Positions 1-64,000 of a stretch of 64,000 nucleotides of DNA are shown here, one piece after another. A model generated the notes under the pieces. That model was given only the letters and a program-made list of their open reading frames with translations, was not told where the DNA came from and made no database searches. The stretch is from Fasciolopsis buskii. Taxonomy: Eukaryota > Platyhelminthes > Trematoda > Plagiorchiida > Fasciolidae. Made by a program: the position numbers and the translations under genes. Location of the stretch: assembly GCA_008360955.1 (NCBI GenBank), contig LUCM01003854.1, positions 1-64,000 on the forward strand, given 5' to 3'. The stretch's first letter is position 1, and every line of letters starts with the position of its first letter.

Positions 1-1
1 A

Positions 2-122
2 GCGTCCGCTTGGCCTGCGCCTTCCTCAGCTTTCGGTCCTGGTTTGGGATCGGATGTTGATCCAATTCCATCTGATTTATCATCCCTCAATCCTATGCAG
101 GAACCTCAGGGTCTCAAAATGG
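2..122 (+). CDS. GW182/TNRC6-like protein, internal exon, 5' end outside the window
   Basis: The frame from base 2 is open for 40 codons and reads ASAWPAPSSAFGPGLG, then DPIPSDLSSLNPMQ. It ends at a strong donor (ATGG|GTTAGT) with one base of a Gly codon left over (phase 1). The acceptor at 2001-2002 supplies the other two bases, so the exons join in frame. The Trp/Gly/Pro/Ser-rich low-complexity composition fits the region upstream of the RRM in GW182 proteins. The F-x-PG and DP pieces loosely recall the conserved segment N-terminal to the vertebrate TNRC6 RRM, but I would not call a PAM2 motif. GW182 proteins bind Argonaute and recruit deadenylases in miRNA silencing. Most of the protein, including the Argonaute-binding GW repeats, lies before the window. 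Identity is inferred mainly from the next exon. Confidence 0.65.
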
Positions 123-350
123 GTTAGTTCTCATAGTTTTCGATCTTTTCCTCAATCGTCCATATACAAAATATGCGTGTAGTACTCGTGGCTTTCATGA
201 ATCATAATTCTGTTTTACAATAAAATAGGTTCCATGGCAACAAAAAACAACTTATCATCTCTATGACTGTTACTTCCCCCACTATTTTACATTTTCCAAT
301 TAGTGTTATTTACATGTGATAATGGCACCGTGCTTGTTGTCAAGCTCGTG

Positions 351-373
351 ATATATATATATATATATATATA
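351..373. repeat. (AT)n microsatellite
   Basis: About eleven AT units lie inside intron 1. Confidence 0.95.
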
Positions 374-1020
374 ATATTGCTATTGGTTATTTGGTTGTCA
401 TCACTGTCATATCAGTTGATTCCGATCGACTGTGCTTTTTACCGGAACCCAGTCCACGGCATTTTCCTATCTAACCGCAGTGCCCAGTGCGAATCTGATG
501 ATCTCAAGCAGTGAGATAGTGTATTTAGATATCCCCTGCTCATCATTTTTCGGCTTTTCCGTACGCCCTCCATATGCCCCCTCCTCCCTTTCCATCTGCT
601 ATTTTATTTAACACTTTTACCAGAAAAATGTGGATGTGATAAGCGTGCATGCTCTCAGCCGATTATCATTCGTTGTCGTTACTGTCCAGTAGTAATAGTT
701 AATTCATCCAAAAAGGTATTCTTCAGTGGTATATTATATGAAAGACCTACGGCAGGTTCCAGTCCTTTTCGATTAGGTTTCTTGGATTCACTAGATAATT
801 CTGCTCCAGTATGCGTTTATTGCACATGTGTGACATGTAACCGTTTAACCGTGGGTATGGACTAACCTCATTTGCGAAAATATTACCTTGTTATTCCGCA
901 TCTCACGATGTTTGCTGTCACTGATAATGCGAAACAAGCCACACATTCTAGAACTACTCCAATCAGATTGTGATCACAAACTAAGTTGTTTTCCTTAGCT
1001 AGGTTTTTATGATATACTTG

Positions 1021-1242
1021 GAGCATGGGTACGGTAAAAGTAGCCGTGTCTCATGGCTACAAGGCCCACCACACGGAGAAAGGGGAAACCGGCAACCGTG
1101 ACCTTGTTCAGTCACAAGGTCCCATTAGGTCAGGCAAGCGATAGCTAGTTGTCATCTACCACTAAAGTGACCGGTGGATCTGGGATTCGAACCTCTGACT
1201 TTCTTGGTGATAGGCGCTTAATCGACTTTGCCACTGCCGGCC
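1021..1242 (-). mobile_element. SINE-2, tRNA-derived, single copy in the window
   Basis: Read on the minus strand, 1171-1240 starts with GGCAGTGGCAAAGTCGATTA, which resembles pol III box A of a Ser/Leu-type tRNA, and later has the box B match GGTTCGAATCC. It ends in a closing CCACCG arm that pairs with the start. The adjoining 150 bases (1021-1170) form a non-tRNA body with the short internal dyad GACCTTGTTCAGTCACAAGGTC. This head-plus-body layout is typical of SINEs. The body differs from SINE-1 elsewhere in the window. The element is antisense to the host gene. Confidence 0.6.
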
Positions 1243-2002
1243 AATGGCCAAAGAATGCAGCATGATCGGTGACTACCAATATGGTCGTACTTATTTACCA
1301 CAGTTCTGTAGTATCCTGAATTAACTGCTCAAGCATCGTTAAACATCTTTTGCGTTCGCAGAATTTGTCAAGTCTTTATTGTTCCTGTTTCTTCGTCACC
1401 CTCGCCAGTACCGCTTATCTCACATTGAAACGACCAGCAACGTTTGAACCAGCAACGTTTCTGGTGAGATAAAGTAAGGATGTTAGTACTTGTAAACCGT
1501 TTTAGATGGATTCCGAATACACAGAAGATGCAGTGCATCGGTTGTGAGTCTTGTGAAATCAACATGCTCTCCTGTCTATGGGGCCTACGGCACCAGTGTG
1601 AAGGAACTGCTAACCCTTACTTGATAACTTGGTATCTCACGAAACCGTACAAAATTTCGAGAGATCGGACATTGTGACCAGCCTGGAGCCAGCGAATCGC
1701 CATCTGACTACCGAGTCGCATTTTCGACCACTGCCCTTAGATCTAAAGTTTGTTTGAATCGTAGGTGTTGGGTTAGTCGACATCCGACGGAAAGTAGTGA
1801 ACTGGCACAATAATCTACATTAAGCACAGTCTGTCAGTGTTTGTGGTTGATAATAGTAGATACCGTTACCTTTTCTCATTTTCATCTTCTTTTTACATTG
1901 TTCGATTTTTTTGTCTGCAAACTTACTGTGGTTGAGTACGCTTCACATTTTCCTCGCCTCTTTTGAGTCTATGTGGCATCTCTAATCGCAAAATCTTTGC
2001 AG

Positions 2003-2661
2003 GTTCGGGTTCATTCCTTTGGGAGTCGGGTCCTTGGTCCGGCTCATCTGGGCCTCGTGGTGCTTCGGCCTCACTGGACGTGCCAGGCGTTTCCACCGGT
2101 GTTTTCAATTCCTCTGACCGTCTTTGGCAGAGCACGACAACTGCCAATGCATATCCAAATAGGCATCAGTATGCCTCGTATTCAAACTTTTCTCCGTTAG
2201 TTGACCCGATTTGGACCGAACTAGGTGATACCAAATTGGGCGCAGGTGGAGGCAGTTCGGACATACATCGTTCACCTACAGCAACTACTGGGGAACTCAC
2301 AGATTCCTCCCTTCCCGATACGAATACAGCGAATCGGGCAGTGGGCGCTCGAGCCTGGCTACTGGTTCACAACATTCCACCACATGTAGCCGTGGGCACA
2401 CTCAAAACAGCCGTCACTACCTGCCTAACAAGTTTTTATCAGGAACAGGGTATAGACGCTCAGCAACATTTGGATTTTGAATTGCATCCTAACATGTCCG
2501 CTCGGTGGGTGTTATTGGGCCTTGCCGGTGCGTCAGAGAGTGCTCTGGTTCAAGATTATCTCGAAAGCGCTGGTGGTAACGCTGGTCAGACAAATGGTCA
2601 TTACGGAGCGGTAAAATCGATTACACCTTCGGATGCACTTCAACGTTTACAAGATATTCAG
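2003..2661 (+). CDS. GW182/TNRC6-like protein, exon encoding the RRM
   Basis: The acceptor is TTTGCAG| and the donor ATTCAG|GTAATC; the exon enters in phase 1 and ends in phase 0. It encodes 219 residues. The first half is Gly/Ser/Thr-rich with scattered Trp (FLWESGPWSG, RLWQS, PIWTELG), like the silencing region of GW182 proteins. From about 2347 the segment AWLLVHNIPPHVAVGTLKTA matches the start of the GW182 RRM in position-specific residues (W-L-L, N, P, G-T-L-K/R-T). The strand FELHPNMSARWVLLGL and a helix follow. The last helix, SDALQRLQDIQ, corresponds to the helix closing the family's RRM. The RRM has longer loops than vertebrate TNRC6. In this family the RRM is not a canonical RNA binder, and flanking Trp motifs contact CCR4-NOT and PAN2-PAN3. 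The ATG at 1963 is intronic, not a start codon. Confidence 0.75.
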
Positions 2662-3358
2662 GTAATCCATTACTTTACCGCTCCTAACGATCATCTTGAA
2701 ATGGGATTATAAAGTGTTCGGTAATAGTTTTGCGTATTATAGCTAGTCTACTTCTCATTCGCTTTACTTTTTTCTATTGACGTCGATTACACCTGGCTGC
2801 AATGCGTGAGATACATTCACCTTCATTTTTCCTCATTGCTTTAGGTCTAAATCACTTTCACTGATAAGGTTTAGTGTGTTGATTTTTCCGAGGCAGCAGC
2901 GAACCAAGCGGATCTAAAATATGATGCCGATAAGTTTATCGCATGTGCTTTCTGCCTGAAGATGCCGGGTAATATTTAAATCAACTGCGAATGATATTCA
3001 TTGTCAATCGCTAGAATTTGTGTTAGGGCATAATTCCCTGAGATTCCGAGTGGTCTTTATCTTTTTCATCCCCTCGTGCCTTGCACATCGCGTCGACTGG
3101 ACTCACTTCACTTCTTATTCAACTCATTCCTATCCCCAACTTTTTCTCTTCCCTTCCTCTGCCTATTCATAATACCCCCCCACAGACAGCATGTCAGATA
3201 CTTTTAATAGTTTGCTGTCAACTAGTGTTGTAAGTGATACTCAATCAGGCAGCTTGCATTTTCTTGAGCTTCGTCAACCTCGGCTCTTTCCATGAGCGCG
3301 GTCTCACAAGTGGTGGTCAACTGGCTTGTTTATCCCCCACAATGAATTCACTTCCGAT

Positions 3359-3380
3359 TGATCATCATCATCATCATCAT
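3359..3380. repeat. (CAT)n microsatellite
   Basis: Seven ATC/CAT units, intronic. One reading frame gives a run of histidines, which is only a by-product of the repeat. Confidence 0.9.
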
Positions 3381-3599
3381 CGTTCAGCGTTAAACAGCAA
3401 TGCAAGTCTCATTGACCGTTGCCTTTCCCCAGAGTTAAACGTTTGTATAAAAAGACTGAATATCCAATGGGAACAGGGAGTGGACCTACAAAGGCGGGAA
3501 AAGATAAGATGCTGCTGCAGCCAACACACGGAACACAGCCTAACTGTACAAACGCACGTGTTTTCAATCATTCTGATTCGATAGAAAATGACAGCACGA

Positions 3600-4205
3600 T
3601 CACCACTGTTCACGGTTCACTGCCATATCCTTCAGTGTCTCCAGCCAGCAAGTCGACGAATCTTTCGCACCCCAACCACGAAGACGAAAACGTGAAACAC
3701 TTACTTTACCTGAATCCGCTATGCAATTTCTCGTCCCACGTTGCCAGGTCATCTGTTGGCTTCCACATGGCTTCTTCCATTCCTTGGGAGAAAAACACAA
3801 AATAGGGCACGGTATGGTAGACGAGTGTTCGCCATAAACAAAACGTGACCCACCCACAGTGGTCTACTAGGTCACAGCCTCCTTCTGTCTCCTCCTAAGG
3901 CCTTTTCCATCGCCTCGTCCATGATGAGGTTGATTAAGAATAGAGAGATGGGACACCATTGTCGGAAGCCGCTAGTCGTTTCGAATGAACTTGGTAGATC
4001 ACCGTATACCCTCACGCGACCGTAGGTATGTGAGTGTAATGCTCGCAACAGGTTCACAGACGTGAATCTTGTAGTAGTGTCATTTAATCGCTCCTCCACA
4101 GAGCCGGACGTAGAGTCGTGCTCCGTGACATTTGGGACGTAGGGTGTGTGCCGTTATGCGACGAGTCGTTTGTGTTACACATCTTTAAGAAGACACTGGT
4201 TGTAG
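3600..4205 (-). mobile_element. LINE-A copy 1: RTE-like non-LTR retrotransposon, internally deleted
   Basis: On the minus strand, 4099 down to 3872 encodes a reverse transcriptase piece: LLRALHSHTYGRVRVYGDL, then SFETTSGFRQWCPISLFLIN and MDEAMEKALG. These match RT blocks 3-4 (the usual GVRQGCPLSPFLFN). Only a few bases later, at about 3857-3600, comes the C-terminal end of the same family: VGHVLFMANTRLPYRALF, then KEWKKPCGSQQMTWQRGTRN and GWGAKDSSTCWLETLKDMAV. The catalytic YADD block and roughly 900 bases between are missing, so this copy has a large internal deletion plus a frameshift. It lies antisense in intron 2 of the GW182-like gene. Further sequence 3' of the LINE (about 3487-3600) resembles the region after copy 3 at 29925-30000. 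Confidence 0.8.
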
Positions 4206-5715
4206 TAATCTTCGGGAAATCAGCTTAATTCTGATCGTTTCTGATGTCTTAGCTTCGGTAGTGGTGCATTGTCTGACATCGGTTCCCGAGATTAGGGTCT
4301 GCGAAAAGTGGGCCTGCTTTTGCCTAGGTTGAGATTACACCGAGCAAAATCTTATCCTTCCCCGATTAGTCGAAACGCGCTCGAAATGTGCGTGCGACTC
4401 GGTAAACTGAGCTGCGCTATCTATTGATGCATATGTAAATGTTAGCTAGTCTCTTGCGGCCCCTGTACTCGAGTACATACGGTCGCCGAGATTGTACAGT
4501 GAACTATCAAGTTCATTCGCGACGGGGGACGGTGTTCGTCAAGGGTCCCTCATCTCTATTCTCGAGCGGTGGTAGTAGTGAACTAGATATTGTATAAAAG
4601 GAAGTTGATATTGTTGACCATTTCATTTACCCGAATAGCTTAACTAATGATTGTAACATTTTGGTACTAGTAAACATTCGTGCATCCAAGGCTCGGGCGG
4701 TGTTTACTAGACTGGAGTTTGTATACTCAAGAAGTTTGTTTCTTAGTGCATTTTGGCCATTGACTATTGCGCAGTTTCGCTAGGATTGTTGACCGTGTTG
4801 TCCCGTAGCCATCACCTCAGTCCAGTGACGATGAAATTTTCACTCAACGTACCCGACCGTCCATCAGATGGTTGTTCTTGTTGTATTCAATGCATACCAG
4901 CGCATATATAAACTATAGCGAGTGGAGTTCTTTACCTTGGCTCGGTTGAAGCTACCCCGAAACTAGCAGTGCTTATCTCCAGTTTTCAGCTTGTTAGTAC
5001 TTTCGATAGTCAGGGTCGGGAACATTGTGACCAGTGTTTGTATTCTTATATTCACTCTGTTTGATCTTACCATTTTTAGTTTTCCCTTCTCCATTGCCAC
5101 GCTGATTGTTTTGTTTCTCGGTCAAGATGTTGATTACTGATCGGCATCACTAGTGAACTGGCAGGTGGCTTTCACAATTATTGCCATACTTGGCACAAAT
5201 TAGATTCCATTGTAGCCGTGACTGGAGTGGTTTATGGAGTCTACTTGCCTTCAGTTGTCTATATTTTTATGCATTTTCGGCACGTTGGAGTTTATATAAC
5301 TGCCATGGGAATCAAATCGAAAAAGAAGACCGCAAAGGTAAATGCGGTAAAATCCAACGTGATGGTTTTCCATGCTTATCTTTCAAGTCTAATTGTCTAC
5401 AATGTTTCCTTGTTTATTTATGGTTGTTCTACTTACCGAAAGTCCAAGTCGATGTAGTGTACCTCGGGTTCTTTGTCACAGTATCCGGTCGGCGAAAATC
5501 GGAGCGAAACAAAACCATTCATAAACCGCTGGAAGTCGATGACTGCCGTTCTAGTGCATACACATTTTCATTACTTCATATCAAGAATAACCCTCCCTGT
5601 TTCGAATAGCGCTGATGATTAAAATATTCGGCTCCTACACCTCTGCTAGTGTACACTGTCTTATGGTGGAAGGAGGGCACTATGGGCCCTTTTGCTGATG
5701 CGTCACACTAGCTGC

Positions 5716-5852
5716 GACCAAGCGAAGACAGTGTCAAGGTCGTGGTGGGTATTCGTTCGGCAAGTGTTCACTCCGTAGAGTGCCACAACAGACTGATGGT
5801 GACATCAGTCTATTGTGGCACACTCTTGACACTGCGCCCGCTTGTCTTCGGC
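5716..5852. repeat. Foldback (long inverted repeat) sequence
   Basis: Arms 5778-5798 and 5803-5825 are complementary over about 21 pairs with one C-A mismatch and a two-base bulge, closed by the 4-base loop GTGA. Outer segments continue the pairing with interruptions: GTGTCAAG at 5731 pairs with CTTGACAC at 5825, and GAAGACA near 5725 pairs with TGTCTTC near 5843. It could be a small foldback transposon. A 4-base loop argues against a standard pre-miRNA. Confidence 0.6.
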
Positions 5853-7061
5853 TGTTCAATTGTTGAATGTAAATCTATCTTATTTACAGCTAACCAGCAA
5901 CATAATAGCCTTTTCGTTGTCCGCAAAATGAGATTACTCCAAGGCGCATACACGCTTGCCCCTATTTGAGTCGACTCCAAATGGCAAATATCAGACACGC
6001 CGATTGTAGCCAATAAACACGGTGTGACAAACGGTGGGTTGACTGGCGTTAAACGACCAACCAATAGCTGCCGACTTAGTACCGCGTCTACCTTGTTAAA
6101 TTCTTGTTTGCTTCTATGCCACTTGAAGTTTCAGGTCTCTTGGTGTAATTTCTTCGTCCTTTTGATCTTCGAGTCTGTGGGGTAAACTTCTATAGAATTC
6201 ATGATACCTACATGTTCACAAAATGGTGTTCATTTGATTCTTCGCGGAATATCTCGTACATCCACTGTAGTTTTGCTGGACCCATGTTTCACAATTGTCC
6301 AGTTTATCATTAGCCGTAGCACAATATGTGAAGTAAATATCCAATTGACGTAGTAGTGGCAATAACATTAATTATAATAAATCGTTCTGTCTTGTATGTT
6401 CGGAAGACCAAAACCGTTTTTCACAATTCTCAAAGCTGTGAGTTTCGTCACACTAAAGAAGGAGTTCATATTTGTCGATTTTGTTTGTCCAGTAAAAACC
6501 ATCGAGTAAAAAAAGTGCCAATAATGTGCACATCTTCAGTTGTCTGTTTTTCACAACTGTCAACTCGCCATTATCATTCAATGTTATCGGCTGGTTAAAT
6601 TAGTTCTGTTTAACTTCGTAAATCATGGACTTTGTAAGATAAATTAGTCGTGGTTTGTCGGATGTGTGAAACAGTCAGTTCATGAGCCGATGCAGTTGGT
6701 TGATCTGGCAAGCGAGAAGAACATCCAAGGCAAATCAAGCTTGTTACAGTCTGTAAACCACGTGAACAAGATTGTGTGCAGTGAAGTACAACTTGTTGCC
6801 TTTTTACTACTCAGTTCAACCGGTACTGTCGTAGTGTGTGTCTGTGTCCGTGCGAGTGGGTGTGTAAAAAGTGCTCAACGATCAACTCATGGCGCGCTTG
6901 TGTTGCTTTATCTCCCTGTGGCTGCCTGAATCGGGAACGAGGGTATGTTTTGAGTATTTTTCAGTTTTTGTGCAATCCAAGTTCTGCACCATAGCAATTT
7001 TAACATACGGAATGAGCCAAATATTCTTAACAATCCGGTTGAAATTTAATTCCAATTTTAG

Positions 7062-7250
7062 TCACTAGCCTCGCGCCTCAAAGGACTCGGGACGGAGAAT
7101 TCCCCTTCCAACACGACCGGCCCACAGTCACTGTCAGTGCTCAATTTTGTGAACCCTACCGTTGTCAGTTCCAGCGATCTAACCAATCCCGGCACTGGAA
7201 CCCCGGAATCCGCTAGCGCCACCTCACAACAACCCGGTGACAAAACCTGA
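7062..7250 (+). CDS. GW182/TNRC6-like protein, last coding exon
   Basis: The acceptor CCAATTTTAG| is followed by 62 codons and TGA at 7248-7250. The exon starts in phase 0, matching the phase 0 end of the RRM exon. The peptide begins SLASRLKGLGTENSPSNTTG and is rich in Ser, Thr, Pro and Asn, with no Trp. A Ser/Pro-rich tail after the RRM is the expected position for the GW182 C terminus, but the tail itself is not conserved enough to identify. The open frame stops at the first TGA, and no donor is evident before it. Joined to the two upstream exons this gives about 322 residues of the protein C terminus. The alternative is an unseen short exon between 2661 and 7062. Confidence 0.6.
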   Translation, partial: SLASRLKGLGTENSPSNTTGPQSLSVLNFVNPTVVSSSDLTNPGTGTPESASATSQQPGDKT

Positions 7251-10130
7251 TCTTCTCCCCACTGGATTGTCGATATCAACTCCGCTAATCACCATGTCGC
7301 CCTTCCTAAACCGTAGATGTCGGTACAAATGACAGTGGCACAACCACTACCAACATTACCACAGCCGCCACAACAGCACGATGTCCACTGGCAACACTGC
7401 AATGATTCGTCCATATCCTTCGTTCACTTCAACTTGTCCATTGAACTTGTGTTCCTTTGCCCTTTGGGCAATTACACACATGTCATATTCATGCCAGCCC
7501 CGTCACATGTGCATTCTCGTCGTGAATATTTCCTCCAACCTCCTGTGCGCATGCGTGTATAGCACGTCAAGCCCAGGTGTTCGATCGGTGTTCGTCCACC
7601 ACTGGCATGTTAGTCAATCTGGTTTGAGCAAGTATCCGTTTGTCACAGATTCGATCAGTTGACTTGGCTGCTTCAACTCGATACATACATTTGTATATCG
7701 TACGCATACGTTCGTAAATGGCAGCTCGTCGGTGCCATTGGTTGACTTTTGATGTTGCTGACATCATTCGTCTTTGTCGCAGCTGTGGCCTGTGTGTACT
7801 TATTTGTGTGCGCACCCGTGTGTGCGGGGCGCGCAGTTGTTTATGCATAAAGTAGCTCGTTTCCATTATGTCAGCAGATCCTCACGTGAGCTCTGAAAAA
7901 GTAGCCACGATCGACTTAGCGATAGTAGCGGCAGCATTCAATCTGTGAAATGTCTATCGATTACCTGTTCGGATCTATCAACATATCCAGACACGTATGC
8001 TCCAGCAAAGACGCACGCATTTAAACGTAACACGATGCTTGTTATTTTTGTAAATGATTCTCACTCACTCAACTAGACTGGTGGTTGCATACTCTTGTTA
8101 GTTGGTCACGCGCGAGCCGATCTATCTCTATTTTGGTTTTGATTCCCCGTCCTATGTTTTCCAGTGAGAGAGAAAGAGAGCAACTGTGTTACACACTATA
8201 CTGCCAAATTTGCCCACTTGGGGTGATCGCTTTCATACGAGATGAGCATATTCGTGCCTGTAATCCCTACCACAACCTCTTTTGAGTTCGGTTCTTCTAT
8301 GTCCGGATCCGCCAGGAGGTTTGCGGCCTATTTGGGCTGAGTGTATCCAGCGTCGTTATTGTTTCTTTTATCTTCACTCACTACTGATGTTGATTCCCCC
8401 GATGTGGACGTGTCCGTTTGTGCATAATCTTCGTACTGTTCACGCATGGATTAGCGAACAAATGCAGTGGGGCGTTTGCCGTGAGTTCACCGTATTACCA
8501 GGACACATCGGGCAACACCACGCCACGCCGAGTGAGGTCTTTTGTCGCACAAAGTTAATCACGTGTGTCCTCGCACCAAATCTCCCGTCACACGTTTTTC
8601 AAGCCTTGGTTGTCTTCACACACACACACATGCATACGCTCATATCAACCATGATCTACATCTGGTGTTGACAGGCGGCCAATAAGCTGGCCACATTCAC
8701 AACTGATTGACTATTCGTTCATTATCACCTGTTCTTGATAACTTTTTTTACATATATACAAAATCAATGTTCTCATTATTTTAAATGCTGTGCTTATTCT
8801 TTCATCGCTAGATTTCATGTCTCATTTCCAGGCGAATTCACTCTGCGATGATCATGACATGTTCAATGATCGTATATTCTATTAGTTCATATCTTCCCTT
8901 TTTAATACAATCTGTGGCGGCTCGTTGCCACACTGATACTCGAACTATTGGGGTGGCGATTTCACCCGCGTTTCAGTCTGCCGCCACGCTCTTGTGAAAT
9001 TTCAGGTCATCCCCCGGTCCTTTTTTCTCCGTTCCTACGTGCGCTGTTGTTTTTCACGTCCGTACATACACAAACACCCGCTAGATATCTGATAGTTCGA
9101 TTTGTGACTAAGAGTGTACTCGGTTCTGTATTTCCCCCTTGTGCCACCTCATCGTCTCGAATGTGTTTGGATATTGTTAAGTCAGCGCTACCAGCTCGAG
9201 CTCCATTACTCGCGTTCCTTTTGTTACGTATGGTTTTGTTCCAGCATGATTTCTCCTCCCTGAGCCATCCCTCGCTAATCGGTATACTGATTGTTTTTTC
9301 ACGTGTTTGAACTCCGGGGTGTTCGCTGTGGTGTCATCGTCATTCACGTAGTCTCTTGTCTCTTACCACATTCTCCGTTGACCGGGCTACATCATGGTGA
9401 TGCATTAACATACCTCCGAATGAGTCATTTGATATGAACGATCGCATTGTTTTGTTCATTTTCATCTCGTTTTGGATGTAAGTTCCATATTGTTTTTGTT
9501 CCCTATCTCGCGCTCGATGTGTCTGTGCGCATATTCTTCACCGAAAGTCGGCTCTCCCTCTTCTACCTCGACCGTTTCCACTGCTCTCTTTGACGAAGCG
9601 CGGACGCCGATATTGTTCCAGTGCATTATGTCCCCAACGATTACCGTGTTGTTCTTTCAGTCGGCATTTGTCGGATTTGTACTGTTCCCGTTTACTATCA
9701 TATTCAAAGCAGACGTCGATTTTCAGCCAGTCACTTGCAAGAAGCTGAATGAAAATAACCATCTTTGTGCCGTACTGCATTTCTCTTTCACATTCACCAA
9801 ACTCCAACTAGCCATGTGTGAATAGAACGGCCGATCTGACGTTGATATTGCTATCCTGTTTTGATGTCATCTATTCCATTGCGCTATTCCGTCCGTACCA
9901 TTGTTACTTAACCTCTAAGACTGGTGTATAATTGCGCAAACAGGTAGGTTGGCATCTTTGGCTCCTAATTCCCTCTCTTTACTTCTCTTTCTATCTCTCA
10001 GACCTTTCTGGCCGTAAGTTAACTTACACTATGTGTTCCTTTACAATTGCCGGTCGAGTATGTTACGTAGCACATAACCAACTATGCAAGCTAATTTTGG
10101 CTCATTTTGAAATAAAATACGAAAAAGAAG
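7251..10130 (+). other. Probable long 3' UTR of the GW182-like gene
   Basis: From the stop codon to the first AATAAA (10111) there are no recognisable LINE or SINE fragments, in contrast to the rest of the window. The strand is pyrimidine-rich with many TGT and TTTG runs and a small CA repeat at 8619-8632. Long 3' UTRs are usual for TNRC6 genes. The open frames here (for example 8282-8671 and 9472-9825) are T-rich with no domain signature. The extent is an inference; the real polyadenylation site could be earlier and use a variant signal. Confidence 0.35.
10111..10116 (+). promoter_or_regulatory. Candidate polyadenylation signal AATAAA
   Basis: I found no earlier canonical AATAAA on this strand after the stop codon at 7250. 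It sits in an A-rich context with a T-rich stretch about 30 bases downstream. It is a candidate 3' end of the GW182-like transcript. Confidence 0.35.
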
Positions 10131-11040
10131 TCTGATAATGAAAAGTCATTATATACCTTATCGATTTTGATATTGTCGGTCACTCTCCTCCCCCACATCG
10201 CCGTTTCTCTGTGTATTTCTCTTTCGAGGCAAAGATATTTAAGCACACTGATTATGACGAAACACATGTTAGCGCCTGAGTGGCGTGTATCGGGTGATGG
10301 CTGTAGAACAGCTCTGTACTGGTGACTAATCATTTGTGGTACATGTCAACTTAATTGGGCTTGGCGACCCCGGGTTGTCATTTAGTCAGAGGAGCTTTAC
10401 AGTCCAATGCTTACCGGAATCGGACCTAACATCTTTGTAATTGAGACCTTATGTAGTTCTACGTCATCCCAAGTTTCAACGTCACGGTTGCCGCTCCCTT
10501 TCCTCGTGTAATAATGGACTCTGGTGGCTACGGTGAAGTGTACTTGTCAATTCGTCATCCGTATGCTGCACACTAGCTGCTCTGATGAATAGTATCAGCC
10601 AATCTACAATCACCATTTTCTCTAGAAGTTTTGCACAGTGGGTCACGGAATGGGAATTAGAGCACCTCGAAACAGGCGAACTGCACTTTGATAGATCATC
10701 TCGAGAACGGTGAACGGGATCTGCAGCCGCATTGACTCCAAGTATTCCATGCTCTGGCACATGTAAATCATATTGTTCGGTGGATGCATCGTTCAGTTGT
10801 GTGAAAGTTGCAGTCAGCAATTAGTAGACTTCTGTGTTAGGTTTCCAAGTTTCCGGCAAACCAGGAAAAATAATAAGGAATAGGAGAAAAAATAATAGAC
10901 CACAGGTTGCTCTATGCTTAACATTGAAGTATTGAAATCTCATGATAGGAATCGTCGAAGTTTCTCTTTTTCGCTATATGACAGGTGCGTTTCACTAGAC
11001 AGTAAATTCCATGGTCCGTAAAAACTCTGGAAGGCAGGGT

Positions 11041-11043
<3 letters not shown>

Positions 11044-11094
<51 letters not shown>
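11044..11094. repeat. (AT)n microsatellite
   Basis: About 51 bases of AT units with one G interruption. It creates the Ile-Tyr repeats seen in overlapping frames, which are not proteins. Confidence 0.95.
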
Positions 11095-11095
<1 letters not shown>

Positions 11096-12751
11096 GTGAG
11101 AAAGTCGTTCCACAGTTGGCACTTATGATGTGGCGAAATTTGTCGGGATAAATCCTGCAAGTTATGTTGGACTCATTTTTCACACTCATCCGACAACAGA
11201 GTTGGCCGTTACAGTTTGTGATACGTTGTTGGCAAGCGGATAAAATGAAGTCAGTCCTGGGTTCAAAAATACCTTGGTGTTATTTTCCTGGTTACCCCAA
11301 AACCGCATCAAACTGCTTCTATCTTTGGTTAGCATAATTATATCAGAATCGAGGTAAAACGAAACTGAGAAAATAAACAGGCGAGCCAGTACAAATGGAA
11401 AAGGCCCGGGTGACGAGTATAGTTGAATTTCCGGGGCAACTAAAGAAAACAGTTATCCAGCAGACCAGAGCAACGCGCGAGGAAAATAGAAAATCCTCTG
11501 AGACGAACAATTGAACGTCTCACGAATCAAAATAAAAGCTGCGCAGATTGTTTTCGATCACTGATTGTATTCCCAAGCAGGCAATGATTCACACTTCCAA
11601 AGTCAGGCTTCACAACAGATCAGTGGGAATGCTCAGCTGCCAAGGTGGCGATCCATTTTTTGCAGATGTGAAACCGAATCACCGTACAAGTTCATTCGTT
11701 TTGATTTTTTTTTAATAACTTCTATATAATTGCATCTCATTTGCTTTGCCTCTATGACATTAAAGAGTAAACAGTCAGATGGCGCTAATATCGCGAGTTT
11801 TTCAACTTTTAAGAGCCGAAATTTATTCTACTCTCCACTCCCTAAATCGGCAACCGCACTGATACCCCAATGATCAGCAAGGGCCAGTCCCCTGAAAGCA
11901 ACGGCGCAAAGTTAATCACACTTTCGAATCCTATCCGAATAACGTGAGGAAAGGCACGAAGAATTGATGGGTATCCGCTAGCTCTGAGTTCTAACGCAGC
12001 GGTCATTCACGATGATGCATCGTTATCGATAATCATGTCTATAGTTGATCAGCAGTCGCTTGTTCTCATTAGCTCTAACGAGGACACCAAATTTGGCCCG
12101 ACGCAAAATCGCTTTTTATTGTCGAAAGCTTGTCTGATTTGTTTGCCAGTCATTGGTTTCATTGATTTCACAGGTCAGTCCCTAATTCGTCCACTTTGTT
12201 TGCTGGTTTTCAGTCTCACGTGACTATAGCCGCTTTTATGTGAAACGAGGACTGTTCATTCTAATTGGATCGACTGGGTTGTGGGTGTTCTTATTGTTCA
12301 ATCACGATTCGATATTGGTTGGTGAATGATAACCAATTAGATAGCATGATATCGTTCTAGTTGTGCTTGCGAAACTAGCTGGCGCAGCTAAACCAAATCA
12401 GCACATGATTATCACTTTCCGACCGTGGTCTATCCTCTTGCGGCCTTTGATAGTCAGTAAAACTGCTCGATTGGGCTTTGTCACCGTTAGGACAATAACG
12501 ACATTTCACACCATGTCTAGTAGTGAACAGAGCGAAGAATTTGTCTCGCTGAAATTGTATAGCTTTTAAACTTGAATTCGTAATAAAAAATTCACCTACT
12601 AACGATAACTTACGACTACGGACCGTCAATACTCACTTGAGTGATTCTGCCTCGAGCCACAGCTGAAGACAATGAAAAGCCTACAGCAGTTGAGAGGCAA
12701 GTCTGCCTCCGGGGTTTTACCCACAAACCGTGCGGTAATATACAAGTTAGA

Positions 12752-12868
12752 GGAAACCCCGGTTGGTGGAATAAATTCGGTCCAATGGCTTTGAAGACAT
12801 GTTCGAACTTCTCGATTATCTGTCGCCACGGTTTTCATTGGTTGGTTGTCATCACAGGTTGGCGCGAA
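12752..12868. repeat. Short dispersed repeat, copy 1
   Basis: This shares an ordered series of blocks with 18436-18562: TCGGTCCA, TGGCTTT, ACATGTT, AACTTC and TATCGCCAC/CTGTCGCCAC, then a TTGG-rich end. A weaker relative may lie at 46847-46940. No coding signature is recognised. It may be a piece of an unassigned retroelement. Confidence 0.5.
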
Positions 12869-14658
12869 GCGCCTTCTTGAAAGAAAGTTTAGTCAATAGG
12901 AAGAATCCGGATTCTTTCTTGAAAAAATGAGACCATGCAGACGACTGAGAGTAGCAGCGTGAATAATTGTCACCCATACTCGCCTTGCAACAATGTAGTT
13001 CCATTAACCGGTAATGCGACATGCCGCTGTCTTCAATGTACTCCGTCAGAACACGTTTACATGCGCAACAACTGATCTGACTTGAATTCATAGCTTTCAA
13101 AGGGTGATGGAAACATTTCAAAGATCATCAAAACGTTTGTGGTAATATCGTGTGAGATGAGCTGATAAATTTGGATAGCATGCGAGTACAATAGTATGGT
13201 GCGCTGAACCCGAAACGTTTTGTCAACTCTTCTTTGCGATTACGGGGCTAACTGATTCTCAAAAATTTAGACTACTTTCGTTGCTTTATTGAGCTTTCCC
13301 GGGTCATGGGGTTCCGCACACTTATAGTGGTAGTTTGCTTTGTAAACTCGTATTGAATTCTCATTCCGAAGAATATTCCAATGAGTCACAATTTTCGCTA
13401 ACAGTGATACTCCGCCAAACGGCGTCACGTTATCAAAGGTGATAGATATTGCCCAACAATGGAAACGTGAAATCCCTAGACACGGTTTCCGATCGTGCTA
13501 GAAGCATCTTTCCACGTAACACCGAAGTTAGAATCGAAGTAGTTGGCTATAGTGGATATTCTAAGCGATAAATAATGCGTGTGCTAATGTTTGTCTTGCA
13601 GTTTCATTATTATGGTTCTTTTATTTGGTGGTAACTAAACCATGAAAGAATTGTCAGTCACTGGTGGCGCCGTGATTTCAAGGCGAGCTCACCATGAAAC
13701 AGTATTTCTTGGCAATCCGGTTTCCCGTATTGCAAGAATAGTTAAAGAATATGATTTGGTATCTTCCGTAGCTCGAAGACCATTTGTTATATGTAGTCAA
13801 TGATTGTTTTTGAATTGTAGTACGAAAATCCGCTACTGGAAACACTGCGTATTATTATTACTACATAATCTTTACCTAGTCACTGTATTATTTGCGTTTG
13901 CTTGAGCTAAACACAAAGTATTGAATTTTAAATTGTAAATAGATAGGAGTTAGTTCGACTTTCTCCAGTTTACTGAGATACCCTCGACACAATTTGTGTT
14001 GATGTGTTCACACGTTTGTCTGTGTACACGTGCTTGTGTTAGTATCAATGCATACGTATTTGTATCCGTGCACGTTGGTACGTATGCATGGCGGACAGTA
14101 AAAATACCACATTCGTCCGTCTAACAAACCACTGTGACTAATTATTTCCGAAATTGTCACTTATTAACCTAATAGCTTGTCTTCATTTTCTCTCTCCACC
14201 GAACTTTTCATATGAAACCGATAAATGTGTGATCGACCGCGAATTGCGAAGACGTGTCCCAGAATCAGTTTGCTCGTCGTCCGCCTTGTTGACAATTGTA
14301 CACGGACGCACACACACACACGTGGGTTTTTGGCTCACATGACCGAACATTAATTCGACGGTGCGTAGCCCCCTGGGCAATCACGCGACTGACCGGTCCG
14401 GTAGCCGATCCCGTAGTTTTGACCAAAAGGGTCGAAGATTGCATAGTTAACTGCATTCGACCTTGTGGTGCAAAATCACAAAATTCATGGCCTAACTAAT
14501 GGGTTGTTTGGCTGATTTTTTTTCGTCGCTAGTTTGTTGACTTGTTCAAACGCTTTTGGCTTTTGTTTTTTTTTTAAATCAGCAAATACAATTCAAACAG
14601 CTCAAGTTCACGCCACTCTAACCTATGCACACTCAGACACACGCACAAGGATAAGTCA

Positions 14659-14960
14659 ATGGAAGATTGCACATCACAAGATGATGTAATTTTGCCTACA
14701 GAAATAAGGGGAAGTATTCTGATTCATCCCACGCATCCTCTGCACAACGATCTCTCAAAATGCCACTATCATATTTTAGCACGACCCACTTTTCTTTCCA
14801 TACGCTTTAGAAGCAATATCCGTAGAAAATACATTGTCCCGTATTTAATACGCATTTTGACAAACCCTGACCGTGTTTCAACAACAGCAATCTGAACAAC
14901 CTATCATAATGTGCTCAGGACATTCCTCGATGAATTTTTATTTCCTTTTTGCGAGGTCAT
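14659..14960 (+). mobile_element. LINE-B 3' fragment (CR1/Jockey-like), 5' side of a SINE insertion
   Basis: The fragment encodes HPTHPLHNDLSKCHYHILAR and VPYLIRILTNPDRVSTTAI then a stop. It is homologous to the C terminus of the longer LINE-B copy (DPTHPLHNDLSKCYSRISTR and VPYLECILTNRDLISAELLN at about 27600-27790). It is truncated at the 5' end, as usual for LINEs. The 3' UTR is split by SINE-1 at 14969-15148 and continues to about 15260. Confidence 0.75.
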
Positions 14961-14968
14961 TCCTACAA

Positions 14969-15148
14969 GGCCGACGGTAGCCAAGCGGCTGAGGTCGTGG
15001 TGTTTGGACCTAAAGGTCGCGGGTTCGAGTCTTCCAACCGCCGGTCAACTTCCCCACTTGGCATCCCTTTGTTGGCCGCGGCCCTCTTCTTGAAAAATGA
15101 TGTTCATTGTTGTTTCATTATTAAATGAAGTAAATGACAAAGATAGAA
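14969..15148 (+). mobile_element. SINE-1 copy A, tRNA-derived, nested in LINE-B
   Basis: The head has box A (GGTAGCCAAGCGGCTGAGG) and box B (GGTTCGAGTCT), with closing arms GACGG and CCGCCGGTC, like a class II (Leu/Ser-type) tRNA. The body follows: CAACTTCCCCACTTGGCA, a GGCCGCGGCC segment, then a TGATGTTCATTGTTG and ATTAAATGAAGTAAATGAC tail. The same order recurs in five other copies in the window. It sits inside the 3' UTR of LINE-B, so it inserted after that LINE. Confidence 0.8.
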
Positions 15149-15260
15149 AGGTGGTACGTGTAACATTTTTTTATTTCCCCCCACGTTTTTTTACTGAAAT
15201 GCGACATTACTTTTGCACGCAAAAATCTGTACACTACAATGCAATTAATGGCATACTACC
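15149..15260 (+). mobile_element. LINE-B 3' UTR, 3' side of the SINE insertion
   Basis: A T-rich stretch is followed by TTACTGAAATGCGACA and a terminal CTACAATGCAATTAATG. These correspond to the segment TGACTGAAATGCGACACAG and the ATGCAATACA repeats ending the longer copy near 27900-27950. Confidence 0.65.
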
Positions 15261-17109
15261 TGAAAAATCAACTCAAAATAAGTTATAATTAGTTGAGAAT
15301 GATAATCAAAAATCCGTCGTTTACTGTCATGCCTACTAGCAAGTTGCAAACAGCGCCTGAGACCCAGCCAAAACATTGTTACATTTCTAAGGCTGTAGTA
15401 GGAATCATCTTTCATCGTTTAGCGACTAGAACCACTCTTGTTGCGTTTTCATCTTTCTCCCTCTGTTTATCAAAGCATTATTGTCACCTTGACAACGGTT
15501 GGTGGCAAACTAATTGGCTGACGAATTGCGATGAGGAAATTGATGAATGTTCACCGTCTCACTGTTGTATGCCAAGCCTCTGAAGACGAAATAGTGCTGT
15601 TCTTTTGATGCGTGAAATCGTGCCACGTCGTATCAGGTTGGAAAACCGATCTGAAGCCTTTTTCAGTGGAGGGAAGATTGGCACCGGGAAACTGGATTGG
15701 CTCAATTTCACTGAGAACGGAATAACTAATTTCAGAATTGATGATTCAATAAAAGTGAATAGGGTTAAAATGACGGACACATGCTTTCAGTGCTAGGCTG
15801 AACGGTTCGCAAAAGAACTGCAATTCTTTCAAGCCGTTAGACTGTGTAGGGCTGCGTTTTGTGTGATGATTATAAGTAGCCTTATGAGTTCGCTAAGAAA
15901 TGCCTGTTATACATACTCTACGGTCCGAAAGTCCCAAAAGTTTCGGTTACGAATGTTCTCATCTGGCTAACTCCAGCTGTTACTTTACTTCGTACAGACT
16001 CCAGTGACACGAGCAGAATTTACGAAATTGATGCGAGGATCAGACCAATCCAAAATGGCTGATGATCATCATCTATACCAAACGGGTCTGAGCTTACGTG
16101 GAAATCAGGCGTTGGATCACAGACGTGATTCATTGCACCACCAAGCCTTCTTCCTCATTGGCTCGCTGTTTCTATTCTTAATGAGATTCCACCTTGACGT
16201 GAACTAGGGGCTTGACTGGATCCGCGAATCGAGGAGTCATGTAGGATGTTGTTCCCGTAGGCGAAGATACGATGACTTAATGTCACACGAAATTCAATAT
16301 CAGAAATTAGTTGGCTTAGCCAGCATCTACCCGTACACGACCGACGAATTACCTCCAAGAAAAAGGTCACTGAAACAAAAAAGGTTGAGCAACGCGATCT
16401 AACGATCAAAATGACTTCAACATGTGGCCGTCAGAGGATTTAGTGCACTTCAATTGGTAGTCATTGTGTAGTATTTGTACCTGAAATCCTAATATGGAAT
16501 TCACCAGCTCGTAGCAACGCATGGATACGGATTACCAACGGCAATCGATTGACTCCAATCCAAGGTACGCGACTGAGAACAATGAGAAGTTGGGTGACAC
16601 ATCTGGAGTGCAGTTGATACAGCCACTAAGCTTGCACCAAATGGTTGTTTATGGTTGCTCCCTTACAGCACTGTTCGCACGGAAACAAACGACTTATAGT
16701 GATGATCGATGATAAAATAGTAAGTCCGAAAACTATACAGAAGAAAAGTCTAGAATGTAAGGACGCAAAGGACCGCGACAATGAGTCAAATCAACTGCTC
16801 TCTCCAACCATTACCTGGTGGGATCTTTTGAACCTCAGCCCCATAGTCTAGCTGTACCTACACGTGATAATCCAGTTAACGTTTTCCTACTTCTCCTGAT
16901 GTCATCAAACAATCTTCTGACCATTATCTGGCTCGAAGAACAGAGTACAGTGAAGCGTTTTTTCTCTTGGCATGCGCAAAGTATGTCCTAATCATCTGTA
17001 CCTATTCTGATTCGCTGCCTGTTCTAATAACTGTACCCTAGGATCCAGTACTTGACATCTGACCTTTGATTTACTCAAAAATGAGGCCACCCTATTCCGC
17101 CGATAAAAC
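15261..17109. other. Intergenic, no gene seen
   Basis: Only short unrelated open frames (up to 96 codons at 15293-15583) with no domain signature. No repeat is identified. Confidence 0.55.
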
Positions 17110-18010
17110 GAAGACAGTGGAGTTCAATCACTGAAAATTTTCTCATCTTCTGCTCTCAGCGACCGCGTTTCGGAACCGCAGGGCAATGCCAAGCTCACTG
17201 ATGTCGTGTGTACACTGGAGTCTTGATCGACAAACAAATGCCATAACGAACCCACGGATGTCTCCAATAAACAAATGTGAATCAGGCCTTTTGTAAACGC
17301 GAACATGATGGCCAAGTGAGGTACAACTGCACATGTAACTAAATACGTCCACCTCAATTAGTTGCTCCATTGCAAGACCAAGTTTCGGCTTTGAGTCAAT
17401 CCAGTCCTACAAAAACACCTCACAAGTTCAAGGTGCAAAACACATTCCAAACAGACACAGTCCCGTTCAGACAATCGAGAATAATCTACAACTTACTTGG
17501 GTCTTCACTCAGTAGTACAACTTCTTCCGCATATTCAGGAACACCCAGCTGGTAGTTTGAGGAAATATCAATGTCACTAAACTCAAATGAGGATAGGGCT
17601 ATGTTCACAATCAACCCAATGATAAACTGAAAAGAAATGGTGAACGTGGGCAACCCTGGCGAACACCACTTCTCGTCGTAGTGAACTGAAGTGAAACATC
17701 GTTGTAAGCATAAACCCCGAATTTCACTGTTCGCATGCACAGATTGGATGAGTGAAATGAATTTCTCTAGAACACACGTCAGTTAGAGTGAGTGCAAAAG
17801 AATCGCACGATCGACTAAATCGAACTCCGTTTTCAAAATCGTAGTTCCACGGACCATGTGCCTATTTCCGAAGATTTGTTGCAAAATGGAATTGTTTGCA
17901 ATCCAGTGGAAACCGGCTTGGTTCACACGTCTATAACCTTCGCAAGTACTAGATGAACGGCGGTGGTTAATGTCCCAAAGCACGAGCGTTCGAAACCGGA
18001 TTGCTGGACT
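17110..18010 (-). mobile_element. LINE-A copy 2: RTE-like reverse transcriptase fragment
   Basis: On the minus strand, from high to low coordinates: QAGFHWIANNSILQQIFGNR and FDLVDRAILL (RT finger and palm, family form QAGFRPGRGCIDQIF and FDSVDRA); KWCSPGLPTFTISFQFIIGL (block 4); YAEEVVLLSEDPSKL at 17486-17560 (the catalytic YADD block altered to YAEE); then a LAMEQLIEVDVFSYM segment (family AGEQLGEVDRFSYL) and a piece near 17130-17170 matching the ESRR/RAED segment before the C terminus. Stops and frameshifts interrupt it. It is closely related to the copy at 32040-33150, with much higher identity in the middle than at the edges. Confidence 0.8.
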
Positions 18011-18435
18011 CAAGAAAAGTAAAAAGAGAATGGGGTTGTGTCTGGGTTAAGAAGATTGATTATGAAAGTGGTATCTTGTATGTGCGTTTCCTGGATAGCA
18101 CACTCGTTTCAGATTTTCAAGGGCAGCCTATTTCCTTATTCATTCGGGCGCTTGTACATCGAACCGAGAACTTCGGTTTAAGTAATGCATCCCAGCTATC
18201 TATTCTCCTTTTGCGAGTGATTCCATAGAATGGTCGGATCGCAATTCGTGATGGAATCTTGCTTTCTTCTTCCATTGGAAGGACGGAAATTGGAAGCATT
18301 CCCGGTAGAAAGAATACTCGAGGTATTCGGACAATCCATATTTCGTGGTTGCTCACACCGCAGAAGAGGTTTTTCTTTCGATACCCTTACCGGAATCTTT
18401 GATTCAGTAGTCTCACCCGCAGGCAGTGGGGTGTC

Positions 18436-18562
18436 AACCCAACACCGGAAGAACCGCGACTGGTGTGATACAATCGGTCCAGTGGCTTTTGACACATGTT
18501 TAAACTTCACGGTCGCCTATCGCCACAGTTGTCCTTGGCTATTTTCATACGCAGGCTAACGC
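18436..18562. repeat. Short dispersed repeat, copy 2
   Basis: Collinear blocks are shared with 12752-12868 (ATCGGTCCAGTGGCTTT, ACATGTTTAAACTTC and TATCGCCAC). Function is unknown. Confidence 0.5.
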
Positions 18563-20464
18563 AAAGTTGTATCTTTTTTGTATCACGTGGCTTGCGCATA
18601 GACTTATCCCATATTAGCTCTCGAATCTGGGTACTCTTCAAGCTACAGGGCACTACTCCAACCTCTTTAGCTTGTATTGTTAGATGTATGAAACTGAAGA
18701 CCTAATGTTAGTTTGTACACCAGGGAAACCAAACTAACATGCAAACAATAACCAGATTTTACCTGGTCCATCTGATCAAGGTGCTTCAGTCAGCTTCTCG
18801 TGTCTGGCTAACGCCCCACTAATCGAGTAAGTCACAGGCTTCGACTAAGGTTCCCAAGGAAACCACTTATTTGTGGTGTGAATAGCAGCAACCTACCGTT
18901 TGTCCAAATATGTCACCACTCAATCCGGTGATGATCCTGCTGATATACCTTATTTTTTCATGGAGTCGTGAGATGTGTCACGAATGGTTGCTGCTCTGCT
19001 GATGTAGGACTGGGTGAAGCGGGTGATCTAAATCAAAGGCAGTGCCCAATTGCAAATTTTTACTTAGCCTGACCAACAAACAATGACTTCGATCGATTAA
19101 GCTCATGACCGCTTCTGCATGAAGTGAATGCTAACGAAAGTCCCGTCTGGAGTAAGCATTAACGAAGTGTGTTTGGTGTATAACTATTGAAAATCGATCA
19201 CCTGACCTGGTCAACTTATTTTTAGGTCAAATGTGATTGTCGACGACGCGTGTGCATGTACCTTAGAGTTCCGCGATGACAAGAATAGTGTAGTTAGATG
19301 CAGGTTAACTGTGAGCGGTTTTTGTGGAGAGGGTGTGGTTGACGATAATATGAGCCTGGAGATTCTGGACTGATCTGGTCTTACCTTTGTTAAACGCAGT
19401 TACTGGACCGATGGTACCCGGAAAACCATGAATCTGTATATCATTCATTCTTAGTATCATGGTATGGATATAGTCCCATGATCATTTCGATAGATAAACG
19501 TGGTTATACAAATCAAAGTTGAGTTGGTCATTTACTTGTGTTTCCTGTTTGAGAAAAGTCATGTAGTTCCATTGTAAACAACACTTCGGGAACTTCGAAG
19601 TTCTGTATGAAAAGTCCACGCCCAAATCACATGGCACACCTTTGCGCTATCCTGCATAGACAAATAGCCAATCAGAACTGTGACAGCAGGGTACCGTGGA
19701 TTCAAAATTGCCTCAGATGCTATTAGATCGTATGCACCCGACCACTCTGGATTTCTCCTAACGTGTTTTCTAACGGTTGTGGTCTTCTCACCATTTTCAG
19801 TCGCCTGACTTGGTTCGGAGCTAGTCCAGTGCTCGTTAGTAATCCGTATGTGTGTGTTCCTGTGAGTGGCTGCATTTCGTGGTACATTTTTTTGATAAAA
19901 AGTCATATGTATAGCAGGACTCTCCTGAGTAACAATCAAGTTCACGTTTCCTTGAAAACAGTTTCTACGATCTGTGTGTTCCAACTCAATTTCAATCGGA
20001 AAGCACATCGAGAACAACAATTAAGGTTTCATTTAACGTTATTGTTTACCAGTTTATTTGAATTCTAACCAATGCATGAATCAGTCCGTTTCGATTCATT
20101 TTGTTTCAACTTTTTACTCATTTTGTTTGTCATTATTAGTGTACCTTATTTCGGGAGGAGTATTCAACCACTGAAGGCCTTTCGACTGAGGTGGAGTAGC
20201 TTGAACTGGGGACCTATTGGTCGGAGTTCGCGAAAGAAGACCGATCAGTCGAGTGGGAGATGTGATATTCCCAATCTGTTATTGCGGACAATCACTTACG
20301 GCGAAACAACATTACACTGACTCCATGGTTTTTTATACTGGGATGCGTGCCGCGATCGTCTTGTCACTTTCTCTTCTTTGAAAATTACCACTGAGCACAT
20401 TGAGAAAACACAAGTTGGCGAACAAGCTCGTTTTCAGTGATTCGTACTCATGCCATTACATTAC

Positions 20465-20481
20465 TATATATATATATATAT
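20465..20481. repeat. (AT)n microsatellite
   Basis: About eight AT units. Confidence 0.9.
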
Positions 20482-23400
20482 CTTGACAAAAAATTTTCAC
20501 TATTAGAAGGATTGGATTAGTCAGACAAAAATATGGGTGGGGAAGGGATTTGTGGTGTTACATGCTTAACCTGAATACACAAGTATGTGTTGTATTAATT
20601 GTTTTTTCTGTCTAGGGTTTGTATTGGGACGGAGGGTGGGCCAGGGTAGTTGAAGCGCAACCACAAATTGTTTTTGAGAACAAAGTGGAGGGTTGTGAAA
20701 CGGACGGCGCCAACTTCCGCAGTGCTCAAGAGGCGACACTTTGCCAACCTGGATTGCTGACTTCTGACCCTTTACAGGGTTCCGAAAGCTTGCTGGGTTG
20801 ATCGTATCAACAAGTAGATAAGCAAGCGATTTACGAACTATAATCCACTGAAAACTCATTGCATGAACATAAAACCAGATCCTTTTTTGAAAAAAGTCAA
20901 CTGTCCGACACTGTTAACGACGGGTGACGGGAATAATGATCATCCGCGGTGCCCACTAATGTTTACTAGTGGCAGAAAGTTCGGTAATGGAACGAAAATA
21001 CGAACCGTAGTCCAAATACTGTCAAACGACTGAACGATCTGTTTCGCCCTAGTTGGGTCACTATGTTTTGCTCTATCAAACAACGAATATGTCTCAAAAC
21101 GATTTTGACCGGGTCCAGATGTCCCAGTATGAGGTGAATCTACGGCAAACTACTTCAAATTCCAAATGCTGTAATCAGCATTGTGTTGATGGGCGGATTG
21201 AAAATGATTTGTACTTATGTGATATCACGTGTATTCCGTTACTGGGTTCCAGAGTAGTCTGGTCTGAAACTAGGATACGAATTGGACGTGAAATAGACTG
21301 TATTGTATACAAGGCGTATCCAAAAGCGGACAGCACCAATAAACTGGAATACAATGAGAATAACAAAGACTAGGAACAGCCAATCCTGAATATCACGCAG
21401 TGCTGCCTCGTATCTCGAATTCAGTGTCATTGTTGATTTGCCACCCGTATCGGAACTCAACAGCTGAATATTTTGCTCTGACATGTTAAAAATTCTTTAT
21501 TTTTGGGAAAATCCGAGTGGAACAATGGAACCGTTTCTTTGAGACAATTAGTTAAATCTCTGGCTAATCCCTTACGAGTCAGCCGGTCACTTCCAAGCAC
21601 CTAGGAGAATTCGGTGGCCATCCCTAACTATTCTTCTTAGTCGTGTTGTACAAACATTGGTTGAATCATTTTCTTTATAACAAGCAACTTCCACCGACCA
21701 CCCCTTTTGAGTTATGCAATGCCCAAACACTGTCTGTCCAGTAGCGAGTTCAAGACCAAGATGAACGAACGAACGAGTGAAAGAATAGTGATCGACTATT
21801 CAATCGGTAAAGCATCGCATGCAATGACAAATTGTTCCTAGCAGAAAAGTACAATGACCAATAAAATCAATGAGTTTTCGTCAAATAAATAGTTCTAGCT
21901 CCATATCAACAGTACTGATCTAAGAATGAAAAAATAAACTGGACAATACTGTCAAATGTAACCAATGCACAACGAGGTCCCATACTTATTCTGGCATTAG
22001 TATGTCTCTAAAAGTATTATATTTTAAATAAGTGTTTTATAAATCGTCCAAAAAACCTACGGTTAATTAGATGATAGTTTGTCTTCAGTGTTTGTTGTCC
22101 GTTTTCTCTGCTAGATAAACTTTTTCTTTCTTTACTTATAGAAAAAACGAGCAATGAAGAGTTTGCCATTTGTGTAGCGATGTTCTTTTCCTAAAAAATG
22201 AAAACAATGGAAAAATCGCCGACACTTGCATTGGAGATGATGCTACAAGTGAATCGGCTAATTAAGATGAGAGTCTGAAATGAAAACTGGAGAATTCACG
22301 ATGCCTTGGCTATGAGATATCTTTAAACGCAAACGTGGGTGATTTGAAAACACTAGGAATAGCAAATACCACAATTAAAGGTAATCTACGGAAGAAAAAG
22401 TTTGACCTCGCCTTCCCTGGGCCAGGAGTCTCGTGATGTTGAACTGTGATCAACCAGCCGTAATCGATACACAGAAGTGGAAGCAATCTGCTCTTGTCAA
22501 ATCATGTGCGCGTTCCGAGAACACGAGCAAACGGAGACCATGTCATCGCACTGATAGTCAGTCTCCAGGTGACACAGAGTCACAACTTGATGTCAGCAAT
22601 GGGGGATAACAAACCAAGTGAACTAGTCAACAATTGCCATCAACGAATCAGAGTGCGCGATCCGTGTTATACTACGAGACAATTTTGACCACACACGAAA
22701 CCAAAAGTTAACCAAACGAGTGAATCAGGCGATGATCCGAGAAACCGATGAAATGAGCTGCTTCTCTAAATGCGAGTGCTTTCTCCAGAGCTAGTAGCAG
22801 CTGCTGGTGACCGATTAGTGCTTGGTGAGAGAGTAACGATTGAAGGCGTTTGAACTGACCAAACAACAATGCCTCTTACCTTTGTATTTAGACAATTCGC
22901 ATAAACGGGTGTCATCTCAGAGTGTACACTTTGTAACCAACTAGTGTCCGTGGAATGCACATCTTTTAACACGGTCTGAAATCTTTAAAACGGTTTTGGT
23001 AGAGAAAAAATTCTCCAGACAACTATTCAACCTGTGAAATTCTTTTGAATGTGCGACTAGCGGTGACCAGCGTAGATTGTTTGGGAGCATGTTGTATCCA
23101 AATGTTACTAATTTTTATATAATAATATTCCACCAAAATGGGTAACCAACACAAATTACCCGTTTTGATAGTAATTGCGAGATGCTTACTAGAAAAAGTT
23201 GCGAATGAGTTAGTCATAATACTACTCTTTCAACAAATAACAAAGCAATAACTCCGATGGATATCAGTACTGATGATCTAATTGGAAATGAAAGGTAAAC
23301 AATAAGGAAAAAGTAAGATTTAACTTTTCGACGAGATATGACCAGGTCATACACTTTTCTGGGCCCTTAAAATTAGGCACGTAAACGTGAATCGAGTTTC

Positions 23401-25079
23401 CAGTGCCAGCTACTGAACGCTCTCTCTCCCTCGATATTGTTCTTCCCGACTATCACTATGCGGACGAAGTTGTGAATCGTCTGATGACCTGAATGGAATT
23501 GATCGATGTCTTGTGCTTTTCCCCTGTATATGGATAAAAGTTGCCAATAACGATGAAAGTTGCTTCATTGGACTAGTGCGGTGAGTTCATCTGTGATTCG
23601 CGTGACACTGTGCGCTAAAACTTTGTGCCTACAGATTGTCTCGTAAGCCACGAAGAGGCGAAGGTCCTGCGTCCAAGATATGAAAAGGTCCAAATGCAAT
23701 GAATAGTCAATATGCTCAGTGGTAATTTTTGAACAGTCAATTCTATTGGTCGACAAGAAACTCATCCAGAAATTTATCCCATTTAGTGCTTACTCAAAGT
23801 CCCGTACTGTCATTTTCATCATCGTTTGAAACTGGAATGCGTCCTGCTACTCGATGTTTCGACATGCATCAACCTCTGTTCACTGCTGATTAGTCTTTGA
23901 TCACACTTTCGAATCCTTGACTGTTTGAAAGCATTTAAGCATTGTGTTGAAGAAAACAGACACGTAGTCCTTATGGTGACAACCATTTTCTACAATCACA
24001 CTAAGATATCAACTTGTGCCGTTGTTATACACGGTTTGCACACGTGATGTGCCTATTTGTGATGTGGCTTGCCCAGGAAACGTGTTTATTCAGCTTATTT
24101 GTGAAGACTGTTGAAACCAACGCTATGCTTACTAAACGATATTTATTTTCTACTTGTATTTGATAGTAACCAATGCTTTTTGTTAATCTGTCTGGAATTC
24201 ATCGCGGCCCACTGGCTCGAACAGGGTAATCAATTTTATTTTTTTTAATTGAGGTTATAATTCATGAAATATTCACATAGTCTGGTAGCGTGTTCGGCAC
24301 GGCCAATGAAAGCCCGACAAGTTAAACTGAATATTTCGTGCATGTTGAGTAATAAGGGCTCAGTCGATAAGGATGAGTAGTAACTACAATAACACGAAAA
24401 AAGCAATAATATCAAAAGACAACCCGGGAAAGAATTACATTGACTGATTAGGTCTAGTGAGTCTACCCGGGACCAACTTTTATGCTTAGTCTCGGGCTGT
24501 ACATGCGCGGGCCGCGCCGTGACTTGGTCAGGGACAGCCAGCAAGCAAACTGAACTGCTACAGCTCGACACTGCCACACTGTTTTGGGTTACCGGTGGAG
24601 CTGCGTTGGTTTTGCCTAACTACAGTGGGAGATGTCAGTTACGTAACTCTTTCCCGGTCGCAAGAAGAGGGGTTAACACCATACTTTTGCCGGTCTCATT
24701 CTTACCGACTGAGCAGCGAAAACATCCGAGGATACCATGCGTTTTGTTTGATAAGTGAACTGTCAACAAAAGGATGCAGCTGTCCGTCTAAAGCATTGTG
24801 ATGTGGCTGATGTGACTCGTCGCTTGGGAATAAGTCATCGCTTTTTGTCCCGCATTCCAGGCACTGTATTCCAAGAGGGGCAAGAAAACCGCTGCAGTGA
24901 CCACAAGGTCGACCAAATAAATGGCCTACCTTGAGATCCCGATCAGGCTTTGCAGACTTTCTAATAACGCACGCCCTTTGACTGGCTGCGCTACAATTCT
25001 GTGTCATCCTCTTTCGTTATTTTGTTGTTGAATATTTGGTTCGATTATAGTTTCCATTCGACGCTACAATCGCTCGGAA

Positions 25080-27950
25080 TTACTTTTGTTCAAAAACCGT
25101 ACCATTTCTCAACATATATTGGAATTCCATGTTTGCGCACCTAAACGAGGTTCTAATCGATCTAAAAGAGACGCTCGTGCTGGCTGCAAGACAGCTCTTA
25201 AATGCATCCTTCATACCAAGATGTCCATTCCGGCATTGTTGAGTACCAACATCCGCTCTTTACGAAAATATCAAATCTGTCCCTCACACGTCAATCACCG
25301 ATTCATGTTCACATGTGCGTCATCCGCATGTATGAATCGCGGCTGAACCCGGATATCGCTGATTCACTCCTGTCGATGGACAGCTTCAGATTCCATCGGC
25401 AAGACAGCGTTTCGGACAAGAAGACTGAGGGCGGTGTGGCAATATGCATAAACTCCTGGTCTGGCAAGTCCGAAGTTGCTTATACGTACTCACTAAACGG
25501 AATTGATTGTCTCTTGATGCACTGTCATACTACGTCTTCTCGCCAAGCCGGTATAATCATAACGAGCCCCTTTTAGCTCGCAACAAAATATCGCATATTT
25601 TTTTACTCGTTTCTAGTATTTACTGTTCCTCTTCTTGAGGACAGTCTGCATATTATTGTGAGTGATTTCAATCATACATCTACCCTACCAATGACTGTGT
25701 TTCATTTGATTGATCTCTGCGTTTCTGCCATCAGAGGCGGTTTCATTTCAGATAGAGTTATTACTAACCACCCCGATTTATTTGCCCTGGAACTGCGTGC
25801 TCCTATTTCAAGTAGCGATCATTGTTTACTTCTGGTAAGGCCCAAGATATACTCTAGGTCAAATTTTCATTCCCTCAGGGGAAACAAATCAAACTCAAGT
25901 TCGCCTCCGTAACTTTTCACACAACAACCTTACACTTCTTCAAAAATTCCTCCTACAAGCAGCTGCTTGTTTCTGTTTTTAACCCGTGCTCAGTGACAAT
26001 GTCAGACGTTTCACAGTGACGGCCAACGCAATCTTTGGTATCTGCTGTCCCATAGAAACAGTACGCGTCTCAAATGGCCTTATCTCCACTCAGAAACTGA
26101 AATCTCTAAGAATGCGCAAGGAGCTCTTCTACAGATTTCGTGATAACTCAAAGCTGAAATCCAAAGCATCGACATGACATTCGCCAGCCAACTCTTGAGT
26201 GGCAACAATCATCGACTCCTATGGCAAGGCATTCGACTGTTGTGTGGGAGGAAGAAGCAGCCCACGAAAACTTCTGCGGTTGTCGACAGCATCAATCGTG
26301 CTTTCATCCATTCTTCCACTTATACCCCGGTCATATTTGGTCTGGGTGATGATACGACATTTACAAGTTTTTCTAGGAAAGAGGTGCTCAATCTTCTCCA
26401 AACCACTAAATTTACCAAAGGGGGCGGTCCTGATGGTCTGTCCTCGGCTCTTTTAAGGTATGGCGCTACGGCTCTGATGGATGCATTTACTTCCTTAATT
26501 AACTCATCAATAATCTCACCTTCCACCCCTGACTGTTGGAGATCCGTCACTGTTATTTCCATCCCTAAATCTAGCAGTTCTATTGCTTTGGCAACACGTT
26601 TTCGCCCCATCGACTTAATGTCTTCTGGTTTTCAACCGACGGAGCGTGCTATACTTTAGCGCCTGCGTATTGCCATGTATCGTCCTGATGATCCATTTCA
26701 GTTTGCCTATAAATCTAACAGGTCCACTTTGGAGGCGGTCACCTCCTTCATTCATCACATTTGTAAGTCCTTAAATGCATCAATGAAATCCGTGTGTTGC
26801 GGCTTTCTAGACTATTCACGGGCACTTGATTCGGTCCCACTATCTCTTCTATTCCACAAACTGGAAACATTTGGTTGTCCCAGTTCTTTATTAGCATGGC
26901 CGAACCCAGTTCACACGAATGGACGGTAAAACTTCAAAACCGTTGATTAACAGCTCAGGCGTGCCACAGGGTGTTGTTCTTCCACCGTTTCTCTTCTCCA
27001 CTTACATCAGCAACTTGTCAACCAGCTCGCCGTGTCATCTGTTTAAGTGTGCTGTTGATGTTGCTCTCTCTCAGTGCGTTTCGAACAACGGTGATTTTCA
27101 AAGGTTTCCGATAAACTATCTTCTGTTTACGATTTCTCTGCACGAGCTGGTTTAAACACACATCTAAATGATTCTAATTTCTGTTCTTTCTCCACATCTC
27201 TCGGTCGGCCTATCCATCCGAAATATCTTTCATCAACTCAAAAACACTTGCCACGGTTGATTCTGCGAAATATCTAGGACTTATTATTGCTAGGCTTCTG
27301 AAATGCATTTCTCACATTTCTGTCTGTGTATAGAATCTCCGGCTATTGTCATTTTAAATCAGAGAGCTTCAACACTACAAGGTGAAACAAAGCATCACCT
27401 CCCGGTTTATATACCAATTTGTTTTTTTAATCCTTCTTTACTGTTCTCCTGTTCCTTACCCAGGGTTACTTAAAAAAGGACTTAAGATTCTTCACCGGAG
27501 ACTATCGATTATTAGCCATGTGTCCTTCATACCACTAACTGAATTGTCCCTTAATCCATGTGACCAAAACTTATTAGCATGTGAGAAATTTGCTCATAAA
27601 ATTCTTTCTGATCCCACGCATCCGCTGCACAACGATCTTTCAAAGTGTTACTCTCGTATTTCTACACGATCCGCCTTTCGTTCTATATCCTCCAGAATCA
27701 ATACTTATAAGAACTCCACGGTCCCATATTTGGAATGTATTTTGACAAACCGTGACCTGATTTCAGCTGAACTCCTGAACAACCTGTCATAGTGTGTTGT
27801 GAGCATTCCTGGATTTCCTTTGTATTTTTTTCGCGAGGCGATAAGTGCATCTGTATTCAATTTATTTCCTTCTTATTTTATTTTTACCCTTACATATTTT
27901 GACTGAAATGCGACACAGAATTCTATGCAATACAATGCAATACAAGCTAC
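25080..27950 (+). mobile_element. LINE-B, long decayed copy of a CR1/Jockey-like non-LTR retrotransposon
   Basis: In order: an endonuclease domain (about 25220-25850) with LLSTNIRSLRKY, ESRLNPDIADSLLSMDSFRF, GGVAICINSW and SSSDHCLL (the final S-D-H block); a linker; then the reverse transcriptase. RT pieces are GGGPDGLSSALLRYGA and WRSVTVISIPKSSSS at 26420-26580, RFRPIDLMSSGF, DPFQFAYKSNRSTLEAV at 26690-26740, GFLDYSRALDSVPLSLL, SSGVPQGVVLPPFLFSTYIS at 26950-27010, and CAVDVALSQC at about 27048-27077 (catalytic YADD changed to CAVD). The C terminus (27382-27792) ends LNPCDQNLLACEKFAHKIL...NNLS. A T-rich 3' UTR ends in ATGCAATACA repeats near 27950. Many stops and frameshifts: inactive. The endonuclease is apurinic/apyrimidinic-like and would nick the target for target-primed reverse transcription. 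Confidence 0.85.
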
Positions 27951-28334
27951 TTGAACCTATATGCAAGCCGACTGGGTCCAGCTGGTTAGACTCATCCATC
28001 TTCCATGGCTCCCAGCAGGTGAGGTTCCATCCCAGGCGACCGAGTGATTTCCGGCCTTCTGACAAACCTTGGATTACATTGTCTACGCTTTGTCGTTCTG
28101 CACTTCCTAGAAAGTTTGCACCAGCACTAGCCAATCATAGATCAATGATTCTTCTTTGAGCATGACATCCATCCATCCCATCTCACATTGTAAGATAAAC
28201 ACTTGTTTCAACGCCTAAGCACCCACTTTCATCATCTTATCGTTTATTCCTTCTTATTTTGGCTGCCTCGTTAATAATTCGTCGAATACTTCTCATTTCG
28301 GTGTTATTCTGATTGCACTTCCTTCAAATTAGAA

Positions 28335-29925
28335 TGCTAACGCAGATCTAACAGCACGTGAGGCTAGCATGCGTTCTAAAATCCTGACGTCGGCTGGCGG
28401 CAGATTTCACCTAGTGAAACTGTATTTGACAGAAATGGAGAGCCCGTTCATGGTGGACGACAAAAGCTCAACCTTTGGGCCAGGTACTTCAAAGAGCAGC
28501 TTAGCTGGCCGTTTGCAAATGTAGTTTCCCCAAAGTGGATAAATATGAATCCCTGCAGGGCATTAGTTGAAACTCCAGAGGAATTGGAATTAAAGTCTAA
28601 TATTCGACAGCTGAAGCAGATAAAATCGACTGGTAGCGCCGAACCCTCTTTCGAAACTGGGTAGCCATACATTGATAAAGACACTCACCTCTTCTCTCCT
28701 CAATACGTGGAAAAAGGTGCGCATTCTGTTATCATGATGGGAGCCACTGATTGTGCCCATTTTCAACAGGGGACAAATGCGATGGTTGTTGGATTAGTTC
28801 TATTCTGACAGTCACTAAAACTTTACCTTCGCTGACACCGATTCGCGAGGCCAACCTTCTCAAACAGCAGACACGTGAAAGTCGTACAGGACAGAATTTT
28901 CCCCTCATCAAGTTACCTGCAACTTGGCAAACACCGGCTCAAAATTTTTAATTTCTCTCGAGTTGAAAGGTGTCCGGTGGACTCTGTTGCTCGGGTAGCG
29001 CAATTCTGTACTCTTCATCGGAAGGGCATGCCAGAGAACCTACTATGAATAGTGTATTCTCATGCATCTGGCCACATACGTTGTGCGGTGAAATATCAAG
29101 TTCATTCGAAACGATTATCGATGCTTGCAAGGGCATCCCATCTCTCCGATCTCGTTCAATTTCATCTACGAAACAAATAAGAAAGGATATTCTTAGGTTC
29201 TTAGGTTGTAGATATCAAAACTGGAAATGTTGGAAACAGATATGACCTCGGTTACGCCAACGATGTCGTGTGTCTGTCCGAATCTAGGGGAAATGTGCAG
29301 CTTGCGCTAGACAGATTGACGAGAGCTGTAAAGTCAATCTGAACACAAACGGACGATCGTCGACCGTTTCGGTTATCTCAGCAGCTGATTGACGAAGGAT
29401 GACAGCACGGTAGTGGACGTGAATATGCGTATATCCAAAGCTCGAACGTCTTACGCTGGACGGAATGATTTGTCGGGCGAACCTGATATTACACTGAAGT
29501 TGAAATGTTGTGTGTACTTTAGCACGGTGTGCCAAGTTCCGTTGCATGGTTGAGAGACATAGAGTTTTGTGCTCAATATGTCCGTGACTCGGAGGTTTTT
29601 GACCATCGATTTTCGTTCAGTATTGTTAGGATGATATGAAATACTCGCAGACCTAATACTAGGATTCTGGTTTTGACAACGATCTGTCAAGACTGGCCAA
29701 ACTTAGCAAATTTCTTTGGTTGATATACTTGTTGCGAGCGGCGAACATTCGTCTATTATATCGTGCTTTATTTTTCGTAGAGGTCAGCAGGTTTCGTGAT
29801 GATAGGAATTGAGAAAATATGTAGCGAACTTAGATAAATTGGATACCTCTTGTCTTCATGGTTGAGGTCCAAACGATTATTTGGCCAGTGACATGAAGGC
29901 ACTAGAGAATGTGGCAGCGAACCGT
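28335..29925 (+). mobile_element. LINE-A copy 3: the most complete RTE-like copy, heavily frameshifted
   Basis: In order: ILTSAGGRFHLV; KLNLWARYFKEQLSWPFANV; ALVETPEELELKSNIRQLKQ at 28560-28620 (pre-RT linker); VPIFN and GDKCDGCWIS with LTPIREANLLKQQTRE (family KKGDRSSC, LRRLTPIRE); FSCIWPHTLCGEISSSFETI at 29060-29120; GYANDVVCLSES at about 29233-29280 (catalytic YADD changed to YAND); MRISKARTSYAGRNDL and EPDITLKLKC near 29425-29505; DSEVFDHRF near 29590 (family VFDHRCLRS); and ALENVAANREQ at 29898-29930, the family's C-terminal WLETLKDMAVNREQ. Stops and frameshifts are frequent. Its end adjoins a tRNA-like sequence and the hammerhead element. Confidence 0.85.
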
Positions 29926-30033
29926 GAACAGCGACGATCGTGCTATCATTTTCAGAAAGATTGATAGAATGCGAGCTTGTAGGGGTAGAATGCATTTCGT
30001 GTGTTGACTACTACAGTACTGTATAACCACCGC

Positions 30034-30103
30034 GCCCGAACTGGGACGCGAACCCGGGACGAACGATTCTGAGTCGAACGCCTTAGCCATTACGCTACCG
30101 GGC
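30034..30103 (-). tRNA. tRNA-like sequence (pseudo-tRNA or SINE head)
   Basis: On the minus strand the 70 bases start GCCCGGTAGCGTAATGGCTA and end TTCGGGC, so the acceptor arms pair over six positions including one G-T. Box A (TAGCGTAATGG) and box B (GGTTCGCGTCC) are clear. The anticodon arm has only three good pairs and a loop CTCAGAA (CAG, formally Leu), yet there is no long variable arm as a real tRNA-Leu needs. The T stem has a mismatch. I read it as tRNA-derived, not a working tRNA gene. It points towards the 3' end of LINE-A copy 3, so it may be a remnant SINE head. Confidence 0.55.
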
Positions 30104-30233
30104 AGGCTCTGAACGGTTCGTCGAACTTGACCACATGATGATGTTGCACCTATCCGTTACTTATTTGCACGGTTACTGTCCGCTAGCTCACAGCGATCGA
30201 CCCCTAATGATAGATGACTTCTCTGCAGGTGCG

Positions 30234-30292
30234 GTGGATATGCACTGCTGATGATTCCTAACAAGGATGAAGCAGCTGTACAGTGCTTCCAT
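30234..30292 (+). ncRNA. Hammerhead ribozyme, type I (SM-alpha-like), copy 1
   Basis: Core CUGAUGA lies at 30248-30254 and GAA at 30269-30271. Inner stem I GCACUG (30242-30247) pairs perfectly with CAGUGC (30281-30286). Beyond an internal loop, outer stem I GUGGA (30234-30238) pairs with UCCAU (30288-30292). Stem II is UUCC/GGAU with loop UAACAA, three pairs plus a U-U mismatch next to the core. Stem III is minimal: GCA (30272-30274), loop GC, UGU (30277-30279), with a G-U at 15.1/16.1. The cleavage triplet is GUA, so self-cleavage is predicted after A30280. The open end at stem I makes it type I. An asymmetric internal loop in stem I plus a short stem III is the pattern known for retroelement hammerheads. 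Two weak points (the U-U pair and G at 15.1) may reduce activity. Confidence 0.8.
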
Positions 30293-30400
30293 GATTTCTT
30301 TATGGTGAGTTGAGCCATGATATCACATGGTGAATTATTTCATGAAAACATTCAATCTCTTACTTCTAAAATGTACTACAGCATTCTTTTATTTCCCAAC
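30293..30400 (+). repeat. Downstream body of hammerhead element, copy 1
   Basis: This aligns with 60731-60840. Shared features are TTTMTTAATGGT-like starts, GAGCCATGATATCACATGGTG versus GAACAATGATACCATATGATG, then TGAATTATTTCATGAA versus TGAACTATTTAATGAA, then ATTCAATCT. The match shows that the ribozyme belongs to a larger duplicated element. Confidence 0.6.
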
Positions 30401-32039
30401 TCTGTTTAGATCAATTCTTTGCTCATTTTGCGTATTCACGGTTCCAATTGGTGTGTGGCGGTATCGAAGTTTTACAGAAAATTGATCATTTTCAGACATC
30501 AAATTCTCCAAGATCTTCTTTGATGCTTGATATCAGTTTTATGACGTTTGTTCTGTTGAGTTTGTTTTATCGTACACGAAATCCGTACTTTTCCGTTCGT
30601 GCTGAACTTTTCGAGAGTTCACACTGTCAAATCGCTTCGACCAGTCGGCATCTCTCTGCTGCGATTTCCGATCTCGCGTATTGTCGTGTCGGTGTTGCGT
30701 CCAGATCACGACAATACTATACAGTTCTCCCATCCGCTTGTTGGCTCAAGTCTTCTGTAGTCTGTCAACTGGACAGCTTAGTCGATTGCAGTATCGCGGT
30801 CAGATAGAACACACTTTTGGGGTGGCACTTCGAACGTCTTCCACAGGTGTGTTTAAGGTGGTTGAAAAGACTGATGAGTGGGACCGGTCTACTGTGTGAT
30901 GATGTATAGGTCCCTGATTTTGCGTCAGAAACGCTTCTGCGACATTTCAGTTAGTCCTTTAGATTTACCTTGGTTAAAAATTTGGGCTGCCGCGGCTCTA
31001 GCCTTACCGTTATGTACTTTAGCTAATGCTGTTATCGCCCTGATCCTGGAGTCCAGGCCGCGCGACCAAACTGGGCTCAAGTTGGCATCCGTCTATTTGT
31101 GGTCAGACCAACTTTGTCATGTCTGTCCAGTCGTGAAGGCAGGTCGATCTCGTTCGTGGTATCTGCTCGCGTCCTGATTGATATTAGCTCGGGTTTGGTC
31201 TATCAAAATTGGCACTACTGACATGTTGGAAACCCCCTCACTGATGTTACTGTTGTTGCTGCAGTTTTCACCTATCGTGTAGGTGTTTGTCCCCCAGTGA
31301 ACGCCATTTGGCAGGCCCTCATAGTCTCGTTAATTGCAGCTCCGACTTAATGTTTATGCGGATAGCAATGACCGTCCAAATAGAAGATTTTATATGACAA
31401 TTCCACTTATCGCCTAGTCGTGAGAACCAAACGTGCCTTGGATAACCGAGGGGTAGAAAAGCATCAGTGGACCTGACTGAGCATGCTTATCGCTGCGTGC
31501 AGTTTGGCAGCGAGACTGCCGCATAAACAGCTGACATCCAAACTCGTATTCGCGTAAACGATCATTATGATCATCGCGTGTCGTTGTGCTGTGGATCGCG
31601 GTAGTAGAAAGGTGAGACTACTTGTCTACGTAGCCTCCACAGAAATGGATGAAACGAGCTGTCAGCTGTTCACACTTGGACGATTAACTGAGCACGTTAG
31701 TTTGTACATGGAACGCGAACCGAAAGCGGTAGAAGTCCGCAAGCGATTTAATGATCACGCGGATGATGCATCAAGAGTTCAGTTTCCGTTTGTATAACCA
31801 TTAACATTGGACCAACATTTTCCGGTTTTCTTGCCCGTCTCACATCACATTGTGTTGAAACAGAAAACAAAACGAGGAATGGTGAAAATCATATAAACGA
31901 ACACCAATGACTGCGACACTGTGCCATGTCACTGGATCTAAAGCCGATTGTCCAATTGCATTTACATGAAACAGTCTACCGGTTGAAGTTTTCATACTTT
32001 TTCCAATGTCACGGATTGGCCATCACAAGAATATTTCCA
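30401..32039. other. Intergenic, no gene supported
   Basis: Open frames at 30448-30807 (119 codons), 30878-31177 and 31567-31797 have fairly balanced composition but no domain I recognise and no joining splice signals. They may be remnants of an unidentified retroelement. Confidence 0.45.
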
Positions 32040-33150
32040 GTCATTAGGTGACCCGCAGAACATTGAACTGATTAGTTCGTTGTATTGTGGACATGCTCAA
32101 AACATGACCAAATAACCACAACATCCGATCCACTCCGGGTCCTATAGATTGAAACCCGTATCTTAGACCCAAAGTCTGAATTCCTCGCAAAAACCTCCTA
32201 CCATATTCTACTGATGCTATGGAGAAAACGGTATTCAAACACTGAAAGTCTTCCAATATTTTCTGCTCTCAGCGACTGCGTTCCAGAGCCACGAAGCAAT
32301 GCAAAGCTCAGTGATGCCGTGTGTATTCTCGCTACCTGATCGACAAGCAGATGTCATAACGAACTCACAAATGTCTCAAATAAGCAAATGTGAATCAGGC
32401 CTTTTGTACGAGCGGACATGTTTCATCCGACACACGACCGATAGTTGAGATACAATTGCGCATGTAACTAAATACGTCCGCCTCAATTAGTTGCTCCATT
32501 GCAAGACCAAGTTTCGGCTTTGAGTCAATCCAGTCCTACAAAAGCACCTCACAAGTTCAAGGTGCAAAACACATTCCAAACAGACACACAGTCCCGTTCA
32601 GACAATCGAGAAAAATCTACAACTTACTTGGGTCTTCACTCAGTAGTACAACTTCTTCCGCATATTCAAGGACACCCAGCTGGTAGTTTGAGGAAATATC
32701 AATGTCACTAAACTCAAATGAGAATAGGGCTATGTTCACAATCAACCCAATGATAAACTGAAAAGAAATGGTGAACGAGGGCAACCCTGACGAACACCAC
32801 TTCTCGTCGCGGTGCGCTGAAGTGAAATATCGTTGCAAGCATAAACCCCAAATTTCACTGTTCGCATACACAGATTGGATGAGTGAAATGAATTTCTGTA
32901 ACACACTTCAGCTGGAGGGAGTTCCAGAAAATCACGCGGTCGACTAAATCGAACTCGACTTTCGAATCAACGAAGACAGAAATCGTGGTTCTACAGAACA
33001 TGCGCCTATCTTCAGAGATTTATCTAAAAATGGAAATGCGATCAATGCAATCCTGACCGGGGCAAGAGCCGGTTTCGTTCTCACGCGGGCGCTACATATC
33101 TGGAGGAGGATAACGGCCGCAAGGAGTTTGCATGTGATAATTACCAAGCT
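32040..33150 (-). mobile_element. LINE-A copy 4: RTE-like reverse transcriptase and C terminus
   Basis: On the minus strand, from 32904 down: KFISLIQSVYANSEIWGLCL (family KFISLIQALYANSRSRVRAY), KWCSSGLPSFTISFQFIIGL, YAEEVVLLSEDPSKL (YADD altered to YAEE as in copy 2), LAMEQLIEADVFSYM, then RLFVFEY-like and MLWLFGHVLSMSTIQRTNQF near 32044-32150 (family RLRWLGHVLRMP). The upstream end near 33040-33150 is too diverged to read. Stops and frameshifts are present. It shares long, nearly identical sequence with copy 2 (32488-32905 against 17338-17757), falling to roughly 80% or less outside. Confidence 0.8.
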
Positions 33151-36100
33151 AATTCTGCTGATTCTCGCATGACAACTTATCAGCCTTGTTGCAAATTAGC
33201 GCGATGATCGGATCTAATCAGTCCATGAGAATCTGTTCCCTTGGCCATATTGACCGCAGGAGTTTTGTCAACTTCAGTGTCAACTCTCCGCTACCGTCGT
33301 TGAAATTGCACATGGACATCACATCTTGTCCAGCTTTTTAATGTCTTTTCACAAAACGTATGACTTTCGTTTCTGATGGAGAACTGATTTTCACCAGCAT
33401 TGGTTCACTTGAGGGTCACAAGTGGAACTACGACTGTGGCCATGAGTCAACTAATCTTCATCCAAAACTTGTTCTGCCCAAAGCTCCAGCAGACAGTCTT
33501 GAAGTAATCAGTGTGACGTCGAATTACCCAATCAACGGACTTCCACTCAGCTTCTGTGCACTGGTATTCATAATCACTCGCGAAATTTTGCCACTATTTT
33601 CTGCATCTGGATCCTATTCCACCGTCCGACATTGCCCCTATCTGTCATTTTTCGCGGGATATAATAGGATGAAACAGAGAAGTTAAATTATTTGGCACTG
33701 ACATTTCATCTAGTGGCCGCATATCGGATGAATTGTCTTCACGCACGGAAAAACGCTCGACCAAGACTTGTTAATCTGAGTAATCTATGATGTCGACGTT
33801 ACATCCGGTTATCGAGCAAGGATCGAATATACACACCAGCAGGACATCAGCTTTGTTTAGCCATCCACAATTATAGCCGTTTCAGATGGCATGGATGACA
33901 AGATGTTCAGTGTTTGAACACCGATTTCTCCGTCGTTTTGATAGAATATGATGGGAGATTTTGGTTCGCCTAAATACAAGTCATGCTTTACAATACAACA
34001 CAGCTGGCTAGCCAAGACAAACGACCAATGAGTACCGTGGTGAAAATCGTTGGTAATGTTCACACATGCCTCAAATAATATTGAACCGAATGTAGTCCAC
34101 TAATTAAGTGTTCTCGTATGTTATAAATAAAAATGATGTGCAAATTGACCCTAATGCTTTCTCCAGCTCTGTTTGGATTCATATCGGAGTTAATCCGAAG
34201 GTTGTTACCGCGAATAGGTGACTTTCGTATTTCGACTTGAATTAGAGGGGTTACATAGGGCGGATGTTAGACATAGGCTACTGGATCCCACTGTTCAAGC
34301 CGAAGAAGAGTTGATTAGCATGCGATTAGGACAAACTTTGGGGATACCCACAAAACGTCCATCTGCTACACGGAAAGCCGTTGTCCGAGATAGGCAATTG
34401 CTGGAAAATGACTCACGATGGTTAATCGAGAGTACGGGGGGGAAACGTATGAGAAACGTAACCAATGGACTGACTCATACAATCGATGGTTGAAGACAAC
34501 AGATGACATGGTTCAATGCGGAAGCCAAAAGGGATTGTGGCTTTCGAATACTTTCTTCTTTTATTTAATTCTTCAACTCTTCCGTTTGGGGCTGATCTTC
34601 CACAATTTCTCATTCTTCTTTTCTCTTTTAAGTAGATGATGCTGTGAAATAGCAACGGAAACCAGACCCATTTGATGCAACCTAAATGGCTGTAAAAAAA
34701 AGGAACTGAAAATGTGACTAACAACAAACACACGGACAAGAAAAAGCAAGAACAGCAGCAACGGTCAACTCAGAAAAATGCTAGGCTTACTTTGGTAGGA
34801 AGTGTCATGTGACCTGTTGCGTGGATGAACTTTCAGTCGGTTTCCCCTCTATTTTGCCAAATCATTCTGTCTGCCAGCAGTTAAGCAACTGCAAAAGAAG
34901 CATTCTTCTGTCCGAAAGCATTTGATTATTCGAAGTTTCGCACTACAAACTTGACAGATATCCAGAACTGTTGAAGTTCGGCGTTTCCAAAATACCAAAC
35001 CTAGGGAAGTTCAAAGATGTAATGGGAACAGAAATTGCATTTGGTAGAGACATGGTAGAGTAGATGGATTATTCGTGAGTCAGCCAATATCGATCGAGAA
35101 TAATTGGTATCATGGGACTGGTACTCGAGGATGAGTTTAAAACATTTAAGTGTATTGTTGCATATTCATAAAGATGAATAAAATGCATCTCAGCAAAAGA
35201 CACATTTGGTCGAGTAAATTAGAGTGTTAACGAGAACCAAACACAAAATGATCTTTCGGCAACGTACGAAAAACCAGTGTGTTTTTGTTCTAACCATACC
35301 ATATCGAGTAGCATAATTGGATTCGGATAGCTTTTGTTAGTTCTCCAGTCATTGCTTACCAAAACAAATGGACTGATGACGTAATGGAGGATGATGCAAC
35401 ATTAGCCGTCAAAAGACAGCTGGTTGGCACTTTGTTATTATTCTCTTTACCAAAGCATCACCAAGTTCCAACACTGTTGCCCCTATCGATCTGAATTGGT
35501 TCGTGAATTAGTGACGCACTTGGAAACCAATGAATTTAGCCTTTGACCAATCCGGAACGAAACTCAAAACACAAGTGATTGGTGAGTTCCACAACACTGG
35601 ATTATAAAGTTAATCAATGTACAAGCACAAATGAGCCTCAACTATACGATCACAAGGCTCTAAACGAGAACCAATGTGATTCAAGCGGGTCCCAGACAAT
35701 GAGCGCCAAATTTGCCCGGTTAGCGTGAACAAGCACACTTTCAGGCACACGGAATCAACCAGGGGAGAAAGCATAAATGCCACTTGTAAGGCAGTGGTTT
35801 CATAAATTGCGTAGCGTTTTCCGGGGGGGTTCCATAGCCATGCTTTACACTCATAGCCAAACATAAATTATGGCCCCTTTTTGTTCCATTAGAGGTATGT
35901 AGACAACCCGTTGTTCATCATCCAGCATCTTTGGGAGATTCAACGTGAATTCTTTTTCACCATGCCCTATACCGGGTAATGAAGCAATAACGTAATCGAT
36001 TACCATTCTTGGATGAATGCAATACTTGCATTAATTGGTGTTTCCTTGTCCTGGTCAGTTTTTCTTAGAATTCTTTCGAAGTATAGCTAACAGCGACTAA

Positions 36101-37717
36101 AGCCATAGTCGAAATGGACCAAAAACTGAACGGTTAATCGTGCGGGTTTGTTCTAACCTCACAGCCAGTTCTCACAGTCTCGTTTTCGAAACTTGAAATC
36201 AACAAGGAATGCATTTGTAAAAACAAATTAAATTGCGTTCTACGTCACCAGACGGTTTTAGCGGTTAGTCGCACATACTTTCACACCCTTCAACTTCCTC
36301 GTTCGTTCTACGAGCCGAATATCAGTACGAGCGTGTAGATCGTGTTTATCGTGTCTCTTCAAGTTGCACGTGTGGTTTACACATTCGAAATCGAACAACA
36401 GTGTATGAGAGAGGCAGCTATGCAATCTTTTGGCCGAAATTTAGTCGGATCCAACGTGAGGTCAATGGTGGGCGTGTTGGAAACACAGAAATGCACATGA
36501 TACCTGCGTTGTCGATAGCCGAACACGTGTTAACAACAAATCATAAGGCCGATCGGGATACTTCGTTCCAAATATTCTAACCCCTATGAGGTCATGGTTA
36601 CTAAAGTTTCGGAGAATCCAAATGGAATAGTTGATAACGTTCCACAACGAACCGACGAGAAAATCTATACGGAAACGTGGGTTCCTCATGGTGATCAGGA
36701 ATGAACTGTAAATAGGTGAGCTTCTTTCTGCACCATGCATCTCATAGACTCGTTTGTAAATGACAAGCTTGTCGCTTTGTCATTACTATTAAAATAATTA
36801 TTGTTTTTTATAAAATCAAAATCGACTCAAATTTTTAGAATGTTCCGATTGGATAACTACCTCTAAAAACAGATCTGTTTTGAATTGTGTAGCCCATCTA
36901 AGCGAATCGCTTACACAAAATTCGTCGAAATTCACGGCATTTTAATCACCGATGTACAGTCCAGATCTTTGCACACCTCAGATCGTTGCTCATAGTTTTA
37001 ATATCTGTGGTCAATATAAACCAATTACTGTTACCTTTATTACTTAGTGTTACTGCTACTTTGCACGGATCGTGTGTGAAGCGTGAGCGAGAAATAGAGA
37101 AGAAGAAACCAAAATTTATGCCTCGGCACTCATGATCGATCTCGCGTTCTCTGCCTGCACATCATTGGTGATCCGTAGCACCCCATGATCCCATTGCGAA
37201 CGTGAAACTGTCCAGCTGATCAGACCGAAGTGGGGTGGTAGTTTAAGAGATCTCCCCCTCAACTCCACCTGAACCTGTGACCGAGCGATTTAACCCAGAA
37301 AGTAATGGGACCATCTAAAGGTCACTTTACCTACTGGACAACCGTCGGCTAATTGCTCAGTTCGTGCACCCTTCGGATGGGGATGAACGTATTGGGTCCC
37401 CGTTGCTCCTCCGCGCCACAGACACCGGGAAACATATATCCATATGCTGCGTACGCCACTCTTCATTGGTTTGAAATGAAAGATTAGCCAACTTCCTTGA
37501 ACCAATTATCAAGAGTCGGTTAACCGGGTGGAGAGTGTCGAGCAGTGGTTTTCATTCTCGTCACGAGAAGGCACCGTGTAGGGGGGAGCTATCTAAGAAT
37601 CAGTTCGTCTGGGAACATTTCGAAATGCTCTCAATGCGAACACCCTATCCGAAGCTTGAGGTACCTCCCTCCGGCCACTTAGTTGCTGATACTACAAGCC
37701 TGGATTCCTTTTTATCT
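33151..37717. other. Intergenic, no gene supported
   Basis: Apart from the open frame at 34218-34493 listed separately I see no convincing coding exon. A minus-strand coding-like frame at 35610-35864 (SLSGTRLNHIGSRLEPCDRI) could be a retroelement remnant but is not identified. 37130-37510 is GC-rich and unassigned. Confidence 0.45.
34218..34493 (+). CDS. Possible coding exon of unknown function
   Basis: The frame is open for 91 codons with a protein-like, highly charged composition: LELEGLHRADVRHRLLDPTV, QAEEELISMRLGQTLGIPTK, RKAVVRDRQLLENDSRWLIE. It could form two amphipathic helices. An AG acceptor-like site (CGCGAATAG) lies just before it, and no clear donor was found. I do not recognise the family. 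It could be an exon of a gene outside the window, a piece of a retroelement ORF1, or chance. Confidence 0.2.
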   Translation: MTFVFRLELEGLHRADVRHRLLDPTVQAEEELISMRLGQTLGIPTKRPSATRKAVVRDRQLLENDSRWLIESTGGKRMRNVTNGLTHTIDG

Positions 37718-37893
37718 TTTATCGTTTATCTTTTACTTCCTTTATTAATGAAACAACAATTTACATCAATTTTCCGGAAGGAGGCCGCGGCCAGCAGAGG
37801 GCTGCCAAGTGGGGAAGTTGACCGGCGGTAGGAGGATTCGAACCCGCGACCTCTACATGCAAAACATCACCACCGTTATGCTCCCACTACCGA
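37718..37893 (-). mobile_element. SINE-1 copy B
   Basis: Reverse-oriented. The tail (TTACTTCCTTTATTAATGAA), the GGCCGCGGCC body, GCCAAGTGGGGAAGTTGACC, and the T arm GGATTCGAACCCGCGACCT match copy A in order. The box A part (37870-37893) is more degraded. Confidence 0.8.
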
Positions 37894-39574
37894 CATACTG
37901 TATAAAAATCAGGACAAGAAACAACAAGTCAGCTAACAAATCAGATCAAAGGATTGATCCTTACCAAATGAGGTTGGTAATGGCAAACCAAACTACAATG
38001 TATTCAACAAGCATCTGGACGCAATTTCACAGACGTCTTCTTCGACCTTTATAACGTGGGACATGTTATTCTTATATTTGGTTTATATTTCATTACTACT
38101 AAGAATTTATCTAAGTCTTACTCCTTATATGCTCACGCATTTTCGTCCAAACATTTCTAACTTCGAACGCACGAACTGAACGCATTGTACAAATGTAACT
38201 AGGTTTTCCGTTGCATTTTGTCGTCGAGACCGCTGGGAGCGATGGTAACTCAATCAACTGTATACCGAACAATCTGTCGTCGAAAAAAAGACAGAGAGTG
38301 TGCAATGAGTTTTTACGAATACTTTTAAATGGAGGAAAGCGGGTTAGAATTGGGCCTAGGATTCAGTTTGATTTCTCAAACACTGTCCGTGAAAATCGAT
38401 ATGCCACCTGGATTTGACAGGATAAAAAGTTCTAACTGTGCCGATATAGCCGACGGGATTCAACCAAGAGGGCTGTATGTATGTGTATGCGTGTGTGCGC
38501 TTGTGTTTATGTTTATCTTTTTGTGTGTTTGCGTGTGTGTGTGTGTGTGTGTTAAATCATCCGGTATTCAATAAGGCGAGCACGTGATCATCCAGATGTG
38601 ATGGAAATGTGATTTTGGGTTCATACATCTTTGCTCGCCTGATCAGCGCAGGGAATCAGGTATGAAATATTACTTATATCAATTGTTGTGAGTATTTAAC
38701 ATCTGCATTCCGGCATCCGACGATCTTATCCTTGCAAAGATTTATATGTTCATGTCAGGCGTGATTTATCGTCGTATTAAATGAACAAATTCCACGGCTT
38801 GAAATATTAGTTCGCATAAATTTTTGCCGGAATGTTTCGTTTTAAAATCTACTTTGCGTAGACGTTGTTGGGCGGGTGTATGGCGAATTGAATGAGGATC
38901 ACAAATCCTGAGATCCGTTGTTGGTAGACTACTGCAAATGTGAATGTTTGTGCGATGAAAATGTTTAGTGGAATTGATGTTTAGAGATGAAGTCCCTCAA
39001 ATGTTTCTCGAAAAACAGTGTACCAGGCAGTGTCGAGGAAAGCATTCGACAGTTGTTAAATGTCACCAACCGACGAAAGACTCATCTGTTTACAAGCGAT
39101 ACTACGAGAAAGTGAAATATAATGTTCCAGATGAGTTCGAATGAAAAATCGAAAACGGACAAAAATTTGAGATTTTATGAACTTTCCTTGAGGTGCAAAA
39201 AAACTGTGACATCAAATCAAGACCACCAAAGCTGAATTCAGAACACGTCCGTGGTCTAACCGTGAGATTGTTCATTTGTACTTGCATCCAGTCTGACAGG
39301 ATTATGATCGGCTCATCACCGATGAAAGACAATGATGTACACGTCCAGAACCAGGGTCAAGGATCAAGTGATCTCTGCCGACAAACTATGCTGCATCGGA
39401 AGGAGGACATTGTTAGGTGACCTGGTCAATCAAGACTGTCAGATTGTGACTGGCTGAATTCACACCCATTTGAAATAAAGATGTATGTAGATCATCCGCG
39501 TTGATAAATCCGAACCTATCCAAACTTAGAGTTGTACAGTATAATAGATAAAAAGTTAATTTCACGGAGTATTT
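37894..39574. other. Intergenic, no gene seen
   Basis: Contains the GT microsatellite at 38523-38552. Short open frames have no domain signature. Confidence 0.5.
38523..38552. repeat. (GT)n microsatellite
   Basis: About 30 bases of GT units with interruptions. A looser TGT-rich region extends upstream to about 38475. Confidence 0.9.
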
Positions 39575-39735
39575 GTGGGTGTTTGGAAACACCCCTTGTT
39601 CCCAGAGAAGGTCAAACGTATAAGTTCGAATTCTCTTATTGCCAATCGATTTCTCCACTTGGAAGCCCTCAGTTGGGAGCGACCTCCTTCCTGAAGAATG
39701 ATGTACACTGTTATATGTCATTATTAAAAGGATTG
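39575..39735 (+). mobile_element. SINE-1 copy F, degraded head
   Basis: The T arm remnant AGTTCGAATTCT is followed by the SINE-1 body order: CCAATCGATTTCTCCACTTGG, a TTGGGAGCGACC segment, CTTCCTGAAGAATGATGTAC, ACTGTTATATGTCATTATTA. The anticodon-arm region keeps GTGTTTGGAAACACC. The head is too decayed for transcription. Confidence 0.6.
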
Positions 39736-41036
39736 GGTTGTTCTAGTCACTTAAATGAAGACAAATTTCATTTGAACCACAAGAGCTCTAGTGTAGATGA
39801 GGGTAGGACCACAACGGACTGTGCATCTGAACAATGCAACAGGAAGGCAGTTGGGTGATTCACACGTTTATTGCGTGACGAAACAAGTCCCAGTCCCCGG
39901 CGCTTGCGCGGCCACATATACTGTTCTTTTCCAAACCAGGCTCAATTGAGATTCATGTTCTTACTAGCTGAGCATTTCCGGGGAAATCCGACCGGGTGCC
40001 CAGACCTCTTGTTTTCGTTCATTTTAGCCTCCCTCTGGCTACGTTGGTCCTACTTCCGTGTTGATGATATGAAATGTCGTCCTTAGCTGAGGAAGTCATG
40101 CTGTCTATGTGTGAAATTTGGCTCTGCTGGGCCTATTTTTTGCTACCCCGGTCCTTAACTGTTGGGGAGTGTTTTTAACATAGCCCTCGTTGTTTCCTCG
40201 GGCAACGACTTCTGATTAGTTCATACAACTGGGTCGTTTCCAGCTTCCATCCGTTGCTGTCGTACTTCCTTGACGATAGCTTATTGGACAGCCCAATGGT
40301 TGATCTATCATTCTCTTGTAATTTGTAAATTCCAAATTGTTACTCCGTGTTTTTTGTTGATCCGGATAGGAAGATTGGCTCACAAGTCAAAGAGTCCCGA
40401 AATTTTATATGACCATTTCGACCGGGTTAACGGGTGCAGAGTTCATTCAAAATTATTGACCTCATTTTGTTTGAATGGGTGCGCAAGCAAATGTTCTTTT
40501 TGAAGACAGTCGAATTGCCCGCATCTACTCGCTTCGTTAAATAACAATTCAACTGTTTGATTGTCTCAATCACAGCGGGATAGACATGACAAACGATTTA
40601 CTCCAAGTGGAAATTTTGTAAACCAGGCCCGTATTTAACGTTCTATTTTTATATTCTATTTCGTACGCTTTTGGGAACCTCATTTGATAAATTTCAAGTC
40701 AGTTTAAACCTGTTACCATAGCAAATGCAATCAAAATTCTGACGCGGAAGGAGTAAAGTGAAACAGAAATGGAAAACGATAAGAAACATTGTCCGCGCTT
40801 TGCAGTACATGATGGCTTTTTCGCTCTCCACCTCTGCGCTATCGATTGCTCATCGGGATCCACGATTAGTCAGTTTCAATTTCATAATAAATTAATCATG
40901 GACCACTTTGTGTCAGTTTTGTTTCTATCTGACAACGTCATCTAGACCGATTGTCCCTAATCATGGGCTATTTTGGAAGAGAGATCTCGTGGACCCCCAA
41001 ATGGACGTACACGATCCAGCCGGTTTACTAAGAATT
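39736..41036. other. Intergenic, no gene seen
   Basis: Nothing beyond short open frames; no repeats assigned. Confidence 0.5.
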
Positions 41037-41340
41037 TCATACCCATCTCCTGTATTCTTGACCGACCTCCTTTGACCAGTGTTTCAACCACTGGCTACCT
41101 CGGACGATGGCATTCAATATAGCAGTCAGGCATTTTGTGGACATGGGCGAAACATGTTCCGACCACATTAATCTATCCACAATCAATGCCTCTTCTAGAG
41201 ACCTAACACTAGAATCCAGTACTTTAGTTCCAACCGGTGACTTGCTGAGAAAGTGCTCGTACCATGTTCTACCAAAAACACGAAGACAATCGTGTTCAAG
41301 CGCCAAAAATCTTTGCTAATCTTCTGCTCTCAACAAACAT
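41037..41340 (-). mobile_element. LINE-A copy 5: C-terminal fragment
   Basis: The minus strand encodes LEHDCLRVFGRTWYEHFLSK then RLMWSEHVSPMSTKCLTAIL. These match the family C terminus (VFDHRCLRSIGRIWWEHRVS and RLRWLGHVLRMPTHRLPRRAL). VESRRLAKI at about 41310-41340 corresponds to the RAEDVRRL segment. It is truncated on both sides. Confidence 0.7.
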
Positions 41341-44300
41341 AATTCTGACCTACTGCTGTTGCTGCATACAATCGACCGTTGATCGATTGTTGGCTGTCAC
41401 ATCAACATTACAAATGCCTCCGATTGATTAATGCCAATCAAACCGTCTAAAACCGTGACAAAACTTTATCCAGTATGCAACCACGTTGTAAGGTTTAACC
41501 ACCCGGATACTCAGGCCGAAATAAGGGACCTTATCCTGAGCTTCTAACCGAAGATATCAGCCTAAAAGACAGTGTTATGATTTAACGGTTTGGTCCCGCA
41601 CTGGAAACCGATGATGGCTTGCCCCGTTCACATGCCATTCGGGTGGATCTAACCATCCTGCAAGGTCAGTTGAACCCTACACAGAAGTGCCAATCCTGGA
41701 ATCGTATGATTCACACGTCGCTCATTGCTGGTTTGAAATTAGGGCCTAACCACCTTCCCTGGGTTCACTGCCTGGTGGAGAGCACCGGGCATTCGGCTTC
41801 GCCCTTGTTCTTTTATGAGAACACCTCTGCCACTCCAGGTCAACCGGAATTCATGAACTTCGTCTTCAAATCTTGAGCAGAAGCAAAAAGAAATAAGTCA
41901 AATCTATTCTGAAATATAACTAGGATTTACTTTGCTCGTAGTTTCATTTAGTCTGGGTAATGATTTTCGTTAGTGTGACATTACAATAGTTGGATGTCTA
42001 ACTTTGGGGCTGCAGCGTTTGTCTTTCTCAAACCCGATTTCAGTGGTGACAAATTGCTGAATTTTTTAATGTAAGCATTCTGTTATTCACTGGCATCAAG
42101 AAAAATCTCAATTCCTATCCCCTACGTAGCTGGTGGAGACACGATCCTAATAACTGTCACCAGTCCTTACTAACATTTATTTCGTACCGTATGATACGAA
42201 ATAGTTCATTCAAGGCCTAACTTCAAATATGCTTGAAGCAGATCTGTAGATAGGGAAGGACTGACGTGAAAAAAGTAACCAGTGGAGCGAGTTCGTTACG
42301 TGACTGCATCGCGTTTCCTCATTCCCAAATTCAGTTTGGTTACGTGTCACTACTCTACCAGCACCGCGTTTGTCCATTACGTCTATTTTTAGTCTAGTAC
42401 CCTTTACGTCTGAGGAATATTGGACTGTCTTCAAGGGTGTCAAATGGTTATATGCGTTTCGGGGCGCTGAAAGACGAAGCACATTCCGCGTAGCTGGCTG
42501 CCCAACAAGGGAGACACCATCCACTTTGCCGAATAACGAGTTCCTTTGTTCATCAAAACGAAAGGAAGCTGCCTGTTCACCTTGATGGTTTAATGTTATT
42601 CGGAAGGTGACTTAACCGTGGACCACTTGGTGATGCGATTCAGGTCATTTCGGACAGAATTAGAACATTGTAACTTTAATGAATTATATTAGTCACGCGC
42701 AAAGAAATCAGGTCAGTTTTTCGCTCACCGTTATGACTCAATAAAATAGATCACACAACCAATCCCCGATGGCACGCGAGACGGATTTTATTGTTTTTGA
42801 AACTGCTCTTTCGATTAAATTACTCGTGTAGAAATTTCAGGGCACCTAGTTAGGCTTATACTCGGAAAACGCCGCACCCCAGTTTCGTTCTCGCAAGAGC
42901 ACCTCGGTGTTGTTTATCGATCATTGCGCCCAGGTCCCAAATCCGGGTCTTACACTTGGAGGACGTGTGTGTTACCGTTGTGTTACTAGCTTTCATTCAG
43001 GCTAAACAAAATTACCGAATTGTTTGTTCAGCATTCCATCTCAATGACAATCAGCAGTGCCTGACAACTTCGAGGAAATTACGGCAGATTTTGCACTTAC
43101 TTCAGCCAAATGTCTTTCACTAAGCGATGTCTTCTTCACAGGATGGTGGATATGCTTCGTTGATAAACTCCAATGGGTAACAAAATTCGAGTGTGATACT
43201 TTCCGAGTGTAAGCCCGACCGGACAACCTGAGATTTGCACTTAACAGGTGTAGTCCGAAGAGCAATCAATCAATAAAAACAAAATTCGACGTCGCAAATC
43301 AGAATGCTACATGAGCCGGGAAACGATAACATGGAGTGTATTATTCATTAGGTTTATTTATGGAATAACGAGTTTGAAAATAGTCTATTGGACTGCCATG
43401 AAGGAATGATAATTTGTATGACATAGTGCCACTATTTTCTGGCAAAAATGGGACTTCATCAACAGGTGTACGATATAAAACTGGGCCGCAAATTTTACCC
43501 CGGGACTCGGTGCTTATCCATATCCGAATCGTAGTGAAATATTAGTATTGAAGGAATATTTCATATTGTATTCACTGTTGCGAATTACTTTTTCTAATTC
43601 TAGCACAATAATTGGCAATGTAAACAAAAGTTTGATAACAAAAATGATCACGTGATTACCGATCGATCACATCTGACCACTTTCAATGATGAATAGAATA
43701 GGAACGGTTGGACTGTGGATAGCAATCCTTATCTGGAATGAATGATTATAATGGGTTTTAAATATATTTGTCAGGCTTTGATTTACTGGGTGTTAAATTT
43801 TTTGGTATAACTAATCCCAAACGAACGATCACTGGTTTTATGCATCTCACAACTTAGCACTATTTAGTCAGAAGAAGGCGTGAAACTGTGTGGCTGATCT
43901 ATTCAGGTAGCCATTCCGGTGGTATAATACGGTGGTAACGTGCGTTAAGTCAAGGCTATCGAGTACGACTTTCACGTAAAACGAAAGTAAAGTAATACGA
44001 AAAGTATTGGAAGATCTCAGTGGTTTGAAAGTATGCATTGGTTGTAACTTAGTTCGTTTGGTCATCTTGACGATCTCCTTTTACTGATCATGGTATTTAG
44101 GTTGCCAGGTCAACGATTAGCACTTCAGGTAAACATGCTTATAAACGGAAATACCACACTTTGGCTAAAAGCAAGTTATGTCTGTCATCTGTTCACCAAT
44201 CACGTTGAGAGTTAAGTTGATTGCCAATCGCCATTCATCCCAAATCCGAATCATACTGTACTGTAGTTTCAGTGCGCAAAGTAACCTCTGCTAGGAAATC

Positions 44301-46488
44301 AGGATAACTGTTCAGTATGCCAAAAGTGGTCAACATAGTAAGACTAAATAATTGAAAAAATTGAGTAGAATGGACCCCACTGTTTGATTGACTGTTCATC
44401 TGCCTGAATCCTTTAATTATTATAACATTTCAAGACTGAATTCAGAAGCAAAAAATAACATTGAAATGAAAAACTCCTAAGTGAATGAGACAACGTGAAA
44501 TCAAACTGAGAACAAGCGGCGGCGGGTTGTCTTGTTCGCTTCCGGTGCATTTAATTGGCCAGTGGAGCACATCACCCACCGGCCCATGCTTAGTCAAGTC
44601 TTTTCACACCCCTTGTGAAAAGAACTAGGATTGAACTCAGTCGGGCGTCATGCGCACTAGTGACCAGTCGTCAACACGTTGCCCTGTTCTGTAATTCGGC
44701 GATTTGTCCGAGATGACTGGGCTGCACAAAACCGATAAACCCAAATATCTTGTGTTATTTCTGACAATTTTTGGACGAGAAATTGCATTTTGATCATTTA
44801 GTACGCAGTGTTTGTTTAACAATTGCTGAATGACAAAAACAATGATATATAGGCATGACAGGGAAAGAAGACCAAAATGGATTAACCGAATTTAGGGAAT
44901 AATTCCGTTGTAATCCAATTTCCTACGTGGTTACTTCCCTCGGTTTATCCAGTCGGCTACTGCATACTACTTGTTTCCGTTAGGTTTCTAAGTCCGCGAC
45001 CAATTTACCCTACAGATAGTTAGTTGTAAAACATGTTATCTATGAAGACATACAAAGGTGATTGTTAGTCCCGTGACCACGGTTCATTCATTTGGATGCA
45101 CATAATCGAATTATTTTTCTGTTCCATCGATTCGCTGTTGAATTTTTGTTTACATTGACGACTTGGCAATTTCGATAAGTTATTCAGCATGTCGTATCCG
45201 TGTTTAGTTTACCATCCAACTTGTTAAGTCTCGCGAGAAGTATATCCAAACGACGACATTTTCGTTAACCAATTGACTCGGATAATGCAACCTGATTAAG
45301 TCCCACTGAACTTTAGGGGGCCAAATTTTCTAAAAATCGGTTTTCAATCTAGAATTTCGATTGATTCTCACTAAGCACTACTGTGTTCCGAAACTATTCC
45401 CAAGAGGTGTTACGTGTTCACGTTTTGGCCATTTACCATAGAAATTTTTTAGTAATCTCGGACGATCAATAGAATGCACAAGTCCCAAATAGGCAAAAAA
45501 GTTCACCAGTCAAAGTATTAGCTTATTACTATCTTAGCATAAACGAAACTATGAACTAGTAAAAATCGATACCACTTTATGTACTCTACAATATCGATCA
45601 CAAATGGTTTGTATTTTACCTCCATTCTCATCTCCGTTACTAGGCAACCAGCGATTTCACTGCATGCCTCACGTCGTCTTGAGACATAGAGTAACGATGA
45701 GCGACTATGATACCCCTGATTGTGTTCCCAGTCCGCGAGGTCATTCAAGCTAAGACAGAATCACGTGATATGACAACACCTGATAGCAGACATTCGACTG
45801 GGTTTTGTCGTCGAGGTATGGAAAACCGTGCCTTAATAAGATCGATGCCGGCTATAATTTTTATGCACACTTTAAACTTTTCAGTGATGCATATATGCAC
45901 ACTGTTTGCGTAGACAAACGAATCCTACTTGGCAAAGCCACTTTCAACGGGAGACGGGGAACAGATGATAGTAACATGCAATGATACGCCGTGGTAACAA
46001 AAAATAATGGGCTGATGTAGCGGTTAATTAATTGGTCCCAGCCTGCAGGTCAATAGCTGTTTTTTGACAAGCCAAAGAACGATTTTTAATGGTACAACAG
46101 CGTAGAGACTGACCCAGAACAAGAAAAAAACGATAACCCCGTGATTTATGGACTAGCGGTCACTTTCCCCCATTACAAAGACAAAACATGCAAAGTAAGA
46201 ACTTTAACGTTAGATGCTTCTTTTGTAAGTTAGATTGTCACTTGAATCAGACTTACTCGCTTACAACACTGCCTAGCGTATTAATCTATTAAGCACACAG
46301 TGCACGGTCGTAACCGACAAACTGAGCAGACCAGTATCGTTGTCGACGTACTTTTTGGACTGTGCAACTGTTAGCGATTGTCGCCACAGATGTCCAATTG
46401 ACATTGTATCCCTGGGGATGACAAGCTATGGTAAGTCCTTGCCGTTTGTTTAATCACCAGATTAATCCAAAATGACCGAAAAAAGAAC
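41341..46488. other. Intergenic, no gene supported
   Basis: Holds a degraded hammerhead-like copy at 43143-43175 and a weak tRNA-like patch near 44625-44690 (box B-like GATTGAACTC in reverse). Open frames such as the minus-strand 42210-42524 (104 codons) have no recognisable motif. Confidence 0.45.
43143..43175 (+). repeat. Degraded hammerhead element, probable copy 4
   Basis: The stretch GGTGGATATGC then CGTTGATAA matches the degraded copy at 62879-62902 in 20 of 22 positions. The core is already UUGAUAA, and no stem I partner or GAAA follows, so no ribozyme activity is expected. Confidence 0.4.
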
Positions 46489-46662
46489 GGCCGGTGGTGG
46501 TCAAAATGATAAGGTCGTGGACTTGAAGGTTGCGGATTCGAATCCTTCCACCGCCGATCAACTTCCCCACTTGGCAACCGTCTGTTGGCTGCGGCCCACT
46601 TCCTGAAACTTGATGTACATTGTTGTTCCATTAATAAAAAGGAAGTAAAAGACGAAAGATAT
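46489..46662 (+). mobile_element. SINE-1 copy C, well preserved
   Basis: Head GGCCGGTGGTGGTCAAAATG, box B GGATTCGAATCC and closing CCACCGCC form the tRNA-like part. The body CAACTTCCCCACTTGGCAAC, a GGCTGCGGCC segment, CTTCCTGAAACTTGATGTAC, and the tail ATTAATAAAAAGGAAGTAAA follow. With copies A and D it gives a clear family consensus. Confidence 0.85.
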
Positions 46663-48955
46663 TTGTGCTTTAAATCGTTATACGGAATTTAGTCATTATC
46701 TGTAACACACGGACATGGATTACTAATAATTACCGTGTAGATTCCAGCCCAAACTAGGCAGGTGAAAGCAATGAGAAGGCCACAACAGCTGGGAAACATA
46801 TCGGAGTCTGTTTACGACTCATACCTCTTTATCAAAAAGAGGAGAAATCCCGAGTAGTGGAATATATTCAGTGTAATGACATTTGAGGCGCTCAAGCATT
46901 ACGAAAACCTGTTTCCATGATTCTCATTGGTTGAGTAACTACGCACTTTAGCGAGAAGGTCTACCGGACTGCAGATGCACCAAGCAGATTCACAGTTTGC
47001 AGAATGCCCCTTGTCACGGTATTTATGTCTTACCTCATTTCCACTTACTAGTTCCATTTTTCATGAATTATGCGCTCCGTTCCTAATTCGGCGCGGTTGT
47101 TGCTGAAGCTGAATTTTCCTGTCTCCCAACTTAATTCGGATCCAAGGCTGAACATTCACTGGGTAACGTTTTGATTAGAAGAAGATCGAAACGTGCATTG
47201 AATTTTTACTCAGCGCAACAATACTACTTACATTTCTCACATGCATGCACGAATACATAGTATGCTGATACACCCACTCAGTCGAATTCGCTTTTACCCC
47301 ACTGATCTCCTAACAGCCTTGGCGTGAATCGATCGCCCGTGGTTTTAAGTGCACTCTTCTATTTGTTCGCATGTTGTTTGCTTTCCTAGCACAGTTATGT
47401 ATGTTTACATGCTGCCAAGGCAAGTTTCGTATAAACCGGCAAGCACGCCCTGATAATTTCACAATCCAATAAATCAGTAGCCCAGTTACTCCAGGGCAAT
47501 TCTAGTTTTGTTTAAATCTTTTCGTTAGGCGTGTTGAAGGTTCGCTGGTAATAGACAGATGTTCACTATCGTCCGGCTAGTTGCCAATGATAATTTGCTG
47601 AAAACTTAGCTAGCATTATAAAATTCTAAATTCTGGCTTCACGGTTACCATTTCCCTTTCTGGAAATGTTGTACCTTTTGGATAGTTCACACGATACAGG
47701 AAAGCGGTGTGCCTATGCGATGTATCGGAATTTGATAATGATGCTCAGCGAAATCTACATTTCAAAATTTACTACTTCATTGTTTATCAGTACGCAATTC
47801 AGCTTGGAAATCGCCGAATGACCTTCGACCTCGGACGAATCACATCAGCTTTATTCCTTGCCCAAGATCCGACAAATAGTCAAAAACTGATAAATTCATG
47901 CCTCTTGTTGCCAAAGATGTGAACTTAACCAGCGCGTTCACTCAACTGTTGAAAATGCGTCCCTAAAATTGTATACAAAATACTGATTATCGTCCCGTCA
48001 TCGGTTTAGTCGTAGCCGTCTGGATTCGTGAGAATTATCGATCGCTCAACAGCACGTGATTGCCATCTCACCATGAAATTACTTTATCATATTATAGTTG
48101 GATGTTTTGATGGCCAAAGTGGAGGAAAAAATGCCAAATCACTGATCATGAACCATCTTACGAGAACCGGCATTAACTGGACTATCGGCATTTTCAATGC
48201 TATTTGAGACGGATCAAGTGAACTCGGGGGCTGAATGCCAAAAGCAACGAATTAACGGCCAGTCAATCAGCCTCAATTGACTGGTATTACGAAGTGGCGA
48301 TCGTAGAACTAGAAAATGATAGGAAACGTTGCTTAACAGAGAGTTGGCATAGAAAATCAATGAGGTACAATCCAAACAAAGGAATTGTGATTTTCAAGTG
48401 AGTTTCATCCTGTGCCAGCCATAATGTTCTTGCTAGAAGTATCTGCAACAGACTCCGTTGATTTGGTTAAAAAAGCATAAAATTTCCTTTTCGACCTACA
48501 GTCCAACTGGCCTTTTAGTCTCTGCAGAACGAACTGATGGTAAAGATGACTGGGTAAATAGTGTACTTAAATCCAAATATGGAATACGAAGAACAGCACG
48601 CATAAGAGGTTGCCGTCATGTGGTATTTGTAACCCTTGATTACTAGGTGAATAAAGTCATCATAAAGCATAACCTCGAAATCCTGGTGGTACATTTCTGT
48701 TGTTCCGCTGGGAGTCCGGTCGATTTGCGAAAGAAAACAAATGGGTAATTAAATATTAGAACCATATTTTTGTAGTTAACTCTAGGTTTTTTTTCGATTT
48801 TTCTATCCTGTACCGTTCGTTGGGAGCTTCTACCGATCATTAAGTATCTAATCAAATCATTAACGACCATCAATAATCCATTACAAATCTGTAACAAATT
48901 TTACTGCCTATCCGACTACAGCAGCTGATGAGCGAAAATACTATTTGATTTCGAT
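46663..48955. other. Intergenic, no gene supported
   Basis: No domain-bearing frame. A possible distant relative of the short dispersed repeat lies at 46847-46940. The sequence is AT-rich. Confidence 0.45.
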
Positions 48956-49620
48956 GCTTAGAGAACTAAACCTCGTTGCTTCCACACACTGACAAGCATA
49001 TGAAATATTCACACAAATATGTGGAAAATTGTGGCCCAACTAATGTGAAATGCATTTCATTGATTGAATCTCTGTATGCGCATAGCCAAACGCGAGTTCG
49101 TGCTTGTAGCGATGTTTCACCCGAATTCACTAAGAGAACTAATGTTCGTCACGGTTGTCTCTTTTCACTTTTTTGCTTTTCACTTTTATCATTCACGTGG
49201 TTAAGGAAATCATCCTAACATCATGTGAGAATAGTGGCATTGATATTTTGTTCAATCAGGAACGTGTGCGATTTAGAATTTGTGGATAACTTTGCGAATG
49301 AAGTTCGAAGTGTAGTATGCTTTATTCTGAATCGCCAAGGGGACAGTATGGGTATGTCTGGGAAGTGTAAAGATCTGTTGCAGGACTGGATTGGCTCAAA
49401 CGTGAACATTTTCATTGCAGGCAAAGAAATGAGCGAATTGGATTGAGTTAGTCTTTTGTTTAGTGATAGTGTATCGGGTGAGGTGTGTTCACGCATACCG
49501 AAAGCTTGATTGACATTTGTCAATGTGAAGCCTCTGAGACGTCGGCCTGACATCCAGTTATCGATCAAAGATCAGCTCTATGCATCAGTAGTGAGATAGG
49601 TGCTACGATCAGGTTAATGG
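48956..49620 (+). mobile_element. LINE-A copy 6: reverse transcriptase fragment
   Basis: In order: KCISLIESLYAHSQTRVRAC, FTKRTNVRHGCLFSLFCFSL (RT block 4), DLEFVDNFANEV at about 49270-49305 (catalytic YADD changed to FVDN), GMSGKCKDLLQDWIGSNVNI and AGKEMSELD (family APSKCKMLLQDWIGSKPNL and AGEQLGEVD). PLRRRPDIQLSIKDQLYASV follows near 49530-49590. The first and second parts are in different frames and are split by a stop. It is truncated at both ends. Confidence 0.8.
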
Positions 49621-52600
49621 TTGTACAAAATGAACAGAACTGAGCTAACAGATGACATTAAGCAAACACAATGAAAATTTTCGGCGCCAATTTTTGGCTG
49701 AGTTTGCCAGTGAGATAGTAAGCATTACAGTGTTTTGACGTTGCTAACATCAGATTCAGCACATTCTGAAAAGGATAGCACATAACGAGCAAATCCTAAA
49801 CTCGTTGTCTCTTCGACAGTTGCTGCAATAAATCACAAAAACACGTGATTGCCTCCAACAGACAAGCTACCAATTCAAGGCAACTCCAAGAAAACCTTCT
49901 TCTATATGTATATTGTATTGTTTGTACTTTCATAAGAAAGCAGCCCAAGTACTTTTGCCTAACCACTGCTCCCTCTGGACAGACCCTCACAGTCCTGTAG
50001 GATTTCAGATAAACATCCCCTGGTGTATCTCTTTTTTGTAGGAGCGGTGGCATTCGATCAAAATGAAAAACGAAATACAAACTCGTGGGGTCATTAGACA
50101 CGTGTATCAGGTTGAGCGTGAAATTACTTGTTGGTTCAAATAAGTTCCCGCTATTTATCTAGGGATTCGCTGCAACTCCGACTATCTTTTCTCAAAGCCG
50201 GACCACACTCACTGGTCAGCAGCTCCTGGGGTTTAGGATGAGGATTCCAAACCTCAGTCGGGACGTTCAGTTGACGACAAATCACCATTTACTGCTATAT
50301 CTGTCCACTCATTGCCTGTACAGTAGCCGGGTATCCCACCAAGCAATGAGGCAGTCTGTTGTTCATTATATCCTTCATCCGCAAAAGTTTTCGAAATAAA
50401 CCCTATCAGAATACAGTTAATCTTATCTTACACCCCTCAATCCAGTGTTCGATAAACCCTAGGGTACGACTGTGAGCACTCCAGCATTTGGCACAGATCT
50501 CCGATCAGCATGTTCTCAAAATCTCACCTTCGATCCGAGTGCAACTGTTGTGGTACACCACACCCATGGGTCGAAAATGACCTCAACCTGACTGTATCGA
50601 TGCTGAATAATGAGATGGCCTCAAACTATCTTGTAAAATGATTTCTAGAGGTCTCCTGTTGAAATGGGCGATGCGTCACTCTATCACATCTATCGCCACC
50701 GATTCATTGTGATATCCGGTGGCCAGAATTTGGAAAGGTTTTGGATGACTACGGAAAGTAGAATCGATTTTGGGGCATGAATGCTACATGTTGAATATAT
50801 GTGGCAGATATCAAACCGTTGATGAGATCAGCAAAATCGATGTCTGGCCATGTGTTCCAATTGTTTCGGATCCCAGTAACGTAGCTTAATGCATAGATTC
50901 CAAAGCATCAGGATTATCTCGGATTCTGGAGACATGACCAGTCTCGTCTATTCTGGCCTATTCTGAACATAAGGATATTATTTTTGAACCGGCCACAAGC
51001 ATCTCAACTCTCCCTATTAGGCTTTCCATTAAGTTGATGTATGGTCTTTGTTTTTGAGTTTTTTGGTGGTCTGAAGTGACCTTCAGACCCGAAGCCCGTT
51101 CCTCTGTTTTTTCCCCCGTATCCGACTCCGAGAGTTTTACCCCACGACTGCGCAGAACTAAAACAACTCGCCCGACTGCGTTGGATGTCCCCTAGGTAAC
51201 GCGTCCACGTAAAGGCAATCTTTATCGGGCCCTAGCATGCTTACGAAATCTTATATTTGCAAACATTTTAACAATCTTGTAAAATGAACTTGCGGAGTCT
51301 CGGAAATTTTAAAACCACCGAGGCCACCAATGGTCAATTCTCACGAGAAATTTTCGTCCTTCCTGACAGATAACAACAGAAATGTGTGACAACACTGGTG
51401 TACCGATCGGATGAGAACCGAGATAAAACTGATCGAGTTGCCCTGTCATTAGCGTGTCCGAGGCAAAAGATTCCCCCGAGGAACTAGTCGAACCAGGTGA
51501 TGCCAAAACAAGAACACTGAGTAGTCTACCTGTGGCCTCTTCGAAACTTTGTGGATACCTTGTTGTCTGCTTTAATGTTGCACCTTTTTTAGCAATTTCT
51601 CGTAAAGAAAATGCTATGTTTAACCAGTTGGATCCCATACGTGAAGTAATTTTAACGGAAGAATTTACCTAGGCCTTAAGGAACACGCATCCCGTTTACG
51701 ACAGCCGTTTTACTACCATCTTCCAGTCCTGTGAATGTTCTTCAAACTTTTTCTTCGGAATACTTTCATTATTTAGTTGGAAAAAACACGCTTCCTGAGG
51801 TAACCTAGACAAAAAGAGTTTTATCAGACGTTTGATTGTTGATGAAATATTCGCAAGTCCGAATGGATAATTTCGAAATTACACAACCCATTTAGTATAA
51901 GAAACGAAGTATTCTGTCGATTTTTCGATCTATCCCAAAACTCTCATTAGCCTGACAATAAATCTACTCCAATAAATAAAACCCAATTACGTCGCGCAGC
52001 ATGTCATCAGTTCTGCCTAGCAGGGAAAAACCCCTCATTTGTTACACCATTCACTTTCCTACATTCACTTAAGACTTGGATGAATCCTTTGATTTTCTCT
52101 ACCAATGCTAATGAATTGGTCCAACAAGACGTTGACGGCTCCGCTTTCCTTCGTCCCAGTATTTCGTCTTCTTCTTCATAAGCGGGTTGGTGATAGAATA
52201 AAGGCCCTTTGAAAACCTGTCTCATGAGTTGTGCATCTCATGTTCCTATCAGATATGATAAAAGTTTGTTCGTGCTCGTTGCATCGTTTATTTGTTCGGA
52301 TGGTGTCAACTTCGAGTATGATCTGCTCAAGTGCGAACTATTTTTTTCTGTTCCACCTTGGACGACCAAGAAACTGACAGAAGTTTTCCGCGTTTCCAAC
52401 CCTTTGCTGCTCTTTACTACCTGAAACGTGCTACCTTTAAGCAGCTAGCGCGAAGTGAGAAATCTTTTCCTAGTATCTCAGGCCCCGGGCAGGCAACGCA
52501 TCATGTAAAATTTTCGATTACGCATACAATCATTCAGTCAGGTGCATTCTTTGTACCTTCCAACCGTGATCTCGCCAAACATCTAAGACATATTGACCGG

Positions 52601-55600
52601 TTCTCTAATGGTCACCGAAAAGAATTTTTTCCAACAACAATAGGTATCCAGTTGAAATCAGACTCAAAACTAATGAGCAAATAAGTTTCATGTTAATCAT
52701 TAATAAGATTATTCATGGGCGGACTAAAGGTTGATTAGCCACATTCAAACTAATTCATATCGAACATGAAAGAATTAAACCTGCTCTCAGCTTTGTTTTT
52801 CTTAAGGAATATCGAATGATGTGGCCAAGCCTTTTTGACCGAATGCTGGGGTTTCCGAATGGCAGGACGGTTTCTGTCGAGTTTGTCAATGAGAAGCTGT
52901 AAGCTATCCTCAACGGACCATACCCTCTCGATTCTTTGCTTGATCCAGCTGTATGCCTATCGTCACAGTTGTGACGGGATCGTTTGGAGGTTGTAGTCAG
53001 AAGAAAATCGGTACCCTATCGTTCCTTTCATGAGTTTGAGAACAATTCATTGTGGGCTCTTCATTCCATTCCATTGGTTCTACAGAGAGCTCTAGCTCTG
53101 CTGACCGCGGCAGTACCTCCACTCACCCCTTGAACTTCTTCTTGTCTAATTCTGTCCAAATAAAATAATTGTTCCAGATCTTCTACTTCCAGTGATTGGT
53201 TCCCTTCCGCAGGTCGCAAAATGGTGAACAACGAATCTAGGTTCGTCGGGACGCAAAGGCCCAACATCTTTGCCATTCCCTTCTAGGATGATAACAGTAC
53301 CAATTTGGTCCGGTCATGGGCTAAAAAATGTCGAGTGTACCATGTCTTTGGGAATTTCCAGACGACAAAATCTCCCCGGGACGGTTTACCAGGAAGAGCA
53401 GACGTTGTCTCATAGCCTCTGTTGCGCCAAATGGACATTCATTCTTTTGCGCTTACAGCGAAATGTCTAGTAGGATTGAAAATAGTGTTCAGGAAATTTG
53501 ATTCTTCATTGCGCAGTTGCGCCATCAATGTCGGATTTTTAACCTGCCGGATGAGACACCACATGTTGGTTCCAAATGACTATGATAGATTATGGGTGCG
53601 TGCGTGATACGAAACGTTAAACGGAATGATGGTCACAAGCAATGGAGTTAGTCAGGAGAATTGATTCATTTTTGCCATCGTGTTTGGATTTCTCGGCGTT
53701 TTTAGTTTTTGGGAGCTCTCGTCAAACGTTCACCAACCGGATCTTTCCTTAGCAGTAACGCTTGTAACAATTAGCAAAATCAAAGGATTACTTTCATCAA
53801 ACTAGTTCCACACCAATCCAGATTGCTCTACATGGTGGTCGAACTTAACGTTAGACCGGAAGAGCACAAAAACTCGGAAATCTTCGATATGAAATGCAAA
53901 CCGAAAAAGTTGAAATCAATCGAAGCTAAAAAGATTGCCTCGTTTTCACGGACTGATTGGAACATTCTTTTATTGAGTGTCCTAGCAATGAATCCATAGT
54001 TTTTTCATTCACAAAACTGCATTGAATTGGTAACACGTTGAATGGTACACGCCGATCGAGCTACACATACAATCTCAATGGTGTTAACATATGGTGAAAT
54101 TTACCAGTAATCAATGTATCGACACACACGTGAAAGATCAAGGAATTGTATCGACTGACTTTTCGTTTTGTTTAACTAGCTAGATGATTTCGGAAATCAA
54201 TATTGTGATTATTCGAATCATATCCCGTCTGCACGCAATACCCGTCCCTCCTAGTGTACACAAATTGCTTGCTCGTACCGATACAGTTTACTTCCAGGAA
54301 GCATCGAAGTCTCGCGAGTTCCCTGCTGTGATCATTTACCGTCTAGCGAAATGTAGTGAACATCAGTTTGTGCACATAATTCCTTAAATTAAGACATAAT
54401 CTAATTGCCTCAGTTCGTAATTTGTAATTAACTGGTCAACATTATGGTCTGCTTGAAACGTATGTGAGTCCGGTTGTACACCAGGATTGGCAAACGAGAG
54501 ATATTACAAATGAATCTATGTGCACAACTCCGTTCGACAGTGGAACAATAAACTAGATCAGTCACTTGTGTGACCTGAAGCAAAATGCGAACTGTATATT
54601 TTGAATTCACCGTCAATTTGTTCACGAGTGATTATTTTCTCCATGGTTACGAATAATCAAAGAAAACAGTAGACGTCAAGCAAAATGTGTTGAACAAAGC
54701 GGAACGTGATTGAAAGGCCTTGAATCAGTACAGACTCGAAATATGACTATGGCATATGGGAACTTTTGATCCAACGAGCGAGGATTTGCTAAGAAACAAA
54801 CCGTACGCTAAAAAGTGTATATATATTTGAAGCGACTCTTCATTTGCTACCATGGTGTACTGCCTTTCCGATGAAATTGTTCGGCCAGAGTGATGCCTAC
54901 GAACAACTGTGCAAATATTTATTTAATTTTTAGACAAGTGTTTAACACGAGTCACCATCAAGTGGCCAGATTTATCAGTTGACAACACCTGTAGATGTGA
55001 TTGGAACCAGTGCCGTGTTGCCTTCTTTGATGTTATCAGACATTGTTAGATCGTGAAATAAGCGGCTCTAAAAACGAACGAATTCCAGTCCAAAAGCCTC
55101 CTAGAGCGAAGAAGCAAGATGCCAACAGTCAAAACGAACCCGGTACGCAACTGGCCATAGATTTGTCAAAACATTGCATAGGCTGCGATCACTCATTCTG
55201 GTCACAGTAAATCGAGGACGGACAGCTCACTTTATTCGGTCTTTGAATTCGTTTTGCATCGCAATGAGAAAGGCTTTTGTAATTTAAAGAAATTTGTGAT
55301 TTTACCTCGAACACACATCTCTGAAATGCACTTTCTTTGAGGCAGTGAATGCTATCAGACTAAAAATTTGTCTGTTTTTTTACAAAACTCACACTTGTCT
55401 TTCATTCGGTCCCTTTTGCGAAGTATGAAAACCTGTGAGAATTACCAGAAATCACAAAATTTTATCAAATATTCACTTGCCCATTTTCGTTTGGCATGAT
55501 TCGGTGTCAGCACATCAATGTCGTTTTCTGTATGGTTCTTGAAAACACTTTATTTCACAAACTATATCCAAGCCGTTTAATTGGTCCAATGGACTGCATA

Positions 55601-55727
55601 AATCATTGCTCGCTCAACAATGATCGTATTTCCCGAAGAGTCGATTTTTTACACCAGTGTTTATTGTTGGCAATTTCAAACCCAGGACTAAAATAATTGC
55701 AGTGAGACGGTGTTTGATATCTTTCCT
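49621..55727. other. Intergenic, no gene supported
   Basis: Six kilobases with no recognisable exon. Coding-like but unidentified minus-strand frames occur at 49796-50101 (101 codons) and 53061-53276 (SLEVEDLEQLFYLDRIRQEE). 50160-51240 is compositionally distinct and could be unclassified retroelement sequence. Confidence 0.4.
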
Positions 55728-55912
55728 TGTCATCTTTCTGTATCTTATACTTCCTTCATTAACGAAATAAAAATGTACATCATTTTTCAGGAAGGGGGTT
55801 GCGGCCAACAGAGGATCGCCAAGTGGGGAAGTTGACTGGCAGTGGACAGATTCGAACCCGCGACCTTCACATCCAAACTCCACGACCTCATCCGTTTGGT
55901 CACCGCCGGTTC
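55728..55912 (-). mobile_element. SINE-1 copy D, well preserved
   Basis: Reverse-oriented. The tail TTCCTTCATTAACGAAATAA, AATGTACATCATTTTTCAGG, GGTTGCGGCCAAC, GCCAAGTGGGGAAGTTGACT, the T arm GATTCGAACCCGCGACCTTC, and GGTCACCGCCGG at the tRNA 5' end are all in the family order. Confidence 0.85.
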
Positions 55913-57939
55913 CCAGTTAATTCTGCTCATGGCTGACGGCAGACTAAATCCAATACCTATACAAGATTGTTTGTATTTAGAAAGATGTTTGCACTGACAA
56001 CCTGGACTCGACTTCTTCAAAATTGTTCGAAACACAAGTTCACTAGCTATACACAAACAAGTTGTGCGTACACAGGAATATCAGCTAACACCACACGGCT
56101 GCCCCTAAAATATCTTGGCATGAATGTGAAAGAATACAAATCATTAAATAGATTCCGAACATGGCAGTCCATCTTGGTATCAACCTCCGGATTCCGCATG
56201 AGACAATGTATATTCACTTTATTCGGCCATATCTGATAGGAAGTGCAGGAGAGATGAAGAAATCACGTTGAATTTGATAGATGGTACACAGAACAAAGAC
56301 CATAACTCCGAGGGATAATTTTTTGTCCTATTCCATTGGTCCGTAAATGTACCGTTAGCATTTTAAGTCCTAATCCTATGGTGTTGATTTTCTCCCAAAG
56401 TCTATTCATTGGTTTGAATTATGGTAAATAGGATTTTCCAGTTTCTTTTGTTCGAGTTTGTGCAATCATCTCCAGTGAGAAATCGATGCCATTTTTGAAA
56501 GGAAGAATGTGGTTTCTGGTAAGGGGAAAACAACGATCATTGCAGTTCATTATTACGGCGGCAAAAAATACTCGAAGAAAACTCGAAAATGTTTATGTTG
56601 TGCGTTAAATTAGTAAATGAACAGAGGCTTTTGTCACTCAAGCTCTGCTGGATAACAAGGGGCTCCGAAACGCAGGCGATTTACTCCATAGTTCGAGCAT
56701 TTTACCGGCATACCAATCACATATTAATTTTATCGCTTGATCCAATCAGAATAGTTACGTCAGTATACAGACTACCTTGTGGGCCTTATAATTTTATCAT
56801 TTTAAGAAAGCGTTTGGAATCAGTAACCTATTCATTCATCTTTATATCAACTTTTGAATTTATATTCCAGTCGGTCCATGAGATTCAACCAATCCATTTT
56901 TATCTGCCTAATATACTTGAACGCAGCGCTGCTACCCATCTGCCGGCTTTGTTCGGTTTATTTCATTAGATATTTTATATGCTTGTCATCGTGTACGAAC
57001 AGTTAGTTGTTTGATTTTTACTAAATATTAGCATCTTTCGGTGTTTTCGGTTACCGGTTACAATCGTCAGGACAGGCACTGAACGTCACCATCTATTTCC
57101 AAAGATTGTCAAACCGTATTAACGACTAAAATAGTTTGTTTTTTTTTTCGAGGGATTCTAGTGGTCATCTTTGGAACTTGGACGATCCTACAAACGGCCA
57201 GAAGATAGTTGCTTAGTTTAAAAGACAAATACGCCTGTACTGTATATTCGTACTACCGTTGTTTTGTTGATTACATAACCGATGGTTTCAACCTAGCAGC
57301 TCCAGTTGTTTCCTTAGTTCTCTCTAAGTGAAAATCGCACGTAGTTGAATCAAAGACACATACAGACCGACCTGTCAAGGCCATCTCACCAATGCACAAC
57401 CAAACTTACCAAATCAGTCAATCCAGATTACTAGACGCTAAGCGTTTGCAGATTTTTCGACAATTTATCCTTAACTTATTGATACTACCACTCTCGCTCT
57501 CTCGTTCTCTCCGGAAAGTGGTTTCGTAGAAGTATCAAACTTTCTACGAATATGGACTACTTTCGGGTATGCTATGACGTCCGATTTCAATTCCGTTACG
57601 TTTGTTTATCGGACACAAAGTTTCGTACAGTTTCAGTTGATTAGCACTTTTCGGAGTCTGCTTTCGAATCCTCCAAGCTCCTGGACCATTTCTCTTATGC
57701 TCTCCTTTTGAGTATTTGGGCATCATAGTTTGTAAAATACATTTATTGTATCTGGTAGCTGGTTCGAGTTCGTCAATTGCAACTTCACAGTCTGATAGAT
57801 AACATGCTCGAAGGTAGTATGCCAACGTGTTCTCCATTAATAAACCTTCCCAAACACCTGACAGATGCATTCTGTTCATGAGTCCCATTTTCGTATTTGT
57901 ACTTTTCTCCCCGTCGAAGTGACAGTGTGCATCGTCGAG
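55913..57939. other. Intergenic, no gene supported
   Basis: The open frame at 56589-56969 (126 codons, Ile/Phe/Leu-rich) and the minus-strand frame 57544-57948 (134 codons, hydrophilic, e.g. DELEPATRYNKCILQTMMPK) show no family signature. The latter starts next to SINE-1 copy E and is discussed as a finding. Confidence 0.4.
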
Positions 57940-58035
57940 AGCTGCCAAATGGAAAATTCAACCGGGGCTAGGAGGATTCGATCCCACGACCTTCAGATTG
58001 AAACACAGTGACGTTGATCACCTTACCAGTGCTAG
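57940..58035 (-). mobile_element. SINE-1 copy E, mostly tRNA-related head
   Basis: Reverse-oriented GCTGCCAAATGGAAAATTCA, ACCGGGGCTAGGAGGATTCG, ATCCCACGACCTTCAGATTG and GATCACCTTACC match copies B and D across the head and first body block. The distal tail is missing or too diverged. Confidence 0.65.
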
Positions 58036-58230
58036 TTCTCTTTTGTTGGAAGATATTTTTTCAATACATTGTCGTAACATTAAATGTCCCGGGAGCCTAA
58101 AGAATCTCACAACATGGATTCTACCATGTAGAATGTATTTTTTAAACTAGTAGCGCTTAGTTCTCTTAATCTCAGGATCCAGTGTGCAGCTTGAGGCAAG
58201 TGGGATTTGGAGCCAGCTAAATCCTAGAAT

Positions 58231-58960
58231 CTCTTCCCGTCGGTGTTAGCCGATCCGTGGAGGATCTTCTGTTACGGAAGGAAATTTTGCGGCGCATTTT
58301 GGCGAGGAGTTGCAATAGCGACAAGACACCTAACTGTCCCCTGATTCATCTTCTGTCACATGCTAGCCCTATTGACATTGACTTCAAGGTAGTTCGGGAA
58401 TTGTTTGTGGAGTGACTCAAAGTCTATCCTGAGACCACAGTAAAGGCCCGGTTAAATGATTTTTCTTTGGACGGCACAGACCTCGTGGCTGTCAAGACCG
58501 ATACACGTGTACGTAGTGGGCTAACTCCTTTATTGCGACGACATCGCATAATCGTTTGGTGTTGATATGTAAAATCGACGAATGGCCCAAGGATTTCTTG
58601 ATCCATCAAAAAATGCCTGACATTCAAGAGCGAAAACTTGTTCTCTCATTAATTCGTAGTTCACTTGAATCTAGATCTGGACGTACTCCTTCAGCAGCCT
58701 GCCGATCATTCGTCTCACCCGCTGCTACCGAATCTCTAAGGCAATCGATCGCCCCTTGCTGGTTGGCATTACTGTTTAAACCGGCCAGACGGGAACAAAT
58801 ATCGCAAGCCTTGTTCTTCTGCAGCTAGAAACGCCCTTGCTGGCAAGCGAAGGAAGCCTTACTCGCTGACGAACAACCCCCGGGCTTGGCCGTCTAGTTT
58901 ACGTAAACGATCGCCCTACGAACCCCACTTCGGAAGTGGAAAATGAAGACTGTTTTCACT
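58231..58960 (+). pseudogene. Decayed coding sequence, probably retroelement ORF1 or similar
   Basis: Protein-like segments follow one another but are split by stops and frameshifts: SVEDLLLRKEILRRILARSC, LIHLLSHASPIDIDFKVVRE, LNDFSLDGTDLVAVKTDTRV, then in another frame FLIHQKMPDIQERKLVLSLI and SSLESRSGRTPSAACRSF. The charged Arg/Lys-rich composition suggests a nucleic-acid-binding ORF1 or 5' region of a LINE, but no diagnostic motif is visible. A degraded host gene is the alternative. Confidence 0.35.
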
Positions 58961-60668
58961 TCTTAGACTTGAGTCTTACCGGACAAAGTGACTGACGAGT
59001 CAGACGTGTTGCTTCTCATAAACCGATTTGAACTGACCAATATATCCACTTTCCTAGTTTCGACCAGTTAAGACGCAAAGAAAACCTGGTTCAGTCTGTC
59101 CAGTCTCATGTCAGACAGATTTTTTCTCGTATGGCAGCATTTCATTTGAATTGGAGTTCATAAAACAAGTACTCCTGACAAATAACAGAAAATCAATAGT
59201 CCTTAAGTATCCATCGCTGAGTGTAAACATATATCCACACGATTCGCCTTTACCGGAGCTTACAGTCTGAATTATGAACACAAAAAACAGGACATGATTT
59301 CCAGAACATTTTCTGCCGTCCAATCATCCGCTCAAGTTACTGGCCTGTTCATTTTCTCCACGAACGAGAAAGTCAAATTGCCAGCCTCCATCTCTTCTGT
59401 GATCATTTAGTTCTTCGTTTGTTCATGTTCGGCAAGTCTTCTGGTCGAGACGCCCAGAAACCCAGGTCAACAAAATCATGGAACACAAACCGGCGTGGTT
59501 AATCATTGAGGAGAGACGGGAAATCTCCAGTGCGAATGTTGTACATTTGGCCGGTACTGATCATCAAATAGGTGGCGACGATTTCGCTAGGGTTTACAGA
59601 GTATCACTGAACCTATCAAAAGCTGTTAGCCTACGTCATCTAACGAGATCAAAAGCCGGAAGCATAAAGTAAAAAACAACTGCAACCACCAGAGACCTGC
59701 AATAATTTTCTTCTGTCTCTCTCCGTCCACATCCATTTTCCAGACCCGTATCCTAGGATATTTCTTTCATTTTTTCAAGCATTTCAATCTTCTGCCGATT
59801 AATCAGTCTGATCATTTGCTTACTCTAACATTATCCTTTACAAATATATATATATATATATGTAAACGAGTTGTCCCACAGAAGGAGTTATCGTGGAACG
59901 AGCCAGTCTTGCTATTGCTTTAGTTGATGTGCTTTCATGGAGATTTCCCATTTCCACCATGACTTATTCTTTGACAAACGTAGATTAAGGTTGGTCAATC
60001 CTTCGTCGAACATTAAATTTATTGGTTCTGAAACCAGAACAGACCCATTCCGCATAATCGGTAATTTGTTTTGCCGTAGTCCCTGTGATTTTCAGTCACC
60101 AGTGATCAAATTTTCCCTACTGACCCGAACAATCGAGTAGATAGATCCAATGGGCAATCGCGTGACAAATTAGACAATAGCCAACGGACCATCGGGTTTG
60201 ATTCGACCCATCTTGTAGTATTATTACCGATCCTTGTCGCCAATGCGCGTAGTGATTCGCAATCTAAATAACCAGCTGAACGGTCAGAACCTCACGAAAA
60301 CCAACGACCCGAGCTGCGGTGACTACAGATTTTTCACATAAGTGAAATAAATTTTCGTATTAATGTGAGTTGTAGGAGATTAGATTTCACGACAGATTAT
60401 TCCCTATACGGTGTCAATACTGAACTCCTTTGGCGTGCCGTGTCTAGAAATGGAGAATAAACTTTCAGTGAGAAGGGAAGTTTGCGAGAACATTCGTACT
60501 TCAGCACTAGCAGGATAGATTTCTTGTTGATCTTCAGCGGAAATCGAATCACTGTGCCATGTTCGATTCATACCTACTATGATCTCATTGTCATCGTGAC
60601 CGACCTGTCCGTCGCCGTACCCAGTGACATTGTCTGTGAAAGTTTAGTTACTAACTGATTCAGGCGAG
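58961..60668. other. Intergenic, no gene seen
   Basis: Short open frames only. Contains the AT microsatellite at 59844-59862. Near 60560 a box B-like TGTTCGATTC precedes the hammerhead copy by about 100 bases. Confidence 0.45.
59844..59862. repeat. (AT)n microsatellite
   Basis: About nine AT units. Confidence 0.9.
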
Positions 60669-60730
60669 GTGGATATGCACTGCTGATGATTCTTAACAAG
60701 GGTGAAATAGCGGTAAAGCGCTTCCATGGT
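60669..60730 (+). ncRNA. Hammerhead ribozyme, copy 2, partly decayed
   Basis: This is collinear with copy 1. It has outer stem I GGUGGA with UCCAUGG, the intact core CUGAUGA at 60683-60689, and GAAA intact at 60704-60707 with the 15.1/16.1 A-U pair and GUA cleavage triplet. Stem II is weak (UUCU/GGGU with UAACAA loop). The inner stem I 3' strand has changed to AAGCGC, which mismatches GCACUG at two positions including the one next to the cleavage site. Probably inactive or very slow. Confidence 0.65.
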
Positions 60731-60840
60731 TTCTTAATGGTCGGTTGAACAATGATACCATATGATGAACTATTTAATGAAGGAAAAATTCAATCTTCTA
60801 CTACTAACACTTACTAGCTAATTCTTTAGTAGACGAAATT
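60731..60840 (+). repeat. Downstream body of hammerhead element, copy 2
   Basis: Homologous to 30293-30400 in the same order and spacing, with small indels (for example GAAGGAAAAATTCAATCT against GAAAACATTCAATCT). Confidence 0.6.
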
Positions 60841-62050
60841 GAAATTCAAAACTTACCTGCAGTGATGCCTTCGAAAATGGGTGTTCATCGTTCTAGCACG
60901 CAACTCAATCTTATTTATATCCCCTAGTTAATTGACAATGGCATCAAGTGACAATGATTTCAAATCTTGTAACTTAATAGCAGATAATCAGTATTGATCA
61001 AATCCAATTGAATGAGCATTTGTCGCCCTAAGATGACGGCAATTTGACAAGTTGTTGCCTCGACTGAATGCCACTTTGATGACCTATTTTCAAGCCATAC
61101 GAGCTAGTTCACTTCTAGAATCTGACTCAGTCCCGCTGATTGCTTTCATTCAGAGAGATACTACCAAATGGAATTCTACTGATTGTTTTCAACAGGTAAC
61201 GATGGTGCAATCAGCATTTTACCATATAAACGCACGCATCGATCTGCACCAGGAACAACTAGGCACAAAAACCGAACCATAAACTTCCGTCAATTTGATC
61301 ACGAGAGCTACACTCAGTAGTTAGACTCATTTTTATTTTCTCGAAATGCCACTGGAATCCACTGAAAAGAGTTAACTGTTAACGATTCTAACGGTCACCA
61401 TTCGAAAGAACTTATCTACAGCTGATGACAAAAATGTTCCCATCAAAGTTTTCCATTCACATAGATCGTGTTGTAGATATTTTGTTGAATTTCTCTCTTT
61501 TCTTTGTTTGGAAGGGGCTAATTTCTTCGAGCCACGTGTGCCGAGACAAGAAGTCTGTCCAGCAGACGAATATTTTCCCAAATGACTTGGACCTACAGCG
61601 GTCGCGGTACAGAGAAGTTGTGACAAAAACCGGTTGATAGTGATGAAAATGGCCGATCTTCAGTCTCAACCCGATGGCGTTGAAATGCAAGGAGACAACT
61701 AAACAGTTTTTTCTCCATGAAATGGTCAAGTTTCTCTAGTTCACAGAAAATTTTTCCAGTTAACTCTTCAAGATGTCTATTCTTCAAAAGGTTATCTTAA
61801 AGAAGAACGACGAAGGGTCGGTTACCTATGGACATCTAGGGGAAAATATACGATGCGATTCATCATGATGAATCATTTGAAAATCACATTAACTCCTCTA
61901 TTTAATGAAAACGATCAAGTAGCGAAGTTTTGTAAGGTTATGACATTCCTTGATGTAAGCACCGTATCCTGTTTACTGGCCAGATGGTATTATGATAGAC
62001 CTCATTTCATGCCAGGCATCTGCTCATGCCTGCGCACATAAAAACTCCTG
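60841..62050. other. Intergenic, no gene seen
   Basis: Only overlapping short frames on both strands; no domains or repeats assigned. Confidence 0.5.
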
Positions 62051-62114
62051 CACGCACACACACACGCACACACACACGCACGCACACACACACACACGCA
62101 CACACATACATACA
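62051..62114. repeat. (CA)n microsatellite, CGCA-interrupted
   Basis: About 64 bases of CA units with regular CGCA interruptions and a CATA end. Confidence 0.95.
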
Positions 62115-62345
62115 ACTGCCAATGAAGTCGTTGTAATTACTCTCTACGCTCTAGTTTAATCTCAAATAAATTTTATATGCCAAGTTTAGAAATGTCGGAA
62201 AAAATGTTAACCTGATTTTGTTCTTGATGCTTTGAAGGACATTTCTCAAAGCATTGTCGGTAATGCGTTTTGAAATTACAGAGGAAAAGTCAGTCATCTC
62301 AGTGGTAGGTTTCGCATATGGATAGGTGAACAAAATTTGTCAGGT

Positions 62346-62495
62346 TTCGCGGTTATTGCCACTCTTCAGGTCCGCGTATCCACTGTTCTCTTGTCCAACG
62401 ATTCATGTACTTCCTTAGTTTCACACCAGAATCTCATTCGAATCGTTAGGAGTGTTGATAGTTGATAAGTCCATTTAAGCGGCAATAACCGCGAA
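62346..62495. repeat. Short inverted-repeat element
   Basis: TCGCGGTTATTGCC at 62347-62360 is the exact reverse complement of GGCAATAACCGCGA at 62481-62494. The arms are 14 bp with a 120-base spacer. It may be a small MITE-like or foldback element. No target-site duplication is obvious. Confidence 0.5.
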
Positions 62496-62878
62496 TTCGG
62501 TCGTGCGCTTCCGTGGAAATTTTGTTCATCCATCCATATGCCAAACATACTACTGAGAAGAAAAACCCATACTTTCGGGCTTTGTGTCCCCCTTCTGAAG
62601 GTTAGCTTTTCCTGACAGACGAAAATCCATTATTCTTAAATGGACTTATCATCCATTCAAGCTCATAACGATTCAAATAAGATTCTAGTGAGAAACATAA
62701 AGTCGGTTATTTGGTGAGCAAACGTCTATGACTTTCAAGATCCAGTGGAATATTCGGGAATATTACAGAGTCGTTTTGGTTTCAGAAACGACCACTGACA
62801 GCCTTATCAGGTAATCTAGCGTCTAAGGGTTTCGACTCACCGCTGTTCGTCCCTGGTCAGTGTCCCAACATGGGACGC

Positions 62879-62915
62879 GGTGGATATGCACCGTTGATAA
62901 TTCCTAAAGGCAGAC
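62879..62915 (+). repeat. Hammerhead element, copy 3, core destroyed
   Basis: GGTGGATATGCACCGTTGAT and AATTCCTAAAGG align with copy 1 over stem I, core and stem II. The core is now UUGAUAA and the sequence diverges after stem II. Just upstream are a hairpin (GTCCCAACATGGGAC at 62862-62876) and a box B-like GGGTTTCGACTCACC near 62826. Confidence 0.55.
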
Positions 62916-64000
62916 TGGGCATTTTTATGCCATGCTAAATCATTGGCAAATTTGGGTTCATTCATGGATTTCGGTAAGTCCGTCTACCCGAACTCATTTA
63001 GCTTCTGGGGCGGCCCCAGACTACTTGGAAAATTTATCAGTAGCAACTACCAGGGCTACAAATCGGCCATGAACAACAAAGGTCAGCCTGTTGATACCGG
63101 TTCTATAAGTAGTTCAACTTGTTCGAAATATTTACCGATCTTCGACTTGTGCAATATTTCCGATGCCTTTTGGGCACTGTAGATTGGACCATTTTAATAC
63201 CTCATTCGGATTGGCGCCAAATCCGAATTTTGCCTTATCACAAGTGTGATCGTCCGTGTTGATCACCTTTTGGTTAAGTTAACCGAACTGCTGAATGATT
63301 GCTCCAAGTTCAAAAAGACCGTCACAATTTAACAAGGAAAAGTATTCGCACGATTTAATACTACCAGTTTTTTGTACGCTTTTTTAGCAGAAGACAAGCT
63401 TTAGTTATGCAACTGTAGTGTTTCCTTTTCCAGCAAACGATAACATGGATTAACGGTCTTAGTCCATGTACCATGTGGTCAAAGGTCATCTTTTCGAACC
63501 ATCACAGTTGGCTGCTCGGTTGATTTGTCATAGTAGAATATATTGGAATTACGAATGGCAAGTGTATCATAAAAACGTTAATTCCATTCATTATGGCCTC
63601 GAACTTTCGTTTGAGATTTCTGTCACCCCATCCTCTCATCTTACAAGATCTGATCCTGTTTTGTTTACTTGAGCAACCAGCCAGTGTTATCGGAAGCACT
63701 GGCGCCTGAATTCGCCTGTGTCAGATGCGCCTTGTTCCAGGCCTGCGAGAACGAGTGTGATAAGTGTTTCGTCACAGTGTTCTGTCAGAGTATCCAATAA
63801 TTTTCAATTAGTACAAAATCACAATAAAAAGTGATATTTTGATCCATTCCCAAGGCTTATCGTTGTGGCAGTTGTGATGGGAATGCCACGCTCAACTCGG
63901 TCTATTTATCATTTATGATGCTCACGGGCTATGGAGGAATAGCGCATTCGAAGGACATGTGAATGGAAATTTCGGCACTTTGAATGCTGCCTCGAGGAAT
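62916..64000. other. Intergenic, no gene seen
   Basis: The open frame 62943-63182 (79 codons) and others show no domain signature. No repeats are assigned. Confidence 0.5.

Follow-up and report, generated by a model that had tools for sequence, protein, structure and literature searches.

The window (the whole 64-kb stretch of DNA analyzed here) carries a real hammerhead motif of a known kind, confirmed by architecture and descent, in a slightly damaged copy that sits inside a repeated mobile element. The copy is an insertion with two arms in mirror image (30017-30373), flanked by 8-nt target duplications, and it extends beyond the interval 30234-30292 in which the first-pass annotation had placed the feature. 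We propose, with a probability of about 0.6, that the element is an SM-alpha-like metazoan retrozyme, reverse-transcribed from a circular or multi-unit RNA and primed on both target strands. The insertion, its parts and its relatives in the window are laid out as follows:

30009-30016, strand not assigned: left target-site duplication, TACTACAG, an exact 8-nt match to 30374-30381
30017-30228, minus strand: left arm, inverted, with 5' region and tRNA-like head (blastn to the unit at 30029-30230, 88.6%)
30033-30103, minus strand: tRNA-like head (Pol III type A/B box region; RF00005 25.6 bits, cut-off 29)
30229-30373, plus strand: right arm, with hammerhead and 3' tail (blastn to the unit at 30228-30373, 91.9%)
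30234-30292, plus strand: type I hammerhead, bounded by the outer ends of stem I (from sequence and pairing)
30248-30254, plus strand: CUGAUGA core (from sequence)
30269-30271, plus strand: GAA core (from sequence)
30278-30280, plus strand: GUA triplet (from sequence), with a predicted cut after A30280
30374-30381, strand not assigned: right target-site duplication, TACTACAG, an exact match to 30009-30016
3497-3631, minus strand: paralogous empty site, a related host repeat without the insertion (joined-flank alignment through the junction)
60659-60807, plus strand: older second copy, hammerhead included (80.9% to the unit)
62823-62907, plus strand: third, decayed copy, tRNA-like head into the start of the hammerhead (75.3%)

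Structurally, all the parts of a type I hammerhead follow one another in order on the plus strand at 30234-30292, with the core intact by sequence and pairing, just as the first-pass annotation had read them. Stem II (30256-30258 with 30265-30267, read from the sequence) encloses a 6-nt loop, stem III consists of G30272-U30279 and C30273-G30278, and stem I is divided by an asymmetric 3x1 internal loop into an inner part (30242-30247 with 30281-30286), which, as claimed, pairs perfectly at six of six positions, and an outer part (30234-30238 with 30288-30292), which pairs at five of five, one of them a G-U. The two weak points suspected at the outset are also there, namely a U-U mismatch at positions 10.1/11.1 (U30255/U30268) and G at 15.1, where the pair is G15.1·U16.1. 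The site has the CUGANGA and GAA core, the three stems and the type I order by which a type I hammerhead is recognized. A descriptor written after the site had been seen (core, stem II of at least three pairs, stem III of at least two and stem I of at least six) found this one site in the window, where 400 Markov simulations would predict 0.0075 per 64 kb, and that expectation, together with the large repeat family in the genome, rules out a chance look-alike.

The covariance-model check suggested with the annotation came out mixed. At the Rfam gathering thresholds there was no match anywhere in the 64-kb window, and the window copy is accordingly left outside the Rfam hammerhead families; below the thresholds it matched Hammerhead_HH9 (RF02275) at 23.0 bits against a cut-off of 52, with E 0.0035 on 700 nt and E 0.32 on the whole window. 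HH9 and Hammerhead_1 (RF00163) gave the best Rfam matches for the element's hammerheads, and our own-family model R1 scored the window hammerhead at 101.3 bits, a value that is high by construction. In folding, the minimum-energy structure of a 67-nt monomer of the window copy (−20.3 kcal/mol) is not the hammerhead (−13.4 kcal/mol), and a dimeric hammerhead, with an 8-pair stem III whose strand is largely self-complementary, evaluates at −42.7 against a minimum of −54.6, another fold being preferred.

The outer edge of the left arm is inferred from the target duplication, which scores 8 and so lies below the line of at least 9 used in the duplication counts given further on. This left arm starts within the hammerhead and not in the tail, in which it differs from 29 of the 33 abutting arm pairs mapped in the genome. 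The joined flanks of the insertion align with the empty site at 3497-3631 (BLAST 70.6% over 136 columns, E 1.5e-13), the BLAST alignment reaching 16 nt beyond the junction and a pairwise alignment 57 nt beyond. A decayed hammerhead following the minus-strand head at 30033-30103 was considered and is not supported; the next stretch is host DNA that has a paralogue at the empty site. That the hammerhead lies in a repeat element, as the annotation had it, is borne out within the window by 60661-60827, identical to the window copy in 133 of 167 columns (80%), and by many copies in the genome. Between these two window copies the hammerhead is identical at 52 of 59 positions and the flank at 75 of 100, a difference that is not significant (p 0.064).

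Weak traces that may be further pieces of the element lie at 20282-20334 and 43145-43168. The decayed copies at 62894-62900 and 43160-43166, the latter only a possible copy, both read TTGATAA in place of the core CTGATGA, so that positions 3 and 8, which pair in the folded ribozyme, are altered jointly; this may be chance. The window also holds a long repeat in two same-strand copies about 15.1 kb apart (17145-17837 and 32258-32966, parts of which are 76-97% identical) and another dispersed repeat family (14971-15147, 37725-37863, 46518-46638 and 55733-55909), in both orientations and 80-87% alike.

The window copy belongs to a large repeat family in its own genome, whose assembly (703,196,239 bases in 6,974 contigs) we searched twice. 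An 82-nt query gave 1,422 first-look candidates, and among the 40 that were scored there were 41 matches at 97-100% identity, one of only 32 nt; a second search, with a 5' region query that lacked the hammerhead, scored 40 of 1,583 candidates. RF00163 run over the genome gave 8 matches (73 scored of 111,921 candidates) and none in any of 14 control genomes. Seven copies of the same family fell just short of its cut-off of 34, six at 33.8-33.9 bits and one at 33.0, and the sole match above the cut-off among the scored candidates was locus L010 (35.4 bits), which has a different sequence. This other hammerhead of the same genome (L010:1501-1545) pairs G10.1 with C11.1, and its stem III strand is self-complementary. 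Scans for viruses found none, and there was one bacterial pattern match, at locus L001. Protein searches returned no relatives.

The unit of the element is about 391-404 nt long and runs in the order hammerhead, tail, 5' region, tRNA-like head; for mapping we used a 391-nt unit with the hammerhead at u1-62, the predicted cut after u48 and the head from about u317. At four tandem loci the hammerheads are spaced by 385 nt (L013, shortened by assembly N) or 397-404 nt (L040, L042 and L048). The head contains A- and B-box-like stretches and approaches the tRNA model (RF00005, 25.6 bits for the window copy and 28.6 bits for L018, cut-off 29), and ARAGORN called no tRNA in the heads. In the genome copies the head stands upstream of the hammerhead and runs straight into it, which upholds the earlier comparison with retroelement hammerheads such as SM-alpha as far as layout goes.

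How these elements entered the genome was read from two sets of loci, with arm ends taken as BLAST ends and arms called abutting at a gap of 10 nt or less. Set 1 (34 loci, 60 arms) was collected through the hammerhead, by resemblance to that of the window or with RF00163, a choice that biases its hammerhead states; set 2 (27 loci, 49 arms) was collected through the 5' region, which skews its arm lengths towards higher values. L001, L010 and L024 were left out of the mapping of set 1, and L046, L049 and L065, duplicates of other loci's places, out of set 2. Abutting arms in the order minus-plus, with their 5' sides inward, occur at 33 of the 61 mapped loci (21 of 34 in set 1, 12 of 27 in set 2); the opposite order, plus-minus, occurs at none of the 61, and 28 are without abutting mirror arms. 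The RNA 3' ends cluster in the tail zone u100-165 (49 of 60 arms in set 1, 38 of 49 in set 2), and the RNA 5' ends, in the mapping of set 1, are scattered over the whole unit. Of the outer ends of the 33 abutting pairs, 29 on the left and 28 on the right fall in this zone, and 26 pairs have both there.

Target duplications scoring at least 9 were found at 17 of 39 insertions in set 1 (with boundaries from an earlier, N-containing unit reference, and L024 counted) against 6 of 234 swapped controls, and at 12 of 35 in set 2 against 6 of 175; some of these 29 scoring matches are not real, that at L059 being element sequence. Of the 33 abutting pairs, 19 are enclosed as a whole by a single such duplication and 14 are without one. 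Exact duplications of at least 11 nt number 16 (with L007, a single arm, and L024 included), 15 of them 11-14 nt long and one 18 nt, and all 16 taken together start A-rich and hence end T-rich, which is one statement and not two because ends were counted together with their reverse complements. At the joins, the two arms overlap by a mean of 2.4 nt against 0.67 by chance (17 joins), and in the later mapping 12 of 21 joins in set 1 and 7 of 12 in set 2 overlap by at least 2 nt, against 15% by chance. Since the junction points vary between loci, the mirror pairs look as if they were made at insertion and not copied as a ready palindrome.

The arms also speak to the RNA template. Of the tail-zone arms, 45 of 49 in set 1 and all 38 in set 2 pass the hammerhead cut site, and none of these ends within 3 nt of the predicted cut (0 of 45 and 0 of 38); for these arms the template was therefore not a linear monomer cut at the hammerhead, which leaves an uncut, circular or multi-unit RNA. 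Many zone arms continue past the tRNA-like head by more than 15 nt on its upstream side (26 of 49 in set 1, 32 of 38 in set 2), some exceed 391 nt (6 of 49 and 21 of 38) and some even 404 nt (6 of 49 and 16 of 38), and at L048 arms of 853 and 1,150 nt lie inside one 17-nt duplication with one mismatch. Arms longer than the unit imply, for the longest of them, a circular or multi-unit template. Between these two, multi-unit linear transcripts of tandem arrays such as those at L013, L040, L042 and L048 would account for the long arms without circles, the hammerhead trimming them or lying idle, and in the published case of a Penelope-like element (PLE) unprocessed RNA is described as the main substrate (the sections of PMC11167929 used here). 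Published metazoan retrozymes were nevertheless found as circles (PMC7229834, likewise in the sections used), and we put this account, which overlaps with our preferred reading as a narrower form of it, at a little less than an even chance.

The state of the ribozyme was tallied over 101 complete copies (52 in set 1, among them L024, a near-copy of the L023 pair, and 49 in set 2), with 7 and 5 partial hammerheads, respectively, set aside. Among the complete copies, 48 of 52 and 38 of 49 retain an intact core. Natural hammerheads usually have a G10.1-C11.1 pair, and the 10.1-11.1 pair matters for the ribozyme; here, G10.1-C11.1 occurs in none of the 101 complete copies, the positions being U/U in 45 of 52 and 46 of 49 and G/U in 6 and 0. 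As near-identical, hence probably young, copies carry U/U, recent source elements are suggested to have had it too. A15.1-U16.1 is the family norm, and the G15.1 of the window copy is found in 8 of 52 and 1 of 49. A G5-to-C core variant is present in 5 of the 49 complete copies of set 2, and the exact string CTCATGA is common to three separate loci (L039, L043 and L061), which suggests that a broken core may not have kept a copy from being duplicated; with G10.1-C11.1 in none of 101 copies and the variant recurring, cleavage may not be needed. Judged from these sequences, the family hammerhead would either tolerate U/U, perhaps as a dimer, or belong to an element for which cleavage is dispensable. 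Activity is tied, in the parts of PMC8490949 consulted, to an intact CUGANGA, GAAA and three-stem junction; the window copy reads GAAG at the GAAA position, and its self-cleavage appears doubtful.

If the element were a plain tRNA-derived SINE whose hammerhead is dead and which a LINE mobilizes, the tRNA-like head and the lack of G10.1-C11.1 in all 101 complete copies would be accounted for, and the window does hold a reverse transcriptase fragment (26660-26926, RVT_1 E 4.2e-8) that is probably a LINE-type remnant; the mirror arms would then be products of twin priming, as in L1, on a single linear RNA. Such priming, however, should leave a tail at only one outer end, whereas 26 of the 33 abutting pairs have a tail-zone end on either side; the listed boundaries show neither poly-A nor a simple-repeat tail, and the arms take in sequence beyond the head on its upstream side and can be longer than a single unit. 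We consider this account unlikely. Far less probable still is that the mirror pairs are independent side-by-side insertions or the product of later inversions: some loci do hold separate insertions, as far pairs, but the single duplication around 19 of 33 pairs, the 33 minus-plus against 0 plus-minus joins and the excess over chance of bases common to the joins all argue against it. Finally, a chance hammerhead look-alike in a coding exon is scarcely credible, for the 25-codon open frame at 30230-30304, although it lies between AG and GTGAGT and is also open in the 60665 copy, differs from the latter at 8 of 25 residues, has no Pfam or PDB match, and is contradicted by homology to the 60661 copy that extends beyond the "donor" and by genome copies whose tRNA-like head crosses the "acceptor" into the hammerhead.

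Mechanistically, we return to a retrozyme primed on both target strands. The unit of about 391-404 nt would act as a circular or multi-unit RNA, on which reverse transcription would begin internally, some 50-115 nt to the 3' side of the predicted cut, primed, we infer, by the T-rich 3' ends of both strands of a staggered cut. Two cDNA arms would run back across the hammerhead, sometimes for more than one turn of the unit, and would meet at points that vary between insertions, sharing a few bases there, to form a mirror-image insertion that often leaves an 11-14-nt target duplication. The window copy is best explained as one such mirror-image insertion with a degraded hammerhead. More tentatively, and with the odds somewhat against it, the hammerhead retrozyme might ride Penelope-like machinery, with RNA circles copied from the two 3' ends that a staggered cut, of AAA-N6-7-TTT type, exposes, sometimes over several turns, and the mirror-image multimer arms might be genomic fossils of two-strand priming. 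The sole PLE-like trace that we met is an open frame at L069:1387-1830 with a GIY-YIG domain fragment (E 1.8e-6), which on a reading of its letters resembles a Penelope-like endonuclease; the L069 locus has no match to the element unit, and the sequence upstream of this frame contains no further same-strand frame of at least 100 amino acids.

From an evolutionary perspective, the mirror-image arms bear on the question of how animal hammerhead retrozymes re-enter the genome. Where one duplication encloses mirror arms with both RNA tails outward, two-strand insertion primed from within the RNA can be read off the genome, and since this signature can be tallied wherever such elements occur, the question becomes directly testable. 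If true, the Penelope-like reading would tell who moves animal retrozymes, and a hammerhead family that kept amplifying without the usual 10.1-11.1 pair raises the question of whether its ribozyme is tolerant or dispensable. A full-text literature search, covering mainly papers outside subscription, returned no report that we recognized of mirror-image insertions for hammerhead elements, and the insertion mode of the element is informative and, within that search, without an earlier description.

Among known systems, the schistosome elements SM-alpha and Sj-alpha combine Pol III boxes with a type I hammerhead, and share with our element a tRNA-like head upstream of it, a very short stem III, a high copy number and a SINE-like character (the portions of PMC2770079, PMC2576457 and PMC8490949 drawn on here); mirror-arm insertions are not mentioned for them in those portions of the three papers. 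Unlike SM-alpha, the element has mostly U/U at 10.1/11.1, with G/U in six copies, and the likeness is one of layout, by description. Metazoan non-LTR retrozymes, in the sections of PMC7229834 available to us, consist of tandem units of 150-450 bp that each contain a type I hammerhead, occur as dimers to multimers, yield linear and circular RNAs of ~170-400 nt, leave duplications of more than 4 bp and are reported from platyhelminths too; their driver is given there as not known, LINEs or PLEs being proposed and PLEs a strong candidate. The hammerhead spacings of 385 nt (L013) and 397-404 nt (L040, L042 and L048) fall within that unit range, and the 16 exact duplications, of 11-14 nt or 18, exceed 4 bp. 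Retrozymes of this kind have no LTR, PBS, PPT or ORF, and none of these was noticed in the unit of our element. The tRNA-like head, the off-consensus hammerhead and the mirror-image insertions set the element apart from published metazoan retrozymes, and the word "inverted" has 0 occurrences in the available text of that paper (PMC7229834). The Penelope-like PAc enzyme, according to the accessible parts of PMC11167929, cuts and extends both target strands in vitro and starts reverse transcription internally; PAc and our element are alike in the cutting and extension of both strands, the internal start, AT-rich targets, a hammerhead nearby and, it seems, the sufficiency of unprocessed RNA, and differ in that PAc is itself autonomous and carries an ORF, whereas our unit showed no sign of coding capacity. 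In the features compared, the element matches the retrozyme kind, and its mirror-image insertions agree with a Penelope-like mode.
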